Shown here one piece after another: positions 1-64,000 of a stretch of 64,000 nucleotides of DNA. The stretch lies in NCBI RefSeq assembly GCF_000741295.1, contig NZ_JGZG01000005.1, positions 248,001 to 312,000 on the forward strand. The letters are read 5' to 3'. The translations under genes and the position numbers were made by a program. Each line of letters begins with the position of its first letter. Within the stretch, counting starts at the first letter, position 1. Origin of the DNA: Bifidobacterium pseudolongum subsp. globosum. GTDB taxonomy: Bacteria; Actinomycetota; Actinomycetes; Actinomycetales; Bifidobacteriaceae. The notes beneath the pieces are model-generated. The model did no database searches and had not been told where the DNA came from. It saw nothing but the letters and a program-made list of their open reading frames with translations.

Positions 1-2
1 TC

Positions 3-1178
3 GGTGGCACGGCATGGCCCGACACACTGCACTTGGCGATTGTGACCGGCGAGCCGGCGATCGTGGAGCAATGCCGCGGATTCCTCGATGCCATCGTCAG
101 TGAGACCGAGGACCGCGGCTGGCAATGCTGGCTCATGCGCATCGTCGTCGACGGCATCATGGCCATGTGCGCGAACCGCACACTCGACGGCCTACCGATG
201 GCGTTGCGTGTGCGCCGCAGGAAGGCGTTGCGCAAAACGCTGCGCTCCCGCCGTCCCTACCGGTCGAACGACGGGCGCAAATGTTATGAGGACCATATGG
301 CCTACGCCCGGCAGAACCAATGGCTGTGCGCCACGACACTGCTGCGCTGGGGCACGCCGGGGCAGACGACGGTGCGTGCCGCCCGCCAGTTCATGATGTG
401 CCACGAAAGCGCGCTGATGCTCATCGACGACGGCGAATGCTTCACGCACGGCGAGACTGTGTGCATTGATGGCGCCGACGCATGTCCCGGCCCGGCGGCA
501 CCAGGCACATCGCCGATCGACGACTACCTGCAGCGTCTGCGCAGCCAGGCCGACGCCGCATACCGCGCGTCGACGCGCCGCCAGCAGATCGCGCAGGAAC
601 TCCACACCAGCCGTGGCATGCAACCGTCCGACTCCGATGTACGGTACGTGTACGACGCCGAACGGCTCATCGACGCCTACCAGCGTCTGCAGTACGACGA
701 CATGCCCACCCACACGGAGCTCCTGACGCAGGTGCTGCTGTACGACGAGCCGACGGGCATGGACCTGTGGGAGAACCCGGTGTATCTGTTCGACATGGCC
801 TGTTCGCTGCTCGGTTGCACGGAGGGCTTCCGTGCCGCACGGTTCTTCGAAACGCACTGCCAAAACCAACACGCCGTCAGCCTCGACCTGCTGGAAGACC
901 ATGTGCGCGTGGTGCGCGACGAAGGATTGGCCCAGCTGCCGCTGCGGATCGTCGGCGAGACGCAGGAACTGTACTCCCAAGTGGACGAGGTGAGTCCCTC
1001 GTACCGCACGTCGCTGCACCACTACCACCGGCGCAACCGCGCCGACGCGTTCTCCATCATCCTCGACCGGCTCCCGGCCCGCAATCCAGCGCGGGTGCGC
1101 GATATCGCCCTATGCTTCGCGGATGAACGATACGACGACTATGCGCGCATGGTCGAACCGTTCGTGGCGGCCGCCTGA
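3..1178 (+). CDS. Hypothetical protein, 5' end outside the window
   Basis: The frame is open from base 3 with no stop and no convincing start; the first available initiator, a TTG at 33, lacks a ribosome site. The gene therefore almost certainly begins left of the window. About 391 codons are visible. The product is soluble-looking, with an Arg-rich stretch in its first quarter and many Tyr and Asp residues. I see no signal peptide, membrane segment or catalytic motif that I recognise, and I assign no function. Its 3' end overlaps the 3' end of the opposite-strand mrp gene by 40 bp. Confidence 0.6.
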   Translation, partial: GGTAWPDTLHLAIVTGEPAIVEQCRGFLDAIVSETEDRGWQCWLMRIVVDGIMAMCANRTLDGLPMALRVRRRKALRKTLRSRRPYRSNDGRKCYEDHMAYARQNQWLCATTLLRWGTPGQTTVRAARQFMMCHESALMLIDDGECFTHGETVCIDGADACPGPAAPGTSPIDDYLQRLRSQADAAYRASTRRQQIAQELHTSRGMQPSDSDVRYVYDAERLIDAYQRLQYDDMPTHTELLTQVLLYDEPTGMDLWENPVYLFDMACSLLGCTEGFRAARFFETHCQNQHAVSLDLLEDHVRVVRDEGLAQLPLRIVGETQELYSQVDEVSPSYRTSLHHYHRRNRADAFSIILDRLPARNPARVRDIALCFADERYDDYARMVEPFVAAA

Positions 1179-2290
1179 CCACGGCGCATGAGCGTGCGCG
1201 CCAGATCGGCGAAGGTGCGGCCGAACGCGTCGTCACGCAGCGAACCATCGGCGTTGAGCACGGCGGGGCGGCCGCCCTCGCCGGTCTCGCGCACCTCCGG
1301 GTCGAGCGGCAATTGCGCCAGCAGCGGCACATCGTAACCGAGCGCGCGGGTCAACTGCGCGCTCACGCGCTCACCGCCGCCCACGCCGAACAATGCGAGG
1401 CGCTCGCCGGCGTGGTCGAAATAGCTCATGTTCTCAACCACCCCGCGCACATGCATCGGCACCTGCAGGGCGACGAGCCCGGACCGCACGGCGATGTCGG
1501 AAGCGGACGGCTGCGGGGTCGTGACGACGACGAGTTCGGCGTTCGGCAGCGCCTGCGCCACCGAAATCGCCATATCGCCGGTGCCGGGGGCTAGATCGAG
1601 GATCAGCACATCCGGCTCGCCCCACCACACGTCGGCGAGGAACTGCTCGAGCGAGCGCTGCAGACGGGGCCCGCGCCACAGGATCGCGCGGTCGGAGCCA
1701 GCGAACATGCCGATCGACATGAGCTTGACCCCCCACGCGGTGACCGGCATGAGTATGCCGTTGAGATTCGTCGGCTGGCTGTGTGTGCCGAACAGGCGCG
1801 GCAGTGAGAAGCCGTAGATGTCGGCGTCGATCGCGGCCGTGTCGTAACCGAGCGCGGCGAATGTGGCGGCAAGATTCGCGCTGATCGACGATTTGCCCAC
1901 GCCACCCTTGCCGGAGGCGACCGCGAAAATGCGCGTCTTCGTGCCGGGTTTGTTGAACGGGTTTTCACGGCGCTGCGCCTTGAGATCGGAGACGAGCGCC
2001 TGCAACTTGCCTTCGTCCATTGAGCCGACGGTGATGTGCGCGGTCAGGTCGGTGTCGGGGTAGGAGGCGACCGCTTCTTCGATCTGCGCGCTGATCTGCG
2101 CGGACAGCGGACAACCGGGCACGGTGAGCTCCACATCGACCATCACATCGTAGGCGCCTGGACCGGACTGCTGCGCCCGCACGCCGGCGATCATGCCCAG
2201 ATCGGTGACCGAGCGGCCCAGCTCCGGGTCGATGACATGGCCCAGACGGTCCATCACCGCGGTTTCAATGAGTGCTGTCCGGTCGTCCAT
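1139..2290 (-). CDS. mrp: Mrp/ApbC (NBP35-type) Fe-S cluster carrier ATPase
   Basis: This is a cytoplasmic P-loop ATPase of the Mrp family, which binds and hands over [4Fe-4S] clusters to apo-proteins. Residues 1-90 form a DUF59/MIP18 domain (VIDPELGRSVTDLGMI). The deviant Walker A of the MinD/Mrp class, GKGGVGKSS, is at 127-135, followed by an IDADIYGFSLPRLFG switch-type motif. At 383 aa it has normal family length. I start it at the ATG at 2290 because AGAAAGG lies 6 nt upstream and the MIP18 domain begins there; the frame stays open further upstream but that part has no domain. It overlaps the convergent neighbour by 40 bp. Confidence 0.92.
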   Translation of the reverse strand: MDDRTALIETAVMDRLGHVIDPELGRSVTDLGMIAGVRAQQSGPGAYDVMVDVELTVPGCPLSAQISAQIEEAVASYPDTDLTAHITVGSMDEGKLQALVSDLKAQRRENPFNKPGTKTRIFAVASGKGGVGKSSISANLAATFAALGYDTAAIDADIYGFSLPRLFGTHSQPTNLNGILMPVTAWGVKLMSIGMFAGSDRAILWRGPRLQRSLEQFLADVWWGEPDVLILDLAPGTGDMAISVAQALPNAELVVVTTPQPSASDIAVRSGLVALQVPMHVRGVVENMSYFDHAGERLALFGVGGGERVSAQLTRALGYDVPLLAQLPLDPEVRETGEGGRPAVLNADGSLRDDAFGRTFADLARTLMRRGQAAATNGSTMRA

Positions 2291-2586
2291 GCCATGCCTT
2301 TCTGTGTGGTCGAAGCGGTGCCCCGCGGGGAACAACAGCCCACTGTATTGCATAAACGCATGACGCGCCAGATGGGCGCGGTTGCGCGGATTGCGAGTTC
2401 GCATCAGGCGAAGCGGATGCGCGTACACTTGCCAAAGTAATGGCGCGTGCGTTGCGATGGGTCGCTGTGCAGCCGGTGACGGGGCATTCTGCAACGGGCA
2501 TGTGCTGCTGTGTGATGGCGAGGAACATGAGTTCGCTGGGTCGGTCCTGCATCTGGTCAACCTAGTCATCGACTGACGTGTTGGGG
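2291..2586. other. Intergenic region upstream of mrp, no convincing gene
   Basis: About 300 bp between the mrp start and the displaced glnA terminator. It should contain the mrp promoter on the minus strand. Short frames exist on both strands, for example an ATG at 2440, but none has both a ribosome site and protein-like composition. Confidence 0.5.
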
Positions 2587-2632
2587 CACAAAAAACAGTG
2601 GGGAACCGGGTGGCTCCCCACTGTTTTTTGTG
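2587..2632. terminator. Bidirectional terminator, probably the original glnA terminator
   Basis: The arms 2587-2604 and 2615-2632 form a perfect 18-bp stem around a 10-nt loop, with A6 and T6 runs inside the arms, so it can end transcription in either direction. No gene inside this region ends here. Read on the minus strand it lies directly after the left att core (2671-2683), exactly where the glnA terminator would sit before the element inserted. Confidence 0.85.
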
Positions 2633-2670
2633 TCAACCGTGCATCTGTATCCGAACGAATCGGATGCGGA

Positions 2671-2683
2671 TCAGATGTGGAAG
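2671..2683 (+). repeat. attL core, 13 bp
   Basis: TCAGATGTGGAAG is identical to the glnA 3' end at 17889-17901. Reading leftwards from it leads straight into the orphan 18-bp terminator, which reconstructs a plausible uninterrupted glnA tail. Confidence 0.75.
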
Positions 2684-2730
2684 CCGAGGATACCGTCTTC
2701 CGCTTGACGCGCCGAAACTGCGTAATATAG

Positions 2731-2763
2731 CCGCAAAAGCGTTGCGGGACAACGCTTTTGCGG
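2731..2763. repeat. 14-bp inverted repeat inside the left element end
   Basis: The arms 2731-2744 and 2750-2763 (CCGCAAAAGCGTTG and its complement) are perfect around a 5-nt loop. It lies between the att core and the arm repeats. It could be an integrase or accessory-factor site, or a hairpin shielding the integrase from outside transcription. Confidence 0.55.
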
Positions 2764-2769
2764 TCTTTC

Positions 2770-2796
2770 GCGGCAATTATCAGCCGCCCTTTTTCG
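2770..2796 (+). terminator. Hairpin with T-run before the integrase
   Basis: GCGGC (2770-2774) pairs with GCCGC (2783-2787) around an 8-nt loop and is followed by CCTTTTT. It is oriented to stop transcription entering the element from the left. Confidence 0.5.
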
Positions 2797-2824
2797 TGAC
2801 ATGCGATGACATGGACCTGCCAAC

Positions 2825-2845
2825 TAGGTGCAGTATTAGGTGCAG
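2825..2845 (+). repeat. Left pair of TAGGTGCAG repeats (candidate arm sites)
   Basis: TAGGTGCAG occurs at 2825-2833 and 2837-2845, 12 bp apart start to start. The same 9-mer in the same orientation occurs twice at the right end (17809-17817 and 17820-17828). Paired direct repeats near both ends are typical arm-type binding sites of tyrosine integrases. Confidence 0.65.
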
Positions 2846-2869
2846 CGCGTGCGCGCATAGCCACGGGGC

Positions 2870-3580
2870 ATGAACCGGAAGACGAACATGCCGCGATACA
2901 CGCTGACGCTCATCGACTCCACCAACCAGACCCCGCCGATTGTGCTCACCGCCGAATCCACCAGAACCATCATACGCCAGCTGACGAAACGGCTGGACCC
3001 CACGCCCGAACGCAGGCGCGTGCAGGGCTCCGGAGGATTCACCATGGAGCGCGGACGCGTCAAGGCGTTCCGCGAGCTCCCGCCCGACCCCGCGACCGGG
3101 AACCGCCGGCGCGCCACCGCGTTCGGCGCCACCAGGGCCGAGGCGGAGCGCAGGCTCAACGAAAAGATAGCCGAGCTCCAGCGCGTCGGACGGCTCGGCT
3201 ACACGAAGCCGCCCACCGTGGCCGAATGGTGCGACCACTGGCTGAACGACATCTGCAAACCCCACCTCAAACCCCGCACCTGGGGCACGTACGCGTCCGT
3301 CATCGAACGCAACGTCAAGCCCGCCATCGGCGCCGTCAGGCTCGACGAGCTCAAGCCCGCGCACTTCCGCCGCATGGAACGCTACGTCATGGAGGAGCAG
3401 GGCAAAAGCTCCGGCACCGCGGGCAGCGCGTGGCGCACCCTGCACAAGGCTCTGGAGGACGCCGTATTGGAGGGCGTCATTGAACTTCAACCCCCTCGGG
3501 CTGAAGAAGCTCATCGCCACCTGCTACTCGGGCTCCCCCATCGCCGGCGGCGAGTACCAGCCATCCCTGTTCGACGATGA
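2870..3580 (+). pseudogene. int: Tyrosine-recombinase integrase, truncated (catalytic domain lost)
   Basis: Residues 45-110 resemble the AP2-like arm-binding domain of phage integrases (GNRRRATAFGATRAEAE), and residues 115-203 are a SAM-like core-binding domain (PPTVAEWCDHWLNDICK, then LKPRTWGTYASVIE). Integrase similarity ends near codon 203 (about base 3480), where methyltransferase sequence begins in another frame. The last 33 codons are out-of-frame read-through. The R-H-R-Y catalytic domain, normally about 180 further residues, is absent, so the product should be inactive for strand exchange. The ATG at 2870 follows a GGGG; another ATG at 2888 is possible. It sits beside attL, as expected of an integrase. 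Confidence 0.85.
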
Positions 3581-4379
3581 CGTGGACGAGAATACGGGAC
3601 GACACCGCAGGGCGTACAAGGCCGTCGTCAACGTGTTCCGCGACACCACCGGCGATGGCGGGTTGGACATGGACGACATCAGAAACCTGCTGGACTCCGG
3701 GGAGAACGAACTGACGGAGCTGCACGGCGACGGAACATACGGCGCGGGCGACTTCAGGTCCAAGGAATGCCTGGAGCTGCTCGACGAGGCCGACATCGTC
3801 GTGACCAATCCGCCGTTCAGCCTGTTCCGCGAGTATGTGGCGACGCTCGTGGAACATGGCAAGAAATTCGTCATCATGGGCAACATCAATGCCATCACCT
3901 AAAAGGAAATCTTCCCGCTGATCCGGGATGGCAGACTCTGGCCAGGTTTCTCCTTCAACAAGGCCATGGAGTTCGCCATGCCCGAGGAATACGAATCGAA
4001 AACCGGCGAACGCGATAAGTACGGGCGGAAGATAAGCAAAGTCCCCGCCATCGCCTGGTACACCAACCTGGACATCGACAAGCGCCACGAGGACCTCATC
4101 CTTTACCGCCGCTACGCCGACGACCCGTCGAAGTACCCGCATTATGACAACTATGACGCCATCGAGGTATCGAAGGTCAAGGACATTCCCGAGGACTATT
4201 GGGGCGTCATGGGTGTGCCCATCACGTTCATGGACAAATACAATCCCGAACAGTTCGAGCTGGTGGGTTGCTCATACAACTACGGACGCCCCAAGGAATG
4301 GCCAGAGGATACGGATATGGCACCGACCGTTGGCGGCAAGAACCTCTACAAGCGCCTGTTCATCCGCCGTCGCGCCTGA
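3480..4379 (+). pseudogene. EcoRI-family adenine-specific DNA methyltransferase, decayed
   Basis: The protein sequence matches the EcoRI-methylase family as I know it: FNPLGLKKLIATCY at the start, the catalytic NPPF tetrapeptide followed by SLFREYV, then GNINAIT, KEIFPLIRDG and a C-terminal VGGKNLYKRL. Two lesions are visible. The N-terminus, including the family's first motif, is missing because the coding region is fused to the integrase remnant. An in-frame TAA at 3900-3902 lies between NAIT and KEIFPLI, where the family usually has Tyr. Both halves stay in one frame through to 4379. No cognate EcoRI-like endonuclease gene is nearby. It would have methylated adenine in a palindromic site. 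Confidence 0.82.
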
Positions 4380-4467
4380 TAATGGTCCCAAGCCCTTGGC
4401 GGGGTCTATAACCCTCCCGCCGGGGCCGACGGCCCTGACCGCATGCGCGGCCCGGCAAGTCGAAAAA

Positions 4468-4503
4468 CCCCGGCGGATTTTTTATCACTTCCTTCCGCCG
4501 GGG
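4468..4503. terminator. Bidirectional terminator between methylase and kinase remnants
   Basis: The arms CCCCGGCGGA (4468-4477) and TCCGCCGGGG (4494-4503) pair perfectly over 10 bp. A5 lies before the left arm and CCCGTTTT follows the right arm, so it can serve both converging genes. Confidence 0.7.
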
Positions 4504-4510
4504 CCCGTTT

Positions 4511-4957
4511 TCATCCGACAGGACATTCCGCCTTTCTCATATCCTCGATGATGTCCCACACCGTCTGATACCGGTCCGCGGAGTTGGTGGCCGAGCATTT
4601 CTGGATGATGGAACCCAGCCGCGATCCATCGGTGACAAGGTTCTCCTTGCCAGTGAGGATGTAGTTGAGAATGAAACCAATCGAATATATGTCGTTGACC
4701 GGCTTGAAATCCCTGAACGATTTCAGGGCCGGATCTATTATGGAGCCTTTCATCGACGAGCCCGTGCTCGTGAGGTCCGAGCCCCTCTCCTTGGCAAGCC
4801 CGAAGTCGGAGACCTTGACTGCGAACGCGCCATCATCATATGTGTGTATGAGCACGTTCCCGTAGCTGAGGTCGCGGTGGCACACGCCGCGCTTGTGCAG
4901 GAAGTTCATCGCGTACAGGAACCGCATCGCCATCTTGCGGCGGACCCAAAGGGACAT
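4511..4957 (-). pseudogene. Ser/Thr protein kinase C-lobe fragment
   Basis: The 148 residues hold the C-lobe core of a Hanks-type kinase: catalytic loop CHRDLSYGNVL, magnesium loop SDFGLAKERG, and a later DIYSIGFILNYILTGK (subdomain IX). The glycine-rich loop, the ATP-anchoring lysine and the rest of the N-lobe are missing, so it cannot bind ATP normally. Upstream the frame stays open about 60 bp to a stop without any N-lobe. No membrane segment or PASTA domain follows. It is probably a cut remnant at the edge of the defence block; some intact stand-alone kinases of this type work in phage defence. Confidence 0.75.
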
Positions 4958-5018
4958 CTTCGCATTGAGCCCGAACGGCCGATGCCCCCTATTCCCAGGG
5001 CGCTCCGTGCCGCCGCGT

Positions 5019-5024
5019 TATAAT
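5019..5024 (+). promoter_or_regulatory. Consensus -10 (TATAAT) upstream of the defence block
   Basis: A perfect TATAAT lies 45-50 bp before the start of the ribbon-helix-helix gene, at the head of the rightward gene series. No good -35 hexamer at 16-18 bp spacing is visible. It is the best promoter candidate for the 5.07-17.02 kb operon. Confidence 0.45.
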
Positions 5025-5068
5025 GCTGCAGACGCATTTGTATTGCATTTCGAGCGATGGGAGCGCAG

Positions 5069-5281
5069 ATGCCTGACAGCTACAAGGAGCTCATCAAGGG
5101 CAACCCCGACGAGACCGAGATCAGAAGCTTCCTGGTGGACGGCGACCAAGTCTCCGTGACCCTGCGCATTCCCGACACCCTGCGTGACGCGGCCAAGGAG
5201 GAGGCGGCCCTGCGGGGCATGAGCTTCTCCGCCTTCGTGCGCACGCGCATGATCGAAGAGCTCGCGAAGAAGGGACGATAG
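5069..5281 (+). CDS. Small ribbon-helix-helix (CopG/Arc-type) protein
   Basis: A 70-residue protein whose C-terminal half fits a ribbon-helix-helix fold: a strand (VSVTLRIPDTL), helix A (RDAAKEEAALRG) and helix B (SFSAFVRTRMIEELAKK). Such proteins are DNA-binding dimers, acting as operon repressors or antitoxins. I start it at the ATG at 5069 because GGAG lies just upstream; the in-frame ATG at 5057 has no ribosome site. It is the first gene of the defence block, 3 nt before the methyltransferase. The sensible inference is autoregulation of the R-M genes, in the style of a controller protein, rather than a toxin-antitoxin pair, since no toxin-sized gene is adjacent. Confidence 0.7.
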   Translation: MPDSYKELIKGNPDETEIRSFLVDGDQVSVTLRIPDTLRDAAKEEAALRGMSFSAFVRTRMIEELAKKGR

Positions 5282-5284
5282 CCC

Positions 5285-7411
5285 GTGACCGAGCCAATCC
5301 ACGACATCTCGGTCGAAGGCTTCATAGAATCCTTCGACCGACGATACCCGACTTTCATTCTCAAGACGTTGCTGCGCGACCGCACGACGGGGCGCAACAT
5401 CATATGGGCCGACAACGAATACGAGGCCCTGGGCGACGGCTACATGGGCGATGACGAGATAACCGTCGAGAAGATCACGGGCATGAACTCCGGCGTCATC
5501 AAGCCGCGTATCGCCAAGGAGCAGGAGAAGCAATCCCAGCGCACCAAGAGCCGCGCCGAGGTGTTCACCCCGTCATGGCTGTGCAACCAGATGAACAACG
5601 ACTTGGACGAGGCATGGTTCAGCCGGCGCGATGTCTTCAACACCGAGATCGTTGCGGATGGTGGCGCCAAGACGTGGGTATCCACTAACGAGCCGATTGC
5701 GTTTCCTAGGTCGAAGGGGCACGGTTGGCATGCCTATGTTGAGGCACCGCGGCTCGAAATCACGTGCGGCGAGGCACCTTTCGTGTGCTCTCGCTACGAT
5801 GCTGTTACAGGAGACGAACTGTCCGTTTCCGAGCGCGTTGGTTTCCTCGATCGCAAACTGCGTGTGGTGACCGAGAAGACCAAAACTCGCAAGGAGTGGG
5901 TACGTCGAGCCCTCGATGCGCTGCGTGCGACATATGGCTTTGAGTATCAGGGCGACAATCTCCTCATTGCGCGCATTAACGTGCTCGAGACGTTTGCCGA
6001 GCATCTCCGCGACCGCTGGGGATCGGACCCCGAGCAGGGAGAGCTCGAGCAGGCGGCGTGGATCGTCTCCTGGAACTTCTGGCAGATGAACGGCTTCACC
6101 GACGCCGTGCCCACCAACAAGATGGGCGCAGAGGTGGAGTCGACCCTGGGGACGTTCGAGGAGCCCGAGCCGGAACCGATACAACCGTCGCTTTTCGACC
6201 TGTTCGACGACGTATTCCCCGACAAGACAACCGAAGAAACCAAGGAAGAGGAGCCAAGGGAAACAGTTCCCCTCTGCGTGATATACGACTGGCAGAACGG
6301 CGAGCCCTTCGAGTTCGCCACATTGAAAGGCAAGGCAGCGAATATGGGAAAGAAGTTCTATGCGGTAATCGGCAATCCACCCTACCAGCTTTCAGTTCCT
6401 GAATCAGATTCCGGCAATAAGACCTACGCACGGCCCATTTACCACGAGTTCATGGACTCAGCGTTCAAGGTTTCCAATAAAGTTGAGCTTATTACTCCCG
6501 CTAGATTCCTATTTGATGCTGGCTCAACCCCAAAAGCCTGGAACAGGAAGATGCTCAACGACTCCCATTTCAAAGTGATGGGCTATAAAGCAGATGCATC
6601 AAGCGTTTTTCCGAATACCGACATCAAGGGCGGTGTTGCCGTTACCTATCGAGATGCCGATCGGGATTTCGGTGCAATAGAAGTGTTCACGCATTTCGAT
6701 GAGCTTCGCACCATCAAAGAGAAGGTTGTAAAACATGGCATCCAACCCCTCGGCGATATCATCTTCGCGGCCGATAGCTACCACTTCACTGAAGCCATGC
6801 ACGAAGACCATCCCGAGATTCGTTATGTTGACGACGACCATGGTCTATTGAGCAAGAACCACGACTATGACCTTAAGACAAACGTTCTCGACAACCTTAA
6901 CAATGTAGTTTTCTTTGACGAGATGCCTGGCGACGGAGATAGTTACATCAGAATCTTTGGCAGAGGTCGCGGCGGAAGAGCTTACAAGTTCATTTCTGCC
7001 AGATATATCGCTCCGCATCCCAACCTTGACAAGTGGAAAGTAATCGTTCCAAAGGCTAATGGCTCGGGAGCGCTTGGAGAAGTGCTTTCCACGCCCTTAA
7101 TAGGGCAGCCCTTAATAGGGCATACGCAGTCCTTCATGAGCATTGGCAGTTTCGACTCCGAAGCGGAAGCCTCGGCTCTTCTCAAATACATAAAATCGAA
7201 GTTCGCTCGAGCTATGCTCGGAATCTTGAAGATTACGCAAGATAATCCCGCTTCAAAATGGAAGTATGTCCCCCTACAGGACTTCACTTCCGCCTCCGAC
7301 ATTGACTGGTCGCAGTCCGTGGCCGACATCGACCGTCAGCTCTATGCGAAATACGGTCTTAACGATGAGGAAATCACGTTCATCGAATCCCATGTGAAGG
7401 AGATGGACTAG
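5285..7411 (+). CDS. Eco57I-class restriction-modification adenine methyltransferase (708 aa)
   Basis: A large N6-adenine methyltransferase-type protein. A motif-X-like RAEVFTPSWLCNQMN is at 91-104. LEITCGEAPFV at 157-167 takes the place of SAM-binding motif I, followed by VGFLDRKLRVV and YGFEYQGDNLLIARINVLETF. The catalytic NPPY is at 364-367. The C-terminal half (TRD-like, ending DIDWSQSVADID) is visibly more AT-rich between about 6350 and 7300 than the rest. A 15-nt sequence is tandemly repeated at 7093-7122. Start is GTG at 5285, 3 nt after the previous stop. It probably protects host DNA against the helicase/nuclease encoded 2 nt downstream; target sequence unknown. Confidence 0.85.
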   Translation: MTEPIHDISVEGFIESFDRRYPTFILKTLLRDRTTGRNIIWADNEYEALGDGYMGDDEITVEKITGMNSGVIKPRIAKEQEKQSQRTKSRAEVFTPSWLCNQMNNDLDEAWFSRRDVFNTEIVADGGAKTWVSTNEPIAFPRSKGHGWHAYVEAPRLEITCGEAPFVCSRYDAVTGDELSVSERVGFLDRKLRVVTEKTKTRKEWVRRALDALRATYGFEYQGDNLLIARINVLETFAEHLRDRWGSDPEQGELEQAAWIVSWNFWQMNGFTDAVPTNKMGAEVESTLGTFEEPEPEPIQPSLFDLFDDVFPDKTTEETKEEEPRETVPLCVIYDWQNGEPFEFATLKGKAANMGKKFYAVIGNPPYQLSVPESDSGNKTYARPIYHEFMDSAFKVSNKVELITPARFLFDAGSTPKAWNRKMLNDSHFKVMGYKADASSVFPNTDIKGGVAVTYRDADRDFGAIEVFTHFDELRTIKEKVVKHGIQPLGDIIFAADSYHFTEAMHEDHPEIRYVDDDHGLLSKNHDYDLKTNVLDNLNNVVFFDEMPGDGDSYIRIFGRGRGGRAYKFISARYIAPHPNLDKWKVIVPKANGSGALGEVLSTPLIGQPLIGHTQSFMSIGSFDSEAEASALLKYIKSKFARAMLGILKITQDNPASKWKYVPLQDFTSASDIDWSQSVADIDRQLYAKYGLNDEEITFIESHVKEMD

Positions 7412-7413
7412 CC

Positions 7414-10400
7414 ATGGCGGGCATCGACATCTCCAAAATCATCAAGTCCACCGCTCCCGCGGTTCCGCAGATCTACGCCTACACCACACCCGAGATCGCC
7501 CGCCATAACGGTTGGACCAAGATCGGCTACACCGAACAGGACGTGCGCGAGCGCATCAAGCAGCAGACGCACACCGCCGACGTTCAGTGGCACCTGGAGT
7601 GGAGCGGCAACGCCACGTGGGAGCACCGCGCGGGCACGTTCCACGACACGGACTTCCACGCCTACCTCGAGAAGCAGGGCGTCAAGCGCGAACCAAAGAC
7701 GGAATGGTTCAAGATCAGCGGCGAGGAGTCGCACCAGCAGTTCTACCGGTTCCGCGACACCGACGGCGTGCTGGATGCGCCCGGCGCCGCCTCCTACACC
7801 CTGCGCGCCGAGCAGCAGCGCGCCGTGGAACAGACGGGCGCCTTCGCCCGCGCCCATTGGGACGAGGACGGCGCGAGCGGCGGCGAATTCCTGTGGAACG
7901 CTAAGCCTCGCTTTGGCAAGACGCTCACCGCCTACGACCTGTGCCGCAGCATCGGCGCGCAGAAGGTGCTCATCGTCACCAACCGCCCCGCCATCGCCAA
8001 CTCCTGGTACGACGACTACGTGAAGTTCGTCGGAGTGGAGGGCGGCTACCGCTTCATCAGCGGCGTGGACGCACTGGCCGGCAAGCCCTACTGCCTCAGC
8101 CGCGAGGAGTACCTTCGCGCCATCCACAACGACCCGGAGGGCCCCAAGGGGTTCATCGAGTTCGTGAGCCTTCAGGACCTCAAAGGCTCCATCCACTTCG
8201 GCGGCGTGTACCGGAAGCTCGACGAGGTTGCCGACCTCACCTGGGACGTGCTCATCATCGACGAGGCACACGAGGGCGTGGACACCTTCAAGACCGACGT
8301 GGCGTTCGACCACATCAAGCGCCGCTTCACGTTGCACCTCTCCGGCACGCCCTTCAAGGCCATCGCAAACGAGAAGTTCGCCGACGACGCCATCTACAAC
8401 TGGACTTACGCCGACGAGCAGCAGGCCAAACGCGACTGGCCCGCCGACTCCGAGCAGCCGAACCCCTACGCCAACCTCCCCAAGCTCAACCTGCTCACCT
8501 ACCAGATGAGCGACATCGTCGAGCAGGAGGCCCGCGGCGGCATGGAGATCGACGGTGAGCAGACCGAGTTCGCCTTCGACCTCAACGAGTTCTTCTCGAC
8601 CAAGCAGAACGGCGGCTTCGTGCATGACGCCGACGTGGACAAGTTCCTCGACGCGCTCACCACGCAGGAGAAGTTCCCGTTCTCGACGCCCGAACTGCGC
8701 GACGAGCTGCGCCACACGTTCTGGATGCTCAACCGCGTCGACTCCGCCCGCGCCCTCGCCAAGAAGCTGCAGGCGCACCCCGTCTTTAAGGATTACGAGG
8801 TGGTACTCGCTGCTGGCGACGGCAAGATCGACGCCGACGACGAGAACGAGAAGTCGCTCGACAAGGTGCGCCGCGCGATCAAGGACCACGACAGGACCAT
8901 CACCCTTTCGGTCGGTCAGCTCACCACGGGCGTGACCGTGCCGGAGTGGACCGCCGTGCTCATGCTCTCGAACATGGCGAGCCCCGCGCTGTACATGCAG
9001 GCGGCCTTCCGCAGCCAGAACCCGTGCCTGTTCGACTTGGGCGGCGGCAACTACGCGCGCAAGGAGAACGCCTACGTCTTCGACTTCGACCCGGCGCGCA
9101 CGCTCACCATCTTCGAGCAGTTTGCCAACGACCTGTACGGAGAGACCGCGCGCGGCGGCGGAGACGTGGAGACGCGCGAGCGCCACATCCGCCAGCTGCT
9201 GAACTTCTTCCCCGTCTATGGCGAGGACGATGAGGGCCAGATGGTCGAGCTCGATGCCGAGCAGGTGCTCAGCGTGCCGAGGCGCATCCACGCCCGCGAG
9301 GTGGTCAAGCGCGGCTTCATGAGCAACTTCCTGTTCCAGAACATCGCGAGTGTCTTCCACGCGCCGACAGAGGTCGTGGAGATCATCCAGCGCTTCGACC
9401 CCTACGAGCAGGGCAAGGCGCAAAACGCCGAGAAGAACAAGGTCGCGATCGACGAAGGCACGGCCGACGAGCTCTCCATCAACGACAAGGGCGAGGTGGA
9501 GATTCCTGACAAGCAAGTCGTCGGCAAGGCGGCGGACATCTTCGGGCCGAAGGTCTACGGCGACATCGCCGTCGAATTCTCAAACCATGTGGACGACATC
9601 GCGAAGGCGCACGAGGCCAATGACGACGACCGGGCGATGCTCTACAACCTCAAGGAGGCCTTCAAGCAGAGCGTGACCGCTCCTTTGGTGCAGGCCGCCA
9701 AGGAGAGCTACGGCAGCGAGCTCAAGCCGCGCCAGCAGCAGCAGATCGAACGCAAGGTCCAGGCCGACGCCGACATCCAGCTCAACCGCCAGGTCGGCGA
9801 CTACCAGATTCAGGCGCGCCGCATCGAGCAGTCGCGCAAGGACGAGCTCAAGGCGGCGACAAGCGAGACCGAGCGCGCCGAGGTGAACCAACGGCATGAC
9901 GAGCAGAAGGCCGAGGCGTTCCAGGCGCTCGCCCAGAAGCTCGAGGACTCCCGCGAGGAGCTCGTGCAGAGCGCCGGCGAGACCGTGGTGCGCGAGGTGG
10001 AGACCGCCAAGAAGGAGGAAGAGAAGCAGGGCATCGAGGACAAGGTGCGTGCCCACCTGCGTGGCTTCTCTCGCACCATCCCGTCGTTCCTCATGGCATA
10101 TGGCGAAGAGGGCACGACACTCGCGAACTTCGACACGGTGATTCCCGCCGACGTCTTCCTGGACGTCACGAGCATCACCGTGGACGAGTTCCGCTTCCTG
10201 CGCGATGGCGGTGACTACATCGACGCCGAGACCGGCGAGGTTAAGCACTTCGTCGGGCACCTCTTCGACGAGGTGGTGTTCAACGACTCCGTGAGCGAGT
10301 TCGTCAAGCTGCGCGAGCGCCTGGCCAACTACTTCGACGAGTCCCAGGTGGAGGACATCTTCGACTACGTGCCGCCTCAGAAGACCAACCAGATTTTCAC

Positions 10401-10797
10401 GCCGCGCAACGTCGTGGTCGAGATGGTGGACCTCTTCGAGAAGGAGAACCCGGGCTGCTTCGACGACCCGAGCCACACCTTCGCCGACCTGTACATGAAG
10501 TCGGGTCTCTACATCACCGAGATCATCAAGCGCCTGTACCGAAGCGAGGGCATGAAGGCCGCCTTCCCGGACGACCGCGAGCGGCTGGACCACATCCTGG
10601 AGCGCCAGGTGTTCGGCATCGCGCCCACCAAGATCATCTACGAGATCGCCACCCACTTCATCCTGGGTTTCCACGACGAGGTCGGCCAGGGATGCGACTC
10701 GAACTTCGAGCTTGCGGACTCCGCGGAGCTTGCCAAGGAGGATACGCTGGACGCCTACGTCGAGCGCGTCTTCGGGCCCAAGCTGGGCGAGGCGTAG
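7414..10797 (+). CDS. GIY-YIG nuclease-DEAH helicase fusion, restriction subunit (1127 aa)
   Basis: Residues 18-110 look like a GIY-YIG/T5orf172 nuclease domain (IYAYTTPE, then WTKIGYTEQDVRERI). An SF2 helicase follows: Walker A PRFGKT at 165-170, DEAH at 283-286, SGTPFK at 310-315, and a second RecA lobe to about 580 (SVGQLTTGVTVPEW). Residues 770-860 are charged and probably coiled coil. The C-terminus resembles a methyltransferase motif-X/I region (NQIFTPRNVVVEMVDLF, then DLYMKSGLYITEIIKRL) in which the usual DPACGSG is degenerate, suggesting a DNA- or partner-binding role. AAGGAG precedes the ATG at 7414. It is probably the DNA-translocating and cutting partner of the upstream methyltransferase. 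Confidence 0.85.
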   Translation: MAGIDISKIIKSTAPAVPQIYAYTTPEIARHNGWTKIGYTEQDVRERIKQQTHTADVQWHLEWSGNATWEHRAGTFHDTDFHAYLEKQGVKREPKTEWFKISGEESHQQFYRFRDTDGVLDAPGAASYTLRAEQQRAVEQTGAFARAHWDEDGASGGEFLWNAKPRFGKTLTAYDLCRSIGAQKVLIVTNRPAIANSWYDDYVKFVGVEGGYRFISGVDALAGKPYCLSREEYLRAIHNDPEGPKGFIEFVSLQDLKGSIHFGGVYRKLDEVADLTWDVLIIDEAHEGVDTFKTDVAFDHIKRRFTLHLSGTPFKAIANEKFADDAIYNWTYADEQQAKRDWPADSEQPNPYANLPKLNLLTYQMSDIVEQEARGGMEIDGEQTEFAFDLNEFFSTKQNGGFVHDADVDKFLDALTTQEKFPFSTPELRDELRHTFWMLNRVDSARALAKKLQAHPVFKDYEVVLAAGDGKIDADDENEKSLDKVRRAIKDHDRTITLSVGQLTTGVTVPEWTAVLMLSNMASPALYMQAAFRSQNPCLFDLGGGNYARKENAYVFDFDPARTLTIFEQFANDLYGETARGGGDVETRERHIRQLLNFFPVYGEDDEGQMVELDAEQVLSVPRRIHAREVVKRGFMSNFLFQNIASVFHAPTEVVEIIQRFDPYEQGKAQNAEKNKVAIDEGTADELSINDKGEVEIPDKQVVGKAADIFGPKVYGDIAVEFSNHVDDIAKAHEANDDDRAMLYNLKEAFKQSVTAPLVQAAKESYGSELKPRQQQQIERKVQADADIQLNRQVGDYQIQARRIEQSRKDELKAATSETERAEVNQRHDEQKAEAFQALAQKLEDSREELVQSAGETVVREVETAKKEEEKQGIEDKVRAHLRGFSRTIPSFLMAYGEEGTTLANFDTVIPADVFLDVTSITVDEFRFLRDGGDYIDAETGEVKHFVGHLFDEVVFNDSVSEFVKLRERLANYFDESQVEDIFDYVPPQKTNQIFTPRNVVVEMVDLFEKENPGCFDDPSHTFADLYMKSGLYITEIIKRLYRSEGMKAAFPDDRERLDHILERQVFGIAPTKIIYEIATHFILGFHDEVGQGCDSNFELADSAELAKEDTLDAYVERVFGPKLGEA

Positions 10798-10800
10798 CGC

Positions 10801-12114
10801 GTGGCGGAAGTAGTCGACAGCCGGCAGGACGAGCGCGCGCAGGCGGCGCGCGAGGCGGCGGATGCTGTGCGGAGCGACGGCACCGAGCTGTGCGCCCGCC
10901 TAGTCTTCCGCGCCTCGCGCAACGAGCTGAGGCGCGCGGGAATCGCCACACCCGCCGCTCTCTACGATGAGCTGAAGCAGGTCTTCTGGAACGCGGACGA
11001 GGGCGTCACCCTGGGCGACCACCTCTCCGTCGGGTTCGGCAAGGTCGACCGCCGCCGCCAGGTGCGTGCCTTCGCCGAGTGCCATGCGGACGAGCCCAGG
11101 AACGTCGTAGCGAAAGCATATGAGCGCGAATACGGCTTCAGCGCGGGCATCGCCGCGATATGGCTCGACCTATTCGCCGAGCCCGCGGACGTGAGCTTCT
11201 CGGAGTGGCTCGGCGTAGAGGTCGTTGAATGCCCGGCGGACGCCCAGGCCTCCCGTGCGGACGCGCCCGAGACGCGCGGCGCCGAGCGCGAGGCACCCAC
11301 CCTCGAAAGCTTCCTCGCCCGGGAGCTTGCCGGCCGCATCTGCGACGCGGAGCTCGTTCGCAGGCGCTTTGCCTTCGAGTTTCCCGACGAGCGCCCTGAA
11401 ATGCTCGACCGCGGCATCGAGGGCGCGGGCTACTACATGGACCACGGCCTGCTCTTCCGAGAAGGGAGCATCCCGAGCGACCACTTCACGCGGCTGCTGG
11501 CCGAGCATCCGTCCTTCGCGAAGGGCGACGCCGGCTTCGAGAACGCCGTGTGGCAGCATCCCTCCTTCCGCCACGTGCTGCGCCAGGCGCTTTCGGACCA
11601 CCGCGTGCTTCTCTACGAGGGCGACAGCTATATCTCGTTCGCGCGGCTGCACGACGTGCTGGGCGCGCGCATGGCGGACATCGAGTCGTACGCGCCTGCG
11701 GTGAGCGTGGACGCGCCCGAGGGCGAGCCCTTCACTGTGGCGAGCCTGCGCGCGGGCGGTGCCGTATCGCATCCGCTGTACGGGCTGGACATGCCCGACG
11801 ACTTCTACGAGGGGTTGCTCGACGCGGGCGGGCTCCTGCGCAGCTGTACGCTCGCCGGAACCAAGGTGTTCGTCGCCGGAGGCGAAGGGCGGCTTTCCGC
11901 AGCCGACCTCATCGAGTGGATCGTCTCCCAGAACGAGGGGATCGAGCGCGACGACCTGCCGAGGCTGCTCGCGAACGATCTGGGCATCACGTGCTCGGCA
12001 CCGCTCCTGACGACGACCATTTACAACTCCGACGTCTACTACGACGACATCGGGGACGCATACTACTCATCCATGGAGGCATGGAAGAAGGAGGCACGAA
12101 ATGAGCTTGCTTGA
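10801..12114 (+). CDS. Unknown 437-aa protein of the defence block
   Basis: I do not recognise a characterised family. The GTG at 10801 comes 3 nt after the helicase stop, and the gene overlaps the next start by 14 bp, so it is translationally tied to both. The N-terminal 100 residues are helical and Arg/Ala-rich. The C-terminal 80 residues (DLIEWIVSQNEGIERDDLP, later SDVYYDDIGDAYYSS) look like a small winged-helix unit, similar in pattern to HARE-HTH or sigma-like DNA-binding modules of other bacteria; this is inference from pattern only. No nuclease, ATPase or membrane motif is visible. A DNA-recognition or sensor role would suit its place, but this is not shown. Confidence 0.7.
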   Translation: MAEVVDSRQDERAQAAREAADAVRSDGTELCARLVFRASRNELRRAGIATPAALYDELKQVFWNADEGVTLGDHLSVGFGKVDRRRQVRAFAECHADEPRNVVAKAYEREYGFSAGIAAIWLDLFAEPADVSFSEWLGVEVVECPADAQASRADAPETRGAEREAPTLESFLARELAGRICDAELVRRRFAFEFPDERPEMLDRGIEGAGYYMDHGLLFREGSIPSDHFTRLLAEHPSFAKGDAGFENAVWQHPSFRHVLRQALSDHRVLLYEGDSYISFARLHDVLGARMADIESYAPAVSVDAPEGEPFTVASLRAGGAVSHPLYGLDMPDDFYEGLLDAGGLLRSCTLAGTKVFVAGGEGRLSAADLIEWIVSQNEGIERDDLPRLLANDLGITCSAPLLTTTIYNSDVYYDDIGDAYYSSMEAWKKEARNELA

Positions 12115-13312
12115 GGAAGGGATCGCGACCGGCAACGTCCTGCCGACGGGTCGCAAGGAGAAGCACTCCATCGACAACGTGACGCGCGACTTCGACATCT
12201 ACCGTATCAAGTGCGACCTTCTGTTCTACAACGACCAGAACGACCGCATCGCCACTTGGGTGAGCGAGTACAACTCCGCGCAGGGCGCGGACCTGCTCGC
12301 CCTCGGACGCGACGAGTACAACGGCGTCATCGAGGACTTCATCGTCGAGAGCAACCCCGGAGCGCTCAGGAAGACCGAGAAGAGCATAGCGCTTCGCGGC
12401 CAACTTAGGCCGGGCATCGTGCTCAATGACGGACGCGTCATTGACGGCAATCGACGCCTGACCTGCGTCCGCCGCCTTGCGAGGGCGAACAACGAAGCGG
12501 GCTGGTTCGAGGCCGCCATTCTCGACGACGCCACCGGCAGCGACCCTAAGCGCATCAAGCTGCTCGAGCTCGCCATCCAGATCGGCGAAGAGGAGAAGGT
12601 GGCGTACGACCCCGTCGACCGACTCGTCGGTGTATACCGCGACGTGGTGAAGAACCACCTCATCACCCCTGCGGAATACGGCAACGCGACGGGCATGACC
12701 GAAGCCGAGGTGAGAAAGCTCGTCGACCGCGCCCAGTACATGGAGGAGTTCCTCGAATTCTGTCAGGCTCCCGAGCAATACCACCTCGCCCGCGCCCTCA
12801 AAGTCGACGGCCCCTTGGGCGAGTTCAGCCGCGTGTTGAAGAAGTACGACAGCAGGCGCGACAAGCAGCTCGTCAAACAGCTTATGTTCGCCAACATGGT
12901 GGTGCAGCCCGAAGGCGACATCACCCGATACGTGAGAGACTTCGGCAGCGTGGCAGGCACGAACGCAGAGGCCGACTTCAAGGCCGCCGAACTGCAGGCC
13001 ATGTCCGAACTCCTCGAGAAGATGGGTCCCGACGCCCTCACGCGCGAGAAGGTGAGCGAGCTGCGCTCGGACGCCAATCTCGTCAACGGCTTCCAGCGTG
13101 CCGGTGACCGTGCAAGGGAAACCGTGCGACGCGTCAAGCTCATGGACACGCCCGCCAAGAAATCCGCCGACTGCCTCTCCGAGCTCGAGAAGATCCTTCC
13201 CGAGATGCTCGACGTGCTGGGGCACGACGAGCTCGAGAGGGTGCGCCGCAACCTCGTGGCCGTCGCCGACAAGGTGGAAGAGCTGATCGGTGAGATCGAT
13301 GAGCGCGCCTAG
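12101..13312 (+). CDS. ParB/Srx-fold protein (DndB-like core motif), 403 aa
   Basis: The only clear signature is a ParB-type core at 104-122: PGIVLNDGRVIDGNRRLTC, with the DGNRR signature of ParB-like nuclease/NTPase domains. After it come long helical stretches, a possible HTH near 230 (TGMTEAEVRKLVDRAQ) and a charged C-terminal coiled region. It lacks the centromere-binding features and ParA partner of true chromosome ParB. It overlaps the preceding gene by 14 bp and the following helicase gene by 14 bp, so the three are co-translated. ParB-fold proteins recur in defence operons (DndB, DUF262), which supports a DNA-recognition or regulatory role here. Confidence 0.72.
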   Translation: MSLLEEGIATGNVLPTGRKEKHSIDNVTRDFDIYRIKCDLLFYNDQNDRIATWVSEYNSAQGADLLALGRDEYNGVIEDFIVESNPGALRKTEKSIALRGQLRPGIVLNDGRVIDGNRRLTCVRRLARANNEAGWFEAAILDDATGSDPKRIKLLELAIQIGEEEKVAYDPVDRLVGVYRDVVKNHLITPAEYGNATGMTEAEVRKLVDRAQYMEEFLEFCQAPEQYHLARALKVDGPLGEFSRVLKKYDSRRDKQLVKQLMFANMVVQPEGDITRYVRDFGSVAGTNAEADFKAAELQAMSELLEKMGPDALTREKVSELRSDANLVNGFQRAGDRARETVRRVKLMDTPAKKSADCLSELEKILPEMLDVLGHDELERVRRNLVAVADKVEELIGEIDERA

Positions 13313-15242
13313 GGTCGTCGTCTGCTACGACGAGGCGCGCCCCGGCATGTACCTGCGCATCGAAGGGCAAGACGTCGCCACGTTCATGACCTCGGCGGCA
13401 TGGCGCGCCTGGCTGTACTACCCGGCGAGCGCCGTCGACGGCACCGACCGCGACCGCATCCTGCTCGATGGCGGCATGGGCTTGCGCGAGTGCCAGGACA
13501 TGCTAGAGGCGATCATGGAGGCCGACGGCCACGGCGTCGAGATCGCGGTGGACCCAAGCTTCGACGCCTTCGTGAACGCTGGCGAGACCTACATCCGCGA
13601 GCGCTCCGAGGTGGGCTTGGCCATCAAGTCGCAGACCGCCGAGGGCATCGCCGACGACCCCCAGCTGGGGCCGCGCTTCCGGGAGTTCCGCGACGTGGTG
13701 AACGCATCGATGGTGCGCCCCCTGCGCGACCGGCAGATGCTCGACGCCTTCTTCATGGCGACGGTTGGGCGCGCAGCGGACTTCTCGGTGCCCGGAGCCG
13801 GCAAGACCGCGACGGTACTCGGCGTGTTCGCCTACCTGCGCCACTTGGGGTTCGCGCGCCGCATCGTGGTGATTTGCCCCAAGAACGGCTTCGAATCGTG
13901 GGAGAAGGAATGGGTTGCCACCTTCGGCGAGAAGCTGCCTTTGAGCTGCTTCTCGCTGGGAGACCCCGCCATAGCGGCAATGTCGACCGAGCGCAGGCGA
14001 AACGCGCTGTCGCTCGACAGCGGCGCATGCAACCTGTTCACGTTCAACTACGAGTCGCTCTCGGGCTACGTGCGGGAGCTGCACGCCATCATCCCCGACC
14101 AGACCCTGCTCGTCTTCGACGAGGTGCACCGGGTGAAGGCCATCGGCGGCAGGCGCGCGGAAGCCGCGCTCGAGGCGGCCGACGGCGCTAAGTTCGTGAT
14201 CGCCCTTACGGGAACGCCCATCCCGAACACCTACCAGGACATCTACAACCTGCTGCACATCCTGTACCCCGATGACTATGACACGTTCTTCGGCTACGAA
14301 CCGGGCGAGCTCCGCGCGCCCGATGCAGACCTCCAGGCAAGCCTCAACGACAGCCTGGCACCCTTCTTCTGCCGAACGAACAAGGACGAGCTCGGCGTGC
14401 CGCGCCCGGAGCCCGACGAGATTGTAGAGATCGAAGCGACGCCCGACGAGGACACGCTGCTGCGCGTCCTGTACGCGTCTTGCCCCAACGCGCTCGCGAG
14501 GATCATACGCACCCTGCAGCTCGAGAGCGATCCCGAGATGCTTTGCTCAGCCGTGGACCCAGGCGACCTCGAGTACGTGCTCGACCAGGTCGGCGACGAC
14601 TACTCGGATATCGACTACGTCGACTTCTCTCAGACGTTCTACGAGGCCATCGAGCGAAGCCGCCCGAGCTCGAAGCTCGTGGCGTGCGAGCGGCTCGTGG
14701 AGCGCATCGTCGCCGAAGGCCGCCCCGTCATAGTATGGTGCATCTTCGTCCGCAGCATCGCCAACCTCCGCCGCGACCTCGCCGCCATGGGGATTCCGGC
14801 AGAGGCGATCTACGGCGCCACGCCACAGGAAGAGAGGCGCGAGATTCTGAACGACTTCCGCGCGGGGCGCTTCAGGGTGCTCGTGACCAACCCGCAGACG
14901 CTTGCCGAGTCGGTCTCCCTGCACAGCGTCTGCCACGACGCGGTGTATTTCGAGTACAGCTATAACCTGGTGCACCTGCTGCAGTCGAAAGACCGCATAC
15001 ACCGCCTTGGCCTGCCCGACAATCAGAAGACGCGCTACTACTTCATGCGCGAGAAGTTCATGCGCGACGGCAGGGAGCTATCCCTCGACGCGGTGATCTA
15101 CAATCGCTTGAAGGAGAAGGAGCAGACGATGCTCGACGCCATCGACCGCGGCTGCCTCGAGGGCGGCCACCTCGATGACGAGGACCTGCGCATCATCTTC
15201 GAGCGCCTGCTGGGAGAAGATGCCAAGAGCCTGGAATACTAA
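13299..15242 (+). CDS. SNF2-type DEAD/DEAH-box helicase, 647 aa
   Basis: A superfamily-2 ATPase of the SNF2 class. Walker A PGAGKT is at 165-170, DEVH at 274-277, and TGTPIPN at 304-310. The second lobe shows VTNPQTLAESVSLH and the arginine-finger box LLQSKDRIHRLG characteristic of SNF2 translocases. About 150 N-terminal residues have no recognised domain and may contact the ParB-like partner. I start it at the ATG at 13299, preceded by GGTGAG and overlapping the upstream stop; an in-frame GTG at 13290 is possible. No nuclease domain is fused, so it presumably translocates DNA for another subunit of the block. Confidence 0.85.
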   Translation: MSAPRVVVCYDEARPGMYLRIEGQDVATFMTSAAWRAWLYYPASAVDGTDRDRILLDGGMGLRECQDMLEAIMEADGHGVEIAVDPSFDAFVNAGETYIRERSEVGLAIKSQTAEGIADDPQLGPRFREFRDVVNASMVRPLRDRQMLDAFFMATVGRAADFSVPGAGKTATVLGVFAYLRHLGFARRIVVICPKNGFESWEKEWVATFGEKLPLSCFSLGDPAIAAMSTERRRNALSLDSGACNLFTFNYESLSGYVRELHAIIPDQTLLVFDEVHRVKAIGGRRAEAALEAADGAKFVIALTGTPIPNTYQDIYNLLHILYPDDYDTFFGYEPGELRAPDADLQASLNDSLAPFFCRTNKDELGVPRPEPDEIVEIEATPDEDTLLRVLYASCPNALARIIRTLQLESDPEMLCSAVDPGDLEYVLDQVGDDYSDIDYVDFSQTFYEAIERSRPSSKLVACERLVERIVAEGRPVIVWCIFVRSIANLRRDLAAMGIPAEAIYGATPQEERREILNDFRAGRFRVLVTNPQTLAESVSLHSVCHDAVYFEYSYNLVHLLQSKDRIHRLGLPDNQKTRYYFMREKFMRDGRELSLDAVIYNRLKEKEQTMLDAIDRGCLEGGHLDDEDLRIIFERLLGEDAKSLEY

Positions 15243-15312
15243 GAGGCCGAATGGCGCATTGACGATATTGGCTCATAAGTGATAACTGCGAAGGATAGAT
15301 AGGGCTTTAAGG

Positions 15313-17016
15313 ATGGATGCAGGAAAAGCAACGATAAGCGGCGTGTTCAACGGATCGCGCCTGCTCGAAATACCCTTCTACCAAAGGGCGTACGTCTGGG
15401 GAGAAGAGCAGTGGGAGCGCTTCCTCGGCGACATGGAGTTCGTCACCGCCTCGAAGCGGCCCTACTTCCTGGGCTCCATCATCCTGAAGCAGGAGTCTTC
15501 CGGCAATACCTGGTCGGAGGTATCCGAGGTGCGCACCGTCATCGACGGACAGCAGCGCCTCACCACCATGATTATCTTCTTCAAGGCGCTTTGCGCGAAA
15601 ATCGGCGCCGGCAAGCTGTTCGAGCGGGACTTCATCCTTGAGACCGGCGACGTCGCTCTGAGCCACGGTAGATACGATAGAGACGATTTCAAGAAGGTCG
15701 TTGATGCCAAGGGCAGCGAGCCGATTGACGGCTCGTCGGCCATCATTGGCGCCTACAACTACTTCCTCAAAAACATCGACTCGGAACAGGTCGACAGGAA
15801 CGCGATCAAGTCGAACGTTCAGTTCGTTTGCATCGATCTCACCGAGGGCGAAGACGAGCAGCAGATATTCGACACCATCAACTCGCTCGGGGTGCGCCTG
15901 ACGACGGCGGAGCTCCTCAAGAACTACTTCTTCAACCACGAGAACGAGCAGGCGTTCAAGGAGTGCTGGGAAGATGTCTTCGAGCCCACGGCGGAGAAGA
16001 GGGAATATTGGGAGCAGGAGGTCGTTACCGGGCGCATCAAGCGCACGCTCGTCGATCTGTTCTTCGACGCGTTCCTCCAGATCCTGGTTCAGAACAAGGA
16101 GCGCGGCGTCACGACCGAGGACAAGCTCTTCTATTCGCGCACGTCCAACCTCTTCCAGTCCTACAAAGACTTCATCGCCAGGTACTGCGATGGGAGCAAA
16201 GATGAGGTGCTGGGTGCCATGAAGGCCTACGCCGAGGTGTTCGAGTCCACGTTCGACCCCACCTGTTGCGACAGGAACGTCTCCTCCGCGCCGTCCGCCG
16301 AGCGCATGAACGTGCTGATATTCGGTCTTAAGAATTCGACGCTCATCCCATACGTATTGTACGTCCGCAAGAACGTGGAATCGTCGGATGAGCAGGCGAA
16401 GATCTTCGCCACGCTCGAGAGCTACATCGTCCGCCGAATGCTGGTCAGGGCGACCACCAAGAACTACAACAGGCTGTTCACCTCGCTGATCCTAAACGAG
16501 GCAAAGGACGCCGCCGCGCTGAGGACCGCGCTTGCCGCCGACGCGGAGGCGACCACCTATATGCCGAGCGACCCCGAGGTGCGCGCCGCGTTCGGCGAGT
16601 CGTGCCTGTACAACCTCCAGTCCAAAGGCGTCCTCTATCTGCTGGAAAGCGCCATCAGACCGAGCATGAGCAGCACCGCGCTTCTCGGATTCAACCAGTA
16701 CACCCTCGAGCATATGATGCCTAAAAAGTGGCGCAACAAGTGGGGAGCCCTTGATGACGAGGCTGCTACGCGAAGGGACAGGAAGCTCCTCACGTTCGGC
16801 AACCTCGCCATCATCACTCATTCGCTCAACGCCTCCATCCGCGATGCCGAGTGGGTCGTCAAGAAGCAAGGGAAAGGATATAAGGACGGTCTGGCGCTCT
16901 GCGCCGCCGGCCTCGCCACCATGGATGGCGTCCTGGAGAAGGAATCATGGGGCGAAGAGGACATCGACGAGCGCGCGGAGTGGCTTGCCGACAAGGCCCT
17001 GACCGTCTGGTCGTAG
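15313..17016 (+). CDS. GmrSD-type DUF262/DUF1524 protein (type IV restriction-like), 567 aa
   Basis: The N-terminal DUF262 domain shows IPFYQRAYVW at 20-29 and VIDGQQRLTT at 77-86, the ParB-like NTPase core of GmrS, followed by NSLGVRLTTAELLKNYFFN. The C-terminal DUF1524 domain carries the HNH-type motif EHMMPKKW at 466-473 and TFGNLAIITHSLNA. Single-chain GmrSD enzymes cut modified (for example glucosylated) DNA using NTP. All key residues are present and length is normal. It is 70 bp from the SNF2 gene, with a weak TAAGG ribosome site, so it may be transcribed with the block or be an independent defence gene sharing the island. Confidence 0.88.
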   Translation: MDAGKATISGVFNGSRLLEIPFYQRAYVWGEEQWERFLGDMEFVTASKRPYFLGSIILKQESSGNTWSEVSEVRTVIDGQQRLTTMIIFFKALCAKIGAGKLFERDFILETGDVALSHGRYDRDDFKKVVDAKGSEPIDGSSAIIGAYNYFLKNIDSEQVDRNAIKSNVQFVCIDLTEGEDEQQIFDTINSLGVRLTTAELLKNYFFNHENEQAFKECWEDVFEPTAEKREYWEQEVVTGRIKRTLVDLFFDAFLQILVQNKERGVTTEDKLFYSRTSNLFQSYKDFIARYCDGSKDEVLGAMKAYAEVFESTFDPTCCDRNVSSAPSAERMNVLIFGLKNSTLIPYVLYVRKNVESSDEQAKIFATLESYIVRRMLVRATTKNYNRLFTSLILNEAKDAAALRTALAADAEATTYMPSDPEVRAAFGESCLYNLQSKGVLYLLESAIRPSMSSTALLGFNQYTLEHMMPKKWRNKWGALDDEAATRRDRKLLTFGNLAIITHSLNASIRDAEWVVKKQGKGYKDGLALCAAGLATMDGVLEKESWGEEDIDERAEWLADKALTVWS

Positions 17017-17341
17017 CCTCTCCCGCGCCCCATCCCGGAAATGCTCACGTCGTCGTTGACGCGGGCTTCAGGTGCCTCTGGCACAGCCGGGGGCACCTTC
17101 ATTCGCGGCTCTTCCTCCGCTGGCGTATCAACCCCCTCGCCAAGCGCCAGGAAGAATCTCATAACGACTTCGATCCTCTGCTGCAGGGTCTCGCTCAGTT
17201 CTCCGTAGGAGGCAGCCAACCGCACTTCCTTGGCCAGCTCCGTCATCGAAGCCCTCAGCGCCTTCGCACGTTCACGGGGGTGCCGATCGCCTGCACCGGG
17301 CATTCTGGCCGGTCAGAACATCGTGGTGAACGGCCATCTCC
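17017..17341 (-). other. Gap between defence block and xis; possible cut minus-strand frame
   Basis: A minus-strand frame starts at ATG 17303 and stays open to 16818, running into the antisense of the DUF262 gene. Its first 90 or so residues (RERAKALRASMTELAKEVRL, then LQQRIEVVMRFFLALGEG) have a helical, MobC-like flavour and could be the start of a gene whose end was replaced when the cargo inserted. No clear ribosome site. I treat it as a possible remnant only. Confidence 0.25.
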
Positions 17342-17380
17342 TAGCTTGACATCCTCTCCCGCTTGAAGGCGGGGATTCCC
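17342..17380. repeat. IS200/IS605-type terminal hairpin relic
   Basis: The stretch beginning GCTTGACATCCTCTCCCGC and continuing TTGAAGGCGGGGATTCC has the form of the conserved end found downstream of tnpB in IS605/IS607 elements, with CCCGC/GCGGG pairing around TTGAAG. No tnpA or tnpB frame lies nearby, so only the end survives. Confidence 0.5.
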
Positions 17381-17495
17381 GTCGCCGGTCGGACTCCCTG
17401 AAGGACTTCCGGCCGGCGGAGCGGGGTCGCAGCGATCCAGCCGGATGCGCCGGAGCCGCAACGCCGTTGAATCCTCGCGACGCATAGCCGCTGCT

Positions 17496-17753
17496 ATGAC
17501 GGAATCGAAGAAGACACTTGAATCCGAGGGCACTACGGCCAGACCGAAGGAAAAGCCCTACGTGCCCATCGAAAACCGCCCGCTGCTGGGTGTGGATGAA
17601 GTGGAGGCTCTTACGGGCGTTCCCGCCAAAATCATCCGGGCCAACGTGCGCAACGGACTGCTGAAGGCGTGCCTGGCGGGCAGCACGACGATGCGCATCC
17701 GACGGCGGGATTTGGACGAATGGCTTGACATGTTGCCAGCGTGGCGCGCCTAA
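17496..17753 (+). CDS. xis: Excisionase-like helix-turn-helix protein
   Basis: A small DNA-binding protein of the MerR/excisionase-like class. The HTH runs through LLGVDEVEALTGVPAKIIRANVR, followed by a wing (STTMRIRRRDLDEWL). Such proteins bend the att site and direct integrase towards excision. The ATG at 17496 gives 85 residues of typical length; the frame is open back to an ATG at 17445, but that adds only a disordered Arg/Ser segment, and neither has a clear ribosome site. It lies next to the right arm repeats and attR. With the integrase truncated it has no working partner in this window. Confidence 0.7.
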   Translation: MTESKKTLESEGTTARPKEKPYVPIENRPLLGVDEVEALTGVPAKIIRANVRNGLLKACLAGSTTMRIRRRDLDEWLDMLPAWRA

Positions 17754-17758
17754 AGGAA

Positions 17759-17795
17759 AACCCCACTCGCGCCCGATTGTGGACGAAGTGGGGTT
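17759..17795. terminator. Hairpin after xis, probable replacement terminator for glnA
   Basis: AACCCCACT (17759-17767) pairs with AGTGGGGTT (17787-17795), with A-rich sequence on the left and TTCTT on the right. It is 6 nt past the xis stop. On the minus strand it is the first hairpin reached after glnA, ending in GGGGTTTTCCTTT. Confidence 0.65.
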
Positions 17796-17808
17796 CTTCA
17801 GAACACCA

Positions 17809-17828
17809 TAGGTGCAGCATAGGTGCAG
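17809..17828 (+). repeat. Right pair of TAGGTGCAG repeats (candidate arm sites)
   Basis: TAGGTGCAG occurs at 17809-17817 and 17820-17828, 11 bp apart start to start, matching the pair at the left end in sequence and orientation. Confidence 0.65.
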
Positions 17829-17888
17829 TGGGCTATTCTGGATACCGCGAAAGCCCTACTGCCGGCTATGTTCCGCCCTATGCGGCCG

Positions 17889-17901
17889 TCAGATGTGGAA
17901 G
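17889..17901 (+). repeat. attR core, 13 bp, inside glnA
   Basis: TCAGATGTGGAAG covers the glnA stop codon and its last three codons, so integration left the gene intact. Confidence 0.75.
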
Positions 17902-19325
17902 TAGAGCTCGTACTCGAGCGGCGTCGGCTGCAGGCGGGCCTGGTCGATCTCACCGCGCTTGAGGTCGACCCACGTCTCGATCAGGTCGTCGGTGAACACG
18001 TCGCCGGCGGTCAGGAAGTCGTGGTCCTCCTCGAGGGCGTCCATTGCCTCGGCGAGCGAGCTCGGCACCTGCTTGATGCCGGCATGCTCCTCCGGAGGAA
18101 GCTCATAGAGGTCCTTGTCGACCGGCTCCGGCGGCTCGATGTGGTTGAGGATGCCGTCGAGGCCCGCCATGAGCTGTGCGGAGAACGCCAGGAACGGGTT
18201 GCACGACGGATCGGGGGCGCGGAACTCGATGCGCTTGGCGGCCGGCGAGGTACCGGCGAGCGGGATGCGGATCGCGGCGGAACGGTTGCGGGCCGAGTAG
18301 ACGAGGTTGACCGGCGCTTCGAAGCCCGGGACCAGACGGTGGTACGAGTTGAGCGACGGGTTGGTGAACGCGAGCACGGCGGAGGAGTGCTTGATCAGGC
18401 CGCCGATGTACCAGCGGGCCAGATCGGACAGGCCACCGTAGTTCTTCTCATCGTAGAACAGCGGCTTGCCGTCCTTCCACAGCGACTGGTGGCAGTGCAT
18501 GCCGGTGCCGTTGTCGCCCGCGAGCGGCTTGGGCATGAACGTTGCGGCCTTGCCGGCGAGCGCGGCGGTCTCGTGGATCACGTACTTGTACTTCATCAGG
18601 TCATCGCCGGCGTGCTGCAGCGAGTTGAAGCGGTAGTTGATCTCCTGCTGGCCTGCGCCGCCGACCTCGTGGTGGGCGCGCTCGAGGATCAGGCCGACCT
18701 TCTGCAGGTTGGCGACCATGTCGTCGCGCAGGTCCTGCGTGTGGTCCATCGGCGGGACCGGGAAGTAGCCGCGCTTGACACGGTTCTTGAAGCCGATGTT
18801 CGGGGTGCCGTCGGCTTCGACGTCCAGGCCGGAGTTCCACGGGGCCTCGATCGAATCGATCTCGTAGAAGGAGCCGCGCATGTCGTTGCCGAAGCGCACC
18901 TTGTCGAAGATGAAGAACTCGGCTTCAGGGGCGAACGACGCGGTGTCGGCGATGCCGGTGGACTTGAGGTAGGATTCGGCCTTGGCCGCCACCTGGCGCG
19001 GGTCGCGCGAATACGGCTCATCGGTCAGCGGGTCGACGATGGAGAACGCCACGTCGAGCGTCTTGTGCTTGCGGAACGGGTCCACGAACGCTGTTTCGAT
19101 ATCCGGGACGAGCTTCATGTCGGATTCGTTGATCGCCTGGAAGCCCTCGATGGAGGAGCCGTCGAACGGCATGCCCTCGTCGAACGCGTCCTTGAGGAAT
19201 TCGCTGGCAGGGACCGTGAAGTGCTGCTGAACACCAATCAGATCAGTGAAGCGAACGGAGACATATTCGATGCCTTCCTTGTTGATGAGGGCCTCGGCGT
19301 CTGCCTTGGTTTCGAGTGTGGTCAC
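17889..19325 (-). CDS. glnA: Glutamine synthetase, type I
   Basis: Makes glutamine from glutamate, ammonia and ATP in the cytoplasm as a dodecamer. Family motifs are complete: [10 protein letters not shown] near the start, the glutamate/ATP region [29 protein letters not shown], and the [14 protein letters not shown]-binding loop. The adenylylation site DLYELPPEE is present, so GlnE-type control is possible. It has 478 aa. The start is GTG at 19325 with AAAGGAG 7 nt upstream. Its final codons form the attachment site of the neighbouring element. A nitrogen-regulator-like set of half sites lies upstream. Confidence 0.97.
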
Positions 19326-19376
19326 GGGACCGCTCCTTTCGTAAGTTGGTTACGAGTACTCAGCATAGGGCCGCGA

Positions 19377-19414
19377 GTTTCGCCCACTCGAAGGTTGGGT
19401 TACGAATATGTTTC
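19377..19414 (-). promoter_or_regulatory. GlnR-like half-site array upstream of glnA
   Basis: On the minus strand GAAAC-n6-GTAAC-n6-TTCGA-n6-GAAAC spans 19414 to 19377, every half site starting 11 bp from the last. This is the spacing of actinobacterial GlnR boxes (GTNAC and GAAAC alternating), with one degenerate half site. Another GTAAC lies at 19349-19353. Tentative, because I cannot show that this organism has GlnR. Confidence 0.35.
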
Positions 19415-19522
19415 GTCTGCCTAGATATGGTCGCATGAATGCCGCAAAACCTTGGTATTGCAAGGTTTCTTCAGTATTGGTCCGTCTGTTTGGATGGTGT
19501 GCGTGCCCGTTGCGCAATATGG

Positions 19523-19558
19523 ACGAGGCCCCGATCCGGTGGGGGATCGGGGCCTCGT
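19523..19558. terminator. Perfect 15-bp hairpin downstream of the DUF4191 gene
   Basis: The arms 19523-19537 and 19544-19558 (ACGAGGCCCCGATCC and its complement) enclose a 6-nt loop. It lies 21 bp past the stop of the minus-strand gene and has no T-run. Confidence 0.65.
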
Positions 19559-19578
19559 GGATGCTTGGGGCGCGTCTG

Positions 19579-20367
19579 TCAGCGGCCGCGCATGGCACGG
19601 CGGCTGACCTTCTGCGTGCGCATCGGGTCCATGCCCTTGGGGATGCCCATGCCGTTCTTGCGCTGCAGGGTGTGCAGGCGTTCGTTGAGCGTGGTCAGCT
19701 GGTCCTTGCTCATCATGAACCGTGTGCGCGGGCGCAGTTTGCGCATGAGCGCGTTCTTGTGCGTGCTGGGGATGTACGTGCGCTTCTTGATGATGGTCTG
19801 GCGCAGGTCCTTGAGGCGCACCTGCTTGGGGCCGGTGCCGACGCAGATGCGGTAGACCGGGATGTCCGAGCCGGCAGTCACGCCCTTGATCTGCTTCTCG
19901 AGACGGTCCATGGCACGCATGACACGGCCGTACTCGCCTTCACCGACCAGATAGATGCCTTGGTAGCCGGTGCCGCGCCACACGGCGTCCTTGGAACGGG
20001 GATCGACCCACACCGGTTCCTGCGGAAAATCGAATCCGGCGCGCTTCATGTTGCCAAGCACGCTGATCGCGGCGCCAGGATGTCCTTCGAGTTGCTTGAA
20101 TCCCACCGCGTCGGCGCGGCGCGTCAGCACGATCGTGAACAGCAGCAGGCCGATCATGAGCGCGAGGATGATGGATGTGATCCACGCGAACCAACCCCAA
20201 TGGAACACAAGGCCCAGCACCACGCACAGGATGACCGGCGCGATGAACGCGCCGCCGCACAGCCACGGCAACGCCTTGTCTTCTTTGTAGGTGAACGCGA
20301 AGATCTGCTTCAACTGGCTGAACATGCCGCGCTTCTTCTGCGCCGGCTGTGCTTCCTTCGATGCCAT
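19579..20367 (-). CDS. DUF4191 membrane protein
   Basis: A 262-aa actinobacterial protein of unknown role. A short charged N-terminus (residues 1-30) is followed by two close membrane helices at about 34-75 (GGAFIAPVILCVVLGLVF and WITSIILALMIGLLLFTIVL), then a cytoplasmic domain with VWRGTGYQGIYLVGEG and a basic tail. The start is ATG 20367 with AGAGAGG 6 nt upstream; the longer frame adds no conserved sequence. It ends before a 15-bp hairpin. It lies downstream of lpdA on the same strand, with a gap of about 90 bp. Confidence 0.85.
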   Translation of the reverse strand: MASKEAQPAQKKRGMFSQLKQIFAFTYKEDKALPWLCGGAFIAPVILCVVLGLVFHWGWFAWITSIILALMIGLLLFTIVLTRRADAVGFKQLEGHPGAAISVLGNMKRAGFDFPQEPVWVDPRSKDAVWRGTGYQGIYLVGEGEYGRVMRAMDRLEKQIKGVTAGSDIPVYRICVGTGPKQVRLKDLRQTIIKKRTYIPSTHKNALMRKLRPRTRFMMSKDQLTTLNERLHTLQRKNGMGIPKGMDPMRTQKVSRRAMRGR

Positions 20368-20455
20368 GGGCTGCCTCTCTATGTGCTCTACTGTGATGTC
20401 ACGACGAACATACTGTATCAGTTGACGTGCCCGCCGCAAGGTGCGGTGGTGCGGT

Positions 20456-21931
20456 TCAGCGCGTATGCAGGGGGCGTCCGTCCGCTTTGAGCAGCGTCTC
20501 GCCGATCATCTCGCTGAACGTGGGGTGCGGGTGGATCGCGTTGGCGGCCTCGTGCAGCGGGATGTGGTTCGCCACGATCTGCTGCGCCTCGGCGATCAGG
20601 TCGCTCGCGTCGGGCGTCACGACGTGCACGCCCAGCACGGTCTGCGTGCCGTCGCCGTCGCGCAATGCGCCGGTGACGATGGAGAACGAGCTGCCCATGC
20701 CGCTCATGACCATGCGCGCGTTCGCCATGACCGGGAATATCGTCTCGTGTACGTCGGCGTACCGCTCGTCCGCCTGCGCCTCACGCAGCGTCAGGCCGAC
20801 CGTCGCGAATTCCGGCGTGGAGAAGATCACGCTCGGCACCGTATGCTCGTCGACCGGCTGCGGGTCGAGGCCGCCGATCGATTCCGCAATCACCAATCCT
20901 TGGGCAAAGGCGCGGTGCGCGAGCAGTTGCCCGCGCGTCACATCGCCCACTGCCCACACATGGTCGAGATTGGTGCGCCCATACGCGTCGGTGGGAATCA
21001 TGCCGTCGTCGTCCACCTGCAGCCCGCTGCTCGCGAACCACGGCGCCTGCGTGTTCGGCGTGCGGCCGATCGCGACGAGCGCGAGCTCGGAGGCGAACGT
21101 CTGCTCGCCGCCGTCGGCCGTGGTGTAGTGCACGACCGCGCCCAGGTTCTCGCCGGTGTCCACATGCGTGACCTGCGCGTTCGCGACGATCGTGATGCCG
21201 AGCCGCTTGAGTTCGCGGTTCAGAGCGAGCGCGGCGCGGCGGTCGCTGTGCGAGAGCACGTTGCCGTGGCGGATGAACAGCGTGACGTCGCAGCCCGCCG
21301 AACGCCACATCGACGCGAATTCGAGCGCGACGGCCCCCGATCCGATGATCGCGGCGCTGTGCGGGAACGTGTTGAGTTCGAGTGCGTGCGTCGAATCGAT
21401 GACCGCGGCGCTGAACGGCGTGCCGGGCAGGGGGCGGGGGGAGGAGCCGGTGGCGATTACGACGTCGGTGGCCTGGATCTCCATGTGCTCGTCGACGTCT
21501 TCGAAACCGCCGTCCTCCGCATACCGCCTCACATGCGCGTTGTCGTCCGAGGGGTCGACATGCACGGTGCGGTCCGCGTCGAGCGATGCCTCGCCTTGGT
21601 AGACGGTGATCTTGCGGAACGCGACCAGGCCGCGCAGGCCCTGCGTCATCGTGGCCACGGTGTGTTCGCGGTAGTCGCGCAACTGGCCGAAGTCGATCTC
21701 CTCCAACGAGGTCACGATGCCCATCTGCGTGCCGTGGCGCATCGTGTCCAATGTGCGCGTGGCGGTGATGAGCGCCTTCGAGGGGATGCAGCCGCGGTTG
21801 AGGCATGTGCCGCCGAGCGTGGCGTCACGCTCGACCATGACGACGCTCTTGCCCAGTTGCGCCGCCCTCAATGCAGTGGCGTACCCGCCCGGGCCTGCGC
21901 CGATGATTGCGATATCGAACTGTTGTGCCAT
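20456..21931 (-). CDS. lpdA: Dihydrolipoyl dehydrogenase
   Basis: An FAD flavoprotein disulfide reductase. The dinucleotide motif GAGPGG is at 11-16 and the redox pair C43/C48 lies in GGTCLNRGCIPSK. The NAD-binding GSGAVALEFASM and the second FAD motif HVWAVGDV follow, and the C-terminal HPHPTFSE supplies the catalytic His-Glu. It has 491 aa and AAAGGAG before the ATG at 21931. It would reoxidise dihydrolipoamide, but no E1 or E2 subunit of a 2-oxoacid dehydrogenase or glycine-cleavage gene is in this window, so its partner is unknown. Confidence 0.93.
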   Translation of the reverse strand: MAQQFDIAIIGAGPGGYATALRAAQLGKSVVMVERDATLGGTCLNRGCIPSKALITATRTLDTMRHGTQMGIVTSLEEIDFGQLRDYREHTVATMTQGLRGLVAFRKITVYQGEASLDADRTVHVDPSDDNAHVRRYAEDGGFEDVDEHMEIQATDVVIATGSSPRPLPGTPFSAAVIDSTHALELNTFPHSAAIIGSGAVALEFASMWRSAGCDVTLFIRHGNVLSHSDRRAALALNRELKRLGITIVANAQVTHVDTGENLGAVVHYTTADGGEQTFASELALVAIGRTPNTQAPWFASSGLQVDDDGMIPTDAYGRTNLDHVWAVGDVTRGQLLAHRAFAQGLVIAESIGGLDPQPVDEHTVPSVIFSTPEFATVGLTLREAQADERYADVHETIFPVMANARMVMSGMGSSFSIVTGALRDGDGTQTVLGVHVVTPDASDLIAEAQQIVANHIPLHEAANAIHPHPTFSEMIGETLLKADGRPLHTR

Positions 21932-22012
21932 CGTGCTCCTTTGTGGGGTCGACCCGGACCCGAAAAACGGCCGGCTGCCCCTGATTGTAGTCGCGGTACA
22001 GGGTTCAAGAAA

Positions 22013-22046
22013 GGGCGGTCCGATCGCACACGATCGGACCGCCCTG
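22013..22046. terminator. Perfect 15-bp hairpin downstream of the DUF3043 gene
   Basis: The arms 22013-22027 and 22032-22046 (AGGGCGGTCCGATCG and its complement) enclose a CACA loop. It is 21 bp past the stop of the minus-strand gene, with no T-run, and before the lpdA start. Confidence 0.65.
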
Positions 22047-22067
22047 AAGCGAATGGGTGCACAGGCT

Positions 22068-22673
22068 TTACTTCGGCCAGTGCCCGCGCTTCTTGTAGCG
22101 CGGTTTGGGAAGACGCCAGCGGCGCAGCTGGATCGCGCGGCTCCACGCATAGGAACCGGTGCGCATGCCTTTGGCTACGGACTGTTCGCCGTACTTGGCG
22201 ATCAGGAGCTTCTTGAGTTTGCGCCACATCACCACCACGTCGATGACGATCGCGAACAGGTACACATACAGAACCGTCATCAGGATCAGTGTGACGACCG
22301 GGTTGGGGTAGACGGCGGTGAGGATCACCGACGCGATCAGGATGACGAGCGCGACCGGAATGAAGAACTCGCCGATGTTGAAACGCGCATCGATGTAATC
22401 GCGCGTATAGACGCGCCACGGCAGGCGCTCGGCCTTGGGCATGTGCTGCAGGTCGCCGGTGCGCATGGCTTCGTATTCGATGTTCTCGCGCTCGCGGATG
22501 CGGGCCTTGGCGCGCTTGCGCTGCTCCTTGCTGTCTTTGGGCACGAGCGGGCGGAGTTTCTGAGCCTGGGCCTCTTTGCGCTTAGGGGTGGGGCGGCCCT
22601 TGCCCGCCTGTTCGCTCTGCGCTTCAACCTTCTGTTCGGAAGCGGAATCCTTGTCTTGCTTCAACACTGCCAT
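22068..22673 (-). CDS. DUF3043 membrane protein
   Basis: A 201-aa actinobacterial protein of unknown role. The N-terminal 60 residues are charged and Lys/Glu/Gln-rich. The conserved centre (RVYTRDYIDARFNIGEFF) is followed by two membrane helices near 105-160 (PVALVILIASVILTAVY and LILMTVLYVYLFAIVIDVVVM). The tail is basic (RRWRLPKPRYKKRGHWPK). I chose the ATG at 22673; an in-frame initiator three codons earlier is possible and no ribosome site decides between them. It is divergent from the M20 peptidase gene across about 100 bp. Confidence 0.85.
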   Translation of the reverse strand: MAVLKQDKDSASEQKVEAQSEQAGKGRPTPKRKEAQAQKLRPLVPKDSKEQRKRAKARIRERENIEYEAMRTGDLQHMPKAERLPWRVYTRDYIDARFNIGEFFIPVALVILIASVILTAVYPNPVVTLILMTVLYVYLFAIVIDVVVMWRKLKKLLIAKYGEQSVAKGMRTGSYAWSRAIQLRRWRLPKPRYKKRGHWPK

Positions 22674-22773
22674 GGTTCGCAAGCGTACGGGAATCCGTAG
22701 ACGCGCCCCAAGTCATTACAATGGCTCACGGACACAGATTCGAGACCGTCCTGATACAGGGAGGAACCAAGGC

Positions 22774-24141
22774 ATGATCCTGACCGCAAAAGAAATACGC
22801 AACCGTGTGGACGCCGATTGGAATGGCATCCTCGACGTGGTGAAGCACCGCATCGCACTGAAGGCCATTTCCTCGCAGGGCATCGCCGGTGACCATATGC
22901 GGCGTTCCGCCGAGTACGTGGCGTCGCTGCTGCAGGAGGTGGGCGTGGACGCGCGGGCGGTCCAGGCCACGGGCGCGGATGGGCAGCCCGGCGCGTGGGA
23001 GGTCATCGGGGCGCTCGCCGTCGATCCCGAGGCGCCGACCGTGCTGCTGTACGCGCATCATGACGTGCAGCCGGTGCCCGATGCGGGCGAATGGGACACG
23101 GACCCCTTCACCGGCACGCAGGTGGGTGACCGCCTCTACGGCCGCGGGGCGTGCGATGACGCCGGTGGCATCGCCATCCACTACGGCGCCCTCAAAGCGC
23201 TGGGCGACGATCTGGGTGTGAACATCAAGGTGTTCATCGAAGGCGAGGAGGAGATGGGCAGCCCCAGCTTCATCCCGTTCATCCAGGAGCACCGTGACGA
23301 GTTCGCAGCCGATGTGATCATCGTGGCCGATTCAGGCAACTGGGCCCCGGACGTGCCGTCGCTGACCACGAGCCTGCGCGGCAATGCCACATGCGATGTG
23401 CACGTGAAGGTGCTGGACCATCCGGTGCACTCGGGCCAGTACGGCGGCCCGGTGCTCGACGCCAACACGCTCGCCGCGATGCTCATCGCCTCGATGTACA
23501 ACAAGCATGGCGAACTCGCCATCCCCGGTCTGGACGGTGGGGAACCAATCGGCGGTCTGGACCGCGATATCGAGGAAGTGGACATGCGCGCCGACAGCGG
23601 TGTGGTCGATTCGTACCGGCTCGCAGGCACCGGCTCGCTCGCCTCACGCCTGTGGACCAAGCCGAGTGCCACGGTCATCGGCTTCGACGCGCACCCCGTG
23701 GACGGGTCGTTCAATGTGATCAGCCCCGAAACACGGTTCCGCATCAGCCTGCGCGTGGCCCCCACTCAGGAGCCGCACGCCGCGATGCAGGCAATGGTGA
23801 CGTTCCTTGAATCGCATGCGCCTTTCGGCGCCGAGGTCCATGTCACGCCGCTCGACGAGGGCATGGGCTGGGCCATGGACCCGCAGTGCGAGGCCACCCG
23901 TGACGCCGAGGAGGCGCTGCGTGAGGCCTTTGGCGTCGATCCGGTGAACAAGGGCGAAGGTGGCTCCATCCCGTTCATCCCCGAACTGCAGCGCATCTTC
24001 CCCCATGCGCAAGTGCTCGTGACGGGCCCCGAAGACCCCCAGTCCAACGCGCACAGTCCCAACGAGTCCGTGAGTGTGTCCGGCCTGCGCAACGACGTGG
24101 TGGCGGAGGCGCTCCTGCTCGACAAACTCAACCACCGCTAA
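22774..24141 (+). CDS. M20 family dipeptidase/metallopeptidase
   Basis: A cytosolic di-zinc amidohydrolase of the carnosinase/PepV-like M20 group, which hydrolyses dipeptides or related amides. Metal and catalytic motifs are complete: YAHHDVQP (H95, D97), GRGACDDAGG (D127/D128 region), and EGEEEMGSPS carrying the general-base Glu. The lid domain follows VLDHPVHSGQYGGP. It has 455 aa. The ATG at 22774 has GGGAGG 9 nt upstream. No signal peptide. It probably serves peptide nitrogen supply; the substrate cannot be told from sequence. Confidence 0.92.
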   Translation: MILTAKEIRNRVDADWNGILDVVKHRIALKAISSQGIAGDHMRRSAEYVASLLQEVGVDARAVQATGADGQPGAWEVIGALAVDPEAPTVLLYAHHDVQPVPDAGEWDTDPFTGTQVGDRLYGRGACDDAGGIAIHYGALKALGDDLGVNIKVFIEGEEEMGSPSFIPFIQEHRDEFAADVIIVADSGNWAPDVPSLTTSLRGNATCDVHVKVLDHPVHSGQYGGPVLDANTLAAMLIASMYNKHGELAIPGLDGGEPIGGLDRDIEEVDMRADSGVVDSYRLAGTGSLASRLWTKPSATVIGFDAHPVDGSFNVISPETRFRISLRVAPTQEPHAAMQAMVTFLESHAPFGAEVHVTPLDEGMGWAMDPQCEATRDAEEALREAFGVDPVNKGEGGSIPFIPELQRIFPHAQVLVTGPEDPQSNAHSPNESVSVSGLRNDVVAEALLLDKLNHR

Positions 24142-24190
24142 GATGGGATGATGCATCCAATAACCATGTGAGTACAGGAGGACATGCATC

Positions 24191-24352
24191 ATGGGCATCT
24201 CATCATTCATTGTGACCATCGCGCTTGTGGCGACCACCGCCGTCGCACCGGCCGCTCCGGCCGACATGCGTTCAGTGGAACTGGGAGAGGGCGGCAATCC
24301 GTCCATGGTGGAATATTGTCCCGATTGGGCTCATAAGTTCGGGTTGTGCTAG
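24191..24352 (+). CDS. Small secreted Cys-containing peptide precursor (53 aa)
   Basis: A short gene with a strong AGGAGG (24176-24181) 9 nt before the ATG at 24191. The translation has a hydrophobic N-terminal helix (SSFIVTIALVATTAVAPAA) ending in an APA-type signal cleavage site. A short tail follows, ending EYCPDWAHKFGLC with two cysteines, one of them the last residue. This architecture fits an exported peptide pheromone or small bacteriocin. The gene directly precedes a NarL-type histidine kinase and lies near its likely response regulator and an ABC exporter. I do not recognise a family. The other ATG at 24184 gives an unlikely His-rich product. Confidence 0.6.
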   Translation: MGISSFIVTIALVATTAVAPAAPADMRSVELGEGGNPSMVEYCPDWAHKFGLC

Positions 24353-24374
24353 GCGCCGCCTCTGGCTCGACCGA

Positions 24375-24429
24375 GGTAGGGGGAGAGCCCTTCCTGTAGA
24401 TTGGGAGGGATTCTTTCCCCCCCCCTACC
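24375..24429 (+). promoter_or_regulatory. Long hairpin between the peptide gene and the kinase
   Basis: GGTAGGGGG (24375-24383) pairs with CCCCCTACC (24421-24429), and inside it CCTTCC pairs with GGAGGG. It sits in the 112-bp gap and could act as a partial terminator, or a stabiliser giving more peptide than kinase. There is no T-run directly after it. Confidence 0.45.
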
Positions 24430-24464
24430 ATGAGAAGGCAACGATATATTCTAGGTGGCAGACC

Positions 24465-25607
24465 ATGAAACAGAAACTCATCGATGTTTTGAACCACATC
24501 CAGCATCCCTATCTTTTCCTGGTCATCGCGATGTTCTCGTGTATGCTGCAATTCGAGATATGGAGCTTTGACAAAGCCAACGGCGCCGCAATCATCACCG
24601 CCCTCGTCATCGTGCAGGCCCTGGCGGTCGTATGCTACTGGTTCCCCGTCCAGGCCGCGCTCGCCATCCTCGTGTTCAATGGCATAGGTGAATACGCCAT
24701 TGCCGGGTATGGGGTGTTCACGTCGTACATGCTGCTCATGGCGTTGCTCATCCTGAGCTATAAACTGAGCAACCGTGGCGCCATCGCCGTGTATGTGGCC
24801 ATGATCTGCTACACCATCCTCGAAGGTGTGCTGCGCCCTGAGTTCATGCCTGCGCAAACGGTGTTGGCATTTTGCGCCGGTTACACGCTCATCGCCGTTC
24901 TCGGACGCTTCTTCCGGTGGAACAGCGAACGCAACCGCAAGTATCGCCAGTTGTTGCGTGTGCAATCCGAACTGCGCATCCTGCGCCGCGACCAGATGCT
25001 CGCCGCGCACATCCACGACACCTTGTCGCAGAAACTCTCCGCCATCTCGATGATCGCCCAGTGCCAACACACTGCTGATGGCGAGGATGCGGATGCCTGG
25101 CGGCGGATCCTGGAATACAGCAGCGCCGCCCAGCTGGACATGCGCACACTGATCCGCCAATTGCACGACAGCGGCGAAAGCGAGGAACTTCAGTTCGATG
25201 CGTTCACACGGGACCTGCGTGCGGAAATTGACGAAGACGAACAATACCTGCGCGACAACGGCGTCCAAGGGCATACTGAGGTGCGCATCGATGAGCACGC
25301 GGCCACAACGCGCGTCCTCCAGACCTCGTCGGTCGCCTTGATGGTGGTGCATGAAATCTACACGAACATCTTCAAACACGCCGATTCCGCACAGCCATAT
25401 GAGGTGGCCATCGCCATCAGTGCAGACGGCATCCGCATGGATGCGCGCAACACCATCGCCGCTGAGGGCCAAGTGGTGGAATATGGCGGCAGTGGGTTGC
25501 AGTCCCTCACCACCGTGATCCGTGAACTCGGTGGCACACTGGTTGGGTCAGCGGATGGGGTCCAATGGCGTACACGGGCGTTCATTCCGCTGCAGGAGGC
25601 TGAATAG
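24465..25607 (+). CDS. NarL-family sensor histidine kinase
   Basis: A membrane sensor with about five to six helices in residues 15-150 and no large extracellular domain, as in peptide- or membrane-stress sensors. The HisKA_3 dimerisation helix holds the phosphoacceptor His184 in AAHIHDTLSQKLSAI. An HATPase domain follows with the N-box HEIYTNIFKHA and a late glycine box GSGLQSL. It has 380 aa. The ATG at 24465 follows AGGTGG; the longer open frame overlaps the small peptide gene in another frame and has no domain. Its probable partner is the LuxR-type regulator at 26461-27132. Confidence 0.88.
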   Translation: MKQKLIDVLNHIQHPYLFLVIAMFSCMLQFEIWSFDKANGAAIITALVIVQALAVVCYWFPVQAALAILVFNGIGEYAIAGYGVFTSYMLLMALLILSYKLSNRGAIAVYVAMICYTILEGVLRPEFMPAQTVLAFCAGYTLIAVLGRFFRWNSERNRKYRQLLRVQSELRILRRDQMLAAHIHDTLSQKLSAISMIAQCQHTADGEDADAWRRILEYSSAAQLDMRTLIRQLHDSGESEELQFDAFTRDLRAEIDEDEQYLRDNGVQGHTEVRIDEHAATTRVLQTSSVALMVVHEIYTNIFKHADSAQPYEVAIAISADGIRMDARNTIAAEGQVVEYGGSGLQSLTTVIRELGGTLVGSADGVQWRTRAFIPLQEAE

Positions 25608-25616
25608 GCCGCCCTG

Positions 25617-26324
25617 TCAGCCTAGTGGTTTCCATATCTCCAACCGGGGTTGGAGAAGTGTCGGTGCGGTTGTGGCCATGCAGGTGAGCGTGTCGCTGTC
25701 GTTGATGTCGAAGCTGAACCGGTCGAATGCGTGTTCGCTCGTATCATTCATATACAGGTCGGACTCCTTCCGGTATTGGTCGATCATGTAGTTCTGCGGC
25801 ACCAGGTTCTTGCGGTGCAGGCAATCGACCAAAGCCACCTCGGGATCACCATAGAACTCAGGGTTACCGAGTTTCGTCCGGTACACTAAATCGATGGCGG
25901 CGACCCGCGCGTCTCGACATGCGTTGATGTCATCATTCAGTTTGCGGTTTTGCTCTTCCGTCAGACCTTCGCTTGAAACATATGCTGGTGCGAAGTAGAT
26001 GCCGTTGATGAGGTTCTGCGGTGGCTTGGTGTACCCCTTATCTACCAAGCATTGCCTATAGGACTCCCATGCCGCGCTGTAGGAAGCATACGGAATCTCC
26101 CCATCGTGCTGCAACGCAGCACGTAGGACTTCTTTCTGTGACTCATCGTATTGGTCATCATCAAGCAACGAATCGATAAGGTCGGTCATTCCGCTTGCAA
26201 ATTTTCCGGTATCAACTCCTGTCATGGCATTGTTGGATTCGGCTTCGCTCTTTGAACAAGACGACAGACTGACAACGGAAGCGATGATTGTGATTATTGA
26301 CAGTACCTTGTGAATGCTTCTCAT
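25617..26324 (-). CDS. Putative lipoprotein of unknown function
   Basis: A 235-aa protein with a lipoprotein signal: basic start, hydrophobic core and lipobox VSLSSC with the lipidated Cys23. The mature part is Asp/Glu-rich and has paired Cys-containing segments (YRQCLVDKGYTKPP, then DCLHRKNLVPQ), a layout seen in small actinobacterial surface proteins. I recognise no family. The ATG at 26324 has GAGGGGG 4 nt upstream. It is downstream of the response regulator on the same strand and converges on the kinase gene. Given the nearby exporter it may be a sensor accessory or immunity lipoprotein; this is inference. Confidence 0.75.
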   Translation of the reverse strand: MRSIHKVLSIITIIASVVSLSSCSKSEAESNNAMTGVDTGKFASGMTDLIDSLLDDDQYDESQKEVLRAALQHDGEIPYASYSAAWESYRQCLVDKGYTKPPQNLINGIYFAPAYVSSEGLTEEQNRKLNDDINACRDARVAAIDLVYRTKLGNPEFYGDPEVALVDCLHRKNLVPQNYMIDQYRKESDLYMNDTSEHAFDRFSFDINDSDTLTCMATTAPTLLQPRLEIWKPLG

Positions 26325-26383
26325 GATGCCCCCTCAAATGGTGACTTCTTCGTCGAACACAGTCTGGACATCTCACTGTACCC

Positions 26384-26421
26384 GTTTCTGGGAAGACATG
26401 TGGTTTCTGGGAAGACATGTG
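26384..26421. repeat. Perfect tandem 19-bp direct repeat upstream of the lipoprotein gene
   Basis: GTTTCTGGGAAGACATGTG occurs at 26384-26402 and again at 26403-26421 without a gap. It lies 60-98 bp before the lipoprotein start, a normal place for activator sites. Two identical sites 19 bp apart would suit a dimeric LuxR-type regulator, but a plain duplication is possible. Confidence 0.8.
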
Positions 26422-26433
26422 GCAAACCATGCG

Positions 26434-26456
26434 GTGTAGTCGGCAAAAGACTACAC
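26434..26456. terminator. Hairpin after the response regulator gene
   Basis: GTGTAGTC (26434-26441) and GACTACAC (26449-26456) form an 8-bp stem with a 7-nt loop; on the minus strand the loop contains TTTT. It begins 5 bp past the regulator stop. Confidence 0.5.
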
Positions 26457-26460
26457 ATCC

Positions 26461-27132
26461 TTATTCGCTCCGTCTGTTGCGCCATGCGATGATCGCCTCG
26501 ACCTTTGTGTGCACGCCCAGTTTTGTATAGATGCGCTGTGCATAGGTTTTGATGGTGGATTCGGAGGTGTTGAGCCGTTTGACGATCCAGAGTGATGTCT
26601 TGCCCAGATCGATCCATGTCATGACTTCCTCTTCGCGCGGTGACAGCATGACCGTACGAATTGGATTCACCTGCTGTTCCTTGCTGAGGCGCCGGTGGGC
26701 TTCGGCTGCGCTTTCCGTGGAGAAACGCGCGTCGCGGGGTATTCGGCCTTCACAGAGCGCTATGGCGGCTTGGCAGATGGTCTGCGGTTTGTCCTTGGGC
26801 AGCAGGCATTGCGCCCCACCGTCCAGCATTGCGTCATGGAAGCGGGCGAGGATGAACGAAGTCACTCCCACGAGTACGATTTCGGCATCGTTGGCACGGA
26901 TGCACCGGCAGACTTCGCTTCCGGTCATGCCTTCCAAGGAGGCGTCAACGATGAGCGCGTCCGGTGTGGTGGCTGGCGTCGAGCAGAGGGAGACTGCCCT
27001 GTTCCCGTCGGTCTCTTCCCAGATGACCTCGCTCTGCGGCAGACAGGTACGCATCACATACTGCAAGGCCCCCAAGACGAGGGCATCGTTGTCCACGATC
27101 CCGATTCTGATATGTTTTCCCCGATAGTGCAT
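26461..27132 (-). CDS. LuxR/NarL-type response regulator
   Basis: A 223-aa two-component regulator. The receiver domain has the acidic pocket near D14/D16, phosphoacceptor D63 in IVDASLEGMTG and the conserved Lys113 in LPKDKP. The C-terminal HTH (LSPREEEVMTWIDLGKT, then ESTIKTYAQRIYTKLGVHTK) is of the GerE/LuxR class. The GTSxS region differs from consensus (VGVTSFILA), which is common in the family. It is probably phosphorylated by the NarL-type kinase encoded at 24465-25607, and likely controls the lipoprotein or the divergent ABC genes. Confidence 0.9.
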   Translation of the reverse strand: MHYRGKHIRIGIVDNDALVLGALQYVMRTCLPQSEVIWEETDGNRAVSLCSTPATTPDALIVDASLEGMTGSEVCRCIRANDAEIVLVGVTSFILARFHDAMLDGGAQCLLPKDKPQTICQAAIALCEGRIPRDARFSTESAAEAHRRLSKEQQVNPIRTVMLSPREEEVMTWIDLGKTSLWIVKRLNTSESTIKTYAQRIYTKLGVHTKVEAIIAWRNRRSE

Positions 27133-27472
27133 TATTCCCCCTTCTGAATATGCCCCATCATACCAATGGAGAAGGTGGTTTCAACGGCATATCAGCTCTC
27201 ACAATCGGGTGGATGTCATATAGGTCCCATGCGCAATGCGTGAACCGTGTACGCGGATTGTGCGTGGAGCTTCTTGGCATACAAGGCACGCGAGTGATTC
27301 CTTACTGTCATCTAAAGACGACAACAACGCCCGTGGCATGGGGAATCCCGTGCGGTTCCCTATGCTGGGATGGTATTGGGCATACACACGGCGCGCATGC
27401 CGGTTGCGCCCGAGGGAGGCATACGCGAGACTGGATATGCACTGTGGCATACCATCAAAGCCGGGAGGGGAC
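27133..27472. other. Divergent intergenic region between regulator and exporter genes
   Basis: About 340 bp without a convincing gene. It should contain the minus-strand promoter of the regulator and the plus-strand promoter of the exporter operon. A short inverted repeat, GGGAATCCC, lies near 27340 and TATGCT near 27361 could be a -10. The 19-bp repeat found upstream of the lipoprotein is not seen here. Confidence 0.4.
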
Positions 27473-28560
27473 ATGACGGGGAAACAGCAACGGAACGGCA
27501 CACGCAGGGCCGCCCCTGTACTGACGTGGGTGTTACTCACGGCGGCCACCGTGGCCGCACTCACGGTGGGGCGTGCGCATTGTGGTTGCCGGACCGCGCG
27601 CCCTCGGTGTTGAGCGCCCCAAGCGTGGTGGAATCCGCGCCGGCCAGCGTGCAGGAGTACTCCGGCACGCAACAGGTGAACGTGGTGCCCACGGTCTCCG
27701 GCAACCGCGACTTGCTAGGCAACGCCAGCGGCACCGTGACCGAGAACTGGGCGAACGGCGAGCTGCGTTCCGGCACACGCGCCTATCAGGTCAACGACCG
27801 GAACATCGTGGCGCTGCACACGGCGACGCCCCTGTACCGCGACCTCAAGGTGGGAGACAGGGGAGAGGACGTCCGCTCGTTGAACGACGAGCTCGGCAGA
27901 TTGGGGTATGACAGCGTGCCGCAATCCGCGGAATACAACTGGAACACCGGCAACGGGTGGCGGCAGCTCATGGTGGATGTGGGCAACTCGGACGGCGTTG
28001 CGCCAGAAGACATGGACATGCGTCTTTCGGACACCATGTGGATTCCCGAGGATGTGGTGAACGTACGGGACTGGACGGCGGTCCAAGGCAGCAATGTGCA
28101 GGCGGGAGCCGCATTGGGGATGGTGCCGGGCGGATTGGTGAAGCTCGCGATCCGCAACGGTTCCCCTTCCGACAAGGAACGCACACTGACGGTGTTCGGC
28201 GTTGCGGCGCCACTGCCCGCAGGCTCCACGGAGATCACCGATGCCGGTCTGCTCGCACAGATCGCCGCCACCGAAGGCTACCAAGGCAAGACGCCGGAGG
28301 AACGGGCCGCGGGCATGGACGCCCAGCTCACGCTGAACCAGGCCATACAAACACTGCGGGTGCCCGCCGGCGCCGTGTTCGGCACCGATGGGACCTCGGC
28401 ATGCATTGCCACGGGCACGGCGCGATCGCCCAAGACGGTACCGGTGCGCATCATCACGAGCGAATTGGGCGCGTCGCTTGTGCAGCCTGAACATTTGGAT
28501 GCCAAGGACGTGCATGATGTGCTAATCGGCCCCACGCTGGCCACATTGCGGTGCGGGTGA
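27473..28560 (+). pseudogene. Exporter adaptor protein with peptidoglycan-binding domain, one-base frameshift
   Basis: GGGAGGGG precedes the ATG at 27473, which begins a clean signal sequence (RRAAPVLTWVLLTAATVAAL). That frame ends at a TGA near 27613. The rest of the protein continues in another frame from about 27572: LPDRAPSVLSAPSVVESAPA, then LYRDLKVGDRGEDVRSLNDELGRLGY, a peptidoglycan-binding domain, and an HlyD/MacA-like C-terminal half. Adding one G to the GGGG run at 27568-27571 would join both into one 362-aa protein. It heads an operon with an ABC ATPase and permease. The shift may be a real mutation, a slippage switch or a sequencing error. Confidence 0.75.
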
Positions 28561-28566
28561 TCGGCC

Positions 28567-29178
28567 ATGCGGTTGGTAGTGCATGATCTGGCCCACCGGT
28601 TCCCCGGAACCGACCTGCTGTTCGAACATCTTGACATGACCGTGGACCCCGGGATGACGGTGGCGGTCTGCGGGCCGTCCGGATGTGGGAAGTCCACACT
28701 GCTGTCGATCCTGGCCGGTTGGGAAAAGCCCTATGCGGGCAGTGTGGAGCGCATTGGCATCGCCCGGACCGGCTGGGTGTTCCAGAACCCGGTGGGTGTG
28801 GCGCAACGGAGCGCGTTGGACCACGTGGTGTTCCCGCTGCTCGCCAAGGGGTTCAGCCGTGAGGAAGCGGAGCCACAGGCCTTGGAGGCGATGGGGCTGT
28901 TCGATCTTGACCATGCGACCGGCCGGCGGTTCAGTGAGCTGTCCGGAGGTGAGGCGCAACGGCTCATGCTGGCGAGGGCCGTGTGCTCACGACCCGACAT
29001 GCTGCTTGTGGACGAGCCAACGGCCCAACTGGACACACGGACCGCGCATTCGGTGAGCCACGTGCTGGGCAACCTCGCCAACCAAGGCATGATTGTGCTG
29101 GTGGCCACCCATGATCCTGACACCAGGGACGCCTGCGACCATGTGGTCGATCTTGCACACTACGCGCCCAATGGATGA
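28567..29178 (+). CDS. ABC transporter ATPase (MacB/LolD class)
   Basis: A 203-aa nucleotide-binding subunit, slightly short for the class. Walker A GPSGCGKST, Q-loop VFQNPVG, signature LSGGEAQRLMLARAV, Walker B LLVDEPTAQLD and the switch His in ATHDPDTRD are all present. It lies between the adaptor gene, which stops 6 bp upstream, and the permease gene, which starts 13 bp downstream. The trio is laid out like a MacAB-type exporter with a peptidoglycan-binding adaptor. Substrate unknown; a peptide is plausible given the neighbouring small peptide gene. Confidence 0.93.
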   Translation: MRLVVHDLAHRFPGTDLLFEHLDMTVDPGMTVAVCGPSGCGKSTLLSILAGWEKPYAGSVERIGIARTGWVFQNPVGVAQRSALDHVVFPLLAKGFSREEAEPQALEAMGLFDLDHATGRRFSELSGGEAQRLMLARAVCSRPDMLLVDEPTAQLDTRTAHSVSHVLGNLANQGMIVLVATHDPDTRDACDHVVDLAHYAPNG

Positions 29179-29191
29179 AAGGGGAGGGAAC

Positions 29192-30277
29192 ATGAGACTC
29201 AGGTCGATACTCTCCGAGGCGATGCGCAATGTGGGCGCCGGCAACGCGCACGCATTGGCGTTGTTCGTCGCCGTGCTGCTTGGTGGCATGCTGCTCGGGG
29301 GATACGAAGCCTATACGGTGGTGGCGATGGAACATGAGGCCATGGCACGTGTGCAGGCCATGGCCGACGTGGATACGGTGGTCGGCGGCACCGTGGACGG
29401 TGGTGCATGCGACCGGCTCGCCCAATCGTCAGGCGTTCCCATCGCGCAATCGGGCGCCGTGCGCACCGGTGAGGAGATCACGCCGTTGTCCACACCGAAC
29501 AACGCCCTGCAATCATTCGAGGTCACACAAGGCATGCTGTCGCTCATCGCGTCGAACGGCGCCGTCGCCTCGCCGATCGACACGTCGGGGATCTGGGTGT
29601 CGACCGACGTGGCGCGTGACTTCGGGCTTACGGTCGGCTCAACGTTGGCCACGGACCATGGCAACGCCACCGTGGCGGGCGTCTACCCATGGCCCAACGA
29701 TGGGCGTGACACCCGTTTCGCCTACGCGTTCCTTGTGCCACGCGCCGCCGTCCTAGGCGACTACAACGAATGCTGGATACGCCAATGGCCGCGTTCGGAA
29801 CCGGCGAGCAACCTGCTGTACTCCACGCTGCGTGTGGGCAATGGGCAGAACCAGGCCGGTGTGGTCGCGCTCAACAAGGGTTTCGACGCGCACTACGACC
29901 CCTACGCCACCTACATGGCGCGCACCACCCGTTGGATCCCGTTCCTCGCGGCGCTTCTGGGCCTTGCCATCGGTGTGATCGCCGTGCGCATGCGCAGGCT
30001 CGAATACGCCGCGGCGCTGCATTCGGGGGAGTCAAAGCCGGCGCAATTGCTCGGCATATGCGTGGAGACGCTCGTATGGGCCGGATTGGCCACGGCGGGC
30101 TCATGCGCGCTCATCGCCGCCTACGGTGTGCGCATGGCCGTCGGGGACACCGCGTTGGTCATCGCGACCGCATGCCGTACCCCACTGGCGTTGCTGTGCG
30201 CCGTGGTGCTTGCAGCGCTCGCCAGTGGCCTGTGCGTGCGGCAGTCGCAATTGTTCCGCCTCTTCAAACGCCGGTGA
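29192..30277 (+). CDS. ABC transporter permease (FtsX/MacB-like)
   Basis: A 361-aa membrane protein with one N-terminal helix (LALFVAVLLGGMLLGGY), an extracellular domain of about 200 residues, and three C-terminal helices near 250-350 (FLAALLGLAIGVIAV, ETLVWAGLATAGSCALIAAY, LALLCAVVLAALASGL), the MacB/FtsX topology. GGGGAGGG precedes the ATG at 29192. It partners the ATPase encoded just upstream. The extracellular domain shows no feature that reveals its substrate. Confidence 0.88.
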   Translation: MRLRSILSEAMRNVGAGNAHALALFVAVLLGGMLLGGYEAYTVVAMEHEAMARVQAMADVDTVVGGTVDGGACDRLAQSSGVPIAQSGAVRTGEEITPLSTPNNALQSFEVTQGMLSLIASNGAVASPIDTSGIWVSTDVARDFGLTVGSTLATDHGNATVAGVYPWPNDGRDTRFAYAFLVPRAAVLGDYNECWIRQWPRSEPASNLLYSTLRVGNGQNQAGVVALNKGFDAHYDPYATYMARTTRWIPFLAALLGLAIGVIAVRMRRLEYAAALHSGESKPAQLLGICVETLVWAGLATAGSCALIAAYGVRMAVGDTALVIATACRTPLALLCAVVLAALASGLCVRQSQLFRLFKRR

Positions 30278-30335
30278 ACCGGACATATGGCCCGGGTTGT
30301 GACGCCGGTCCCCGGCCTGCCTTAGACTCGGTACT

Positions 30336-30431
30336 CGACACGGGGGCTGATGCGCATGGCGCATCGGCTGAGAGAGGCCCAGCCTCGACCGATTGAACGT
30401 GAATCCGGACAATGCCGGCGCACGGACGTCG
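30336..30431 (+). promoter_or_regulatory. TPP riboswitch (THI element) upstream of ykoE
   Basis: The conserved parts of the TPP aptamer are in order: ACGGGGGCTGATG at the 5' side, CTGAGAG at 30368-30374, TGAACGTGAATCCGGACAAT, and GCCGGCGCACGGA at the 3' side. It lies 70 bp before the ykoE start, within range to sequester the AAAGG ribosome site. Thiamine diphosphate would turn the genes off. A promoter with TTGTGA and TAGACT lies just upstream, but its spacing is poor. Confidence 0.92.
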
Positions 30432-30502
30432 AATTTCCCGTGCCTTATCGCCATGGGCGCCCACCGGCGTCCATATGGACAGGAAAGAGAAAGGCACTCA
30501 TT

Positions 30503-31123
30503 ATGTCTGCTTCGGTTGTGGAAGCAAAACCCGTTTTGAAATGGCGTGTGGTCGACATCGCCGTGGCTTCGGTCATCGGTGTCGCCTCAGCCCTCATCTA
30601 CTGGGCCGTGGCGTTCTTCAGCGCCGCACCGTGGTCCGTGCTCGAAGCCGTGGTGCCCGGGCTCGCGGGCATCTTCAACGGCCTGTGGCTGTTCGCCGGG
30701 CCTTTGGCCGCCGTCATCGTGCGCAAACCGGGGGCTGCGCTCTATGCGGAAGTCGTCGCCGGCGTGCTTGAGGCGCTCATGGGCAACATGTGGGGTGGGG
30801 TCGAAACGTTCCTGATCGCGTTCGTGCAGGGCCTGTGCGCGGAAATCGCATTCGCCGTGTTCGCATACCGCAAATGGAACCTGCCGGTCATGATGTTCTC
30901 CGGTGCACTCAGCGGCTTGGGATGCTGGGCGTACTCGTTCTTCACCCATCTGCAGGCCATCGACCTCAATGGTTCCTACGGCATCGTCTACCTGATCACG
31001 ACCGTGCTTTCGGGACTCGTCTTCGCTGGCATCGCCATGTGGTACCTCTACATCGGCATCGCCAAGACCGGCGCGCTCGACAACTTCGCCTCCGGCCGCA
31101 TGGTGCGCAACCGCACCCGCTGA
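30503..31123 (+). CDS. ykoE: ECF transporter S component for thiamine precursors
   Basis: A 206-aa substrate-binding membrane subunit of an energy-coupling-factor transporter, for hydroxymethylpyrimidine or a related thiamine precursor. Five to six helices are visible, for example VVDIAVASVIGVASALIYW and GLSGLGCWAY-type glycine-rich turns. The family glycine/asparagine segment MGNMWGGVETFLIAF is conserved. It is placed after a TPP riboswitch and 75 bp before the energising subunit gene, the usual ykoE-ykoDC layout of actinobacteria. The ATG at 30503 follows AAAGG at 10 nt. Confidence 0.93.
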   Translation: MSASVVEAKPVLKWRVVDIAVASVIGVASALIYWAVAFFSAAPWSVLEAVVPGLAGIFNGLWLFAGPLAAVIVRKPGAALYAEVVAGVLEALMGNMWGGVETFLIAFVQGLCAEIAFAVFAYRKWNLPVMMFSGALSGLGCWAYSFFTHLQAIDLNGSYGIVYLITTVLSGLVFAGIAMWYLYIGIAKTGALDNFASGRMVRNRTR

Positions 31124-31131
31124 ACCAACTC

Positions 31132-31162
31132 CGATGCCCCGGCCAAACGCGCCGGGGCATCG
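31132..31162 (+). terminator. 12-bp hairpin between ykoE and ykoDC
   Basis: CGATGCCCCGGC (31132-31143) pairs with GCCGGGGCATCG (31151-31162) around a 7-nt loop. There is no T-run, so it may lower rather than stop transcription of the downstream gene. Confidence 0.5.
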
Positions 31163-31197
31163 GCATATCCACCACCGCAAAGGAACACGCAGCACCC

Positions 31198-33693
31198 ATG
31201 ACCACTCCAGCACCCACGCCACATGCCGCTTCGATACAGTTCCGCGACTGGGGCTACCGGCATGCCTCGCGCAACCATTTCGCCGTGCGCAAGCTCAACC
31301 TCACGATCAATGCCGGCGAGCGCGTCCTGCTGCTGGGCGCTTCCGGCATCGGCAAATCCACGATCCTCGAAGGCGTGGCCGGCCTGCTCGGCGACGAATC
31401 CGCCGCACAGACCGCGGCGCAAGACACCGGCGTGCAGGTCGAAGACGCGGACGGCGGCGTCACCGAAGGCGAGATCCTCATCGGCGGCGTCGAAACACAT
31501 GCCGCGCGCGGCGCCGTGGGACTCGTGCTGCAGGATCCGGAGGCGCAGGCCATCTTCCAGCGTCTCGGAGACAATGTGGCGTTCGGTCCGGAAAACCTCG
31601 ACGTGCCACGCGAGCAGATCTGGCCGCGCGTCGACGCCGCACTCGACGCGGTGGGCATGGGCGGCCTGCAGCTCGACCGCTCGGTCATGCACCTGAGCGG
31701 CGGCCAGATGCAGCGGCTCGCCTTGGCCGGCGCGCTCGCGATGCAACCGCGCGTGCTGCTGCTCGACGAGCCGACCGCCAACCTCGACCCCGACGGCGTG
31801 GCGCAGATCGTCGGCGCCGTGGGTGATGTGCTGACGCGAACCGGTGCGACGATGATGCTCGTCGAGCACCGCGCCGACCGGTGGGTCGACATGATCGACC
31901 GCGTCGTCGTGCTCGGATTGGAAACCGAACACGACGCGCGCCAAGTGGAGCAGCGCGGGTTCGAAGAGGAGATCGACCGCAGCACGTTCCGCAACACCGT
32001 GGTCGTGGCCGACGGCACACCCGAAGCGGTGTTCACCGACCCCACACTCGACTTCGCGCAGCTCGGCATCTGGGTGCCCGAACGCTTCCGCCGCGCCGAA
32101 GACGAGATCACGCGCATCCGCACCGAGGACGAGCCCGCATACGAACCGGCCGACGGCACAGGCGAACCCGTGCTTACGACCGACGACCTGGCGATAGGCC
32201 GGGGCGGCAACGCCATCGCCGAGCACATCGACCTCGCATTCCGCCCCGGGCAGATCACCGCGCTCGTCGGTGCGAACGGTGCCGGCAAATCCACGCTGTC
32301 GCTCACCCTCGCCGGGCTCCTCGAACCCGTCACCGGACGCGTCGTCGCCGGCGCGGCGCTCGCCCCCGACGCACAGCACCTGTGGCCGGTCGACTGGACG
32401 TCACGCCAGCTCGCCTCACGGATCTCCTACGTCTTCCAGAACCCCGAACACCAGTTCGCCTGCTCGAGCGTGCTCGGCGAAGTCATGCTCGGCCCCACAC
32501 GCACCGGCGTGGACGAGTCCACCGCCCGCGAGCACGGCATGGCACTGCTGCGCCGGTTCCACCTCGACCAATACGCGCAGATGAACCCCTACACACTGTC
32601 CGGCGGTGAGAAGCGGCGCCTGACCGTGGCCGCCGCGCTCGCCGCCGCACCGCGCGTGCTGATCCTCGACGAGCCGACCTTCGGGCAGGACCGGCGCACA
32701 TGGATGCAGATCGTGCGCCTCATCCACTCCCTGCGCTCCGACGGCGTCAGCATCATCGTCGTCACGCACGACCGCGAGCTCGTCACCGCGCTCGGCGCGC
32801 GCGTCGTCGAACTCGTGCCGCACGACGCACACGGTGAATGGGTTGCGGCTCCGCAGTCCGCGCCCGCCGCGCACTCCACTGACATCGAGGTCAGCGCGGT
32901 CAACGAGCGCGAAGACACGATCAAACCGGCGAGCAGGTCACCCCTGCTCGCCTCGATCAACCCCGTCTACCGGTTGGGCGGCGCGTTCCTGGCGTCGCTG
33001 CCGCTGCTGCTGAGCCTCGACTGGGTCTCCGCGAGCGTGGCGCTCGGGCTCGAGGTGCTCATCCTCATGGCCATCGGGTTCACGCCGTGGCGCATCGTGC
33101 GCTCCACGTGGCCGATCTTCATCGGCGCGCCCGGATCCGCCTTGGCGGTGCTGCTGTACGGCAAATCAGGAGGCGGCACATGGTGGCACTGGGGGTGGAT
33201 CACCATCACCGACCGTTCCGCCGAACTGGCGCTCGCCACGGCGTTGCGCATCCTCGCGATCGGCATTCCTGCGATCATCGCCGTGCTCGGCATCGACGCG
33301 ACCGATCTGGCGGACGGGTTCAGCCAGCTGCTGCACCTGCCCGACCGGTTCGTGTACGGCGGGCTCGCCGGCATGCGTCTGTTCTCCGTGCTGCAGGACG
33401 ACTGGGCCGCACTCACCGCGTCGCGCCGGTCGCGCGGACTGGGCGACGACAGCAAATTCAAGTCGTTCTTCCCGCAGGCCTTCGCGCTGCTCGTGCTGTC
33501 GATACGCCGTTCCACCACGCTCGCCGTGGCCATGCAGGCGCGCGGGTTCGGCTCCGACGAACCGCGCAGCCACGCGCGCGTCAGTGTCGTACGCGCGCGC
33601 GACCGCTGGTTCCTCGTGGTCTGCCTGCTTATTCCGGTGGCCGCGCTCACGGCCGCCCTATGCGCAGGCACATTCTCGTTCTTCGGCAACTGA
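31198..33693 (+). CDS. ykoDC: ECF transporter energising protein: two ATPases fused to the T component
   Basis: One 831-aa chain contains three modules that are often separate. ATPase 1 spans about 12-280, with Walker A GASGIGKST at 47-55, signature LSGGQMQR and LLLDEPTANLD. ATPase 2 spans about 320-560, with GANGAGKST, LSGGEKRR and LILDEPTFGQD. A membrane T component spans about 580-831 and carries the coupling ARG-type motifs near ASRRSRGLG and MQARGFG. It energises YkoE for uptake of a thiamine precursor. I start it at the ATG at 31198, 13 nt after AAAGGA; the longer upstream frame overlaps ykoE and has no domain. Confidence 0.93.
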   Translation: MTTPAPTPHAASIQFRDWGYRHASRNHFAVRKLNLTINAGERVLLLGASGIGKSTILEGVAGLLGDESAAQTAAQDTGVQVEDADGGVTEGEILIGGVETHAARGAVGLVLQDPEAQAIFQRLGDNVAFGPENLDVPREQIWPRVDAALDAVGMGGLQLDRSVMHLSGGQMQRLALAGALAMQPRVLLLDEPTANLDPDGVAQIVGAVGDVLTRTGATMMLVEHRADRWVDMIDRVVVLGLETEHDARQVEQRGFEEEIDRSTFRNTVVVADGTPEAVFTDPTLDFAQLGIWVPERFRRAEDEITRIRTEDEPAYEPADGTGEPVLTTDDLAIGRGGNAIAEHIDLAFRPGQITALVGANGAGKSTLSLTLAGLLEPVTGRVVAGAALAPDAQHLWPVDWTSRQLASRISYVFQNPEHQFACSSVLGEVMLGPTRTGVDESTAREHGMALLRRFHLDQYAQMNPYTLSGGEKRRLTVAAALAAAPRVLILDEPTFGQDRRTWMQIVRLIHSLRSDGVSIIVVTHDRELVTALGARVVELVPHDAHGEWVAAPQSAPAAHSTDIEVSAVNEREDTIKPASRSPLLASINPVYRLGGAFLASLPLLLSLDWVSASVALGLEVLILMAIGFTPWRIVRSTWPIFIGAPGSALAVLLYGKSGGGTWWHWGWITITDRSAELALATALRILAIGIPAIIAVLGIDATDLADGFSQLLHLPDRFVYGGLAGMRLFSVLQDDWAALTASRRSRGLGDDSKFKSFFPQAFALLVLSIRRSTTLAVAMQARGFGSDEPRSHARVSVVRARDRWFLVVCLLIPVAALTAALCAGTFSFFGN

Positions 33694-33694
33694 C

Positions 33695-34399
33695 CTACCG
33701 TTGCGCCGGGGCCAGCCGCAGCACCGCGTCGGACATCTCGGCGATCTGCGGGCTGTGCGTCACGATGATCACGCAACGGCCCTGCTGGTGCGCAAGGTCG
33801 AGGAAGATGCGCATGATATCGTCCTGCGTGGCCGGGTCAAGGTTGCCGGTCGGCTCGTCGGCGATGATCACCCGCGGGTCGTCGCTCAGCGCGCGGGCGA
33901 TCGCCACGCGCTGCTGTTCGCCGCCCGACAGGTGCAGGATGCGCTCGTCCGCATACCGCTCGGGCAGATGCACCTGCTTGAGCAGGTCGAGCGCGATCTC
34001 GCGTTTGGGCCGGTCGAACCGTTTGCCCGAGGCGTCCATCGTGAGCATGATGTTCTCCAGCACGGTCAATCCGGGCAGCAGGTTGTAGCTTTGGAAGATC
34101 ACGCCGATGTCACGGCTGCGGTACCGGTAGCGGTCGATCGACGCCAGGTCGCGTCCTTCGAAGAGCACGGCGCCGCCGGTCGGCGTCGTCAAACCGCTGA
34201 TGAGCGAGAGCAGGGTGGTCTTGCCCGCGCCCGAAGGTCCGACGATCGAGGTGACCTGCCCTGCGGCGAAGTCGTGGCTGATATGGCTGATGACGTCGGG
34301 TCCGCCCTTGGCGTAGGCGTAGCTCACGTCGTCCAACGCGAGGATCGGGGTGGCGGTTGCGGATGTGTTCGATGATGGTGCGGAAGATGGTTGTGCCAT
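33695..34399 (-). CDS. ABC transporter ATPase (MacB/LolD class)
   Basis: A 234-aa nucleotide-binding subunit with Walker A GPSGAGKTT, Q-loop VIFQSYNLLPGLT, signature LSGGEQQRVAIARAL and Walker B IIADEPTGNLD. The Q-loop and LTVLENIML pattern are typical of MacB-type exporters. The start is ATG 34399 with AAGGA 8 nt upstream; the upstream open frame overlaps the permease and has no domain. It is encoded 44 bp after the permease with which it pairs. Its end converges on ykoDC with one base between the stops. Confidence 0.93.
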   Translation of the reverse strand: MAQPSSAPSSNTSATATPILALDDVSYAYAKGGPDVISHISHDFAAGQVTSIVGPSGAGKTTLLSLISGLTTPTGGAVLFEGRDLASIDRYRYRSRDIGVIFQSYNLLPGLTVLENIMLTMDASGKRFDRPKREIALDLLKQVHLPERYADERILHLSGGEQQRVAIARALSDDPRVIIADEPTGNLDPATQDDIMRIFLDLAHQQGRCVIIVTHSPQIAEMSDAVLRLAPAQR

Positions 34400-34443
34400 G
34401 GTGACAATCCTTACTCGTGATGGTGGGTGTGGGTGGTGTGCGC

Positions 34444-36105
34444 TCAGGAGCGGTCGGCCAGAATCTGCAGGGGTTCGTAACGCATCACGAACACGGCGGC
34501 CACAAGCGAGGCGAGCAGGGTCAGGCCGATGCCGATGAGCAGCATCCAGCCGATTGTGGCCCAGTTCACTGTGGCGTTGACCTTGGAGACCATCTGCGTG
34601 GCATGTCCCCACTGCTGCGGGGCACCGTTGTCGTCCTTCGGCGCCTCCGACAGGCTTCCTTCGCCTGTGGTTGCGCCATCCTGCCCGACGCCGCTCGGCG
34701 GCTGCATGTCACGGCCAAACTGCGCACGCTGCTGTTGCTGCTGCGTGGCCTGCGCCTCGACCTGCGACGTGAGCAGCGAGTTCGACACGGGGACCGAGAC
34801 GGCGGCGCCGACGCCGACGCCAAGCGCCAGGCCGATGGCGGTCACGGCGAGCAGTTCGATGGCGAACTGCGCGGCCACCTTCGCCTTCTTCACGCCGATC
34901 GCGGTGAGCACGCCGATCTCGTATTTGCGTTCGCGGATGTTGAAGATAGTGAGCACGACGAGCACGATAGCGCCGACGCACAGCACGACGATGAGCAGCG
35001 TCTTCGCGAATTTGGCCAGGTTGTTCAACGGCACGAGGCTCGCCTCGTACTGCTCCACGTCGGCGGACGAGACGGTGTATTCATCGCCCAGGCCATTCGC
35101 CTTGACGTCGGCGACGAACCGGTCGTATTGCGCCTTGCCGTCGAAGACATAGGTGTAGCTCAATTGCGCCGCCTGCGTCTCGCGGGTGTTGCCGCGTGCA
35201 TCGGTGATCTCGATCGTCTTGCCACTGGTCAGGCCCAGCGCATCGAGCGTGGACACCGACGTATAGATCGCGTTCGCGGGGTCGCTCGCGGTGGAGGCCA
35301 TGGGGCCTCCCATCGGCATCGTGTTCTCGGTGGTGTTGCTGTAGATGCCGACGATGGTGAACGTGTAGGTCTTGGTATCGTCGGTGATGTCGGCGACCTT
35401 GAACGTGTCTCCCACGGCCAGGTCGTTGGCGTCGGCGAGTGTCTTCGAGATGATCACATCGCCGTCATCGTCGGTGCCGTAGCCGAACACCTGGCCCGAA
35501 TCCATCGTGAACGATCCGTTGGGGGCGTTCGCGATCGCCTCGTCCGACGAAAACCCGACAAGCGAGAAGTCCCCCGTCGTCATCATCATGCCGCCTTTGC
35601 CGCCGCCGGCGTCCGGCATGCCGCCCGCGCGGTCGTCGCCGGGGGACTGGGGCTGCTCTCCGGACTGGTTCTGCTCCGTGGTGGACTGGCTCTCTTGGCC
35701 GGTCATGGTGCCGTTGGAATCCACCGGTTCGACGCCGCCGTCCACGGCTGCTGCCGAAGCCGTCTCGGTGTAATACGACGATGCGACGCCGTACTCCGAT
35801 TTGTCGTATTTCTGATAGTCGTCGAGGGTGAGCTGCTTGCTGGCCATCGACTCGCGCATGGCCTGCATGTCCGCGCCTCCGGACTGTGCGTCGCGCGTCT
35901 TGCCGATCATCACGCCGCGGTCGATCGAGATCTGCGCGCTGATCGTGGTGTCGTCCAAGGCCGATGTGCGTGCGCGTTCCGCCGCCTGCACGATCGCGAG
36001 CGCCACGGTCGCGGCCGCGGTGATGATGGCGACGATGATAATCATCAGCGCGTTGCGGCCTTTGTTGCACACCACATTGTGCAGTGCGTTCCTGACTATG
36101 AACAT
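34444..36105 (-). CDS. FtsX/MacB-type ABC permease with large extracellular domain
   Basis: A 553-aa protein with one N-terminal helix (ALMIIIVAIITAAATVALAIV), an extracellular part of about 340 residues and three C-terminal helices, including LLIVVLCVGAIVLVVLTIF and IGWMLLIGIGLTLLASLVAAVFV. The extracellular part holds low-complexity stretches: Gln/Ser/Gly-rich near 140-165, then GGGKGGMMMTT. A further Gln run lies between the last helices. The conserved cytoplasmic motif RERKYEIGVLTAIGVKKAKV is the ATPase contact. AAAGGAA precedes the ATG at 36105. It works with the ATPase encoded next; it probably exports or extracts a surface molecule, identity unknown. Confidence 0.9.
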   Translation of the reverse strand: MFIVRNALHNVVCNKGRNALMIIIVAIITAAATVALAIVQAAERARTSALDDTTISAQISIDRGVMIGKTRDAQSGGADMQAMRESMASKQLTLDDYQKYDKSEYGVASSYYTETASAAAVDGGVEPVDSNGTMTGQESQSTTEQNQSGEQPQSPGDDRAGGMPDAGGGKGGMMMTTGDFSLVGFSSDEAIANAPNGSFTMDSGQVFGYGTDDDGDVIISKTLADANDLAVGDTFKVADITDDTKTYTFTIVGIYSNTTENTMPMGGPMASTASDPANAIYTSVSTLDALGLTSGKTIEITDARGNTRETQAAQLSYTYVFDGKAQYDRFVADVKANGLGDEYTVSSADVEQYEASLVPLNNLAKFAKTLLIVVLCVGAIVLVVLTIFNIRERKYEIGVLTAIGVKKAKVAAQFAIELLAVTAIGLALGVGVGAAVSVPVSNSLLTSQVEAQATQQQQQRAQFGRDMQPPSGVGQDGATTGEGSLSEAPKDDNGAPQQWGHATQMVSKVNATVNWATIGWMLLIGIGLTLLASLVAAVFVMRYEPLQILADRS

Positions 36106-36345
36106 GGTCGGTTCCTTTGCGAATCAATCGATGGGTAGGGAAGGGCCTGCGGCCGGCCGGTGCATGGCGCGGCGCAGGGCATATGTCCGCAGCGTAATCA
36201 GCGTTGGTGTGATTGCGCTTTGACGCCGCTGCGATTCGGCTCGGTACTCAGTGGCCGCACGCTGAACGCTTGCTGGGAGTTCTCTGAAAACGGGTGGATG
36301 GCGGGGTGATGTGCGGTTGCCTCGCGCTGGCGGTAGGGTGGGCGT

Positions 36346-37215
36346 ATGCCGATTGATGCAACTGTGATGACCAATGTGAAAGCGGAACGTGTACGCCGCA
36401 CCGCCGACCTTGCCTCCCGCAAACACCGTGAACGCAGCGGAAGGTTCCTGATCGAAGGCCCTCAGGCGGTGCGCGAGGTACTCACCTGGCAGCCTGGCGC
36501 GGTGCGCGACCTCTATGTGGCCGTGGACGGCACCGAACCCGACGCCGGATTCGTCAACCCCACCGTCGCCTCGCTCGCGGGATTGGCCATGGGGGAGGGC
36601 ATCTACGTGCACAAGGCCACGGCCGATGTGGTGGCGCATATCAGCCGTGACGCGCAAGGCGTGGCGGCCGTGGGCGACCTTGAGGCGTGCCGTGCGCAGC
36701 TCACCCAGGTGCCGTCCACACCGCATCCGTTCATCGCGGCGTTCTGGCAGGTGCGCGACCCCGGCAACGCGGGCACCGTCATCCGCAGCGCCGACGCCGC
36801 AGGCTGCGACGCCGTGGTCATGGTCGGCTCATGCGTGGACGTGTTCAATCCGAAGGTCATCCGCGCCACGACCGGATCGCTGTTCCACCTGCCGGTGCTC
36901 ACGATGGACGAGGATGGGTTTTTCGCGTTCTGCGCCAACCATGCCACCACCGTCATGGCCGCCGACGTCTACGGCACGGAAGGCCGGCCGCCGGAAAGCC
37001 TGCCCGACGTGGTGCGCGAAGGCGACGCGCTCGACGGCTCGATCGCCGTGCTGTTCGGCAACGAGGCGCGCGGTCTTGAGCCCGGCCTGCTCGAACGGGC
37101 GGACATCATCACCTCGATCCCGATCTATGGCAAGGCCGAATCGCTCAACCTCGGCACAAGCGCCGCGGTGATGCTCATGACCTTGGCTATGTCGAGTCGT
37201 ATTGAAAGAATGTGA
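36346..37215 (+). CDS. SpoU/TrmH-family RNA 2'-O-methyltransferase
   Basis: A 289-aa SAM-dependent RNA ribose methylase with a deep-knot fold. The N-terminal substrate-binding domain has RSGRFLIEGPQAVREVL. Knot motifs are VRDPGNAGTVIRSADAAG (motif 1), IAVLFGNEARGLEPGLL (motif 2) and IPIYGKAESLNLGTSAAVML (motif 3, with the usual NVA written NLG). The exact rRNA or tRNA site cannot be read from sequence. It lies just upstream of pheS on the same strand, an arrangement common in actinobacteria and other Gram-positives. The start at 36346 follows GGTGGG. Confidence 0.92.
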   Translation: MPIDATVMTNVKAERVRRTADLASRKHRERSGRFLIEGPQAVREVLTWQPGAVRDLYVAVDGTEPDAGFVNPTVASLAGLAMGEGIYVHKATADVVAHISRDAQGVAAVGDLEACRAQLTQVPSTPHPFIAAFWQVRDPGNAGTVIRSADAAGCDAVVMVGSCVDVFNPKVIRATTGSLFHLPVLTMDEDGFFAFCANHATTVMAADVYGTEGRPPESLPDVVREGDALDGSIAVLFGNEARGLEPGLLERADIITSIPIYGKAESLNLGTSAAVMLMTLAMSSRIERM

Positions 37216-37279
37216 AGTCGGTAAAACGTTGGAATGACGCGTTTTCGCGTCTCCGATGCATGTGACGGAAAGGTATCTC

Positions 37280-38347
37280 GTGGCACAAGGCACACAATTT
37301 GATGCCGATGCGGTGGCCAAAGCGGTTGCCGAAGGCATCGCCGCAATAGCACAGGCCTCCAGCATGGAGGAGCTCAAGGCGATCAAGACGCAATACGCCG
37401 GCGCCCAGTCCGCAATGACGATGGCCAGCAAGGCCATCGGCTCGCTCGACAAGGACCAGAAGAAAGAGGCCGGCAAGCTCATGGGCAAGCTGCGCGCCGA
37501 CTTCGGCCGCGCCTACGGCACGAAGGAAGCCGAGGTGAAGGCCCAGGAGGAAGCCCGCGAACTGGCCGCCGAAACCGTGGACATGACGCTGCCGGTGCGC
37601 CGCAATCCGCTCGGCGCGCGCCACCCGCTGCCCAAGCTCATGGAAGACGTCGAGGACTTCTTCGTCGGCATGGGCTGGCAGATCTCCGACGGCCCCGAGG
37701 TGGAAACCGAATGGTTCGACTTCGACGCGCTGAACTTCGGCCCCGACCACCCGGCACGTCAGATGCAGGACACGTTCTATGTCAAGGGCAACCAGGCCAA
37801 GGACGCAGCCGGGTTCGTGGGCTCCAACATGGTGCTGCGCACGCAGACCTCATCGGACCAGGTCCGCGGGCTCATCGCCCATGGTGTGCCGCTGTACATC
37901 GCGTGCCCCGGCCGTGTGTTCCGCACCGACGAGCTCGACGCGACCCACACGCCGGTCTTCCATCAGGTCGAGGCGCTCGCCGTGGACAAGGGCCTGACGA
38001 TGGCCGACCTTAAGGGCGTGCTCGACAAGCTCGCCGTGGCCATGTTCGGCCCCGAGGCCAAGAGCCGCCTGCGCCCCAGCTACTTCCCGTTCACCGAGCC
38101 GAGCGCCGAACTCGACCTGTGGTTCCCCGACAAGAAGGGCGGCCCCGGTTGGATCGAATGGGGCGGCTGCGGCATGGTCAACCCGAATGTGCTGCGTTCC
38201 GCCGGCATCGACCCGGATGTGTACACCGGCTTCGCGTTCGGCGTGGGCGTCGAGCGCACGCTGCTGCTGCGCCACGATATCAACGACATGCACGACCTGG
38301 TCGAAGGCGACGTGCGATTCAGCGAACAGTTTGTGATGGGGGAGTGA
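37280..38347 (+). CDS. pheS: Phenylalanyl-tRNA synthetase alpha subunit
   Basis: The catalytic subunit of the heterotetramer that charges tRNA-Phe. An N-terminal coiled coil (about 1-85) is followed by the class II core: the motif 1 region NPLGARHPLPKLMEDVEDFF, motif 2 with FRTDELDATHTPVFHQVE, the Phe-binding RPSYFPFTEPSAE, and motif 3 GFAFGVGVERTLLLRH. It has 355 aa. I choose the GTG at 37280, because GGAAAGG lies 6 nt upstream; an in-frame ATG at 37256 has no ribosome site. pheT follows after 6 bp. Confidence 0.95.
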   Translation: MAQGTQFDADAVAKAVAEGIAAIAQASSMEELKAIKTQYAGAQSAMTMASKAIGSLDKDQKKEAGKLMGKLRADFGRAYGTKEAEVKAQEEARELAAETVDMTLPVRRNPLGARHPLPKLMEDVEDFFVGMGWQISDGPEVETEWFDFDALNFGPDHPARQMQDTFYVKGNQAKDAAGFVGSNMVLRTQTSSDQVRGLIAHGVPLYIACPGRVFRTDELDATHTPVFHQVEALAVDKGLTMADLKGVLDKLAVAMFGPEAKSRLRPSYFPFTEPSAELDLWFPDKKGGPGWIEWGGCGMVNPNVLRSAGIDPDVYTGFAFGVGVERTLLLRHDINDMHDLVEGDVRFSEQFVMGE

Positions 38348-38353
38348 TTCGAG

Positions 38354-40963
38354 ATGCCCATGGTAGATATTGATTGGCTGCGCGACCACGTGGAGGTGCC
38401 CAAGGGGCTCACGTACGAGCAGCTCGCGAAGGACCTCGTGCGCGTCGGCCTCGAAGAGGAGGAGATCCACCAGTCGCAGGTCACCGGCCCGATCGTGGTG
38501 GGCTATGTCGTTGACGCCACGCCCGAACCGCAGAAGAACGGCAAGGTCATCAACTGGTGCCATGTGGACGTGGGCGACGAATACAACAGCGTCGATGATC
38601 AAGGTAACAAGGTGCCGCGCGGCATCATCTGCGGCGCGCCGAACATGAAGGCCGGCGAGAAGGTCGTCGTCACCCTGCCCGGCGCCGTGCTGCCCGGCGA
38701 CTTCCGCATCGAACCGCGCAAGACCTACGGCCACATCTCCGACGGCATGTGCGCCTCGGAGCGTGAGCTCGGCCTCGGCGACAGCCACGACGGCATCATC
38801 CTGCTGCGTGACTACGGCTTCACCCCCGAGGAATACGAGGCGCTCAAACCGGGCGACGACGCGATGCACCTGCTGCACCTCGACCAGCCGATCCTCGAGA
38901 TCAATGTGACGCCGGACCGTGGTTATGCGTTCTCCTACCGCGGCATCGCGCGCGAATTCCACAATTCCACCGGCGCCGAGTTCACCGACCCGGTCGGCGA
39001 ACTCAATGCGCATGTGCCACAGATCGAAGAACAGGCCGCGGACACGACGCATGACATCGACGTGATCATCGACGACGAGAACCCGATCCACGGCGTCGTC
39101 GGCTGCGACCGGTTCTACACGCGCGCCGTACATGGCTACGACGCCACAAGCAAAACGCCGAACTGGATGCGCCGCCGCCTGACGCGCGCCGGCATGCGTT
39201 CGCTGACGCTGCCGGTCGACGTGACGAACTACGTCATGCTCGATCTGGGCCAGCCGATGCACGCCTACGACCTCGACAAGATCGAAGGGCCGATCGTCGT
39301 GCGCCGTGCGCGCGCTGGCGAAACGCTCACCACGCTCGACGGCAAGGACCACGACCTCGACCCCGAGGACCTGCTCATCACCGATTCACCCAACGGCGAG
39401 CAGGGGTCGCGCATCCTTGGCATCGCCGGCGTCATGGGCGGTGAATACGGCGAGGTCACGAGCGAGACGACGAACATCCTGCTCGAAGCCGCGCACTTCG
39501 ACCCCATCTCCGTGGCACGCTCCTCGCGCCGCCACAAGATCCCCTCGGAAGCCGCGCGCCGTTTTGAACGCGGTGTGGACGACCAGATCCAGCCGGCCGC
39601 CGCGCAGATGGCGTGCGACCTGCTCGAGGCCTACGGGTCGGCGACCGCCTCGCAATCGCCGCGCGACGTGAACAACACCAAGCGCCGCCAGCCGATCGTG
39701 TTCAAGGCGAGCGAGGTCAAGCGCATCGCGGGCCTTGATTTGGACCTCAACGACATCAGCGCGATCCTGACCGACATCGGCTGCACCGCCGCTGGTGGCG
39801 GCAACGGTGAATTCTCCGTCGTGCCGCCGTCGTGGCGCCCGGACCTGAACGAGCCATGCGACCTGGTCGAAGAGGTCGCGCGCATCTACGGCTACGACAA
39901 GATCCCCGTGCATGTGCCGCACGCGCCGGTGGAAGGCCATGTGGGCCTCACCTCCGACCAGCTGCACAAGCGCCAGGTGGCCGACGAGCTCGCCGAGTAC
40001 GGCATGGTGGAAACACTGAGCTACCCGTTTGTGGGGCCTGCCGACTACAAGGCGTTCATGATCGATCCCGATGCGGTGGAGCCGGTGAGCGTGGAGATCG
40101 TCAACCCGCTCGCCGACGACCGTCCGTATCTGCGCCGTCAGATCCTGCTTACGCTGGCACAGACGGTGCAGCGCAACATCCGCCGCGGTCTTGACAACGT
40201 GGCCTGCTACGAGCTCGGCCACGTGTATCTCGCCTCGCCGGACGCGCCTGCGATCCCGGCGCTGCCCGGCGGCGTGCGCCCCACGCCCGAACAGCTTGCC
40301 GCGCTTGACGCCGGCCTGCCTGACCAGCCGCTGCATGTGGCCGGCATGATGACCGGTCTGGCCGAAGACGACGGCTGGCTTGGCGACCGCCGCGCCGTCG
40401 ACTGGAGCGACGCCGTCGAAGCGGTGCGCCGCATCGCCGCGCGCCTCGGCGCCGATGTGACCTTTGACCAGCCCGCCGCGCAGGATGTGCCTGCGCAATG
40501 GCACCCCGGCCGCAGCGCCCATGTGGTGGCCGGCGGCAAGCGCGTCGGCTTCGTCGGAGAGTTGCACCCCAAGGTCGACGACGCGCTCGGCATGCCGCAC
40601 CACACCGCCGCCTTCGAACTCGACCTGACCGCGCTATTCGGCACCCTGAGCAACAAACCGGTGCAGGCCAAGCCGATCTCCACATTCCCGCCGGTCAAGC
40701 AGGACCTCGCGTTCACGGTGCCCGACACGGTGAGTGCGCATGATCTCGGCGAAGCGATCCGTGACGCCGCCGGCGACATGCTCGAGTCCATCGAACTGTT
40801 CGACGTGTATACGGGCGACCAGGTGGGCGAAGGCAAGAAGTCCCTCGCGTATGCGGTCACGTTCCGCGCGCCGGACCGCACCCTCACTTCCGAAGACAGC
40901 GAGGAGATCCGCCAGCGCATCGTCGACAAGGCATCCGAACTCGGTGCGCAACTGCGCGCCTAG
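38354..40963 (+). CDS. pheT: Phenylalanyl-tRNA synthetase beta subunit
   Basis: An 869-aa partner of PheS. Domains in order: an OB-fold tRNA-binding module (about 40-160, with PRGIICGAPNMKAGEKVVV), the B3/B4 editing domain (SYRGIAREFHNSTGAEF onwards), B5 domains (RRQPIVFKASEVKRIAGLD), a catalytic-like domain (YGYDKIPVHVPHAPVEG to LGHVYLASP), and the C-terminal anticodon-binding fold (FPPVKQDLAFTVPDTVSAHD). Length is normal for actinobacteria. GGGGAG lies 9 nt before the ATG at 38354. It is cotranscribed with pheS. Confidence 0.96.
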   Translation: MPMVDIDWLRDHVEVPKGLTYEQLAKDLVRVGLEEEEIHQSQVTGPIVVGYVVDATPEPQKNGKVINWCHVDVGDEYNSVDDQGNKVPRGIICGAPNMKAGEKVVVTLPGAVLPGDFRIEPRKTYGHISDGMCASERELGLGDSHDGIILLRDYGFTPEEYEALKPGDDAMHLLHLDQPILEINVTPDRGYAFSYRGIAREFHNSTGAEFTDPVGELNAHVPQIEEQAADTTHDIDVIIDDENPIHGVVGCDRFYTRAVHGYDATSKTPNWMRRRLTRAGMRSLTLPVDVTNYVMLDLGQPMHAYDLDKIEGPIVVRRARAGETLTTLDGKDHDLDPEDLLITDSPNGEQGSRILGIAGVMGGEYGEVTSETTNILLEAAHFDPISVARSSRRHKIPSEAARRFERGVDDQIQPAAAQMACDLLEAYGSATASQSPRDVNNTKRRQPIVFKASEVKRIAGLDLDLNDISAILTDIGCTAAGGGNGEFSVVPPSWRPDLNEPCDLVEEVARIYGYDKIPVHVPHAPVEGHVGLTSDQLHKRQVADELAEYGMVETLSYPFVGPADYKAFMIDPDAVEPVSVEIVNPLADDRPYLRRQILLTLAQTVQRNIRRGLDNVACYELGHVYLASPDAPAIPALPGGVRPTPEQLAALDAGLPDQPLHVAGMMTGLAEDDGWLGDRRAVDWSDAVEAVRRIAARLGADVTFDQPAAQDVPAQWHPGRSAHVVAGGKRVGFVGELHPKVDDALGMPHHTAAFELDLTALFGTLSNKPVQAKPISTFPPVKQDLAFTVPDTVSAHDLGEAIRDAAGDMLESIELFDVYTGDQVGEGKKSLAYAVTFRAPDRTLTSEDSEEIRQRIVDKASELGAQLRA

Positions 40964-40992
40964 TGCACACCAACCACCAAACGAACAGGACC

Positions 40993-41685
40993 ATGATGAG
41001 CCAACCGGACCAGTATCCATCGTCGCAGCCGCAGCAGGCGCCGAACGGGGCCAATGCTGCTCCGGTCGACTCATCCGGCCCTGCAGCCGGCACACAAGGG
41101 GCCAACCAGCCGAGCTACGGGCAATATCTGCGCCCGGCGTACGGCGCGATGGACAACCAGTTCCCACAGGACTACGACCCCTACATCTTCGGGCGTCCCG
41201 ACCCCGAGTCCCAGCCGGCGCAAGCGTCGCAAGCGGGGCCGACGCCGGCAGTGCCGCAGCCGAACCAGGCGCCCACACAACCGTGGGCCAGGCAGCAGGC
41301 GCAGGCGCCGCAAGCACCCGGCGCCACCCAGCAGGGCGGCAAATACCCGCGCTACGTCAACGGCATCGACATGGAGGACCCCAATCAGAACATCTTCTAC
41401 GGGCGGTGGGACGCCGGCGCGATCATCGCGTTCGTGTTCGCGTTGTTCCTGCCCGTGCCGATCATGCCCGCGATTCTGGGCGCATTGAGCATGCGCCGCA
41501 CGCGCATCATGCGCATGAAGGGGTATGGGCTCGCCCTAGCCGCGGTCATCATCAACGTGCTCTACACGATCGCGTTCGTGTGGCTCATGATCAACGGCGT
41601 CTCGATGGACGACGTGATGAACCAGATGCTCCAGTCGCTCAATTCCTCCACGTCCGGCGGCTCCGGCGACTCCGTGCAGGCGTGA
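40993..41685 (+). CDS. Proline/glutamine-rich membrane protein with DUF4190-like C-terminus
   Basis: A 230-aa protein. The first 130 residues are disordered and rich in Gln, Pro and Ala. A short conserved YGRWDAGAIIAFVFALF begins the membrane part, with two helices near 147-205 (IIAFVFALFLPVPIMPAILGAL, and LALAAVIINVLYTIAFVWLMI) joined by a basic turn, as in DUF4190 proteins. A short Ser/Gly tail ends it. The function is unknown. The start is ATG 40993, just after ACAGGACC; ATG 40996 is equally possible. It follows pheT by 29 bp. Confidence 0.75.
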   Translation: MMSQPDQYPSSQPQQAPNGANAAPVDSSGPAAGTQGANQPSYGQYLRPAYGAMDNQFPQDYDPYIFGRPDPESQPAQASQAGPTPAVPQPNQAPTQPWARQQAQAPQAPGATQQGGKYPRYVNGIDMEDPNQNIFYGRWDAGAIIAFVFALFLPVPIMPAILGALSMRRTRIMRMKGYGLALAAVIINVLYTIAFVWLMINGVSMDDVMNQMLQSLNSSTSGGSGDSVQA

Positions 41686-41730
41686 GCGGCGCTCGGCGAC
41701 ACGCACAGACGGCTCCCCAAGAACGTATAG

Positions 41731-41750
41731 TTATGCATTGTTCTGCATAA
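41731..41750. promoter_or_regulatory. ARG box (ArgR operator) upstream of argC
   Basis: TTATGCA (41731-41737), a 6-nt spacer and TGCATAA (41744-41750) form a perfect palindrome like known ARG boxes. It lies just before a good -10, TATACT at 41755-41760, so bound ArgR would block the -35 region. It is 41 bp upstream of argC. Confidence 0.75.
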
Positions 41751-41791
41751 AGTGTATACTCGGCAGCTAACCAAGCACAGAGGAGCTGACC

Positions 41792-42886
41792 ATGGGCAAA
41801 CATACCGTCGCCGTCGCAGGCGCCACCGGCTATGCCGGCGGTGAGATGCTGCGTATTCTGGCTGCGCATCCGGACTTCGAGGTCACCACGGTGGCCGGGC
41901 ATTCGTCGGTGGGGCAGCCATTGGGCGCCTTCCAGCCGCATATTCCCCAATTGGCCCACCTGATCGTCGAAGACACCACACCCGAGGCATTGAACGGGCA
42001 CGATGTGATTGTGCTCGCCCTGCCCCATGGCGCATCCGGCGCCCTCGCCGCACAGCTCGACGACGACGCGGTGATCGTGGATCTGGGTGCCGACCACCGC
42101 CTCGAACAGCAGCAGGCGTGGGACGACTATTATGGTGGCGCGTTCTACGAGCATTGGGTGTATGGCATGCCCGAACTCATCCTCGGCAAGGACGCCAATG
42201 GCGCATACCGGCGCCAGCGCGAACGGCTCTTGGGGGCCAAGCGCATCGCCGGCCCCGGTTGCAACGTCACCGCCGTCACCTTGGCCATGCAGCCCGGTAT
42301 CGCGAACAACCTCGTCGTGCCACACACGATCGTCGCCGACCTGGCCGTCGGGTATTCCGGGGCCGGCAAGAACCTCAAGCGCACCAACCTGCTCGCCTCC
42401 GAGGCACTCAATTCGGCGGTGCCGTATGCGGTGGGCGGCACCCACCGCCACATTCCCGAAATCCTGCAGAACTTCGCCCACGCCGCCGGTCTGGACGCCG
42501 CGGCGGCCGGCGAGTTCACCCTCGCGTTCACCCCGATGCTCGTGCCGATGTCGCGTGGCATCCTCGCCTCGGTGAGCGCGAAACTCACCGACGCCGCCAT
42601 GGACCTGACCGTCGAGCAGATCCATGCCATATGGACCGGCGCATACGAGGGCCAGGGGTTCGTCAGCGTGCTCGCCCCCGACGCCATGCCGGCCACGCAG
42701 AACGTGCTCGGATCGAACGCCGCGCATGTGCAAGTGGCCGTGGACCGGCGCAGCCGAACCCTGCACGCGTTCGCCGCAATCGACAACCTCAACCGCGGCA
42801 CGGCCGGCCAGGCGGTCGAATCCCTCAACTTGGCCTTCGGACTCAATGAGGAAAACGGTTTGACGAAGATTGGAGTCGCACCATGA
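41792..42886 (+). CDS. argC: N-acetyl-gamma-glutamyl-phosphate reductase
   Basis: Third step of arginine synthesis: NADPH reduction of N-acetylglutamyl phosphate to the semialdehyde. The nucleotide motif GATGYAGGEMLR is at 9-20, and the catalytic Cys is in AGPGCNVTA. The substrate-binding AVGGTHRHIPEI and the C-terminal AIDNLNRGTAGQAVE are conserved. It has 364 aa. AGAGGAG precedes the ATG. First gene of the arginine operon, behind a palindromic ARG box; its stop overlaps the argJ start by 4 bp. Confidence 0.97.
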   Translation: MGKHTVAVAGATGYAGGEMLRILAAHPDFEVTTVAGHSSVGQPLGAFQPHIPQLAHLIVEDTTPEALNGHDVIVLALPHGASGALAAQLDDDAVIVDLGADHRLEQQQAWDDYYGGAFYEHWVYGMPELILGKDANGAYRRQRERLLGAKRIAGPGCNVTAVTLAMQPGIANNLVVPHTIVADLAVGYSGAGKNLKRTNLLASEALNSAVPYAVGGTHRHIPEILQNFAHAAGLDAAAAGEFTLAFTPMLVPMSRGILASVSAKLTDAAMDLTVEQIHAIWTGAYEGQGFVSVLAPDAMPATQNVLGSNAAHVQVAVDRRSRTLHAFAAIDNLNRGTAGQAVESLNLAFGLNEENGLTKIGVAP

Positions 42887-44055
42887 GCGTGACATTCGCG
42901 CAAGGATTCTCAGCGGCCGGTGTCGAAGCCGGCATCTCGGCCACACCGGGCAAGAAAGACGTGGCGCTCGTCGTGAACGAGGGGCCGCTCACGGCCGCCG
43001 CCGGCGTGTTCACCACCAACCGGTTCTGCGCCGCGCCCGTGCAATGGTCGCGCAAGGCCGTGGCCGACGGTTCGCTCAAGGCCGTCATCCTCAACTCCGG
43101 CGGCGCCAACGCATGCACCGGCGAAGCAGGGTATGCGCAATCCGTGGCAACCGCACATGAGGTGGCCGGGCTGCTCGGCACCGAAGACGGCGAAGTGGCC
43201 GTATGCTCCACCGGCCTCATCGGCGAACTGCTGCCGCTCGACAAGGTGCTCGACGGCGCCGCGCGCGCCTTCGCCGCGCTCGAGCCGACGATGGCCGCCG
43301 GCGAGGACGCCTCGCACGCCATCATGACGACCGACACCAAGCCCAAGACGGTCACGCGCATGGGATCGAATGGGTTCCGTGTGGGCGGCATGGTCAAGGG
43401 CTCGGGCATGATCGCCCCGCAGCTCGCCACGATGCTGTGCGTGATCACGACTGACGCCGTGGTGAGCGCAGGCCAGCTCCAGGCGGCGCTGGGCGCGGCG
43501 GTCGACACCTCGTTCAACCGCATCGACGTGGACGGCTGCATGTCCACGAACGACACCGTGCTGCTGCTCGCCTCGGGCGCCTCGGGCATCGAACCCGACC
43601 CGGACGAGTTCAACGACCTCATCGCGAACTGCTGCGCGAGTCTGGCACGCCAGATCATCGGCGACGGCGAAGGCGCGAGCCACGACATCCGCATCACCGT
43701 GGCCGGTGCCACAAGCGAGGACGCCGCGCTGGCGTGCGGGCGCGCAATCGCCGCGTCGAACCTGCTCAAATGCGCGATCAGCGGCAACGACCCCAACTGG
43801 GGGCGCATCGTGAGCTCTTTGGGCACCGTGCCGGCGGACGTGGCGCCCTACGACCCCGACGAGGTGACTGTCGACGTCAACGGCGTGCGCATCTGCGACG
43901 GCGGCAAGCCGGGCCACGACCGCAGCGAGGTCGACATGACGCCACGCCAGATCGACATCGACGTGGACCTGCATGCGGGTACGTCGGCCGCAACCGTGTG
44001 GACCGACGACCTGACCCACGAATATGTGCATATCAACGCGGACTACGAGAGCTGA
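42883..44055 (+). CDS. argJ: Glutamate N-acetyltransferase / ornithine acetyltransferase
   Basis: Recycles the acetyl group between N-acetylornithine and glutamate, and may also use acetyl-CoA. The self-cleavage site is in [16 protein letters not shown], where Thr becomes the N-terminal nucleophile of the beta chain. Also conserved are [28 protein letters not shown] and [14 protein letters not shown]. It has 390 aa. The ATGA overlap with argC implies coupled translation. No argA-type N-acetylglutamate synthase is in the window, so ArgJ probably runs a cyclic pathway. Confidence 0.97.
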
Positions 44056-44059
44056 GGAC

Positions 44060-45016
44060 ATGGCAAAAGAACTGAAGGGACCGGGATTCCACCTCGACGT
44101 GCACACCGACCTGCGCGCCGACCAGAAGGCGGAGGTGCTCATCGAGGCGCTGCCGTGGCTTGAGGAATTCTACGGCAAGACAATCGTCATCAAATACGGC
44201 GGCAACGCGATGGTCGACGACCATCTCAAGGAATGCTTCGCCGAAGACATGGTGTTCCTGCGTCAGGTGGGCCTGCACCCGGTGATCGTGCACGGTGGCG
44301 GCCCGCAGATCTCGCACATGCTCAAGGCGTTGGGCATCCACTCCGAGTTCAAGGGCGGACTGCGCGTCACGACGCCCGAGGCGATGGACGTGGTGCGCAT
44401 GGTGCTCACTGGCAAGGTCTCCCGCGAGCTCGTCGGCCTGATCAACGCGCACGGTCCCCTCGCCGTTGGTCTGTCGGGTGAGGATGCCGCGCTGTTCTCC
44501 GCGATCCAACGCAAGCCGCTCATCGACGGCAAGCCCACCGACATCGGCCTGGTGGGCGACGTCGTCGGCGTCGATGCCTCGGCTGTGATCGATTTGATCA
44601 ACGCCGGGCGCATCCCCGTCGTCTCGTCGGTCGCCCCGAACGAGGACGACGCCACCGAGGTGCTCAACGTCAACGCCGATTCCGCCGCGGCCGCGCTTGC
44701 CACCGCGCTCGGCGCGCACAAGCTCGTCATCCTCACGGATGTGGACGGCCTGTACGCGGACTGGCCCGACCGCAATTCGCTCATCGGCCGCATCGGCGTC
44801 GAGGACCTGCGCGACCTGCTGCCCGACCTCGAATCGGGCATGCGCCCCAAGATGGAGGCGTGCATCCGCGCCATCGACGGCGGCGTGCGCCAGGCGCACA
44901 TCATCGACGGACGCAAACCACACTCCATACTCAACGAGATATTCACCTCGGCGGGCATCGGCACGATGGTCGAACCGGGTGAGGGACTGGAAATGAGGAG
45001 CTCATATGGCAACTGA
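44060..45016 (+). CDS. argB: Acetylglutamate kinase
   Basis: Phosphorylates N-acetylglutamate, usually the arginine-feedback step. Amino-acid-kinase motifs are present: [13 protein letters not shown] with the catalytic Lys, [10 protein letters not shown], the [19 protein letters not shown] segment, and [13 protein letters not shown]. It has 318 aa. The N-terminal 25-residue extension (with [15 protein letters not shown]) resembles the helix of arginine-inhibitable hexameric enzymes. The start at ATG 44060 is 4 nt after argJ; the longer frame lies inside argJ. It overlaps argD by 11 bp. Confidence 0.97.
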
Positions 45017-46268
45017 GACACAGCCACTGGGGCAGGACGCCGCTTGGCTCGGCAAATACGACGACGTGCACATGCACGTGTTCGGCACGCCGCTGCGCGT
45101 GCTCGACCACGGGCAGGGCATGCGCGTGTGGGACGTCGACGGCAACGAATACCTCGACTTCCTCGCGGGCATCGCGGTGAACGCGCTCGGCTACGCACAC
45201 CCGGACTGGTGCGAGACCGTCGCGCAACAGGCACAGCGCGCCGCGCACGTGAGCAACTATTTCGCGACCAAGCCGCAGATTGAACTGGCCACCAAGCTCA
45301 TCGAACTCGCCGGCGCACCGCAGGGCTCGCACGTCTACTTCGGCAATTCAGGGGCCGAGGCCAACGAGGCCGCGCTCAAGATGGCCAAGCTGTACGGCGC
45401 CACCCTGCAGACCGACGATGCGCGCCCCTACCGCATCCTCGCGCTGACCCACGGATTCCACGGGCGCACGATGGGTGCGCTTTCGGCCACTTGGAAGCCG
45501 GCGATCCGCACGCCGTTCGAGCCTCTTGTGCCGAATATTGAGTTCGTCGAGGCCAACGACCTCGGCGCGATGGGCGCCGCGTTCGCCACCGATGACGGCA
45601 AAGGCCCGGTGGCCGCGGTCATCATGGAACTGATCCAGGGCGAGGCGGGCGTGCTGCCACTCGACGCCGAGTACATCCGCGGCGTGCGGGCGCTGTGCGA
45701 CGAGCACAACGCCCTGATGATTGTCGACGAGGTGCAGACCGGCATGGGCCGCACCGGCGCATGGTTCGCGTTCCAGCGCGATGACCTGGGCGGCATCACC
45801 CCCGACATCGTGACCTTTGCCAAGGGTGTGGCCGGCGGATTCCCGATGGGCGGCATGATCTCGTTTGGCGAGGAACTCTCGGCGTTGTTCTCGCCCGGCA
45901 CCCATGGTTCGACGTTCGCCGGCAACCCGCTTGGCGCCGCGGCGGCCCTCGCCACCATCAGCGTGATCGAACGCGAAGGGCTTGTGGCGCAGGCGAACGA
46001 GCGCGGCGAGCAACTGCGCACGGGCATCATGGCCACCGACAACCCGCTGTTCGCGTCGGTGCGTGGCCGCGGCCTGCTCAATGCGATCGTGCTGACGCGG
46101 CCGTGCGCGCATGCCGCCGTGGGATGGGCGCTCGACCACGGTCTGATCATCAACGCACCGTCGCCGACCGTGCTGCGTCTGGCACCGCCGTTGATCGCGA
46201 GCGAACAGGACATCAACGAGGCCATCGGCATCCTCGCCCTCATGCCGAACGATCTGGCGACCGAATAG
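45006..46268 (+). CDS. argD: Acetylornithine aminotransferase
   Basis: A PLP-dependent class III transaminase making N-acetylornithine. Motifs are [13 protein letters not shown] (PLP phosphate), [26 protein letters not shown] with the PLP-contacting Asp, [13 protein letters not shown] with the Schiff-base Lys, and [16 protein letters not shown]. It has 420 aa. Its ATG lies inside the end of argB with GAGGAG 5 nt upstream, so the two are coupled. Confidence 0.97.
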
Positions 46269-46312
46269 GCGCGGGAACCGAAAACCACCCACCATACAGC
46301 AAGGAGGCCATT

Positions 46313-47275
46313 ATGGCGCAGCTTCGGCACATGCTTCGCGATGACGACGTCAATCACGAGGAGCAAAAGCAGATTCTGGAACTGGGCATGAAGTTCCGCG
46401 AGAACCGTTTTCACCACCGACCTTTCGAGGGGCCGCAGGGCGTGGCCGTGCTCTTCGACAAGCCGAGCACGCGCACGCGCTCGAGCTTCTCGATCGGCGT
46501 GGCCGAATTGGGCGGTTACCCGCTCGTCATCGACAAGTCCGGGTCCCAGTTGGGCCGTGGCGAGCCAATCAGCGACACGACCGAAGTGCTCACGCGCATG
46601 GCGTATGCAATCGTCTGGCGCACGTTCGAACAGTCGCGCATCGAGGAGATGGCCTCGGTGGCCACAGTGCCGGTAGTCAACGCGCTCACCGACGAATTCC
46701 ACCCCTGTCAGGTGCTCGCCGACTTCCTGACCCTGGCCCAGTTCAGGGGCGGCGTCGACGCGCTCGAAGGCATGTCGATCGCGTACCTGGGCGATGCGGC
46801 GAACAACATGGCGAACTCGTACCTGCTCGCGGGCGCCGTGGCCGGCATGCATGTGGCCGTGGCCGGCCCGAATGGCTATCTGCCCGATGAGGCGATCGTG
46901 CAGGACGCCGAGGCGATCGCCGCCACGACCGGTGGATCGATCCTCGTGACGACCAATCCGCTCGAGGCCGTGGCCGGCGCGGACTGCGTGTTCACCGACA
47001 CATGGGTCTCGATGGGCGAGGAATCGCAGTACGCTGTGCGTTCCAAGCCGTTCTGGCCATATCAGGTCAACGAGGAGCTCATGGGGTATGCCAAGCCCGA
47101 CGCGCTGTTCCAGCACTGCCTGCCCGCCTATCGTGGCAAGGAGGTGACCGCCGAGGTCATCGACGGCCCGCAGTCGGTCGTGTGGGACGAGGCCGAGAAC
47201 CGGTTGCACGCGCAGAAGGCGCTGCTCACTTGGCTCATCGGCAAGCAGCGTGGCGACGAAAGCCTGCTGGTCTGA
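46313..47275 (+). CDS. argF: Ornithine carbamoyltransferase
   Basis: Joins carbamoyl phosphate to ornithine to give citrulline. STRTRSSF (carbamoyl-phosphate loop, from residue 52), HPCQVLADF, and [11 protein letters not shown] with the ornithine-binding Cys are present. It has 320 aa. AAGGAGG lies 6 nt before the ATG at 46313; the longer open frame runs inside argD. The gap to argD is 44 bp. Its TGA overlaps the A of the argR ATG. With argR directly behind and no arcA or arcC, it belongs to biosynthesis, not to the deiminase pathway. Confidence 0.96.
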
Positions 47276-47796
47276 TGACGCAGGACTCCCAGCCGATGCA
47301 ACGCCCGGCGAGCCGCATCGCGCGCCTGAACGCGATCGAGCAGGCGCTCGAGAACAATGTGGTCACGTCGCAGGCGGAGCTCTCCGAAATCCTCAGCAGC
47401 CAGGGCATCGAGGTGACCCAAGCCACATTGAGCCGCGATCTCGACGAGATCAACGCCACGAAGACACGCCTGCCAGACGGCGTGCTCGCCTACACCGTCG
47501 GCGAGCACGCGCCGGCGGAGGCGGAGGGCCACGAGCCCGACGAGCGTGCCCAGCAGCAGATGTCGAAGGTGCTGTCGGGCATCGTCACCTCGGTGGCCCA
47601 CGCGCGCAACTTCATCGTGGTGCACACCTCGTCGGGCGCCGCCCAATACGTGGCGAGCGTCATCGACCGCCACGCCGTCCCGGGCATCCTCGGCACGATC
47701 GCCGGCGACGACACCGTGCTGGTGATCTGCCAGGACGACCAGTCGGCCCTGCGGCGCAGCGCATGGCTGCTCGATATCGCGTCCAAGCGCGGCTGA
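47275..47796 (+). CDS. argR: Arginine repressor
   Basis: A 173-aa hexameric repressor. The winged HTH is N-terminal ([20 protein letters not shown], then TLSRDLDEI). The C-terminal oligomerisation and arginine-binding domain ends [19 protein letters not shown], with the arginine-contacting Asp pair. The segment between them is longer and more acidic ([11 protein letters not shown]) than in E. coli. The ATG overlaps the argF stop by one base. It should bind the palindrome before argC and the similar site before argG, closing an autoregulatory loop because argR is in the controlled operon. Confidence 0.96.
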
Positions 47797-47823
47797 GCAT
47801 TCGCATCGTGGGCACATCGTGTC

Positions 47824-47845
47824 CATAATGCATATTTATACACGC
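47824..47845. promoter_or_regulatory. ARG-box-like site and -10 upstream of argG
   Basis: ATAATGCATATTTATACACG resembles the site before argC (ATGCAT core) and the general ArgR consensus with a T/A-rich middle. A -10, TATACT, follows at 47853-47858. It gives argG its own ArgR-controlled promoter. Confidence 0.6.
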
Positions 47846-47889
47846 TTTTGTATATACTGGCGCGTATCGCACCTGAAGAAAGGCAAGAC

Positions 47890-49128
<1,239 letters not shown>

Positions 49129-49165
49129 GGCACACCAACAGGCGGTTGCATCCGACCGCACGGAC

Positions 49166-49209
49166 GGGCGGCGCGCCCGCGGCACGAGCCGCGCGCGGCC
49201 GCCCTTTTT
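49166..49209 (+). terminator. Terminator between argG and argH
   Basis: GGGCGGC (49166-49172) pairs with GCCGCCC (49198-49204), with an inner GCGGC/GCCGC stem and a TTTTT tail at 49205-49209. It is a canonical factor-independent terminator. argH would depend on read-through or on an unseen promoter. Confidence 0.7.
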
Positions 49210-49242
49210 CGGCCGGCAAGGCACCGGGAAAGAGAGGAAACC

Positions 49243-50754
49243 ATGACCGAGGGCACCACGCACGAAGGGGAGCATCTGGCATTGTGGGGCGGGCGGTTCT
49301 CGTCCGGCCCCTCGCCCGAACTCGCCGCGCTGAGCAAATCCACGCAGTTCGACTGGCGACTGGCCGACGACGACATCGCGGGGTCCCGCGCCCACGCCCG
49401 TGCCCTGGCCCGCGCCGGACTGCTCACCTCCGACGAGCTGCAGCGCATGGAAGCGGCGCTCAACGAATTGCAATACCGGGTGGACACCGGCGCGTTCGCG
49501 CCGGTCGAAGACGACGAGGACGAAGCGACCGCGCTCGAACGCGGCCTGCTGGAGATCGCCGGCGACGAGCTGGGCGGCAAACTGCGCGCCGGCCGTTCGC
49601 GCAACGACCAGATCGCCGCGCTGATCCGCATGTGGCTGCGCCGCCAGTCGCGCGTCATCGCCAACCAACTGCTCGACCTGTGCATGGTGCTCATCGACCA
49701 GTCCCTCAAAGCCGGCCGCACCGTGATGCCCGGCCGCACCCACATGCAGCACGCCCAGCCCGTGCTGCTCGCGCACCAGCTCATGGCGCACGTGTGGCCG
49801 CTGCTGCGCGACGTGGACCGCCTGCGCGACTGGGACCGGCGCATTGACGCGAGTCCCTACGGCTCCGGTGCGCTCGCCGGCAACACGCTCGGCCTCGAAC
49901 CGGTGGCCGTGGCACGCGAACTGGGGTTCACGACCGTCACCGAAAACTCCATCGACGGCACCGCGAGCCGCGACCTCGTGGCGGAGTTCTCGTTCGTCGC
50001 GGCTATGGCCGGTGTCGACATCAGCCGCCTGTCCGAGGAGATCATCATCTGGAACACGCAGGAGTTCGCCTTCGTGCGGCTTGACGACGCGTACTCGACC
50101 GGCTCCTCGATCATGCCGCAGAAGAAGAACCCCGACATCGCCGAACTCGCGCGCGGCAAGGCCGGACGCCTCATCGGCGACCTGGCCGGCCTGCTCGCCA
50201 CGCTCAAAGGCCTGCCCACCGCGTACGCGCGTGATCTGCAGGAAGACAAAGAGGCCGTGTTCGACCAGGTCGACACACTCGAAGTGCTGCTGCCCGCGTT
50301 CACCGGCATGGTGGCCACGATGACCTTCGACGCCGCCCGTCTCGAGGCCGAGGCGCCGACCGGCTTCGCGCTCGCCACCGACATCGCCGAGTGGCTTGTC
50401 AAGCAGGGCGTGCCGTTCCGGCACGCCCATGAGCTTTCCGGCGCATGCGTCAAGATCGCCGAAGGCCGCGGCGAAGAGCTGTGGGACCTGACCGACGACG
50501 ATTTCATCGAGGTGTTCCGCGAATTCCTGCCCGCCGAACAGGCCGTGGGCGTGCGCGAAGTGCTCTCCACCGAAGGCTCGGTCGCTGCGCGCGCCGGCAA
50601 GGGCGGCACCGCGCCGACCCGTGTGCGCGAGCAGATCGTCTCCGCCAAATCCGCTGTCGAACAGCTGCGCACGTATTTCCACGCGAGCAGCGACGGCACG
50701 GCGTATGTCTCGCCCGAGGCGATCGTCAAACTGCACGGCGCCGACCAGGCGTGA
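49243..50754 (+). CDS. argH: Argininosuccinate lyase
   Basis: Splits argininosuccinate to arginine and fumarate. Superfamily motifs are complete: [27 protein letters not shown], and the catalytic Ser loop [12 protein letters not shown]. It has 503 aa, slightly longer than the usual 460-475, from extra N-terminal residues and a few small insertions such as the acidic [19 protein letters not shown] precedes the ATG at 49243. Last step of the pathway encoded in this cluster. Confidence 0.97.
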
Positions 50755-50755
50755 C

Positions 50756-50802
50756 GCGTCCGGTGTGGCGGCGGACGCGCATACCGCCGCCACACCGGAC
50801 GC
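50756..50802. terminator. Perfect 19-bp hairpin after argH
   Basis: The arms 50756-50774 and 50784-50802 pair without mismatch around a 9-nt loop. It begins 2 bp past the argH stop. There is no T-run. Confidence 0.75.
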
Positions 50803-50829
50803 AATCCGTGTGCGCAGGCAGGGGGAGTT

Positions 50830-51324
50830 GTGCTCAGCAGACGCGCAATCGACCGCATCGTGTGCCATTACGGCGCCGACATCCTGACGCATGAGCATAT
50901 GGAGGTGGAGCGCCGCGCGTACCAGCACGGCAACGTGACGACCTACGAGCATTCGGTGCGCGTTGCGCGTCTGGCCGTGTGGCTCGCCGACCGCCTGCGC
51001 CTGTGGCGGCGCGTGGACCTGCGCTCACTGGTGCGCGCCGCCCTGCTCCACGACTATTTCCTGTACGACTGGCATGAGCACGACGACGGCACACACCGCT
51101 GGCATGGGTTCAGGCACCCGGCTACGGCCGAACGCAATGCGCGCGCCGATTTCGCCATCGACGACGTGGTGGCTAACAGCATCCGCACACACATGTTCCC
51201 GCTCACGCCGGTTCCACCGCGCCATGTGGAAGGCTGGCTCGTCACCGCCGCCGACAAAATCAGCGCGACCGCCGAGACGTTCTCGCCCGACCGCTTCGCA
51301 AAACCCCACGGCAAAGGCCGGTGA
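50830..51324 (+). CDS. HD-domain phosphohydrolase
   Basis: A 164-aa protein of the metal-dependent HD superfamily. The first His is in TYEHSVRVARLAVWLA, the HD pair is in ALLHDYFLYDWH, and a later conserved His-containing IRTHMFPLTPVPPRH and AADKISATAET complete the fold. It is short, with no second domain, resembling small HD hydrolases acting on nucleotides or phosphoesters; substrate unknown. The start is GTG 50830 with GGGGGAG close upstream. It lies alone between the argH hairpin and tyrS. Confidence 0.88.
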   Translation: MLSRRAIDRIVCHYGADILTHEHMEVERRAYQHGNVTTYEHSVRVARLAVWLADRLRLWRRVDLRSLVRAALLHDYFLYDWHEHDDGTHRWHGFRHPATAERNARADFAIDDVVANSIRTHMFPLTPVPPRHVEGWLVTAADKISATAETFSPDRFAKPHGKGR

Positions 51325-51418
51325 GTGTCTGCGAGCCGTGCGACACTGGGAACCGGCCGGGGCCGTGCTATGCACGCGCCCCGCGTAGACATACGTCAGA
51401 TTCAGGAGAACATTAGGC

Positions 51419-52741
51419 ATGGCTCACGTCATCGATTACAAGGAAGCCGGATTCGATTCGGTACTGGATGAATTGGAATGGCGCGGGTTGATTTCCCAGT
51501 CGACCGACCGGGAACGACTCGCAGAGACGCTCGATGGAGATCCGATCACCTATTACTGCGGGTTCGACCCCACCGCGCCGTCACTGCACATCGGCAACCT
51601 CGTGCAGCTCATCATCATGCGCCACCTGCAGGCGGCCGGGCACCACCCGATCGCGCTCGTGGGCGGCGCCACCGGCCTGATCGGCGACCCGCGCCAGTCA
51701 GGTGAGCGCGTGCTCAACTCCAAGGACATCGTGGCCGGCTGGTGCGACCGCCTGCGCGCACAGATCGGCGAAGTGCTCGTGCAGGACGGCGCCAACCCGG
51801 TGCGCTTTGTCTCAAACTACGACTGGACGGCGTCGATGAACGTCATCGACTTCCTGCGCGACGTGGGCAAGAACTTCCGTCTGGGCACGATGCTCTCCAA
51901 GGACATCGTGGCACGCCGCCTCAATTCGGAGGAGGGCATCTCGTTCACCGAGTTCAGCTACCAGGTGCTCCAAGGCAACGACTACCTGCACCTGTACGAC
52001 AATTTCGACTGCGTGCTCGAGCTCGGCGGATCCGACCAGTGGGGCAACCTCACGTCGGGCCTCGACCTGATCCACAAGGTGCGCGGCGTCAATGTGAACG
52101 TCATGGCCAGTCCGATCATCACCGACGCCAACGGCAAGAAATTCGGTAAGTCCGAAGGCAACGCCGTGTGGCTCGACCCCACGATGCTCAGCCCGTACCG
52201 GTTCTACCAGTTCTGGATCAACCGCCCGGACGCCGAGATGGAAAGCCTGCTCAAGGCCTTCACGTTCCTGCCGAAGCAGGAGATCGAACGCCTCATGGAG
52301 AGCACCGCCACGAATCCGGGCGCCCGCGAGGCCCAGCGTGTGCTCGCATGGGAGGTCACGAGCCTCGTGCACGGCGAGGATGCCACACGGCAGGCCATCG
52401 AGGCGTCCGCGGCGCTCTTCGGACGCGGCGGCGACCTGGCGGCCATCGGCGTGGACACGCTTGAAGCGGCGCTCGACGGCCTCAAGGTCGAGAACGAAGA
52501 TGGAGCCAAGGTCTTCGCCACAGCCACGGTCGGCGAGCGTGTGAGCGAGGCCGGCGTGCGCGCCGGGTTGTTCAAGTCGATCTCCGAAGCGCGCAAGACG
52601 ATCGCCTCGGGCGGCGTATACCTCAACAATGCGCGCGTGGAGGACCAGGAGCGCCTGCTGGGCGTCGACGACTTCCTGCAGGCGCGGTTCGCGCTCATCC
52701 GCCGCGGCAAGAAGGCGCTCGGCGTGGTGGAGCTCGGCTGA
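51419..52741 (+). CDS. tyrS: Tyrosyl-tRNA synthetase
   Basis: A class I enzyme charging tRNA-Tyr. The HIGH motif is HIGN ([11 protein letters not shown]), the KMSKS motif is KFGKS, and the Tyr-binding [10 protein letters not shown] and GGSDQWGN are present. The C-terminal S4 RNA-binding domain ends the protein ([17 protein letters not shown]). It has 440 aa, normal for the bacterial TyrRS with an S4 tail. CAGGAG lies 10 nt before the ATG at 51419. The 94-bp upstream gap is too short for a T-box leader. Confidence 0.97.
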
Positions 52742-52811
52742 GTTTACGCTATCGCCCCAATGCGCCACGTCGACGCTGGCGAGCGATTACACTGAAGACA
52801 CAAGAACGGAT

Positions 52812-52834
52812 GAGGCGGGCGCACGGCCCGCCTC
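52812..52834 (+). terminator. Short hairpin after tyrS
   Basis: GAGGCGGGC (52812-52820) pairs with GCCCGCCTC (52826-52834) around a 5-nt loop. It lies 70 bp past the tyrS stop and 20 bp before the next start, so it may also influence that gene. Confidence 0.4.
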
Positions 52835-52854
52835 TCGAATGCAAAGGGCACAGA

Positions 52855-54447
52855 ATGGCAGACGAACGCGGATCCCAGCATCAATCACACGGGTCGAACC
52901 GCCGATACGGGTCGAACAATTCCGGCAAGCGCAAGGGCCAAGGCCAGCGCAAGGGCCAAGGCGGCGGATCGTTCCACCGCGGCGGCTCCCAGCACCGCAA
53001 CCGCGACTTCCACCGCGACGGCGAACGCGGTGAGTCCCGTCAGGACGGCGAACGCCGCCAGCGTTTCCACCGCGACGGCGAGTCGGGCGGATCGCGCGGC
53101 TATCGTTCGGGCGACCGCAGGGACCGCAACAACCACGGCAACGGCCAGCGCCGTGATTTCCACCGTGGCGACCGCAGGGACTTCCGTCGTGATGACCGCC
53201 GTGACGGCGAGCGTCGTGACTTCCACCGCGACGGCGAACGCCGTGATGGCGACCGTAGGGACTTCCGTCGCGATGACCGTCGTGATGACCGCCGCAACAA
53301 CCATCATGACGACCGCCGTGGGGACCGCAGGGATTTCCGCCGTGACGACCGTCGTGGGGACCGCTTCAACCACCATGACGACAAGCGCCGTGAATACATG
53401 TCGAAGTCGCGCAAGAACTCTGATGGCACGGTCAGCTTCCCCTCGCAGAACCCTTACACCGACCGTCGTCCGGGTGAGCCGGTCATGCCCAAGGGTCTGG
53501 AATGGAACATGCTGAGCAAGGACGAGCGCGAACGTCTGCGCGGACTGTCGAAGGAACATGCCGAGAACATCGGCCTGCACATCCTGGCCGCGTACACGCT
53601 TGAGGCCGACGACCCGAAGGCGGCGCTCGAGCACGCCAAGTGGGTGGCCAAGCAGGCGTCGCGCATCGATTTCGCCCGCGAGACGCTCGCGATGGTGGCC
53701 TACCGCAACGGCGACTACAAGCTCGCGTTGCGCGAGTTCCGCACGGCGTTCCGCATGAACGGCTACTTGGATTACCTGCCGTTCATGGCGGATTGCGAGC
53801 GTGGGCTCGAACAGCCCAAGAAGGCGATCGACATCGCGCTGTCCGACGACGCCAAGCACCTGACCGGCGAACCGAAGGCCGAGATGTTCCTCGTGTACGC
53901 CGGCGCGCTCGCCGATCTGGGCATGTGGGATCAGGCGATCGAGGTCGTGTCGAAGCTCGTGCACGCCAAGGGCTTGGCGGGGGAGTACCGCATGCGCGCC
54001 GCGCAGGCCGAACAATACTTCCTCGAGCAGTCCGGCCGTTCCGACGAGGCCGTGGCGATGGATGAGCTCATCGACGACCTGGAGGCGAAGTACGCCGACG
54101 TCGAAGAGGATGAGACGAGCGACGACTTCGTGGTCGACTACGACGTGGAGGACCTGCCCGAAGACCTGCAGGCCAAGCTCGGCGTGACCGAGGACGACGC
54201 GCAGTACGCGCCGTTCGACGACGAGGATGGTGTGAACATGGACGACGAGACGCGCCTGCCGGAAGAGGAGCAGCGCGAAGGCGCCGCGATGGACATCGAA
54301 CCCGCCGAGATGGAGGAACGCAACGAACGCCGTGACGAGGAAGGCGTGATGGCCGACCCCGACATGACCGACGTCGCTGAGGACTTCAACGAGGAGGACG
54401 CCCAGATCGGCGATGACGAAGAGCAGATCGACAGCGAAACGGAGTGA
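52855..54447 (+). CDS. TPR-type protein with long Arg/Asp/His repeat N-terminus and acidic C-terminus
   Basis: A 530-aa protein in three parts. Residues 1-185 are low complexity, made of repeats such as RRDFRRDDRRD and RDFHRDGERR, rich in Arg, Asp, His and Gly. Residues 200-400 form helical repeats resembling TPR (HILAAYTLEADDPKAALEHA, YRNGDYKLALREFRTAF, LADLGMWDQAIEVVSKLV). Residues 410-530 are strongly acidic. The layout suggests an RNA- or ribosome-associated scaffold, but the role is unknown. ATG 52855 is preceded by AAAGG at about 9 nt. The HAD gene follows after 6 bp, then tlyA. Confidence 0.8.
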   Translation: MADERGSQHQSHGSNRRYGSNNSGKRKGQGQRKGQGGGSFHRGGSQHRNRDFHRDGERGESRQDGERRQRFHRDGESGGSRGYRSGDRRDRNNHGNGQRRDFHRGDRRDFRRDDRRDGERRDFHRDGERRDGDRRDFRRDDRRDDRRNNHHDDRRGDRRDFRRDDRRGDRFNHHDDKRREYMSKSRKNSDGTVSFPSQNPYTDRRPGEPVMPKGLEWNMLSKDERERLRGLSKEHAENIGLHILAAYTLEADDPKAALEHAKWVAKQASRIDFARETLAMVAYRNGDYKLALREFRTAFRMNGYLDYLPFMADCERGLEQPKKAIDIALSDDAKHLTGEPKAEMFLVYAGALADLGMWDQAIEVVSKLVHAKGLAGEYRMRAAQAEQYFLEQSGRSDEAVAMDELIDDLEAKYADVEEDETSDDFVVDYDVEDLPEDLQAKLGVTEDDAQYAPFDDEDGVNMDDETRLPEEEQREGAAMDIEPAEMEERNERRDEEGVMADPDMTDVAEDFNEEDAQIGDDEEQIDSETE

Positions 54448-54453
54448 CCCCAC

Positions 54454-55485
54454 GTGCTGAAAGCCACCACGACCGCGCTCAGCGAGACCTACCGTCTGGC
54501 GCTGCTGGACCTTGACGGCGTTGTCTATTACGGCAAGCAGCCGGTGCCGCACGCCAGTGCGAGCATCACCGAAGCCCAGCGGCTCGGTATGACGATCGAG
54601 TACACCACGAACAACTCCTCGCGCATGCAGGGCGTGGTGGCCGGCCAGCTCCATGGGTTCGGGCTGGATGTGCAGCCGTGGCAGGTGATCACCTCGTCGG
54701 TCGTCGCCGCCCGCATGGTGGCGCGCCATGTACCCGCGGGGGCACGCGTGCTCGTGGTGGGCGCCGACCATCTGCGTGACGAAGTGGCCAAGCAGGGCCT
54801 CGTCATCGTCGACAATGCCAAGGACGACCCCGCCGCGGTCATCCAAGGCTGGTACCCGCAGATGACATGGCAGCAGATGGCCGAAGCCGCGTATGCGGTC
54901 GAGGCGGGAGCCCGGTATTTCGTGACGAACCGTGACCCCACAATTCCCCGTGAGCAGGGCATCGCGCCGGGATGCGGTTCGATGATCCAAGCCGTCATCA
55001 ACGCCACCGGCGTCGAACCGATCGCCTCGGCGGGCAAACCCGAATCGGCGATGTATGACGAGGCGCGCATGCTCGCCGCCCATGACGGTGAGAGGATGGT
55101 GTCGGTCGCGCAGAGCCTCGCCATCGGCGACCGCTTGGACACCGACATTGAAGCGGGCAACCGCGGCGGCTATGATTCGCTGCTCGTGCTCACCGGCGTG
55201 ACCGACGAACGGCTGCTCATGTGCGCCCCGGCCGCATTGCGCCCCACGTACATCGCCCGCGACCTGCGCGGACTGAACGTGCCCCACCCGGGCGTCGAAC
55301 GGCTCGCGGACGGCGACTGGCGCTGCGGCGGCATGACCGCCACATGGCGCGACGGCGCCGTCAGTGTCAGCGACGCGACGAGCGTCGACGCGCTGCGCGC
55401 CGCATGCGCGCTCATCTGGGACCGCATGGACAACGGCATTGACACCGCGGGCATCGCCCTGCCGCAGTTCCATCTCGACGACTGA
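54454..55485 (+). CDS. HAD-IIA family phosphatase (NagD/phosphoglycolate-type)
   Basis: A 343-aa HAD phosphatase with nucleophile D19 and acid/base D21 in LLDLDGVVYYG. Motif II is TTNNSSRM, a class IIA cap follows, then the motif III Lys in SAGKPESAMYDEA and motif IV IGDRLDTDIEAGNRGG. The cap resembles NagD, AraL or phosphoglycolate phosphatases; the substrate cannot be set from sequence. The C-terminal 60 residues beyond the HAD core are specific to actinobacteria. The start is GTG 54454. It is 6 bp after the TPR gene and 9 bp before tlyA, a likely operon. Confidence 0.9.
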   Translation: MLKATTTALSETYRLALLDLDGVVYYGKQPVPHASASITEAQRLGMTIEYTTNNSSRMQGVVAGQLHGFGLDVQPWQVITSSVVAARMVARHVPAGARVLVVGADHLRDEVAKQGLVIVDNAKDDPAAVIQGWYPQMTWQQMAEAAYAVEAGARYFVTNRDPTIPREQGIAPGCGSMIQAVINATGVEPIASAGKPESAMYDEARMLAAHDGERMVSVAQSLAIGDRLDTDIEAGNRGGYDSLLVLTGVTDERLLMCAPAALRPTYIARDLRGLNVPHPGVERLADGDWRCGGMTATWRDGAVSVSDATSVDALRAACALIWDRMDNGIDTAGIALPQFHLDD

Positions 55486-55494
55486 CCGGCGGCC

Positions 55495-56244
55495 ATGGTG
55501 GGGATGGAACGGCTTGACGCATACGTGGCGCGTTGTGCGCTGGCGCCATCGCGCGCCAAAGCGCAGCGCCTCATCCGCGACGGCTCGGTGTTCGTTGATG
55601 GCGTGTGTGTGCGCAAACCGTCGGCATCCGTGCCTCACGGCGCACACGTCGAGATACATGGCGCCGACGATTACGTCTCGCGTGGAGCCTACAAGCTGCT
55701 CGGCGCGTTCAGCGCGTTCGCATCCCACGGTCTGCGGCCGCCCGCGGGCCTCGATTGCCTCGACATCGGCGCGTCGACCGGCGGGTTCTGCGACGTGCTG
55801 CTGCGCGGTGGCGCGCGGCGCGTCATCGCGCTCGACGTGGGCCATGGGCAGCTCGATGCGCGCATCGCCGCCGACCCGCGCATCACGGAGATGAGCGGCG
55901 TCAATATCCGCGACGTCGGGCCGGAGGACCTGCCGTTCGTGCCGCAGATGGTCGTGTCGGACGTCTCATTCATCTCGCTGACATATGTGCTGCCGGTCGT
56001 CGCGCGCATCGCCGCACCAGGCGCGTCGGTGGTCATGCTGGTCAAACCGCAGTTCGAAGTCGGTAGGCAAGGGCTTGGCAAACACGGTATCGTCACCGAC
56101 TCCCAGCTACGCGCACGCGCGTTGGACGATGTCGTTCAATGCGCGCGCGAGTGCGGGCTGGATGTTGTGGCGACCGCCGTCTCGCCGATTGAAGGCACGC
56201 ACGGCAACATCGAATACCTCATGTATGCGCGGGCCCGTGCCTGA
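55495..56244 (+). CDS. tlyA: TlyA-type rRNA 2'-O-methyltransferase
   Basis: A 249-aa protein with an N-terminal S4 RNA-binding domain (ERLDAYVARCALAPSRAKAQ, then VFVDGVCVRKPSASV) and an FtsJ-like methylase. Catalytic Lys is in SRGAYKLLGAF, the SAM loop is LDIGASTGGFCDVLL, and VKPQFEVGRQG and PIEGTHGNIEYL follow. TlyA methylates 16S and 23S rRNA cytidines, which affects capreomycin sensitivity in mycobacteria; longer TlyA forms modify both rRNAs. The ATG at 55495 or the one at 55504 may be used. tlyA, ppnK and recN are usually adjacent; here trkA/trkH lie between tlyA and ppnK. Confidence 0.93.
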   Translation: MVGMERLDAYVARCALAPSRAKAQRLIRDGSVFVDGVCVRKPSASVPHGAHVEIHGADDYVSRGAYKLLGAFSAFASHGLRPPAGLDCLDIGASTGGFCDVLLRGGARRVIALDVGHGQLDARIAADPRITEMSGVNIRDVGPEDLPFVPQMVVSDVSFISLTYVLPVVARIAAPGASVVMLVKPQFEVGRQGLGKHGIVTDSQLRARALDDVVQCARECGLDVVATAVSPIEGTHGNIEYLMYARARA

Positions 56245-56255
56245 AGCCGGCTGGG

Positions 56256-56906
56256 TCAGCCGCGGATGAAGTGGTCGATCTGGTCTTGCTTGCCCATGAT
56301 GATCAGTTCGTCATTGCGGTGCAGCTCAAGGCCGTTTGACGCGTACTGGAACTCATGGCCCGGGGATTTGACGCCGACGATCGTCACGCCATAGCGGTCG
56401 TGGATTTTCGCGTCGCCGATCGTATAGCCCACGAACTGCGCGGGCGTGTGGATCTTGACGACGTTGTAGGCGCCTTCGAGCTCGATGTAGTCGAGGTAGT
56501 TGCTCGACACGAGATGCCCCACACGCTTGCCCGCATCGGTTTCGGCGTTGATGATGTGGCGTGCGCCGATGCGCTGCAGGATGCGCGCGTGCTCCTTCGA
56601 CACCGATTTGGCCCAGATGTCGGAGATGCCGGCGTCGAGCAGGTTGCCGGCGGTGATCACGGACGCCTCGACGCTGTCGCCGATCGCCACGACCGCGGTG
56701 TCGAAGTCGGCGGCGTTGAGCTGTTCGAGTGCCAGCACGTCGGTCATGTCGGCCTGCACGGTGGGGATCTGCGACGACCAGCGGTTCACGAGCTCGGGAT
56801 CGCGGTCCACGGCCAGCACATCCTGGCCCATCGCGTCGAGCGTGGTGGCCACCGCGCTGCCAAAACGGCCGAGTCCCACCACAAGTACACTGCGGTTGTC
56901 CGCCAT
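56256..56906 (-). CDS. trkA: Potassium uptake RCK subunit (KtrA/TrkA type)
   Basis: A 216-aa cytoplasmic gating ring subunit. The RCK_N Rossmann domain has GLGRFGSAVATTLDAMG, the acidic ligand in AVDRDPELVN and QADMTDVLALEQL. An RCK_C domain (about 135-216) ends with ELIIMGKQDQIDHF. It binds nucleotide and opens the membrane subunit encoded just upstream. GGAGG lies 7 nt before the ATG at 56906. It is transcribed with trkH, 70 bp apart, and converges on tlyA. Confidence 0.94.
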   Translation of the reverse strand: MADNRSVLVVGLGRFGSAVATTLDAMGQDVLAVDRDPELVNRWSSQIPTVQADMTDVLALEQLNAADFDTAVVAIGDSVEASVITAGNLLDAGISDIWAKSVSKEHARILQRIGARHIINAETDAGKRVGHLVSSNYLDYIELEGAYNVVKIHTPAQFVGYTIGDAKIHDRYGVTIVGVKSPGHEFQYASNGLELHRNDELIIMGKQDQIDHFIRG

Positions 56907-56976
56907 GGTTACCTCCTGCAAGTTGCGTGTGAATGATGAAGAACAATCGGGGTTGATGGTTGCGTGTGGCCGCCGG

Positions 56977-58440
56977 TCAGCCCACCACGATCTGGTCGGT
57001 GGGGTAGCGCACCACGTCAAGCTGTTTGGGCCGGCTCACCGCGTAGGCAAGCGTCATCGGGCCCAAACGCCCCACGACCATCGTTGTGGCGAGCACGTAA
57101 AGCGCCGCATCGCTGCCTTCCTGCGCCACGCCCACCGAATAGCCGCCTAGGCCGAATGCCGAGCATGCGTCGAACAGCGCGTGGCTGAACGAGGCGTCGG
57201 TGATGAGCATGAGCGCCATCGAGGCCACGAGCACAAGCGCGAAGCACGCGGTGGTGATGCTGACCGCCGTCATGATCACATGCGTGTGGATGCGCCGGTG
57301 GAACGCGTTCACATCGCTGTGCCCGGTGAACGCGGCCTTGCACACCAGCAGGATCACGGCGAAGGTCGTGACGCGGATGCCGCCGGCCGTGGAGGTGCTG
57401 CCGCCGCCGATGAACATGACGAAGCTCATGAACACCTTCGTCGCCTCGCTCACCTGCGGCACCCACGAAAGATCGAAGCCGCTGCTGCGGGGCATCACCG
57501 CGGCCACCATGGCGCGGCGCATGCGCGTCTCCACGTCGGCGTGTTTGAACAGCGCCGGATTGTCCCATTCCACGGCCAAGAACCAGATGAGCGAGACAAG
57601 CACGATCGCGAACGTGGTGATGAGGGTGACCTTGGTGTGCAGGTTCCAGCGTTTGGGCGGCTGGTGGCGGCGTGTGCAGCGGAAGATGTTGAGGATGACG
57701 GGGAAGCCGAGCGTGCCGCAGAACGCGGAGAGCATGATCGGCATGCCCACGGCCCAGTTGTTCACATACAGCCCCGCGCCGTCGGGGGTGAAGCCGGCGT
57801 TGTTGTACGCCATGACGGCGAAGAACAACGATTCCCACAGCGTGTGCCCCACCGATCCCTTGTTCACATGGAGCAGTCCGGGGAACAGGGCGATGAACGT
57901 GATGCTCTCGATGACGAATGTGGTGGTGAGCACGACTGTCAGCACGCCTTTGATCTCGCTGAGCTTGTTGGTGCCGAGCTCGGAGGCCGTCAGCAGGCGT
58001 TGCATGGCCTTGAGGTGGTGGTTGACGGCGAGCGCGATGAGCGAGGCGAAGGTCATGACGCCCAGACCGCCCATCTGCACGGAGATGATGAGCACCGCCT
58101 GGCCGAACATGGACCAGTGGCTTGTGGTGTTCACAATCGAGATGCCGCATGTCGACAATGCACTGACCGCGGTGAAGAACGCGGTGGAGAACGACGTGGA
58201 CTGCCCCTCCTGCGTGGAGATGGGCAACAGCAGCAGCGACGTGGACAGGCACACCAGCACGACGAAGTAGATGATCGTCAGCCGGCCGGGGTGCGAGTTG
58301 ATCCGGTAGCTCAATGAGCGTCGAATCGGTTTGCGTTCCTCGGCGGCGGCCTTCTCGAACGTGTCGCCCGAGAACCACCAGGCATAGCCTTGTGAAGCGT
58401 CGCTGTTCGACGCCGATTCGTCGAACAGGAGATTCGCCAT
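56977..58440 (-). CDS. trkH: Potassium transporter membrane subunit (KtrB/TrkH type)
   Basis: A 487-aa K+ channel-like transporter. Four P-loop selectivity segments are visible: SALSTCGISIV, MAYNNAGFTPDG, MPRSSGFDLSW and SAFGLGGYSVG, each with the expected Gly. About ten membrane helices span residues 52-470; a 45-residue cytosolic N-terminus precedes them. STSTAGGIRVTTFAV marks the mobile intramembrane loop region. It forms a complex with the RCK protein encoded next. It is divergent from the NAD kinase gene, with promoters in the 175-bp gap. Confidence 0.94.
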   Translation of the reverse strand: MANLLFDESASNSDASQGYAWWFSGDTFEKAAAEERKPIRRSLSYRINSHPGRLTIIYFVVLVCLSTSLLLLPISTQEGQSTSFSTAFFTAVSALSTCGISIVNTTSHWSMFGQAVLIISVQMGGLGVMTFASLIALAVNHHLKAMQRLLTASELGTNKLSEIKGVLTVVLTTTFVIESITFIALFPGLLHVNKGSVGHTLWESLFFAVMAYNNAGFTPDGAGLYVNNWAVGMPIMLSAFCGTLGFPVILNIFRCTRRHQPPKRWNLHTKVTLITTFAIVLVSLIWFLAVEWDNPALFKHADVETRMRRAMVAAVMPRSSGFDLSWVPQVSEATKVFMSFVMFIGGGSTSTAGGIRVTTFAVILLVCKAAFTGHSDVNAFHRRIHTHVIMTAVSITTACFALVLVASMALMLITDASFSHALFDACSAFGLGGYSVGVAQEGSDAALYVLATTMVVGRLGPMTLAYAVSRPKQLDVVRYPTDQIVVG

Positions 58441-58615
58441 GCTGCCTCCCCGTCCAAGCCGTGACCACAGTGCGTGTCCTTACGTAGCTATTGTAGAGCC
58501 ACGAGCGACTTCACGCCGCCTGTTCGCACATCGCTGGGCGTTTGGCATGGGGAAGGGGCGATACGAGGCGTCGACTACCATGGTGGCGTACACCCACGCG
58601 AGAAACGGAGCGGCC

Positions 58616-59557
58616 ATGACCAAGACACGGCATGCCATTGTCGTCACACACGAGCGCCTCATGCACCGCGGCGACGTCGTGCAGGGCGCGGTCGGGCAAT
58701 TGCAGGAGGCCGGGTTCGACGTGCAGGTCATCGACCGGCTCGACGTGCCCGAATTCGGTCAGCCGTGCGAGCGGGTGCCCGAAGACACCGAGATCGTCGT
58801 CGTCCTCGGCGGCGACGGCACGATCCTGCGTGCCGCCGAGCTCGTGCATTGCACGGGCGTGCCGATCATCGGCATCAACATGGGCCATGTGGGATTTCTG
58901 GCCGAATTCGAAAGCTTCCAGATCCACGACGCGATCCGCCGCATCGCCGAACGTGACTACAACATCGACGAACGCATGATCGCGCATGTGGACGTCTGGC
59001 TGCCCGATGCACACGAACCGTTGTGCGACTGGGCGCTCAATGACATCACGATCGAACGCGCCGACCGCGGCAAGATGGTCGAACTGTCGATCGGTGTGGA
59101 CGGCGTGGAGATGAGCTCGTTCGGCTGCGACGGCGTCATCTTCTCGACACCCACCGGTTCGACCGCCTACGCGTTCTCCGCCGGCGGCCCGGTGATCTGG
59201 CCCGACGTGCAGGCGTTACTCATGGTGCCGCTCGCCGCGCATGCGCTGTTCGCCCGCCCAATCGTCATTGGTTCCGACTCATCGTTCTCGCTGCGCATCG
59301 ACGATGATTCCACGTCCGAAGGGTGGATCTGCTGCGATGGCCGCCGCCAGCGCGCGCTGCCCAAAGGCACGCGCGTTGCGATCCGCCAATCGGCCGCACG
59401 GCTGCGTCTGGCACGCCTGTCGGACGCGCCGTTCACCAACCGGCTCGTCACGAAATTCAACCTGCCGGTCGTCGGTTGGCGTGACCGGCACGCCCCCGAA
59501 ACCAACACGTCGCTGCGCGGGCAGGGCGATGCCGACGACCCGGACTACGGCGCCTGA
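58616..59557 (+). CDS. ppnK: NAD kinase
   Basis: Phosphorylates NAD to NADP. The GGDGT motif is at 65-69, the second NAD-binding motif is STPTGSTAYAFSAGGPVIWP, and NDITIERADRGKMVEL follows. It has 313 aa, with a short acidic tail. The start is ATG 58616 with GGAG just upstream; the longer frame overlaps the trkH promoter region. It is encoded next to recN, as is usual in actinobacteria. Confidence 0.95.
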   Translation: MTKTRHAIVVTHERLMHRGDVVQGAVGQLQEAGFDVQVIDRLDVPEFGQPCERVPEDTEIVVVLGGDGTILRAAELVHCTGVPIIGINMGHVGFLAEFESFQIHDAIRRIAERDYNIDERMIAHVDVWLPDAHEPLCDWALNDITIERADRGKMVELSIGVDGVEMSSFGCDGVIFSTPTGSTAYAFSAGGPVIWPDVQALLMVPLAAHALFARPIVIGSDSSFSLRIDDDSTSEGWICCDGRRQRALPKGTRVAIRQSAARLRLARLSDAPFTNRLVTKFNLPVVGWRDRHAPETNTSLRGQGDADDPDYGA

Positions 59558-59617
59558 CGCCACACATGCGCACATCCTGCACATCCGACACCCACACAAG
59601 GAACCGGTGACCCCACT

Positions 59618-61375
59618 TTGCTTGAAGAACTCGAACTGCGAGACCTTGGGCCCATCCACACCGCAACCATCGCACCCCATGCCGGCATGACGGCGATCAC
59701 CGGCGAGACCGGCGCCGGCAAATCCATGCTTCTGTCCGCACTCGACATGGTCTGTGGCGCTCCGGCCGACCCCGCGCGCGTCGCCACCGGCACGACGGCC
59801 GCATGGGCGCAGGCGATCTTCACGCTGCCCGCCGATTCGCCGGCCGTGCCACTGCTCGACGACGCCGGCATCAGCATCGTCGACAACGAGGTGTTCCTTG
59901 CGCGCACGGTGCCGGCGCATGGCCGTTCACGTGCCGTCATCTGCGGCAAAACGGTGCCGCGCTCACTGTTGGGCGCTGTGTGCGCCGAACTCATCACCGT
60001 CCATGGGCAGGCCGACCAGCTGCGGTTCGCCACCGCGGCCCGGCAGCGCGCGTTCCTGGACCGGTACGCCGCCGACGGTGATCTGCTCCATGCCTACGCG
60101 CGCGCCTACGCCGCCTACCGTGAGGCGGAGGACCATCTGCACCGCATCGAATCGCAGGAGGCGTCGATGCGCCAGCAGGCGGACTACCTGCGCGAATCGA
60201 TCGCGCGCATAGACCGCATCGCCCCGCAGGCCGGCGAACTCGACGAGCTCAAGGCGCGCCGCACGCGCATCGAGAACGCGGCGCGCGTCAACGCCGGCGT
60301 CGCCCAGGCGCTTGGCGCGCTCGACGCAGCCCAGAACGGCGACGGCATGGAACTGCCCGGCGCGTGCGACCTCGTGCAGCGCGCCGCCGACGCTCTGCGG
60401 GCGCTCGGATTCGACGACGGTCTGCGCCAGTGCGCCGACCGCCTGGACGCCGTGGGCACCGAACTCGCCGACGTGGTGTTCACACTCACGCGGCAGCTCG
60501 ACAGCGAAGGCGGCCCCGAAGAACTCGACGCGCTCAACGGGCGCATCCACGAGCTCGACGAACTGACACGCCGGTGGGGGCCGACGCTCGTCGACGTGCT
60601 CGCCTGGCGCGAACGGTCGCGGTTCGAACTCGAGGACCTCGACGATTCACCCGAACGGCTCGCCCAATTGCGCGCCGAACGCGACGCGCTCGCCGAGGCG
60701 GCGCTGCGTGCGGCGAAACGGCTCACCAAGGCGCGGCGCACAGCCGCAGACGCATTGTGCCAAGCGGTCGCGGGTGAACTCGGACAGCTGGCGATGGATG
60801 GCGCGGCGCTCTCGATCCGCGTGCAGCCGCGCAGTGGCGACGGCGCGCTCGACGCGCACGGCATCGACGACATCGTGTTCCTGTTCACACCGTTCCCGGG
60901 CGCCGAGCCGATGCCGATGGGCGCAAGCGCGTCGGGCGGCGAACTGAGCCGGCTCATGCTCGCGCTCGAACTGTCCGCGGCGGGCCATGGAGCGTCGGGG
61001 GAGCAGGGCGCGCTGATGACGTTCATCTTCGACGAGGTCGACGCCGGCGTGGGCGGGCGCACCGCGGTGGAACTCGGGCGGCGCTTGGCGCGCCTCGCCC
61101 GGCACGCGCAGGTCATCGTCGTCACGCATCTGCCGCAGGTGGCCTCGTGGGCACAACGCCAGTATGTGGTGAGCAAGGGCACCGATGGCGAGGGGCGCAC
61201 GGGCACGAGTGTGCGCGAAGTGCAGGGGAGCGCGCGCGTCGAGGAGATCGCGCGCATGCTCGCCGGTGACACGACGCGCACATCGCTCGACCATGCGCGT
61301 GAGCTGCTCGACGCCTCGCGACTGGACGACGACAACACCGATGCGGTAGCAGGAGGCAGTGCGCATGACGACTGA
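59618..61375 (+). CDS. recN: DNA repair protein RecN
   Basis: An SMC-like ATPase in double-strand break repair. Walker A GETGAGKS is at 29-36, then the RecN-specific LITVHGQADQLRF. A coiled-coil arm runs from about 150 to 390, followed by the signature MGASASGGELSRLMLALELS, Walker B FIFDEVDAGVGG and the D-loop/H-loop VVTHLPQVASWA. It has 585 aa. The initiator is TTG at 59618, supported by the family start (LEELELRDLGPI); an AAGGA lies about 14 nt upstream. It overlaps the next gene by 11 bp. Confidence 0.95.
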   Translation: MLEELELRDLGPIHTATIAPHAGMTAITGETGAGKSMLLSALDMVCGAPADPARVATGTTAAWAQAIFTLPADSPAVPLLDDAGISIVDNEVFLARTVPAHGRSRAVICGKTVPRSLLGAVCAELITVHGQADQLRFATAARQRAFLDRYAADGDLLHAYARAYAAYREAEDHLHRIESQEASMRQQADYLRESIARIDRIAPQAGELDELKARRTRIENAARVNAGVAQALGALDAAQNGDGMELPGACDLVQRAADALRALGFDDGLRQCADRLDAVGTELADVVFTLTRQLDSEGGPEELDALNGRIHELDELTRRWGPTLVDVLAWRERSRFELEDLDDSPERLAQLRAERDALAEAALRAAKRLTKARRTAADALCQAVAGELGQLAMDGAALSIRVQPRSGDGALDAHGIDDIVFLFTPFPGAEPMPMGASASGGELSRLMLALELSAAGHGASGEQGALMTFIFDEVDAGVGGRTAVELGRRLARLARHAQVIVVTHLPQVASWAQRQYVVSKGTDGEGRTGTSVREVQGSARVEEIARMLAGDTTRTSLDHARELLDASRLDDDNTDAVAGGSAHDD

Positions 61376-62030
61376 CGAGAACCTCGGCAAGGCCGCGATC
61401 TTCGACCTGGACGGCACCTTGCTCGATTCGATGGGCGTCTGGGACCAGATCGACGCCGCGTTCCTGGCGAAACGCGGCATCACCGTGCCCGACGACTACA
61501 TGGAGACCGTTACGGCGATGCAGTTCCGTGAGATCGCGCGCTATACGATCGACCGGTTCGGCTTGGACGACACCGAGGACGGACTGATGGCCGAATGGGA
61601 CCGCATGGCGCATGACGCGTATACGAGCGTCGTGCAGCCCAAGGCGCATGCGCTCGACTATCTGCGCTACCTCAAAGCCACCGGCGCCAGACTTGCGGTG
61701 GCCACGACGATGCCCGCCGGACTGCGCGCGCCGGCGCTTGGGCACGCCGGCATGCTCGACCTGTTCGACGCCATCGTCGGCGTCGACGATGTGGGGCGCG
61801 GCAAGGAGCACCCCGACATCTATCTGGAGGCCGCCGCGCGCGTCGGTGTGCCGGCCCATGCGGCCACCGTATTCGAGGACCTGCTTGCGGGCGTGCAATC
61901 GGCGGCCGGGGCCGGCATGCATGTGTGGGGTGTCTACGACGAGTCGTCCGCACAATCCTGGCCGGCGATCCAATCCATTGCGCAAGGCGTCCTCAACGAC
62001 TTCGCGCAGGCGCCACGTCCGCTCGCCTGA
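61365..62030 (+). CDS. HAD hydrolase (beta-phosphoglucomutase-like)
   Basis: A 221-aa subfamily IA HAD enzyme. Nucleophile D14 and D16 lie in IFDLDGTLLDSMGVW. A helical C1 cap (about 22-90) is followed by motif II VATTMPAG, the motif III Lys in GRGKEHPDIYLEA, and motif IV VFEDLLAGVQSAAGAG. The EDLLAGVQSA pattern is typical of phosphatases or mutases on sugar phosphates; substrate unknown. The ATG at 61365 has AGGAGG 8 nt upstream and lies inside the recN end, so translation is coupled. Confidence 0.9.
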   Translation: MTTDENLGKAAIFDLDGTLLDSMGVWDQIDAAFLAKRGITVPDDYMETVTAMQFREIARYTIDRFGLDDTEDGLMAEWDRMAHDAYTSVVQPKAHALDYLRYLKATGARLAVATTMPAGLRAPALGHAGMLDLFDAIVGVDDVGRGKEHPDIYLEAAARVGVPAHAATVFEDLLAGVQSAAGAGMHVWGVYDESSAQSWPAIQSIAQGVLNDFAQAPRPLA

Positions 62031-62033
62031 ACA

Positions 62034-62075
62034 ATGTGTTGGCCCCATCGCCATATGGCGATGGGGCCAACACAT
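62034..62075. terminator. 42-bp perfect palindrome between converging genes
   Basis: The arms 62034-62054 and 62055-62075 are exact complements over 21 bp with ATAT at the centre. It lies 3 bp after the HAD gene stop and 16 bp before the thrC stop on the other strand, so it can serve both. Confidence 0.8.
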
Positions 62076-62091
62076 GCTGGTGCGCGTTATG

Positions 62092-63579
62092 TTACAGACG
62101 GTCGGCGCACTGCTCCACGTAGTGGGCCATGTCGCTGACCTCCACGCAGTCACGGAACCGCACGTCGGCGCTTTCCAGGCCGCGCAGCATGGCGGGCACC
62201 TCGGTGCCGGTGGCGGCCGCGAGCTCGTCCATGCATTCGAAATCGGTGCCGTCGGCCTTGAGCCCCAGCGCCTCGTTGACCACGCGCGGGAACTTGTAGG
62301 GGCTCGCGGTGCTCAGCAGCACACGCGGCGTGCCCGGGTCGGCCGGCATCTGCCGCATCACGAAATAGCCGCATGCGGTGTGCGGGTCGATCACATAATG
62401 GTTGTCGCGCCAGCATTCGGCGATCATCTGGCGCACCTGGTCCTCGTCGGCCCAGCCGGTGGCGAACAGTCGGCGGATCTGCGCGAGCAGCTGCGGCGGC
62501 ACCTCATAGGCGCCGTACTGCGCCAGGTCGTTCATCAGGTAGGTGATCAGGCGCGGATCCTTCTCCGCCATGTAATACAGCATGCGTTCGAGGTTCGAGG
62601 AGATGAGGATGTCCATCGACGGCGAGATCGTCTCGTAGAACGGGCGGTTGCGGTTGTAGGTGCCGGTCGTCAGGAAGTCGAACAGCACGTTGTTCTTGTC
62701 GGAGGCCACGACGAGTTGGCGTACCGGCAGGCCAAGCATCTTCGCGTAGTAGCCGGCGAGCACATCGCCGAAATTGCCGGTCGGCACCACGAAGTCGACC
62801 TCGTCGCCCACATTGATCACCTGCTGTTCGAGCAGCTGCGCGTACGCCGAGAAATAGTAGACGACCTGCGGCACCAAGCGGCCCACGTTGATCGAGTTCG
62901 CCGACGAGAGCACCACATGGTCGTCCGCGGCGAGGCGTTCGGCGAGCTCCTGGTCGCCGAAGATCTCCTTGACCGTGGACTGCGCATCGTCGAAATTGCC
63001 GTTGACGGCGCACACATGCACATTGGAGCCGGTCTGCGTGGTCATCTGCAGCTCCTGCACGCGGCTCACCCGGCCCTGCGGGTAGAACACGGTGATGCCG
63101 GTGCCCGCGGCGTCGGCGAACCCGGCCAGTGCGGCCTTGCCCGTGTCGCCCGAAGTGGCGGTCACGATCATGATCTTCTCGTCCGCGTCGCCGTCGGCCG
63201 GCGTGGTGCGGGCCATGAAGCGCGGCAGGATCTGCAGCGCCACATCCTTGAACGCGCATGTGGGGCCGTTGAACAGTTCCATCACATAGTCGTCGCCGAG
63301 CGGCTTGACCGGGGTGATGCGCTCATCGGACCACTGGCTGCCGTACGCCTCGGCGATGCACTGCTTCAACTCGTCCTCGCCGAAGTCGGGCAGCAGCACG
63401 CTGAGCACGTCGAACGCGATCTGCTGGTACGACTTGCCGGCGAGCGCGGAGATGTCGACCGTGGTCTCGCCGAGTTGATCGGTCACAAAAAGGCCGCCGT
63501 CGTCGGCGATGCCCTTGCGGATGGCCTGCTTGGAGGTGAGCGCGTCGGCGCTGCTGCGCGTGCTGTGGAAAGTAGTCAC
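62092..63579 (-). CDS. thrC: Threonine synthase
   Basis: A PLP enzyme converting O-phosphohomoserine to threonine. The N-terminal subdomain has TRSSADALTSKQAIRKGIAD. The PLP Lys lies in NGPTCAFKDVALQ, the phosphate loop in TATSGDTGKAAL, and VPTGNFGDVLAG and the C-terminal STASPYKFPRVV are conserved. It has 495 aa, the longer proteobacterial/yeast-like class. The start is GTG 63579 with AAGGA about 9 nt upstream; the frame upstream has no domain. It is divergent from proA. Confidence 0.95.
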   Translation of the reverse strand: MTTFHSTRSSADALTSKQAIRKGIADDGGLFVTDQLGETTVDISALAGKSYQQIAFDVLSVLLPDFGEDELKQCIAEAYGSQWSDERITPVKPLGDDYVMELFNGPTCAFKDVALQILPRFMARTTPADGDADEKIMIVTATSGDTGKAALAGFADAAGTGITVFYPQGRVSRVQELQMTTQTGSNVHVCAVNGNFDDAQSTVKEIFGDQELAERLAADDHVVLSSANSINVGRLVPQVVYYFSAYAQLLEQQVINVGDEVDFVVPTGNFGDVLAGYYAKMLGLPVRQLVVASDKNNVLFDFLTTGTYNRNRPFYETISPSMDILISSNLERMLYYMAEKDPRLITYLMNDLAQYGAYEVPPQLLAQIRRLFATGWADEDQVRQMIAECWRDNHYVIDPHTACGYFVMRQMPADPGTPRVLLSTASPYKFPRVVNEALGLKADGTDFECMDELAAATGTEVPAMLRGLESADVRFRDCVEVSDMAHYVEQCADRL

Positions 63580-63755
63580 TTTGCGAATGGTCCTTACCGA
63601 ACTAGAAGTGTGCCGGATTGCTTGCGCAGCCCAGTCTAGCCGCATCAGTGGGCAGCGCGGGCCCGCACGTCCGTGCTGTGGGACGCGCCCGGCAAGCGTT
63701 TCACGTTCCGCGCCGCCATATGCGACTGTATGGCTCATCCACTATCCTCGCAGAT

Positions 63756-64000
63756 ATGACGACTACAGCGATGGAAGAGACGAATCAGGTGTCCGGCGGC
63801 GTGTTCGACGCGGTGTGCGCGATGGCCGACCGCGCCGCCGAGGCGCAACGCGCCCTGGCGAAATCCACGACCGACGTGAAGAACGGCCTGCTCGCGGCGA
63901 TCGCCGACGCGCTCGACGCGCGTGCCGACGAGATCGCCGCGGCGAACGCGCTCGACATGAGCCAGGCCTTCGACGAAGGCATGGACGCGGGCAAGCTCGA
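63756..64000 (+). CDS. proA: Gamma-glutamyl phosphate reductase, 3' end outside the window
   Basis: The first 81 codons are visible. After about 13 variable residues the sequence matches the N-terminus of ProA: VFDAVCAMADRAAEAQRALA, then KNGLLAAIADALDARADEI and AANALDMSQA. ProA reduces glutamyl-5-phosphate to the semialdehyde for proline synthesis. The catalytic Cys region lies beyond the window. The start is ATG 63756, with no strong ribosome site; the thrC/proA promoters lie in the 176-bp divergent gap. Confidence 0.85.
   Translation, partial: MTTTAMEETNQVSGGVFDAVCAMADRAAEAQRALAKSTTDVKNGLLAAIADALDARADEIAAANALDMSQAFDEGMDAGKL

What the first reader, a model, noticed from the sequence alone, without database searches (positions are those of the whole stretch)
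5057..17016. Candidate composite defence system: RHH, MTase, GIY-YIG/DEAH helicase, unknown protein, ParB-like, SNF2 helicase, GmrSD
Seven same-strand genes, six of them spaced 2-3 bp apart or overlapping by 14 bp, join a modification/restriction pair to an unknown protein, a ParB-fold protein and a SNF2 translocase, with a DUF262/DUF1524 nuclease 70 bp on. Each part is a known defence-type fold, but I know no named system (R-M types, BREX, DISARM, Dnd, Druantia, Zorya) with this gene set. The tight coupling from 5285 to 15242 suggests one complex rather than a random pile.
Basis: partly seen in the sequence, partly recalled or inferred. Interest (0 to 1): 0.85.

Follow-up and report, generated by a model that had tools for sequence, protein, structure and literature searches.

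The report
Restriction cassette with ParB–SNF2 add-on
A gut Bifidobacterium carries a 12-kb mobile cassette in which an ordinary restriction-modification pair is followed by three unnamed genes (winged-helix array, ParB-like clamp, SNF2 motor) that recur beside many different DNA-modification defences and may be an undescribed anti-phage module that plugs into other systems.

Summary
In detail: seven same-strand genes with intact motifs, tightly spaced from 5285 to 15242. The reading as one composite complex is only partly supported. The block has three parts. (1) RHH, MTase and GIY-YIG/ResIII helicase form a common R-M system; its helicase matched in 44 of 189 Bifidobacteriaceae genomes, and 20 such loci lack the later genes. 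(2) Genes 10801-15242 form a conserved module: a winged-helix-array protein (C-terminal half of a larger 'sigma-HTH' family), a ParB-fold protein and a SNF2 ATPase. ParB-SNF2 pairs with separate partners: type III Mod-Res, 5mC MTase plus MutH/Sau3AI endonuclease (SNF2 then carries a PLD domain), BREX (between pglX and pglZ) and this R-M pair; one copy follows hsdMSR; many have no methylase nearby. (3) GmrSD is optional. The block occurs in 10 actinobacterial genomes; copies 97-99.96% identical span Collinsella and Olsenella. One relative deleted the module but kept the R-M pair; several cassettes carry a broken MTase but an intact module. I read the module as a semi-autonomous anti-invader DNA clamp plus translocase that docks on modification systems. 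I found no named system with this gene set in PADLOC, NCBIfam or the papers searched. Function is untested.

The parts
5057..5281 (+). RHH/CopG-like protein, 74 aa; travels with the R-M pair (probable regulator)
   Evidence: weak CopG/DUF6290 hits; conserved upstream of the MTase in all cassette copies tested and in L123 and L124, which lack the module
5285..7411 (+). Eco57I-class N6-adenine DNA methyltransferase, 708 aa; the region about 6389-7404 is exchanged between copies (target recognition)
   Evidence: recognition-region swap
7414..10797 (+). GIY-YIG (T5orf172) nuclease plus ResIII SF2 motor, 1127 aa
   Evidence: family-wide search
10801..12114 (+). U437: array of winged-helix units, equivalent to the C-terminal half of the SigU ('sigma factor-like HTH') family
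   Evidence: profile match E 7e-41, profile positions 532-896 of 899; model pLDDT 88; weak PDB matches include multi-winged-helix proteins
12101..13312 (+). ParB-fold protein with invariant DG(N)RR box, 403 aa
13290..15242 (+). SNF2-family translocase, short form without PLD domain, 650 aa
15313..17016 (+). GmrSD-type (DUF262 plus DUF1524 HNH) endonuclease, 567 aa; optional passenger
   Evidence: absent or replaced in L026 and L027
4960..17270 (.). limits of the block shared at about 91.7% DNA identity with Collinsella/Olsenella cassettes (5001-15244 with Paraeggerthella and Arcanobacterium)

Best explanation
The block is a mobile, layered defence cassette. Layer 1 is a two-subunit ATP-dependent R-M system: the Eco57I-class MTase carries target recognition and methylates self; the GIY-YIG/ResIII protein is the motor and nuclease; the RHH protein is a probable regulator. 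Layer 2 is a semi-autonomous anti-invader module, winged-helix array (U437) - ParB-like - SNF2. U437 binds DNA or adapts the module to a partner; the ParB-like protein closes as a nucleotide-controlled clamp on DNA; the SNF2 motor tracks along duplex DNA and blocks replication or transcription, or feeds the DNA to whatever nuclease the version carries (an N-terminal PLD domain, a MutH/Sau3AI endonuclease with the same U domain, a DUF3883 protein, or the partner R-M nuclease). Layer 3 is an optional GmrSD enzyme against modified phage DNA. Shown: gene content, folds, conserved module, switching of partners, transfer, loss of the module without loss of the R-M pair, module intact beside a broken MTase. 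Inferred: anti-phage activity, nucleotide binding, clamping and translocation, U437 as adaptor.
For: ParB and SNF2 genes are adjacent in nearly all non-fused members examined. 17 of 30 dereplicated ParB-SNF2 loci have modification-defence genes within 9 kb, against 0 of 10 loci of the related fused ParB type that lacks SNF2 (Fisher p = 0.002). PLD-SNF2 goes with 5mC MTase/MutH in 11 of 13 loci, short SNF2 in 1 of 17. Type III Mod-Res-ParB-SNF2 operons in four plasmids with the ParB start overlapping the Res stop, and a fifth with the same order. Module inside BREX between pglX and pglZ in two genomes. hsdMSR 420 bp upstream of the module in E. lactis. At least 10 changes of partner class on the ParB tree. 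SigU-ParB-SNF2 with no methylase found nearby, e.g. E. faecalis plasmids. G133 keeps the R-M pair at 84-90% DNA identity and a 48-bp remnant of the U437 start, but no module. MTase broken but U437, ParB and SNF2 intact in five Collinsella/Olsenella-type genomes. B. choerinum has the same module with an exchanged MTase recognition region.
Against: No activity is shown. In the R-M-coupled forms the SigU protein is shortened (window) or absent (type III) and coding regions overlap, which suggests functional coupling to the R-M enzyme rather than autonomy. The broken-MTase cassettes are 97-99.96% alike and lie near a tet(W)-like gene in some copies (gene identified by reading its sequence only), so recent hitchhiking could explain why the module is still intact. 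No nuclease domain is recognised in the window's three module proteins.
Confidence: 0.5

Rival explanations
1. The module is an obligate accessory of R-M and BREX enzymes: it boosts restriction or methylation (clears proteins, loads or recycles the enzyme) and does nothing alone.
For: ParB and SNF2 overlap or abut the partner enzyme genes in type III and Eco57I/GIY loci; SigU is lost or shortened there; distinct SNF2 forms track distinct partners; the same pair is used with several modification classes.
Against: Several loci have no methylase found within 9 kb (unseeded MTase classes could be missed); the R-M pair lives without the module in 20 loci and survived its deletion; module genes are intact beside a broken MTase.
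Confidence: 0.3
2. The module is a regulator or modulator: the sigma-like HTH/winged-helix protein, ParB fold and RapA-like SNF2 protein act on RNA polymerase or promoters to control defence genes or silence foreign transcription.
For: Sigma70 region 4 hits and a weak alpha-CTD-like hit in SigU proteins; tandem winged-helix model for U437; one BREX-linked U protein carries Trans_reg_C domains.
Against: The window's U437 lacks the sigma-like half; PLD, MutH and DUF3883 nuclease partners are unexpected for a pure regulator.
Confidence: 0.12
3. Defence-island clustering only: unrelated defence genes that happen to be adjacent.
For: GmrSD is optional and lies near other R-M genes too; the R-M pair and the module each occur apart.
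Against: Overlapping reading frames in several lineages; order and spacing kept across actinobacterial genera; 17/30 against 0/10 linkage.
Confidence: 0.08

Closest known systems
Two-subunit or split type IIG/ISP-like and type III R-M enzymes (genes 5285-10797)
   Same: SF2 ResIII motor, nuclease, N6-adenine MTase with recognition region; one PADLOC type IIG profile (PDLC03626) matches parts of both window proteins
   Different: nuclease is GIY-YIG, the enzyme is two polypeptides, and the MTase is Eco57I class and not type III Mod
PbeABCD / CxC-ABC-DndE systems (PMC6459918, PMC10853773)
   Same: PLD plus SF2 helicase protein PbeA resembles the PLD-SNF2 protein of the 5mC branch (PADLOC 5e-67, best stretch is the PLD part); linked to DNA modification
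   Different: no CxC ABC ATPase, no DndE, no phosphorothioation genes; the window SNF2 lacks the PLD part
DISARM
   Same: MTase plus SNF2 helicase in one locus; a PLD protein in the core
   Different: no DrmA, DrmB or DrmC; the SNF2 is only weakly similar to DrmD
BREX
   Same: two BREX loci carry the U-ParB-SNF2 module inside the operon
   Different: the window has no PglZ, BrxC, BrxA/B or BrxL; the 2026 BREX survey (PMC12839542) discusses GmrSD and SNF2 helicases, but no ParB-SNF2 module appears in the passages found there
ParB-CTPase fold family (PMC12704722)
   Same: fold and invariant arginines of the nucleotide box
   Different: DGNRR instead of GERR, no ParA partner, coupled to SNF2; that survey does not contain the word SNF2
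GmrSD type IV endonucleases (window 15313-17016)
   Same: DUF262 plus DUF1524/HNH in one protein
   Different: an ordinary member; its neighbours are the unusual part

Membership tests
Type III R-M | Mod of the N6_N4 MTase plus EcoP15I C-terminal type, and Res with RE_endonuc domain | tested here: not met
   window proteins hit Eco57I and T5orf172/ResIII instead; a type III partner locus does hit these families
Type IIG/ISP single-chain R-M | nuclease, motor, MTase and recognition region in one polypeptide | tested here: not met
   two polypeptides, 5285-7411 and 7414-10797, although one PADLOC IIG profile matches parts of both
Type IV GmrSD | DUF262 (GmrSD_N) plus DUF1524 HNH (GmrSD_C) | tested here: met
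   15313-17016, 9e-35 and 1.8e-17, above cut-offs
DISARM | DrmA, DrmB (DUF1998) and DrmC core | tested here: not met
   no such hits among the six large proteins
BREX | PglZ and BrxC/PglY with PglX | tested here: not met
   no such hits in the window genes; present only in other loci
Zorya | ZorA/ZorB motor proteins | tested here: not met
   only SNF2-core hits to ZorD
Dnd / Pbe | DndCDE modification genes; PbeC CxC ABC ATPase and DndE | tested here: not met
   no such hits in the window genes; only PbeA SNF2-core hits
Druantia, Dpd and other PADLOC systems | system-specific core proteins | tested here: not met
   10801-12114 has no PADLOC hit, 12101-13312 only a weak hit (E 0.035), SNF2 only superfamily-level hits such as DpdE
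ParABS partition | ParA partner and GERR box of the ParB CTPase | tested here: not met
   no ParA gene in the block; the box reads DGNRR
ParABS partition | parS sites and CTP-dependent loading | not testable with these tools
   no biochemical data; no parS search was made
U/SigU-ParB-SNF2 module (defined here) | adjacent ParB-fold and SNF2 genes with a U-domain protein or a modification enzyme upstream | tested here: met

The most novel reading that the evidence does not exclude
ParB-SNF2 with a winged-helix adaptor is an undescribed defence module found in Bacillota, Actinomycetota, Spirochaetes, Melainabacteria and, as a divergent branch, Alphaproteobacteria. It is a DNA clamp plus motor that works alone or plugs into type II, type III, Eco57I/GIY-YIG and BREX systems, with exchangeable nucleases and recognition subunits.
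Probability: 0.4. Interest if true: 0.82.

Novelty: new variant of a known kind. Interest (0 to 1): 0.62.

Why it matters
If right, one small ParB-SNF2 core is shared by modification-based defences usually treated as separate (type II, type III, a GIY-YIG/Eco57I system and BREX). That would give a simple handle on how such systems gain a second, possibly nuclease-free arm, and a testable role for a ParB-type nucleotide clamp in immunity. It would also give a name and a prediction to genes now annotated only as hypothetical protein, sigma factor-like HTH protein and DEAD/DEAH helicase on many E. faecalis and lactic-acid-bacteria plasmids.

Tried and rejected
(1) P0001 as probe: 2 of 189 family genomes and 1 plasmid record only, because it is a fast-evolving fragment of a larger family; ParB was the useful probe. 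(2) Viral-contig scan with single-sequence ParB: nothing. Phages: four weak or partial hits. E. coli: none. (3) PbeABCD as the parent system: rejected after reading PMC6459918 and PMC10853773, since PbeB, PbeC and PbeD have no counterpart. (4) DISARM, Zorya, Dpd and BrxH hits of the SNF2 protein: superfamily-level only. (5) BREX next to the module in L042: may be plain adjacency, because a near-identical module in L037 has no BREX genes labelled nearby, so only L165 and L166 are counted as embedded. (6) Target-site repeats at the block edges: none of 9 bases or more found. (7) PDB sequence searches for U437, MTase, GIY-YIG helicase and ParB profile: nothing significant. (8) Pfam counts over 89 unlabelled neighbours gave no recurrent extra partner family among the 25 families listed. 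(10) Literature: 9 searches found no description of the module in open PMC; subscription papers and REBASE were not available.
Full report
WHAT IS THERE. Pfam names an Eco57I methylase, a T5orf172 (GIY-YIG) plus ResIII protein, a SNF2 protein and a GmrSD protein. The RHH protein and the ParB-like protein have sub-threshold hits only, and the 437-aa protein has none in Pfam, NCBIfam or PADLOC. The genes from 5285 to 15242 are spaced 2 and 3 bp or overlap by 14 and 23 bp. SNF2 motifs I, II, III and VI are intact.

PART 1, THE R-M PAIR. The GIY-YIG/ResIII protein matched in 44 of 189 genomes of the family, some of them by weaker or partial hits. In 20 such loci that I read, an Eco57I-type MTase lies next to it and neither U437, ParB nor SNF2 of the window family is present. 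The RHH gene goes with the pair: it is also in L123 and L124, which lack the module. On the tree of this protein the module-bearing copies group in one supported clade of seven, in which L123 is the one without the module; the data do not reject the six module-bearing rows as one clade (p-AU 0.23). L123 (genome G133) is 84-90% identical in DNA across the pair and still has 48 bp of the U437 start, so I infer that the module was deleted there and the pair kept. The simplest reading is one gain of the module by this R-M lineage and one loss.

PART 2, THE MODULE. Using the ParB-like protein as probe I found 66 plasmid records and 209 relatives in the genome collection, of which 80 were kept as loci. 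Neighbourhoods show a recurrent set: U/SigU protein, ParB-like, SNF2. The 437-aa protein matches the C-terminal part of the SigU profile (positions 532-896 of 899, E 7e-41); the same C-terminal domain is fused to MutH/Sau3AI-type endonucleases (E 1e-54 to 8e-59). SigU proteins of E. faecalis and E. casseliflavus plasmids carry a sigma-70 region-4 HTH in the half that the window protein lacks.

PARTNERS. (a) Eco57I plus GIY-YIG helicase: window and nine further genomes. (b) Type III Mod-Res: Lactococcus, Enterococcus (two), L. reuteri, and an 8.75-kb L. paracasei record whose four annotated genes are mod, res, ParB and SNF2. (c) 5mC MTase plus MutH/Sau3AI with or without Vsr: the largest group; SNF2 there has an N-terminal PLD domain in the cases scanned. 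(d) BREX: L165 and L166 read BrxC, PglX, U, ParB, SNF2, PglZ on one strand. (e) A DUF1156-type MTase gene 22 bp from a distant ParB-SNF2 pair (L168; sub-threshold Pfam hits). (f) hsdMSR 420 bp upstream in one E. lactis plasmid. (g) No methylase found. In Alphaproteobacteria a divergent ParB-SNF2-DUF3883 set lies near a cytosine MTase in two of three plasmids and near Vsr in one. After dereplication 17 of 30 ParB-SNF2 loci have such partners within 9 kb; the related fused ParB family without SNF2 has 0 of 10 (Fisher p = 0.002). PLD-SNF2 is with 5mC/MutH genes in 11 of 13 loci, short SNF2 in 1 of 17. On the ParB tree the seven partner labels need 10 changes where 6 is the least possible and shuffled labels need 22.9. 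Limits: the marker set was built from these loci, so unseeded MTase classes count as none, and no genome-wide background could be run.

FOLDS. The ParB-like model is confident (pLDDT 90) and its best PDB matches are ParB bound to CDP. D115, G116, R118 and R119 are invariant, N117 nearly so; canonical ParB has GERR here (established knowledge), so nucleotide binding is plausible but its kind is open. PMC12704722 reports ParB folds that bind ATP or GTP, with binding lost when the box-II arginine is changed. The U437 model is also confident (pLDDT 88) and shows repeated helix-helix-helix-hairpin units; its PDB matches are weak (best E 0.013) and include multi-winged-helix proteins such as UFL1, ESCRT-II and SelB.

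MOBILITY AND DECAY. The block 4960-17270 is 91.7% identical to copies in Collinsella and Olsenella; Paraeggerthella (93%) and Arcanobacterium (84%) share up to the SNF2 stop at about 15244 and lack this GmrSD gene. Across copies the MTase recognition region is exchanged while the module stays the same. In five Collinsella/Olsenella-type genomes the MTase gene is broken, and in one of them the GIY-YIG helicase gene too, yet U437, ParB, SNF2 and GmrSD are intact. Those cassettes are 97-99.96% identical, so the spread is recent; a tet(W)-like gene next to one copy, identified by its sequence start only, could be the driver.

HOW IT MOST LIKELY WORKS. Shown: a detachable three-gene module with switching partners. 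Inferred: U437 as DNA-binding adaptor, ParB-like protein as nucleotide-gated clamp, SNF2 as duplex translocase, with the nuclease supplied by the version or partner. Because the module is intact beside broken MTases and occurs with no methylase found nearby, I favour a semi-autonomous module (0.5) over an obligate R-M accessory (0.3). Loss or shortening of SigU in the R-M-coupled forms is the best evidence for the accessory model.

NOVELTY. The R-M pair and GmrSD are known kinds. The module matches no PADLOC or NCBIfam system, and nine full-text searches of open PMC found no description of it. I call the whole a new variant of a known kind, with a 0.4 chance that the module is a new kind of defence.

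Noticed in passing
L024, L025, L028, L157, L158 (MTase gene); L125, L126, L128, L131: The MTase gene is broken in five cassette copies, in four of them by a frame change near residues 351-365 just before NPPY; in other Bifidobacteriaceae the MTase is split into two ORFs at about the same place. Phase variation or a tolerated split is possible.
   Followed up: partly
L067-L096 (many): A related family in Clostridia and relatives: ParB of about 575 aa followed by SigU of about 980 aa and a small protein, no SNF2 and no R-M genes nearby (0 of 10). Function unknown.
   Followed up: no
L180 (L. paracasei N1115, NZ_CP007126.1): An 8.75-kb circular record whose four annotated genes are mod, res, ParB-like and SNF2; no replication gene is annotated, so it may be an assembly product.
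   Followed up: no
window 4511-4957 (-): Truncated Ser/Thr kinase fragment (148 aa, kinase profile from position 100) ending exactly at the left edge of the shared block; the block may have inserted there.
   Followed up: partly
window 17445-17753 (+): Small HTH, excisionase-like ORF just beyond the right edge of the block (by reading the translation only).
   Followed up: no
L025:1-1894 (-): Gene beginning like a tet(W)-type ribosome protection protein beside the cassette in Collinsella (identified from its N-terminal sequence only).
   Followed up: no
L042:13165-14235 (+): A 356-aa protein with weak coiled-coil-type hits between the module and BrxA; the similar module in L037 has a 322-aa protein in that place.
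   Followed up: no
window 54997-55091 (-): ARAGORN calls a tRNA-Cys with anticodon ACA; unusual and probably spurious.
   Followed up: no

Follow-up and report, generated by a model that had tools for sequence, protein, structure and literature searches.

In the Agr and Fsr systems (AgrD, GBAP), a small precursor gives rise to a C-terminal cyclic signal that is read by a polytopic kinase without an extracellular domain, and the ligand diverges between close taxa. Phosphotransfer within pairs of HisKA_3 kinases and NarL-type regulators is established chemistry, and for two systems of this kind, DesK and LiaS, we know of no dedicated gene for a small Cys peptide. MgrB, an enterobacterial protein of 47 aa, requires its periplasmic C28 and C39 for action on the kinase PhoQ (PMC8404706). 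The only cell–cell signalling named for bifidobacteria in the reviews that we searched is AI-2/LuxS (PMC9963693, PMC9611604), which differs from the systems considered here in using a small molecule, with no peptide and no dedicated kinase. Peptide-sensing two-component systems are already known; the family of predicted disulfide-ring peptides that we describe below is, as far as our searches went, new.

We analysed a 64-kb stretch of the genome of Bifidobacterium pseudolongum subsp. globosum (hereafter, the window), in which a 53-aa peptide gene adjoins a two-component system, a lipoprotein gene and an ABC exporter (Table 1). Judged from its sequence and that of its relatives, this gene probably encodes a peptide signal for the neighbouring two-component system and belongs to an undescribed family of the Bifidobacteriaceae. 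An earlier note on this DNA had picked out a gene for a signal-like Cys peptide with a strong ribosome site, and the observation was confirmed: AGGAGG lies nine bases 5' of the start of the open reading frame (ORF), which translates to MGISSFIVTIALVATTAVAPAAPADMRSVELGEGGNPSMVEYCPDWAHKFGLC, with the C-terminal end EYCPDWAHKFGLC. In a scan of the 64-kb window, this was the sole ORF of 40–75 aa to combine a Shine-Dalgarno sequence, a hydrophobic N-terminus and a C-terminal Cys pair, and none of 60 Markov-1 shuffled windows yielded such an ORF. The terminator-like hairpin that follows the gene counts as weak evidence, because the region holds four such sites against 2.6 expected.

Table 1 Features of the peptide locus, with positions in the window
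Feature	Position	Strand	Basis or remarks
AGGAGG ribosome-binding site of the peptide gene	24176–24181	+	Read directly; kept in G061 and G062
53-aa peptide gene	24191–24352	+	Hydrophobic N-terminus (residues 2–19), linker, C-terminal putative ring C43-x9-C53
Ring codons CPDWAHKFGLC	24317–24349	+	Most conserved part of the family (alignments A1 and A4; column counts)
Terminator-like hairpin (T-rich tail) after the peptide gene and before the kinase gene	24389–24409	+	z −2.6
Sensor histidine kinase, HisKA_3	24465–25607	+	Pfam; six membrane helices, no extracellular domain (AlphaFold prediction)
Lipoprotein, lipobox Cys23 and four invariant Cys	25617–26324	−	Without Pfam or NCBIfam model; no PDB fold match
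LuxR/NarL-type response regulator	26461–27132	−	Pfam Response_reg and GerE
HlyD-like exporter subunit, frameshifted here	27473–28560	+	Conserved in G061, G062, G027 and G038
ABC transporter ATPase	28567–29178	+	Pfam ABC_tran; LolD/bacteriocin-export class by NCBIfam, below cut-offs
ABC exporter permease	29192–30277	+	No Pfam match

The kinase gene starts 112 bp 3' of the peptide gene. Its AlphaFold model predicts six membrane helices with short loops preceding the HisKA_3 domain, in line with the earlier description of a multi-helix kinase without an extracellular sensor domain directly after the peptide gene; the LuxR-type regulator and the lipoprotein that had been placed nearby are both present as well. 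The catalytic half of the kinase is DesK-like by Foldseek, and the locus resembles the DesK and LiaS systems in kinase domain and fold, in its NarL/LuxR type of regulator and in lacking a large extracellular domain. Within the kinase, the membrane part evolves faster than the kinase part (dN/dS of 0.36 versus 0.20).

The likeness to Agr and Fsr lies in the small precursor, the putative C-terminal cyclic-type signal, the polytopic kinase as sensor and the divergence of the ligand between close taxa. However, the peptides described here have two conserved Cys and a Sec-like N-terminus, whereas Agr uses one Cys or Ser plus the carboxyl end, and the HisKA_3 kinase with its Response_reg/GerE (LuxR-type) regulator contrasts with AgrC and the LytTR-containing AgrA. 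A search for AgrB (PF04647) in the window's own genome gave no match, and a control set likewise gave none above the cut-off. A double-glycine leader of the ComC/Blp type was absent before the conserved part in the locus orthologs, the one GG of the window peptide (residues 34–35) not being conserved, and the 203-aa exporter ATPase has an ABC_tran domain and no peptidase domain, in contrast to the peptidase-containing exporters of ComC/Blp-type systems.

Among the relatives, G061 (B. pseudolongum DSM 20099) encodes a peptide 100% identical to that of the window, and G062 (subsp. globosum) one that is 83% identical. Compared with G062, the gene has 10.5 synonymous and 11.5 non-synonymous changes and no indel (dN/dS 0.32), and 3 of the 11 ring residues differ; the frame is intact in all three of these B. 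pseudolongum-group genomes. On this dN/dS, taken with the shuffled windows, we rejected a chance ORF. Direct homology searches with the peptide returned nothing beyond the three genomes, but a peptide limited to one species group was rejected once weak matches next to kinase orthologs had led to a wider family. Such orthologs (31–41% identity) occur in B. cuniculi, B. choerinum, B. italicum, B. criceti, B. gallicum and G007, and in each of these six genomes an ORF of 47–61 aa, similarly designed and preceded by a ribosome site of its own, lies between an M20 peptidase gene and the kinase gene. The divergent orthologs all terminate in C-x2-[WFIV]-[MAL]-H-x-[LF]-G-[LW]-C, and Met1, both ring Cys, the ring His and the ring Gly are invariant among the locus orthologs. 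Kinase orthologs thus adjoin a peptide gene in eight other genomes. The earlier note had named a disrupted frame in relatives as evidence against the gene; all eight relatives whose locus was examined have it intact. A second kinase copy in B. cuniculi has a transposase-like ORF where the peptide would be.

A profile built from the eight locus peptides found further members beside kinases, for example in G109, G053, G027:C7, G042 and G001. The first-class member in G109 (L211:10153-10314; ending ..VYCPIFMHALGMC), from a 1.7-Mb genome of the same GTDB genus, lies beside a kinase and a regulator. On inspection of kinase loci we observed a second and much larger ring class, C-P-x-[WPF]-L-x-W-L-C. 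A profile of seven second-class peptides (A3) matched 39 of 189 Bifidobacteriaceae genomes in five genera at E ≤ 1e-3, for the second class alone. In 296 genomes drawn from the taxonomic class, A3 gave seven weak matches, none with the terminal ring motif and none near a kinase, and the first-class profile A4 gave nothing except the window itself, so as far as found the family is confined to the Bifidobacteriaceae. With about 50 relatives of the same design in the Bifidobacteriaceae, we probably face an undescribed family of peptide signals. Two further peptides beside a kinase and a regulator may represent additional ring classes: one has an unusual end with four Cys (L214, in G059) and the other ends in CGIPIPILC (L215, in G004).

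The association with two-component genes extends well beyond the starting locus. Among the 36 second-class matches that were neither in the seed set nor near-copies of it, 33 had a gene for a HisKA_3 kinase and/or a LuxR-type regulator within 2.5 kb and 2 had none (neighbourhoods were read for 35); adjacency in 33 of 36 has a chance probability of ~6e-29, with a deliberately generous 10.8% of each genome counted as near. Over all tabulated loci the figure was 47 of 50. The peptide gene may lie 5' of the kinase or the regulator on the same strand, or be convergent with the 3' end of the kinase gene, and this varying order suggests that the linkage is functional rather than positional. A peptide gene is thus conserved beside a kinase and a regulator in independent loci, as expected of peptide-sensing two-component systems. 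If the peptide were a small, conserved secreted protein with no link to the kinase beyond accidental co-location, this would account for the three loci with neither gene nearby (L187, and L190 and L107, which are both at contig ends adjoining a lipoprotein homolog), but linkage in the other 47, in different gene orders and genomic places, makes this reading very improbable. Several close kinase homologs that share the lipoprotein/exporter module have no recognisable peptide, so this type of kinase does not always need one. When peptides were sought at such peptide-less kinase/exporter loci, one possible degenerate ORF emerged (L250:7261-7401), a small ORF with a ribosome site, 5' of a regulator/kinase pair and ending in CPILS, which may be a truncated family member.

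The 46 distinct peptides include 33 with C-x7-C and 11 with C-x9-C, with 0–6 residues after the last Cys. Ring residues are conserved and the linker is variable. In the 7-residue class, the first Cys is followed by Pro in 31 of the 33 peptides, the fifth motif residue is Leu in 28 and the seventh is Trp in 32; the 9-residue class has Gly in 11 of 11 and His in 9; these counts are inflated by profile-based searching, of which kinase linkage formed no part. The kinase tree splits the ring classes almost perfectly (2 changes versus 10 for shuffled labels), an agreement that may in part reflect shared descent.

At the other end of the peptide, the hydrophobic segment measures ~14–15 residues. Hydrophobic length fails to separate the signal peptides of the lipoproteins from the membrane helices of the kinases, so the segment may serve either secretion or anchoring. 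An N-terminal helix that stayed in the membrane would let the outer Cys ring touch the kinase of its own cell, in the manner of MgrB and PhoQ; such a tethered modulator would report redox state or provide feedback and would carry no signal between cells. MgrB is similar in size (~47–61 aa), in its single N-terminal hydrophobic segment, in having two extracytoplasmic Cys about ten residues apart and in having a kinase partner (PMC8404706). The indistinguishable hydrophobic segments fit a tethered modulator, as does the fairly constant distance from membrane segment to ring, mostly 22–31 residues. On the other hand, the diversity of rings between close taxa and the two fixed ring sizes resemble ligand specificity more, and the linker after the hydrophobic segment is variable. 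MgrB, moreover, is enterobacterial and acts on PhoQ, whereas here the peptide gene adjoins that of its presumed partner, a kinase without an extracellular domain. We regard tethering, suggested by analogy, as possible though not likely.

We therefore return to a peptide signal as the preferred reading. The peptide would be translated from its strong ribosome site and exported through Sec by its N-terminal hydrophobic segment. Outside the cell, the two C-terminal Cys would close an 11-residue disulfide ring (CPDWAHKFGLC in the window), as their invariance and near-fixed spacing suggest, and proteolysis may free the ring from the linker. The ring would then bind the kinase at its six membrane-embedded helices, the only candidate sensor region that it has, and the kinase would phosphorylate the LuxR-type regulator, a pairing suggested by gene order. 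The regulator's probable target in this species group is the lipoprotein/ABC exporter module next to it, and the peptide gene may be another; no shared regulator-binding site or repeat was found upstream of the peptide, lipoprotein and exporter genes. Signalling through the adjacent two-component system, as first proposed, thus stands as the best-supported reading and is strengthened by the family-wide linkage of peptide, kinase and regulator, while a secreted, cyclic and sensed peptide is what we infer.

More broadly, and again from sequence comparison, we lean towards the view that widespread, undescribed Sec-exported peptides with disulfide rings (C-x9-C and C-x7-C) serve as pheromones of the Bifidobacteriaceae, are read by six-helix HisKA_3 kinases and form private channels through species-specific rings. 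The earlier note had recognised no known family, and our searches bear this out: those peptides of both classes that were scanned had no match in Pfam or NCBIfam, and no description of the family was found in the open-access literature searched. Bifidobacteria are dominant and widely used gut bacteria, and the family, if it acts as proposed, would provide the genus with a signalling language of its own kind. Many kinases without a sensor domain would thereby be assigned a class of ligands, and the family's rings of 9 or 11 residues could be synthesised directly as ligands and provide inducible gene switches.

The lipoprotein and exporter genes had been viewed as one unit with the peptide, which is right only in part. 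The lipoprotein family (alignment A5) was found in 65 out of 112 genomes of the genus, with up to 11 copies per genome and frequent tandem arrays, and regularly adjoins a tripartite ABC exporter. Close homologs of the permease number 35, of which 33 have a related lipoprotein gene within 8 kb; a kinase of this type is nearby as well for 17, and a peptide gene for 11. The 33 of 35 indicate that lipoprotein and exporter form a conserved module of their own; some members of the genus have it coupled to the peptide system, and it is a plausible output rather than a required part. In several species, peptide, kinase and regulator occur in its absence. The ABC ATPase is clear from Pfam, but no Pfam family matched the permease or the HlyD-like protein, so that the label MacAB-like, also given earlier, rests on gene order and a LolD/MacB-class ATPase.

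The same genes bear on another proposal, a bacteriocin or self-immunity function, for which we found no direct support. Some induction peptides are also antimicrobial, and a small Sec-exported bacteriocin, its production controlled by the two-component system and its producer protected by lipoprotein and exporter, would fit the position of the lipoprotein and ABC exporter genes next to the peptide gene and an ATPase near the bacteriocin-export and LolD classes, below cut-offs. Yet the locus of B. choerinum (G022), B. criceti (G026) and B. gallicum (G033) retains peptide, kinase and regulator but has neither lipoprotein nor exporter, a lipoprotein homolog is missing from the neighbourhood of most second-class loci, and the peptide is intact both here, where the exporter is frameshifted, and in G007, where it has decayed. 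Because the constant partners are the kinase and the regulator and not immunity-like genes, we consider a bacteriocin unlikely.

The decayed cassette of G007 (L065:9540-13397) retains an intact peptide and kinase; no regulator was found, remnants of the HlyD-like and permease genes are fused together, and the ATPase gene is gone. In the window, the HlyD-like gene is out of frame, a point that the earlier note had missed: its G-run at 27568–27571 lacks one base relative to G061 and G062, where the gene is intact. The shorter run reflects a loss in this strain, a variable tract or an error of assembly. The AlphaFold model of the lipoprotein is good (pLDDT 84) and matched no fold in the PDB. Upstream of the lipoprotein gene lies a perfect tandem 19-bp repeat (26384–26421), which is single-copy in G061 and is thus probably a recent local duplication.
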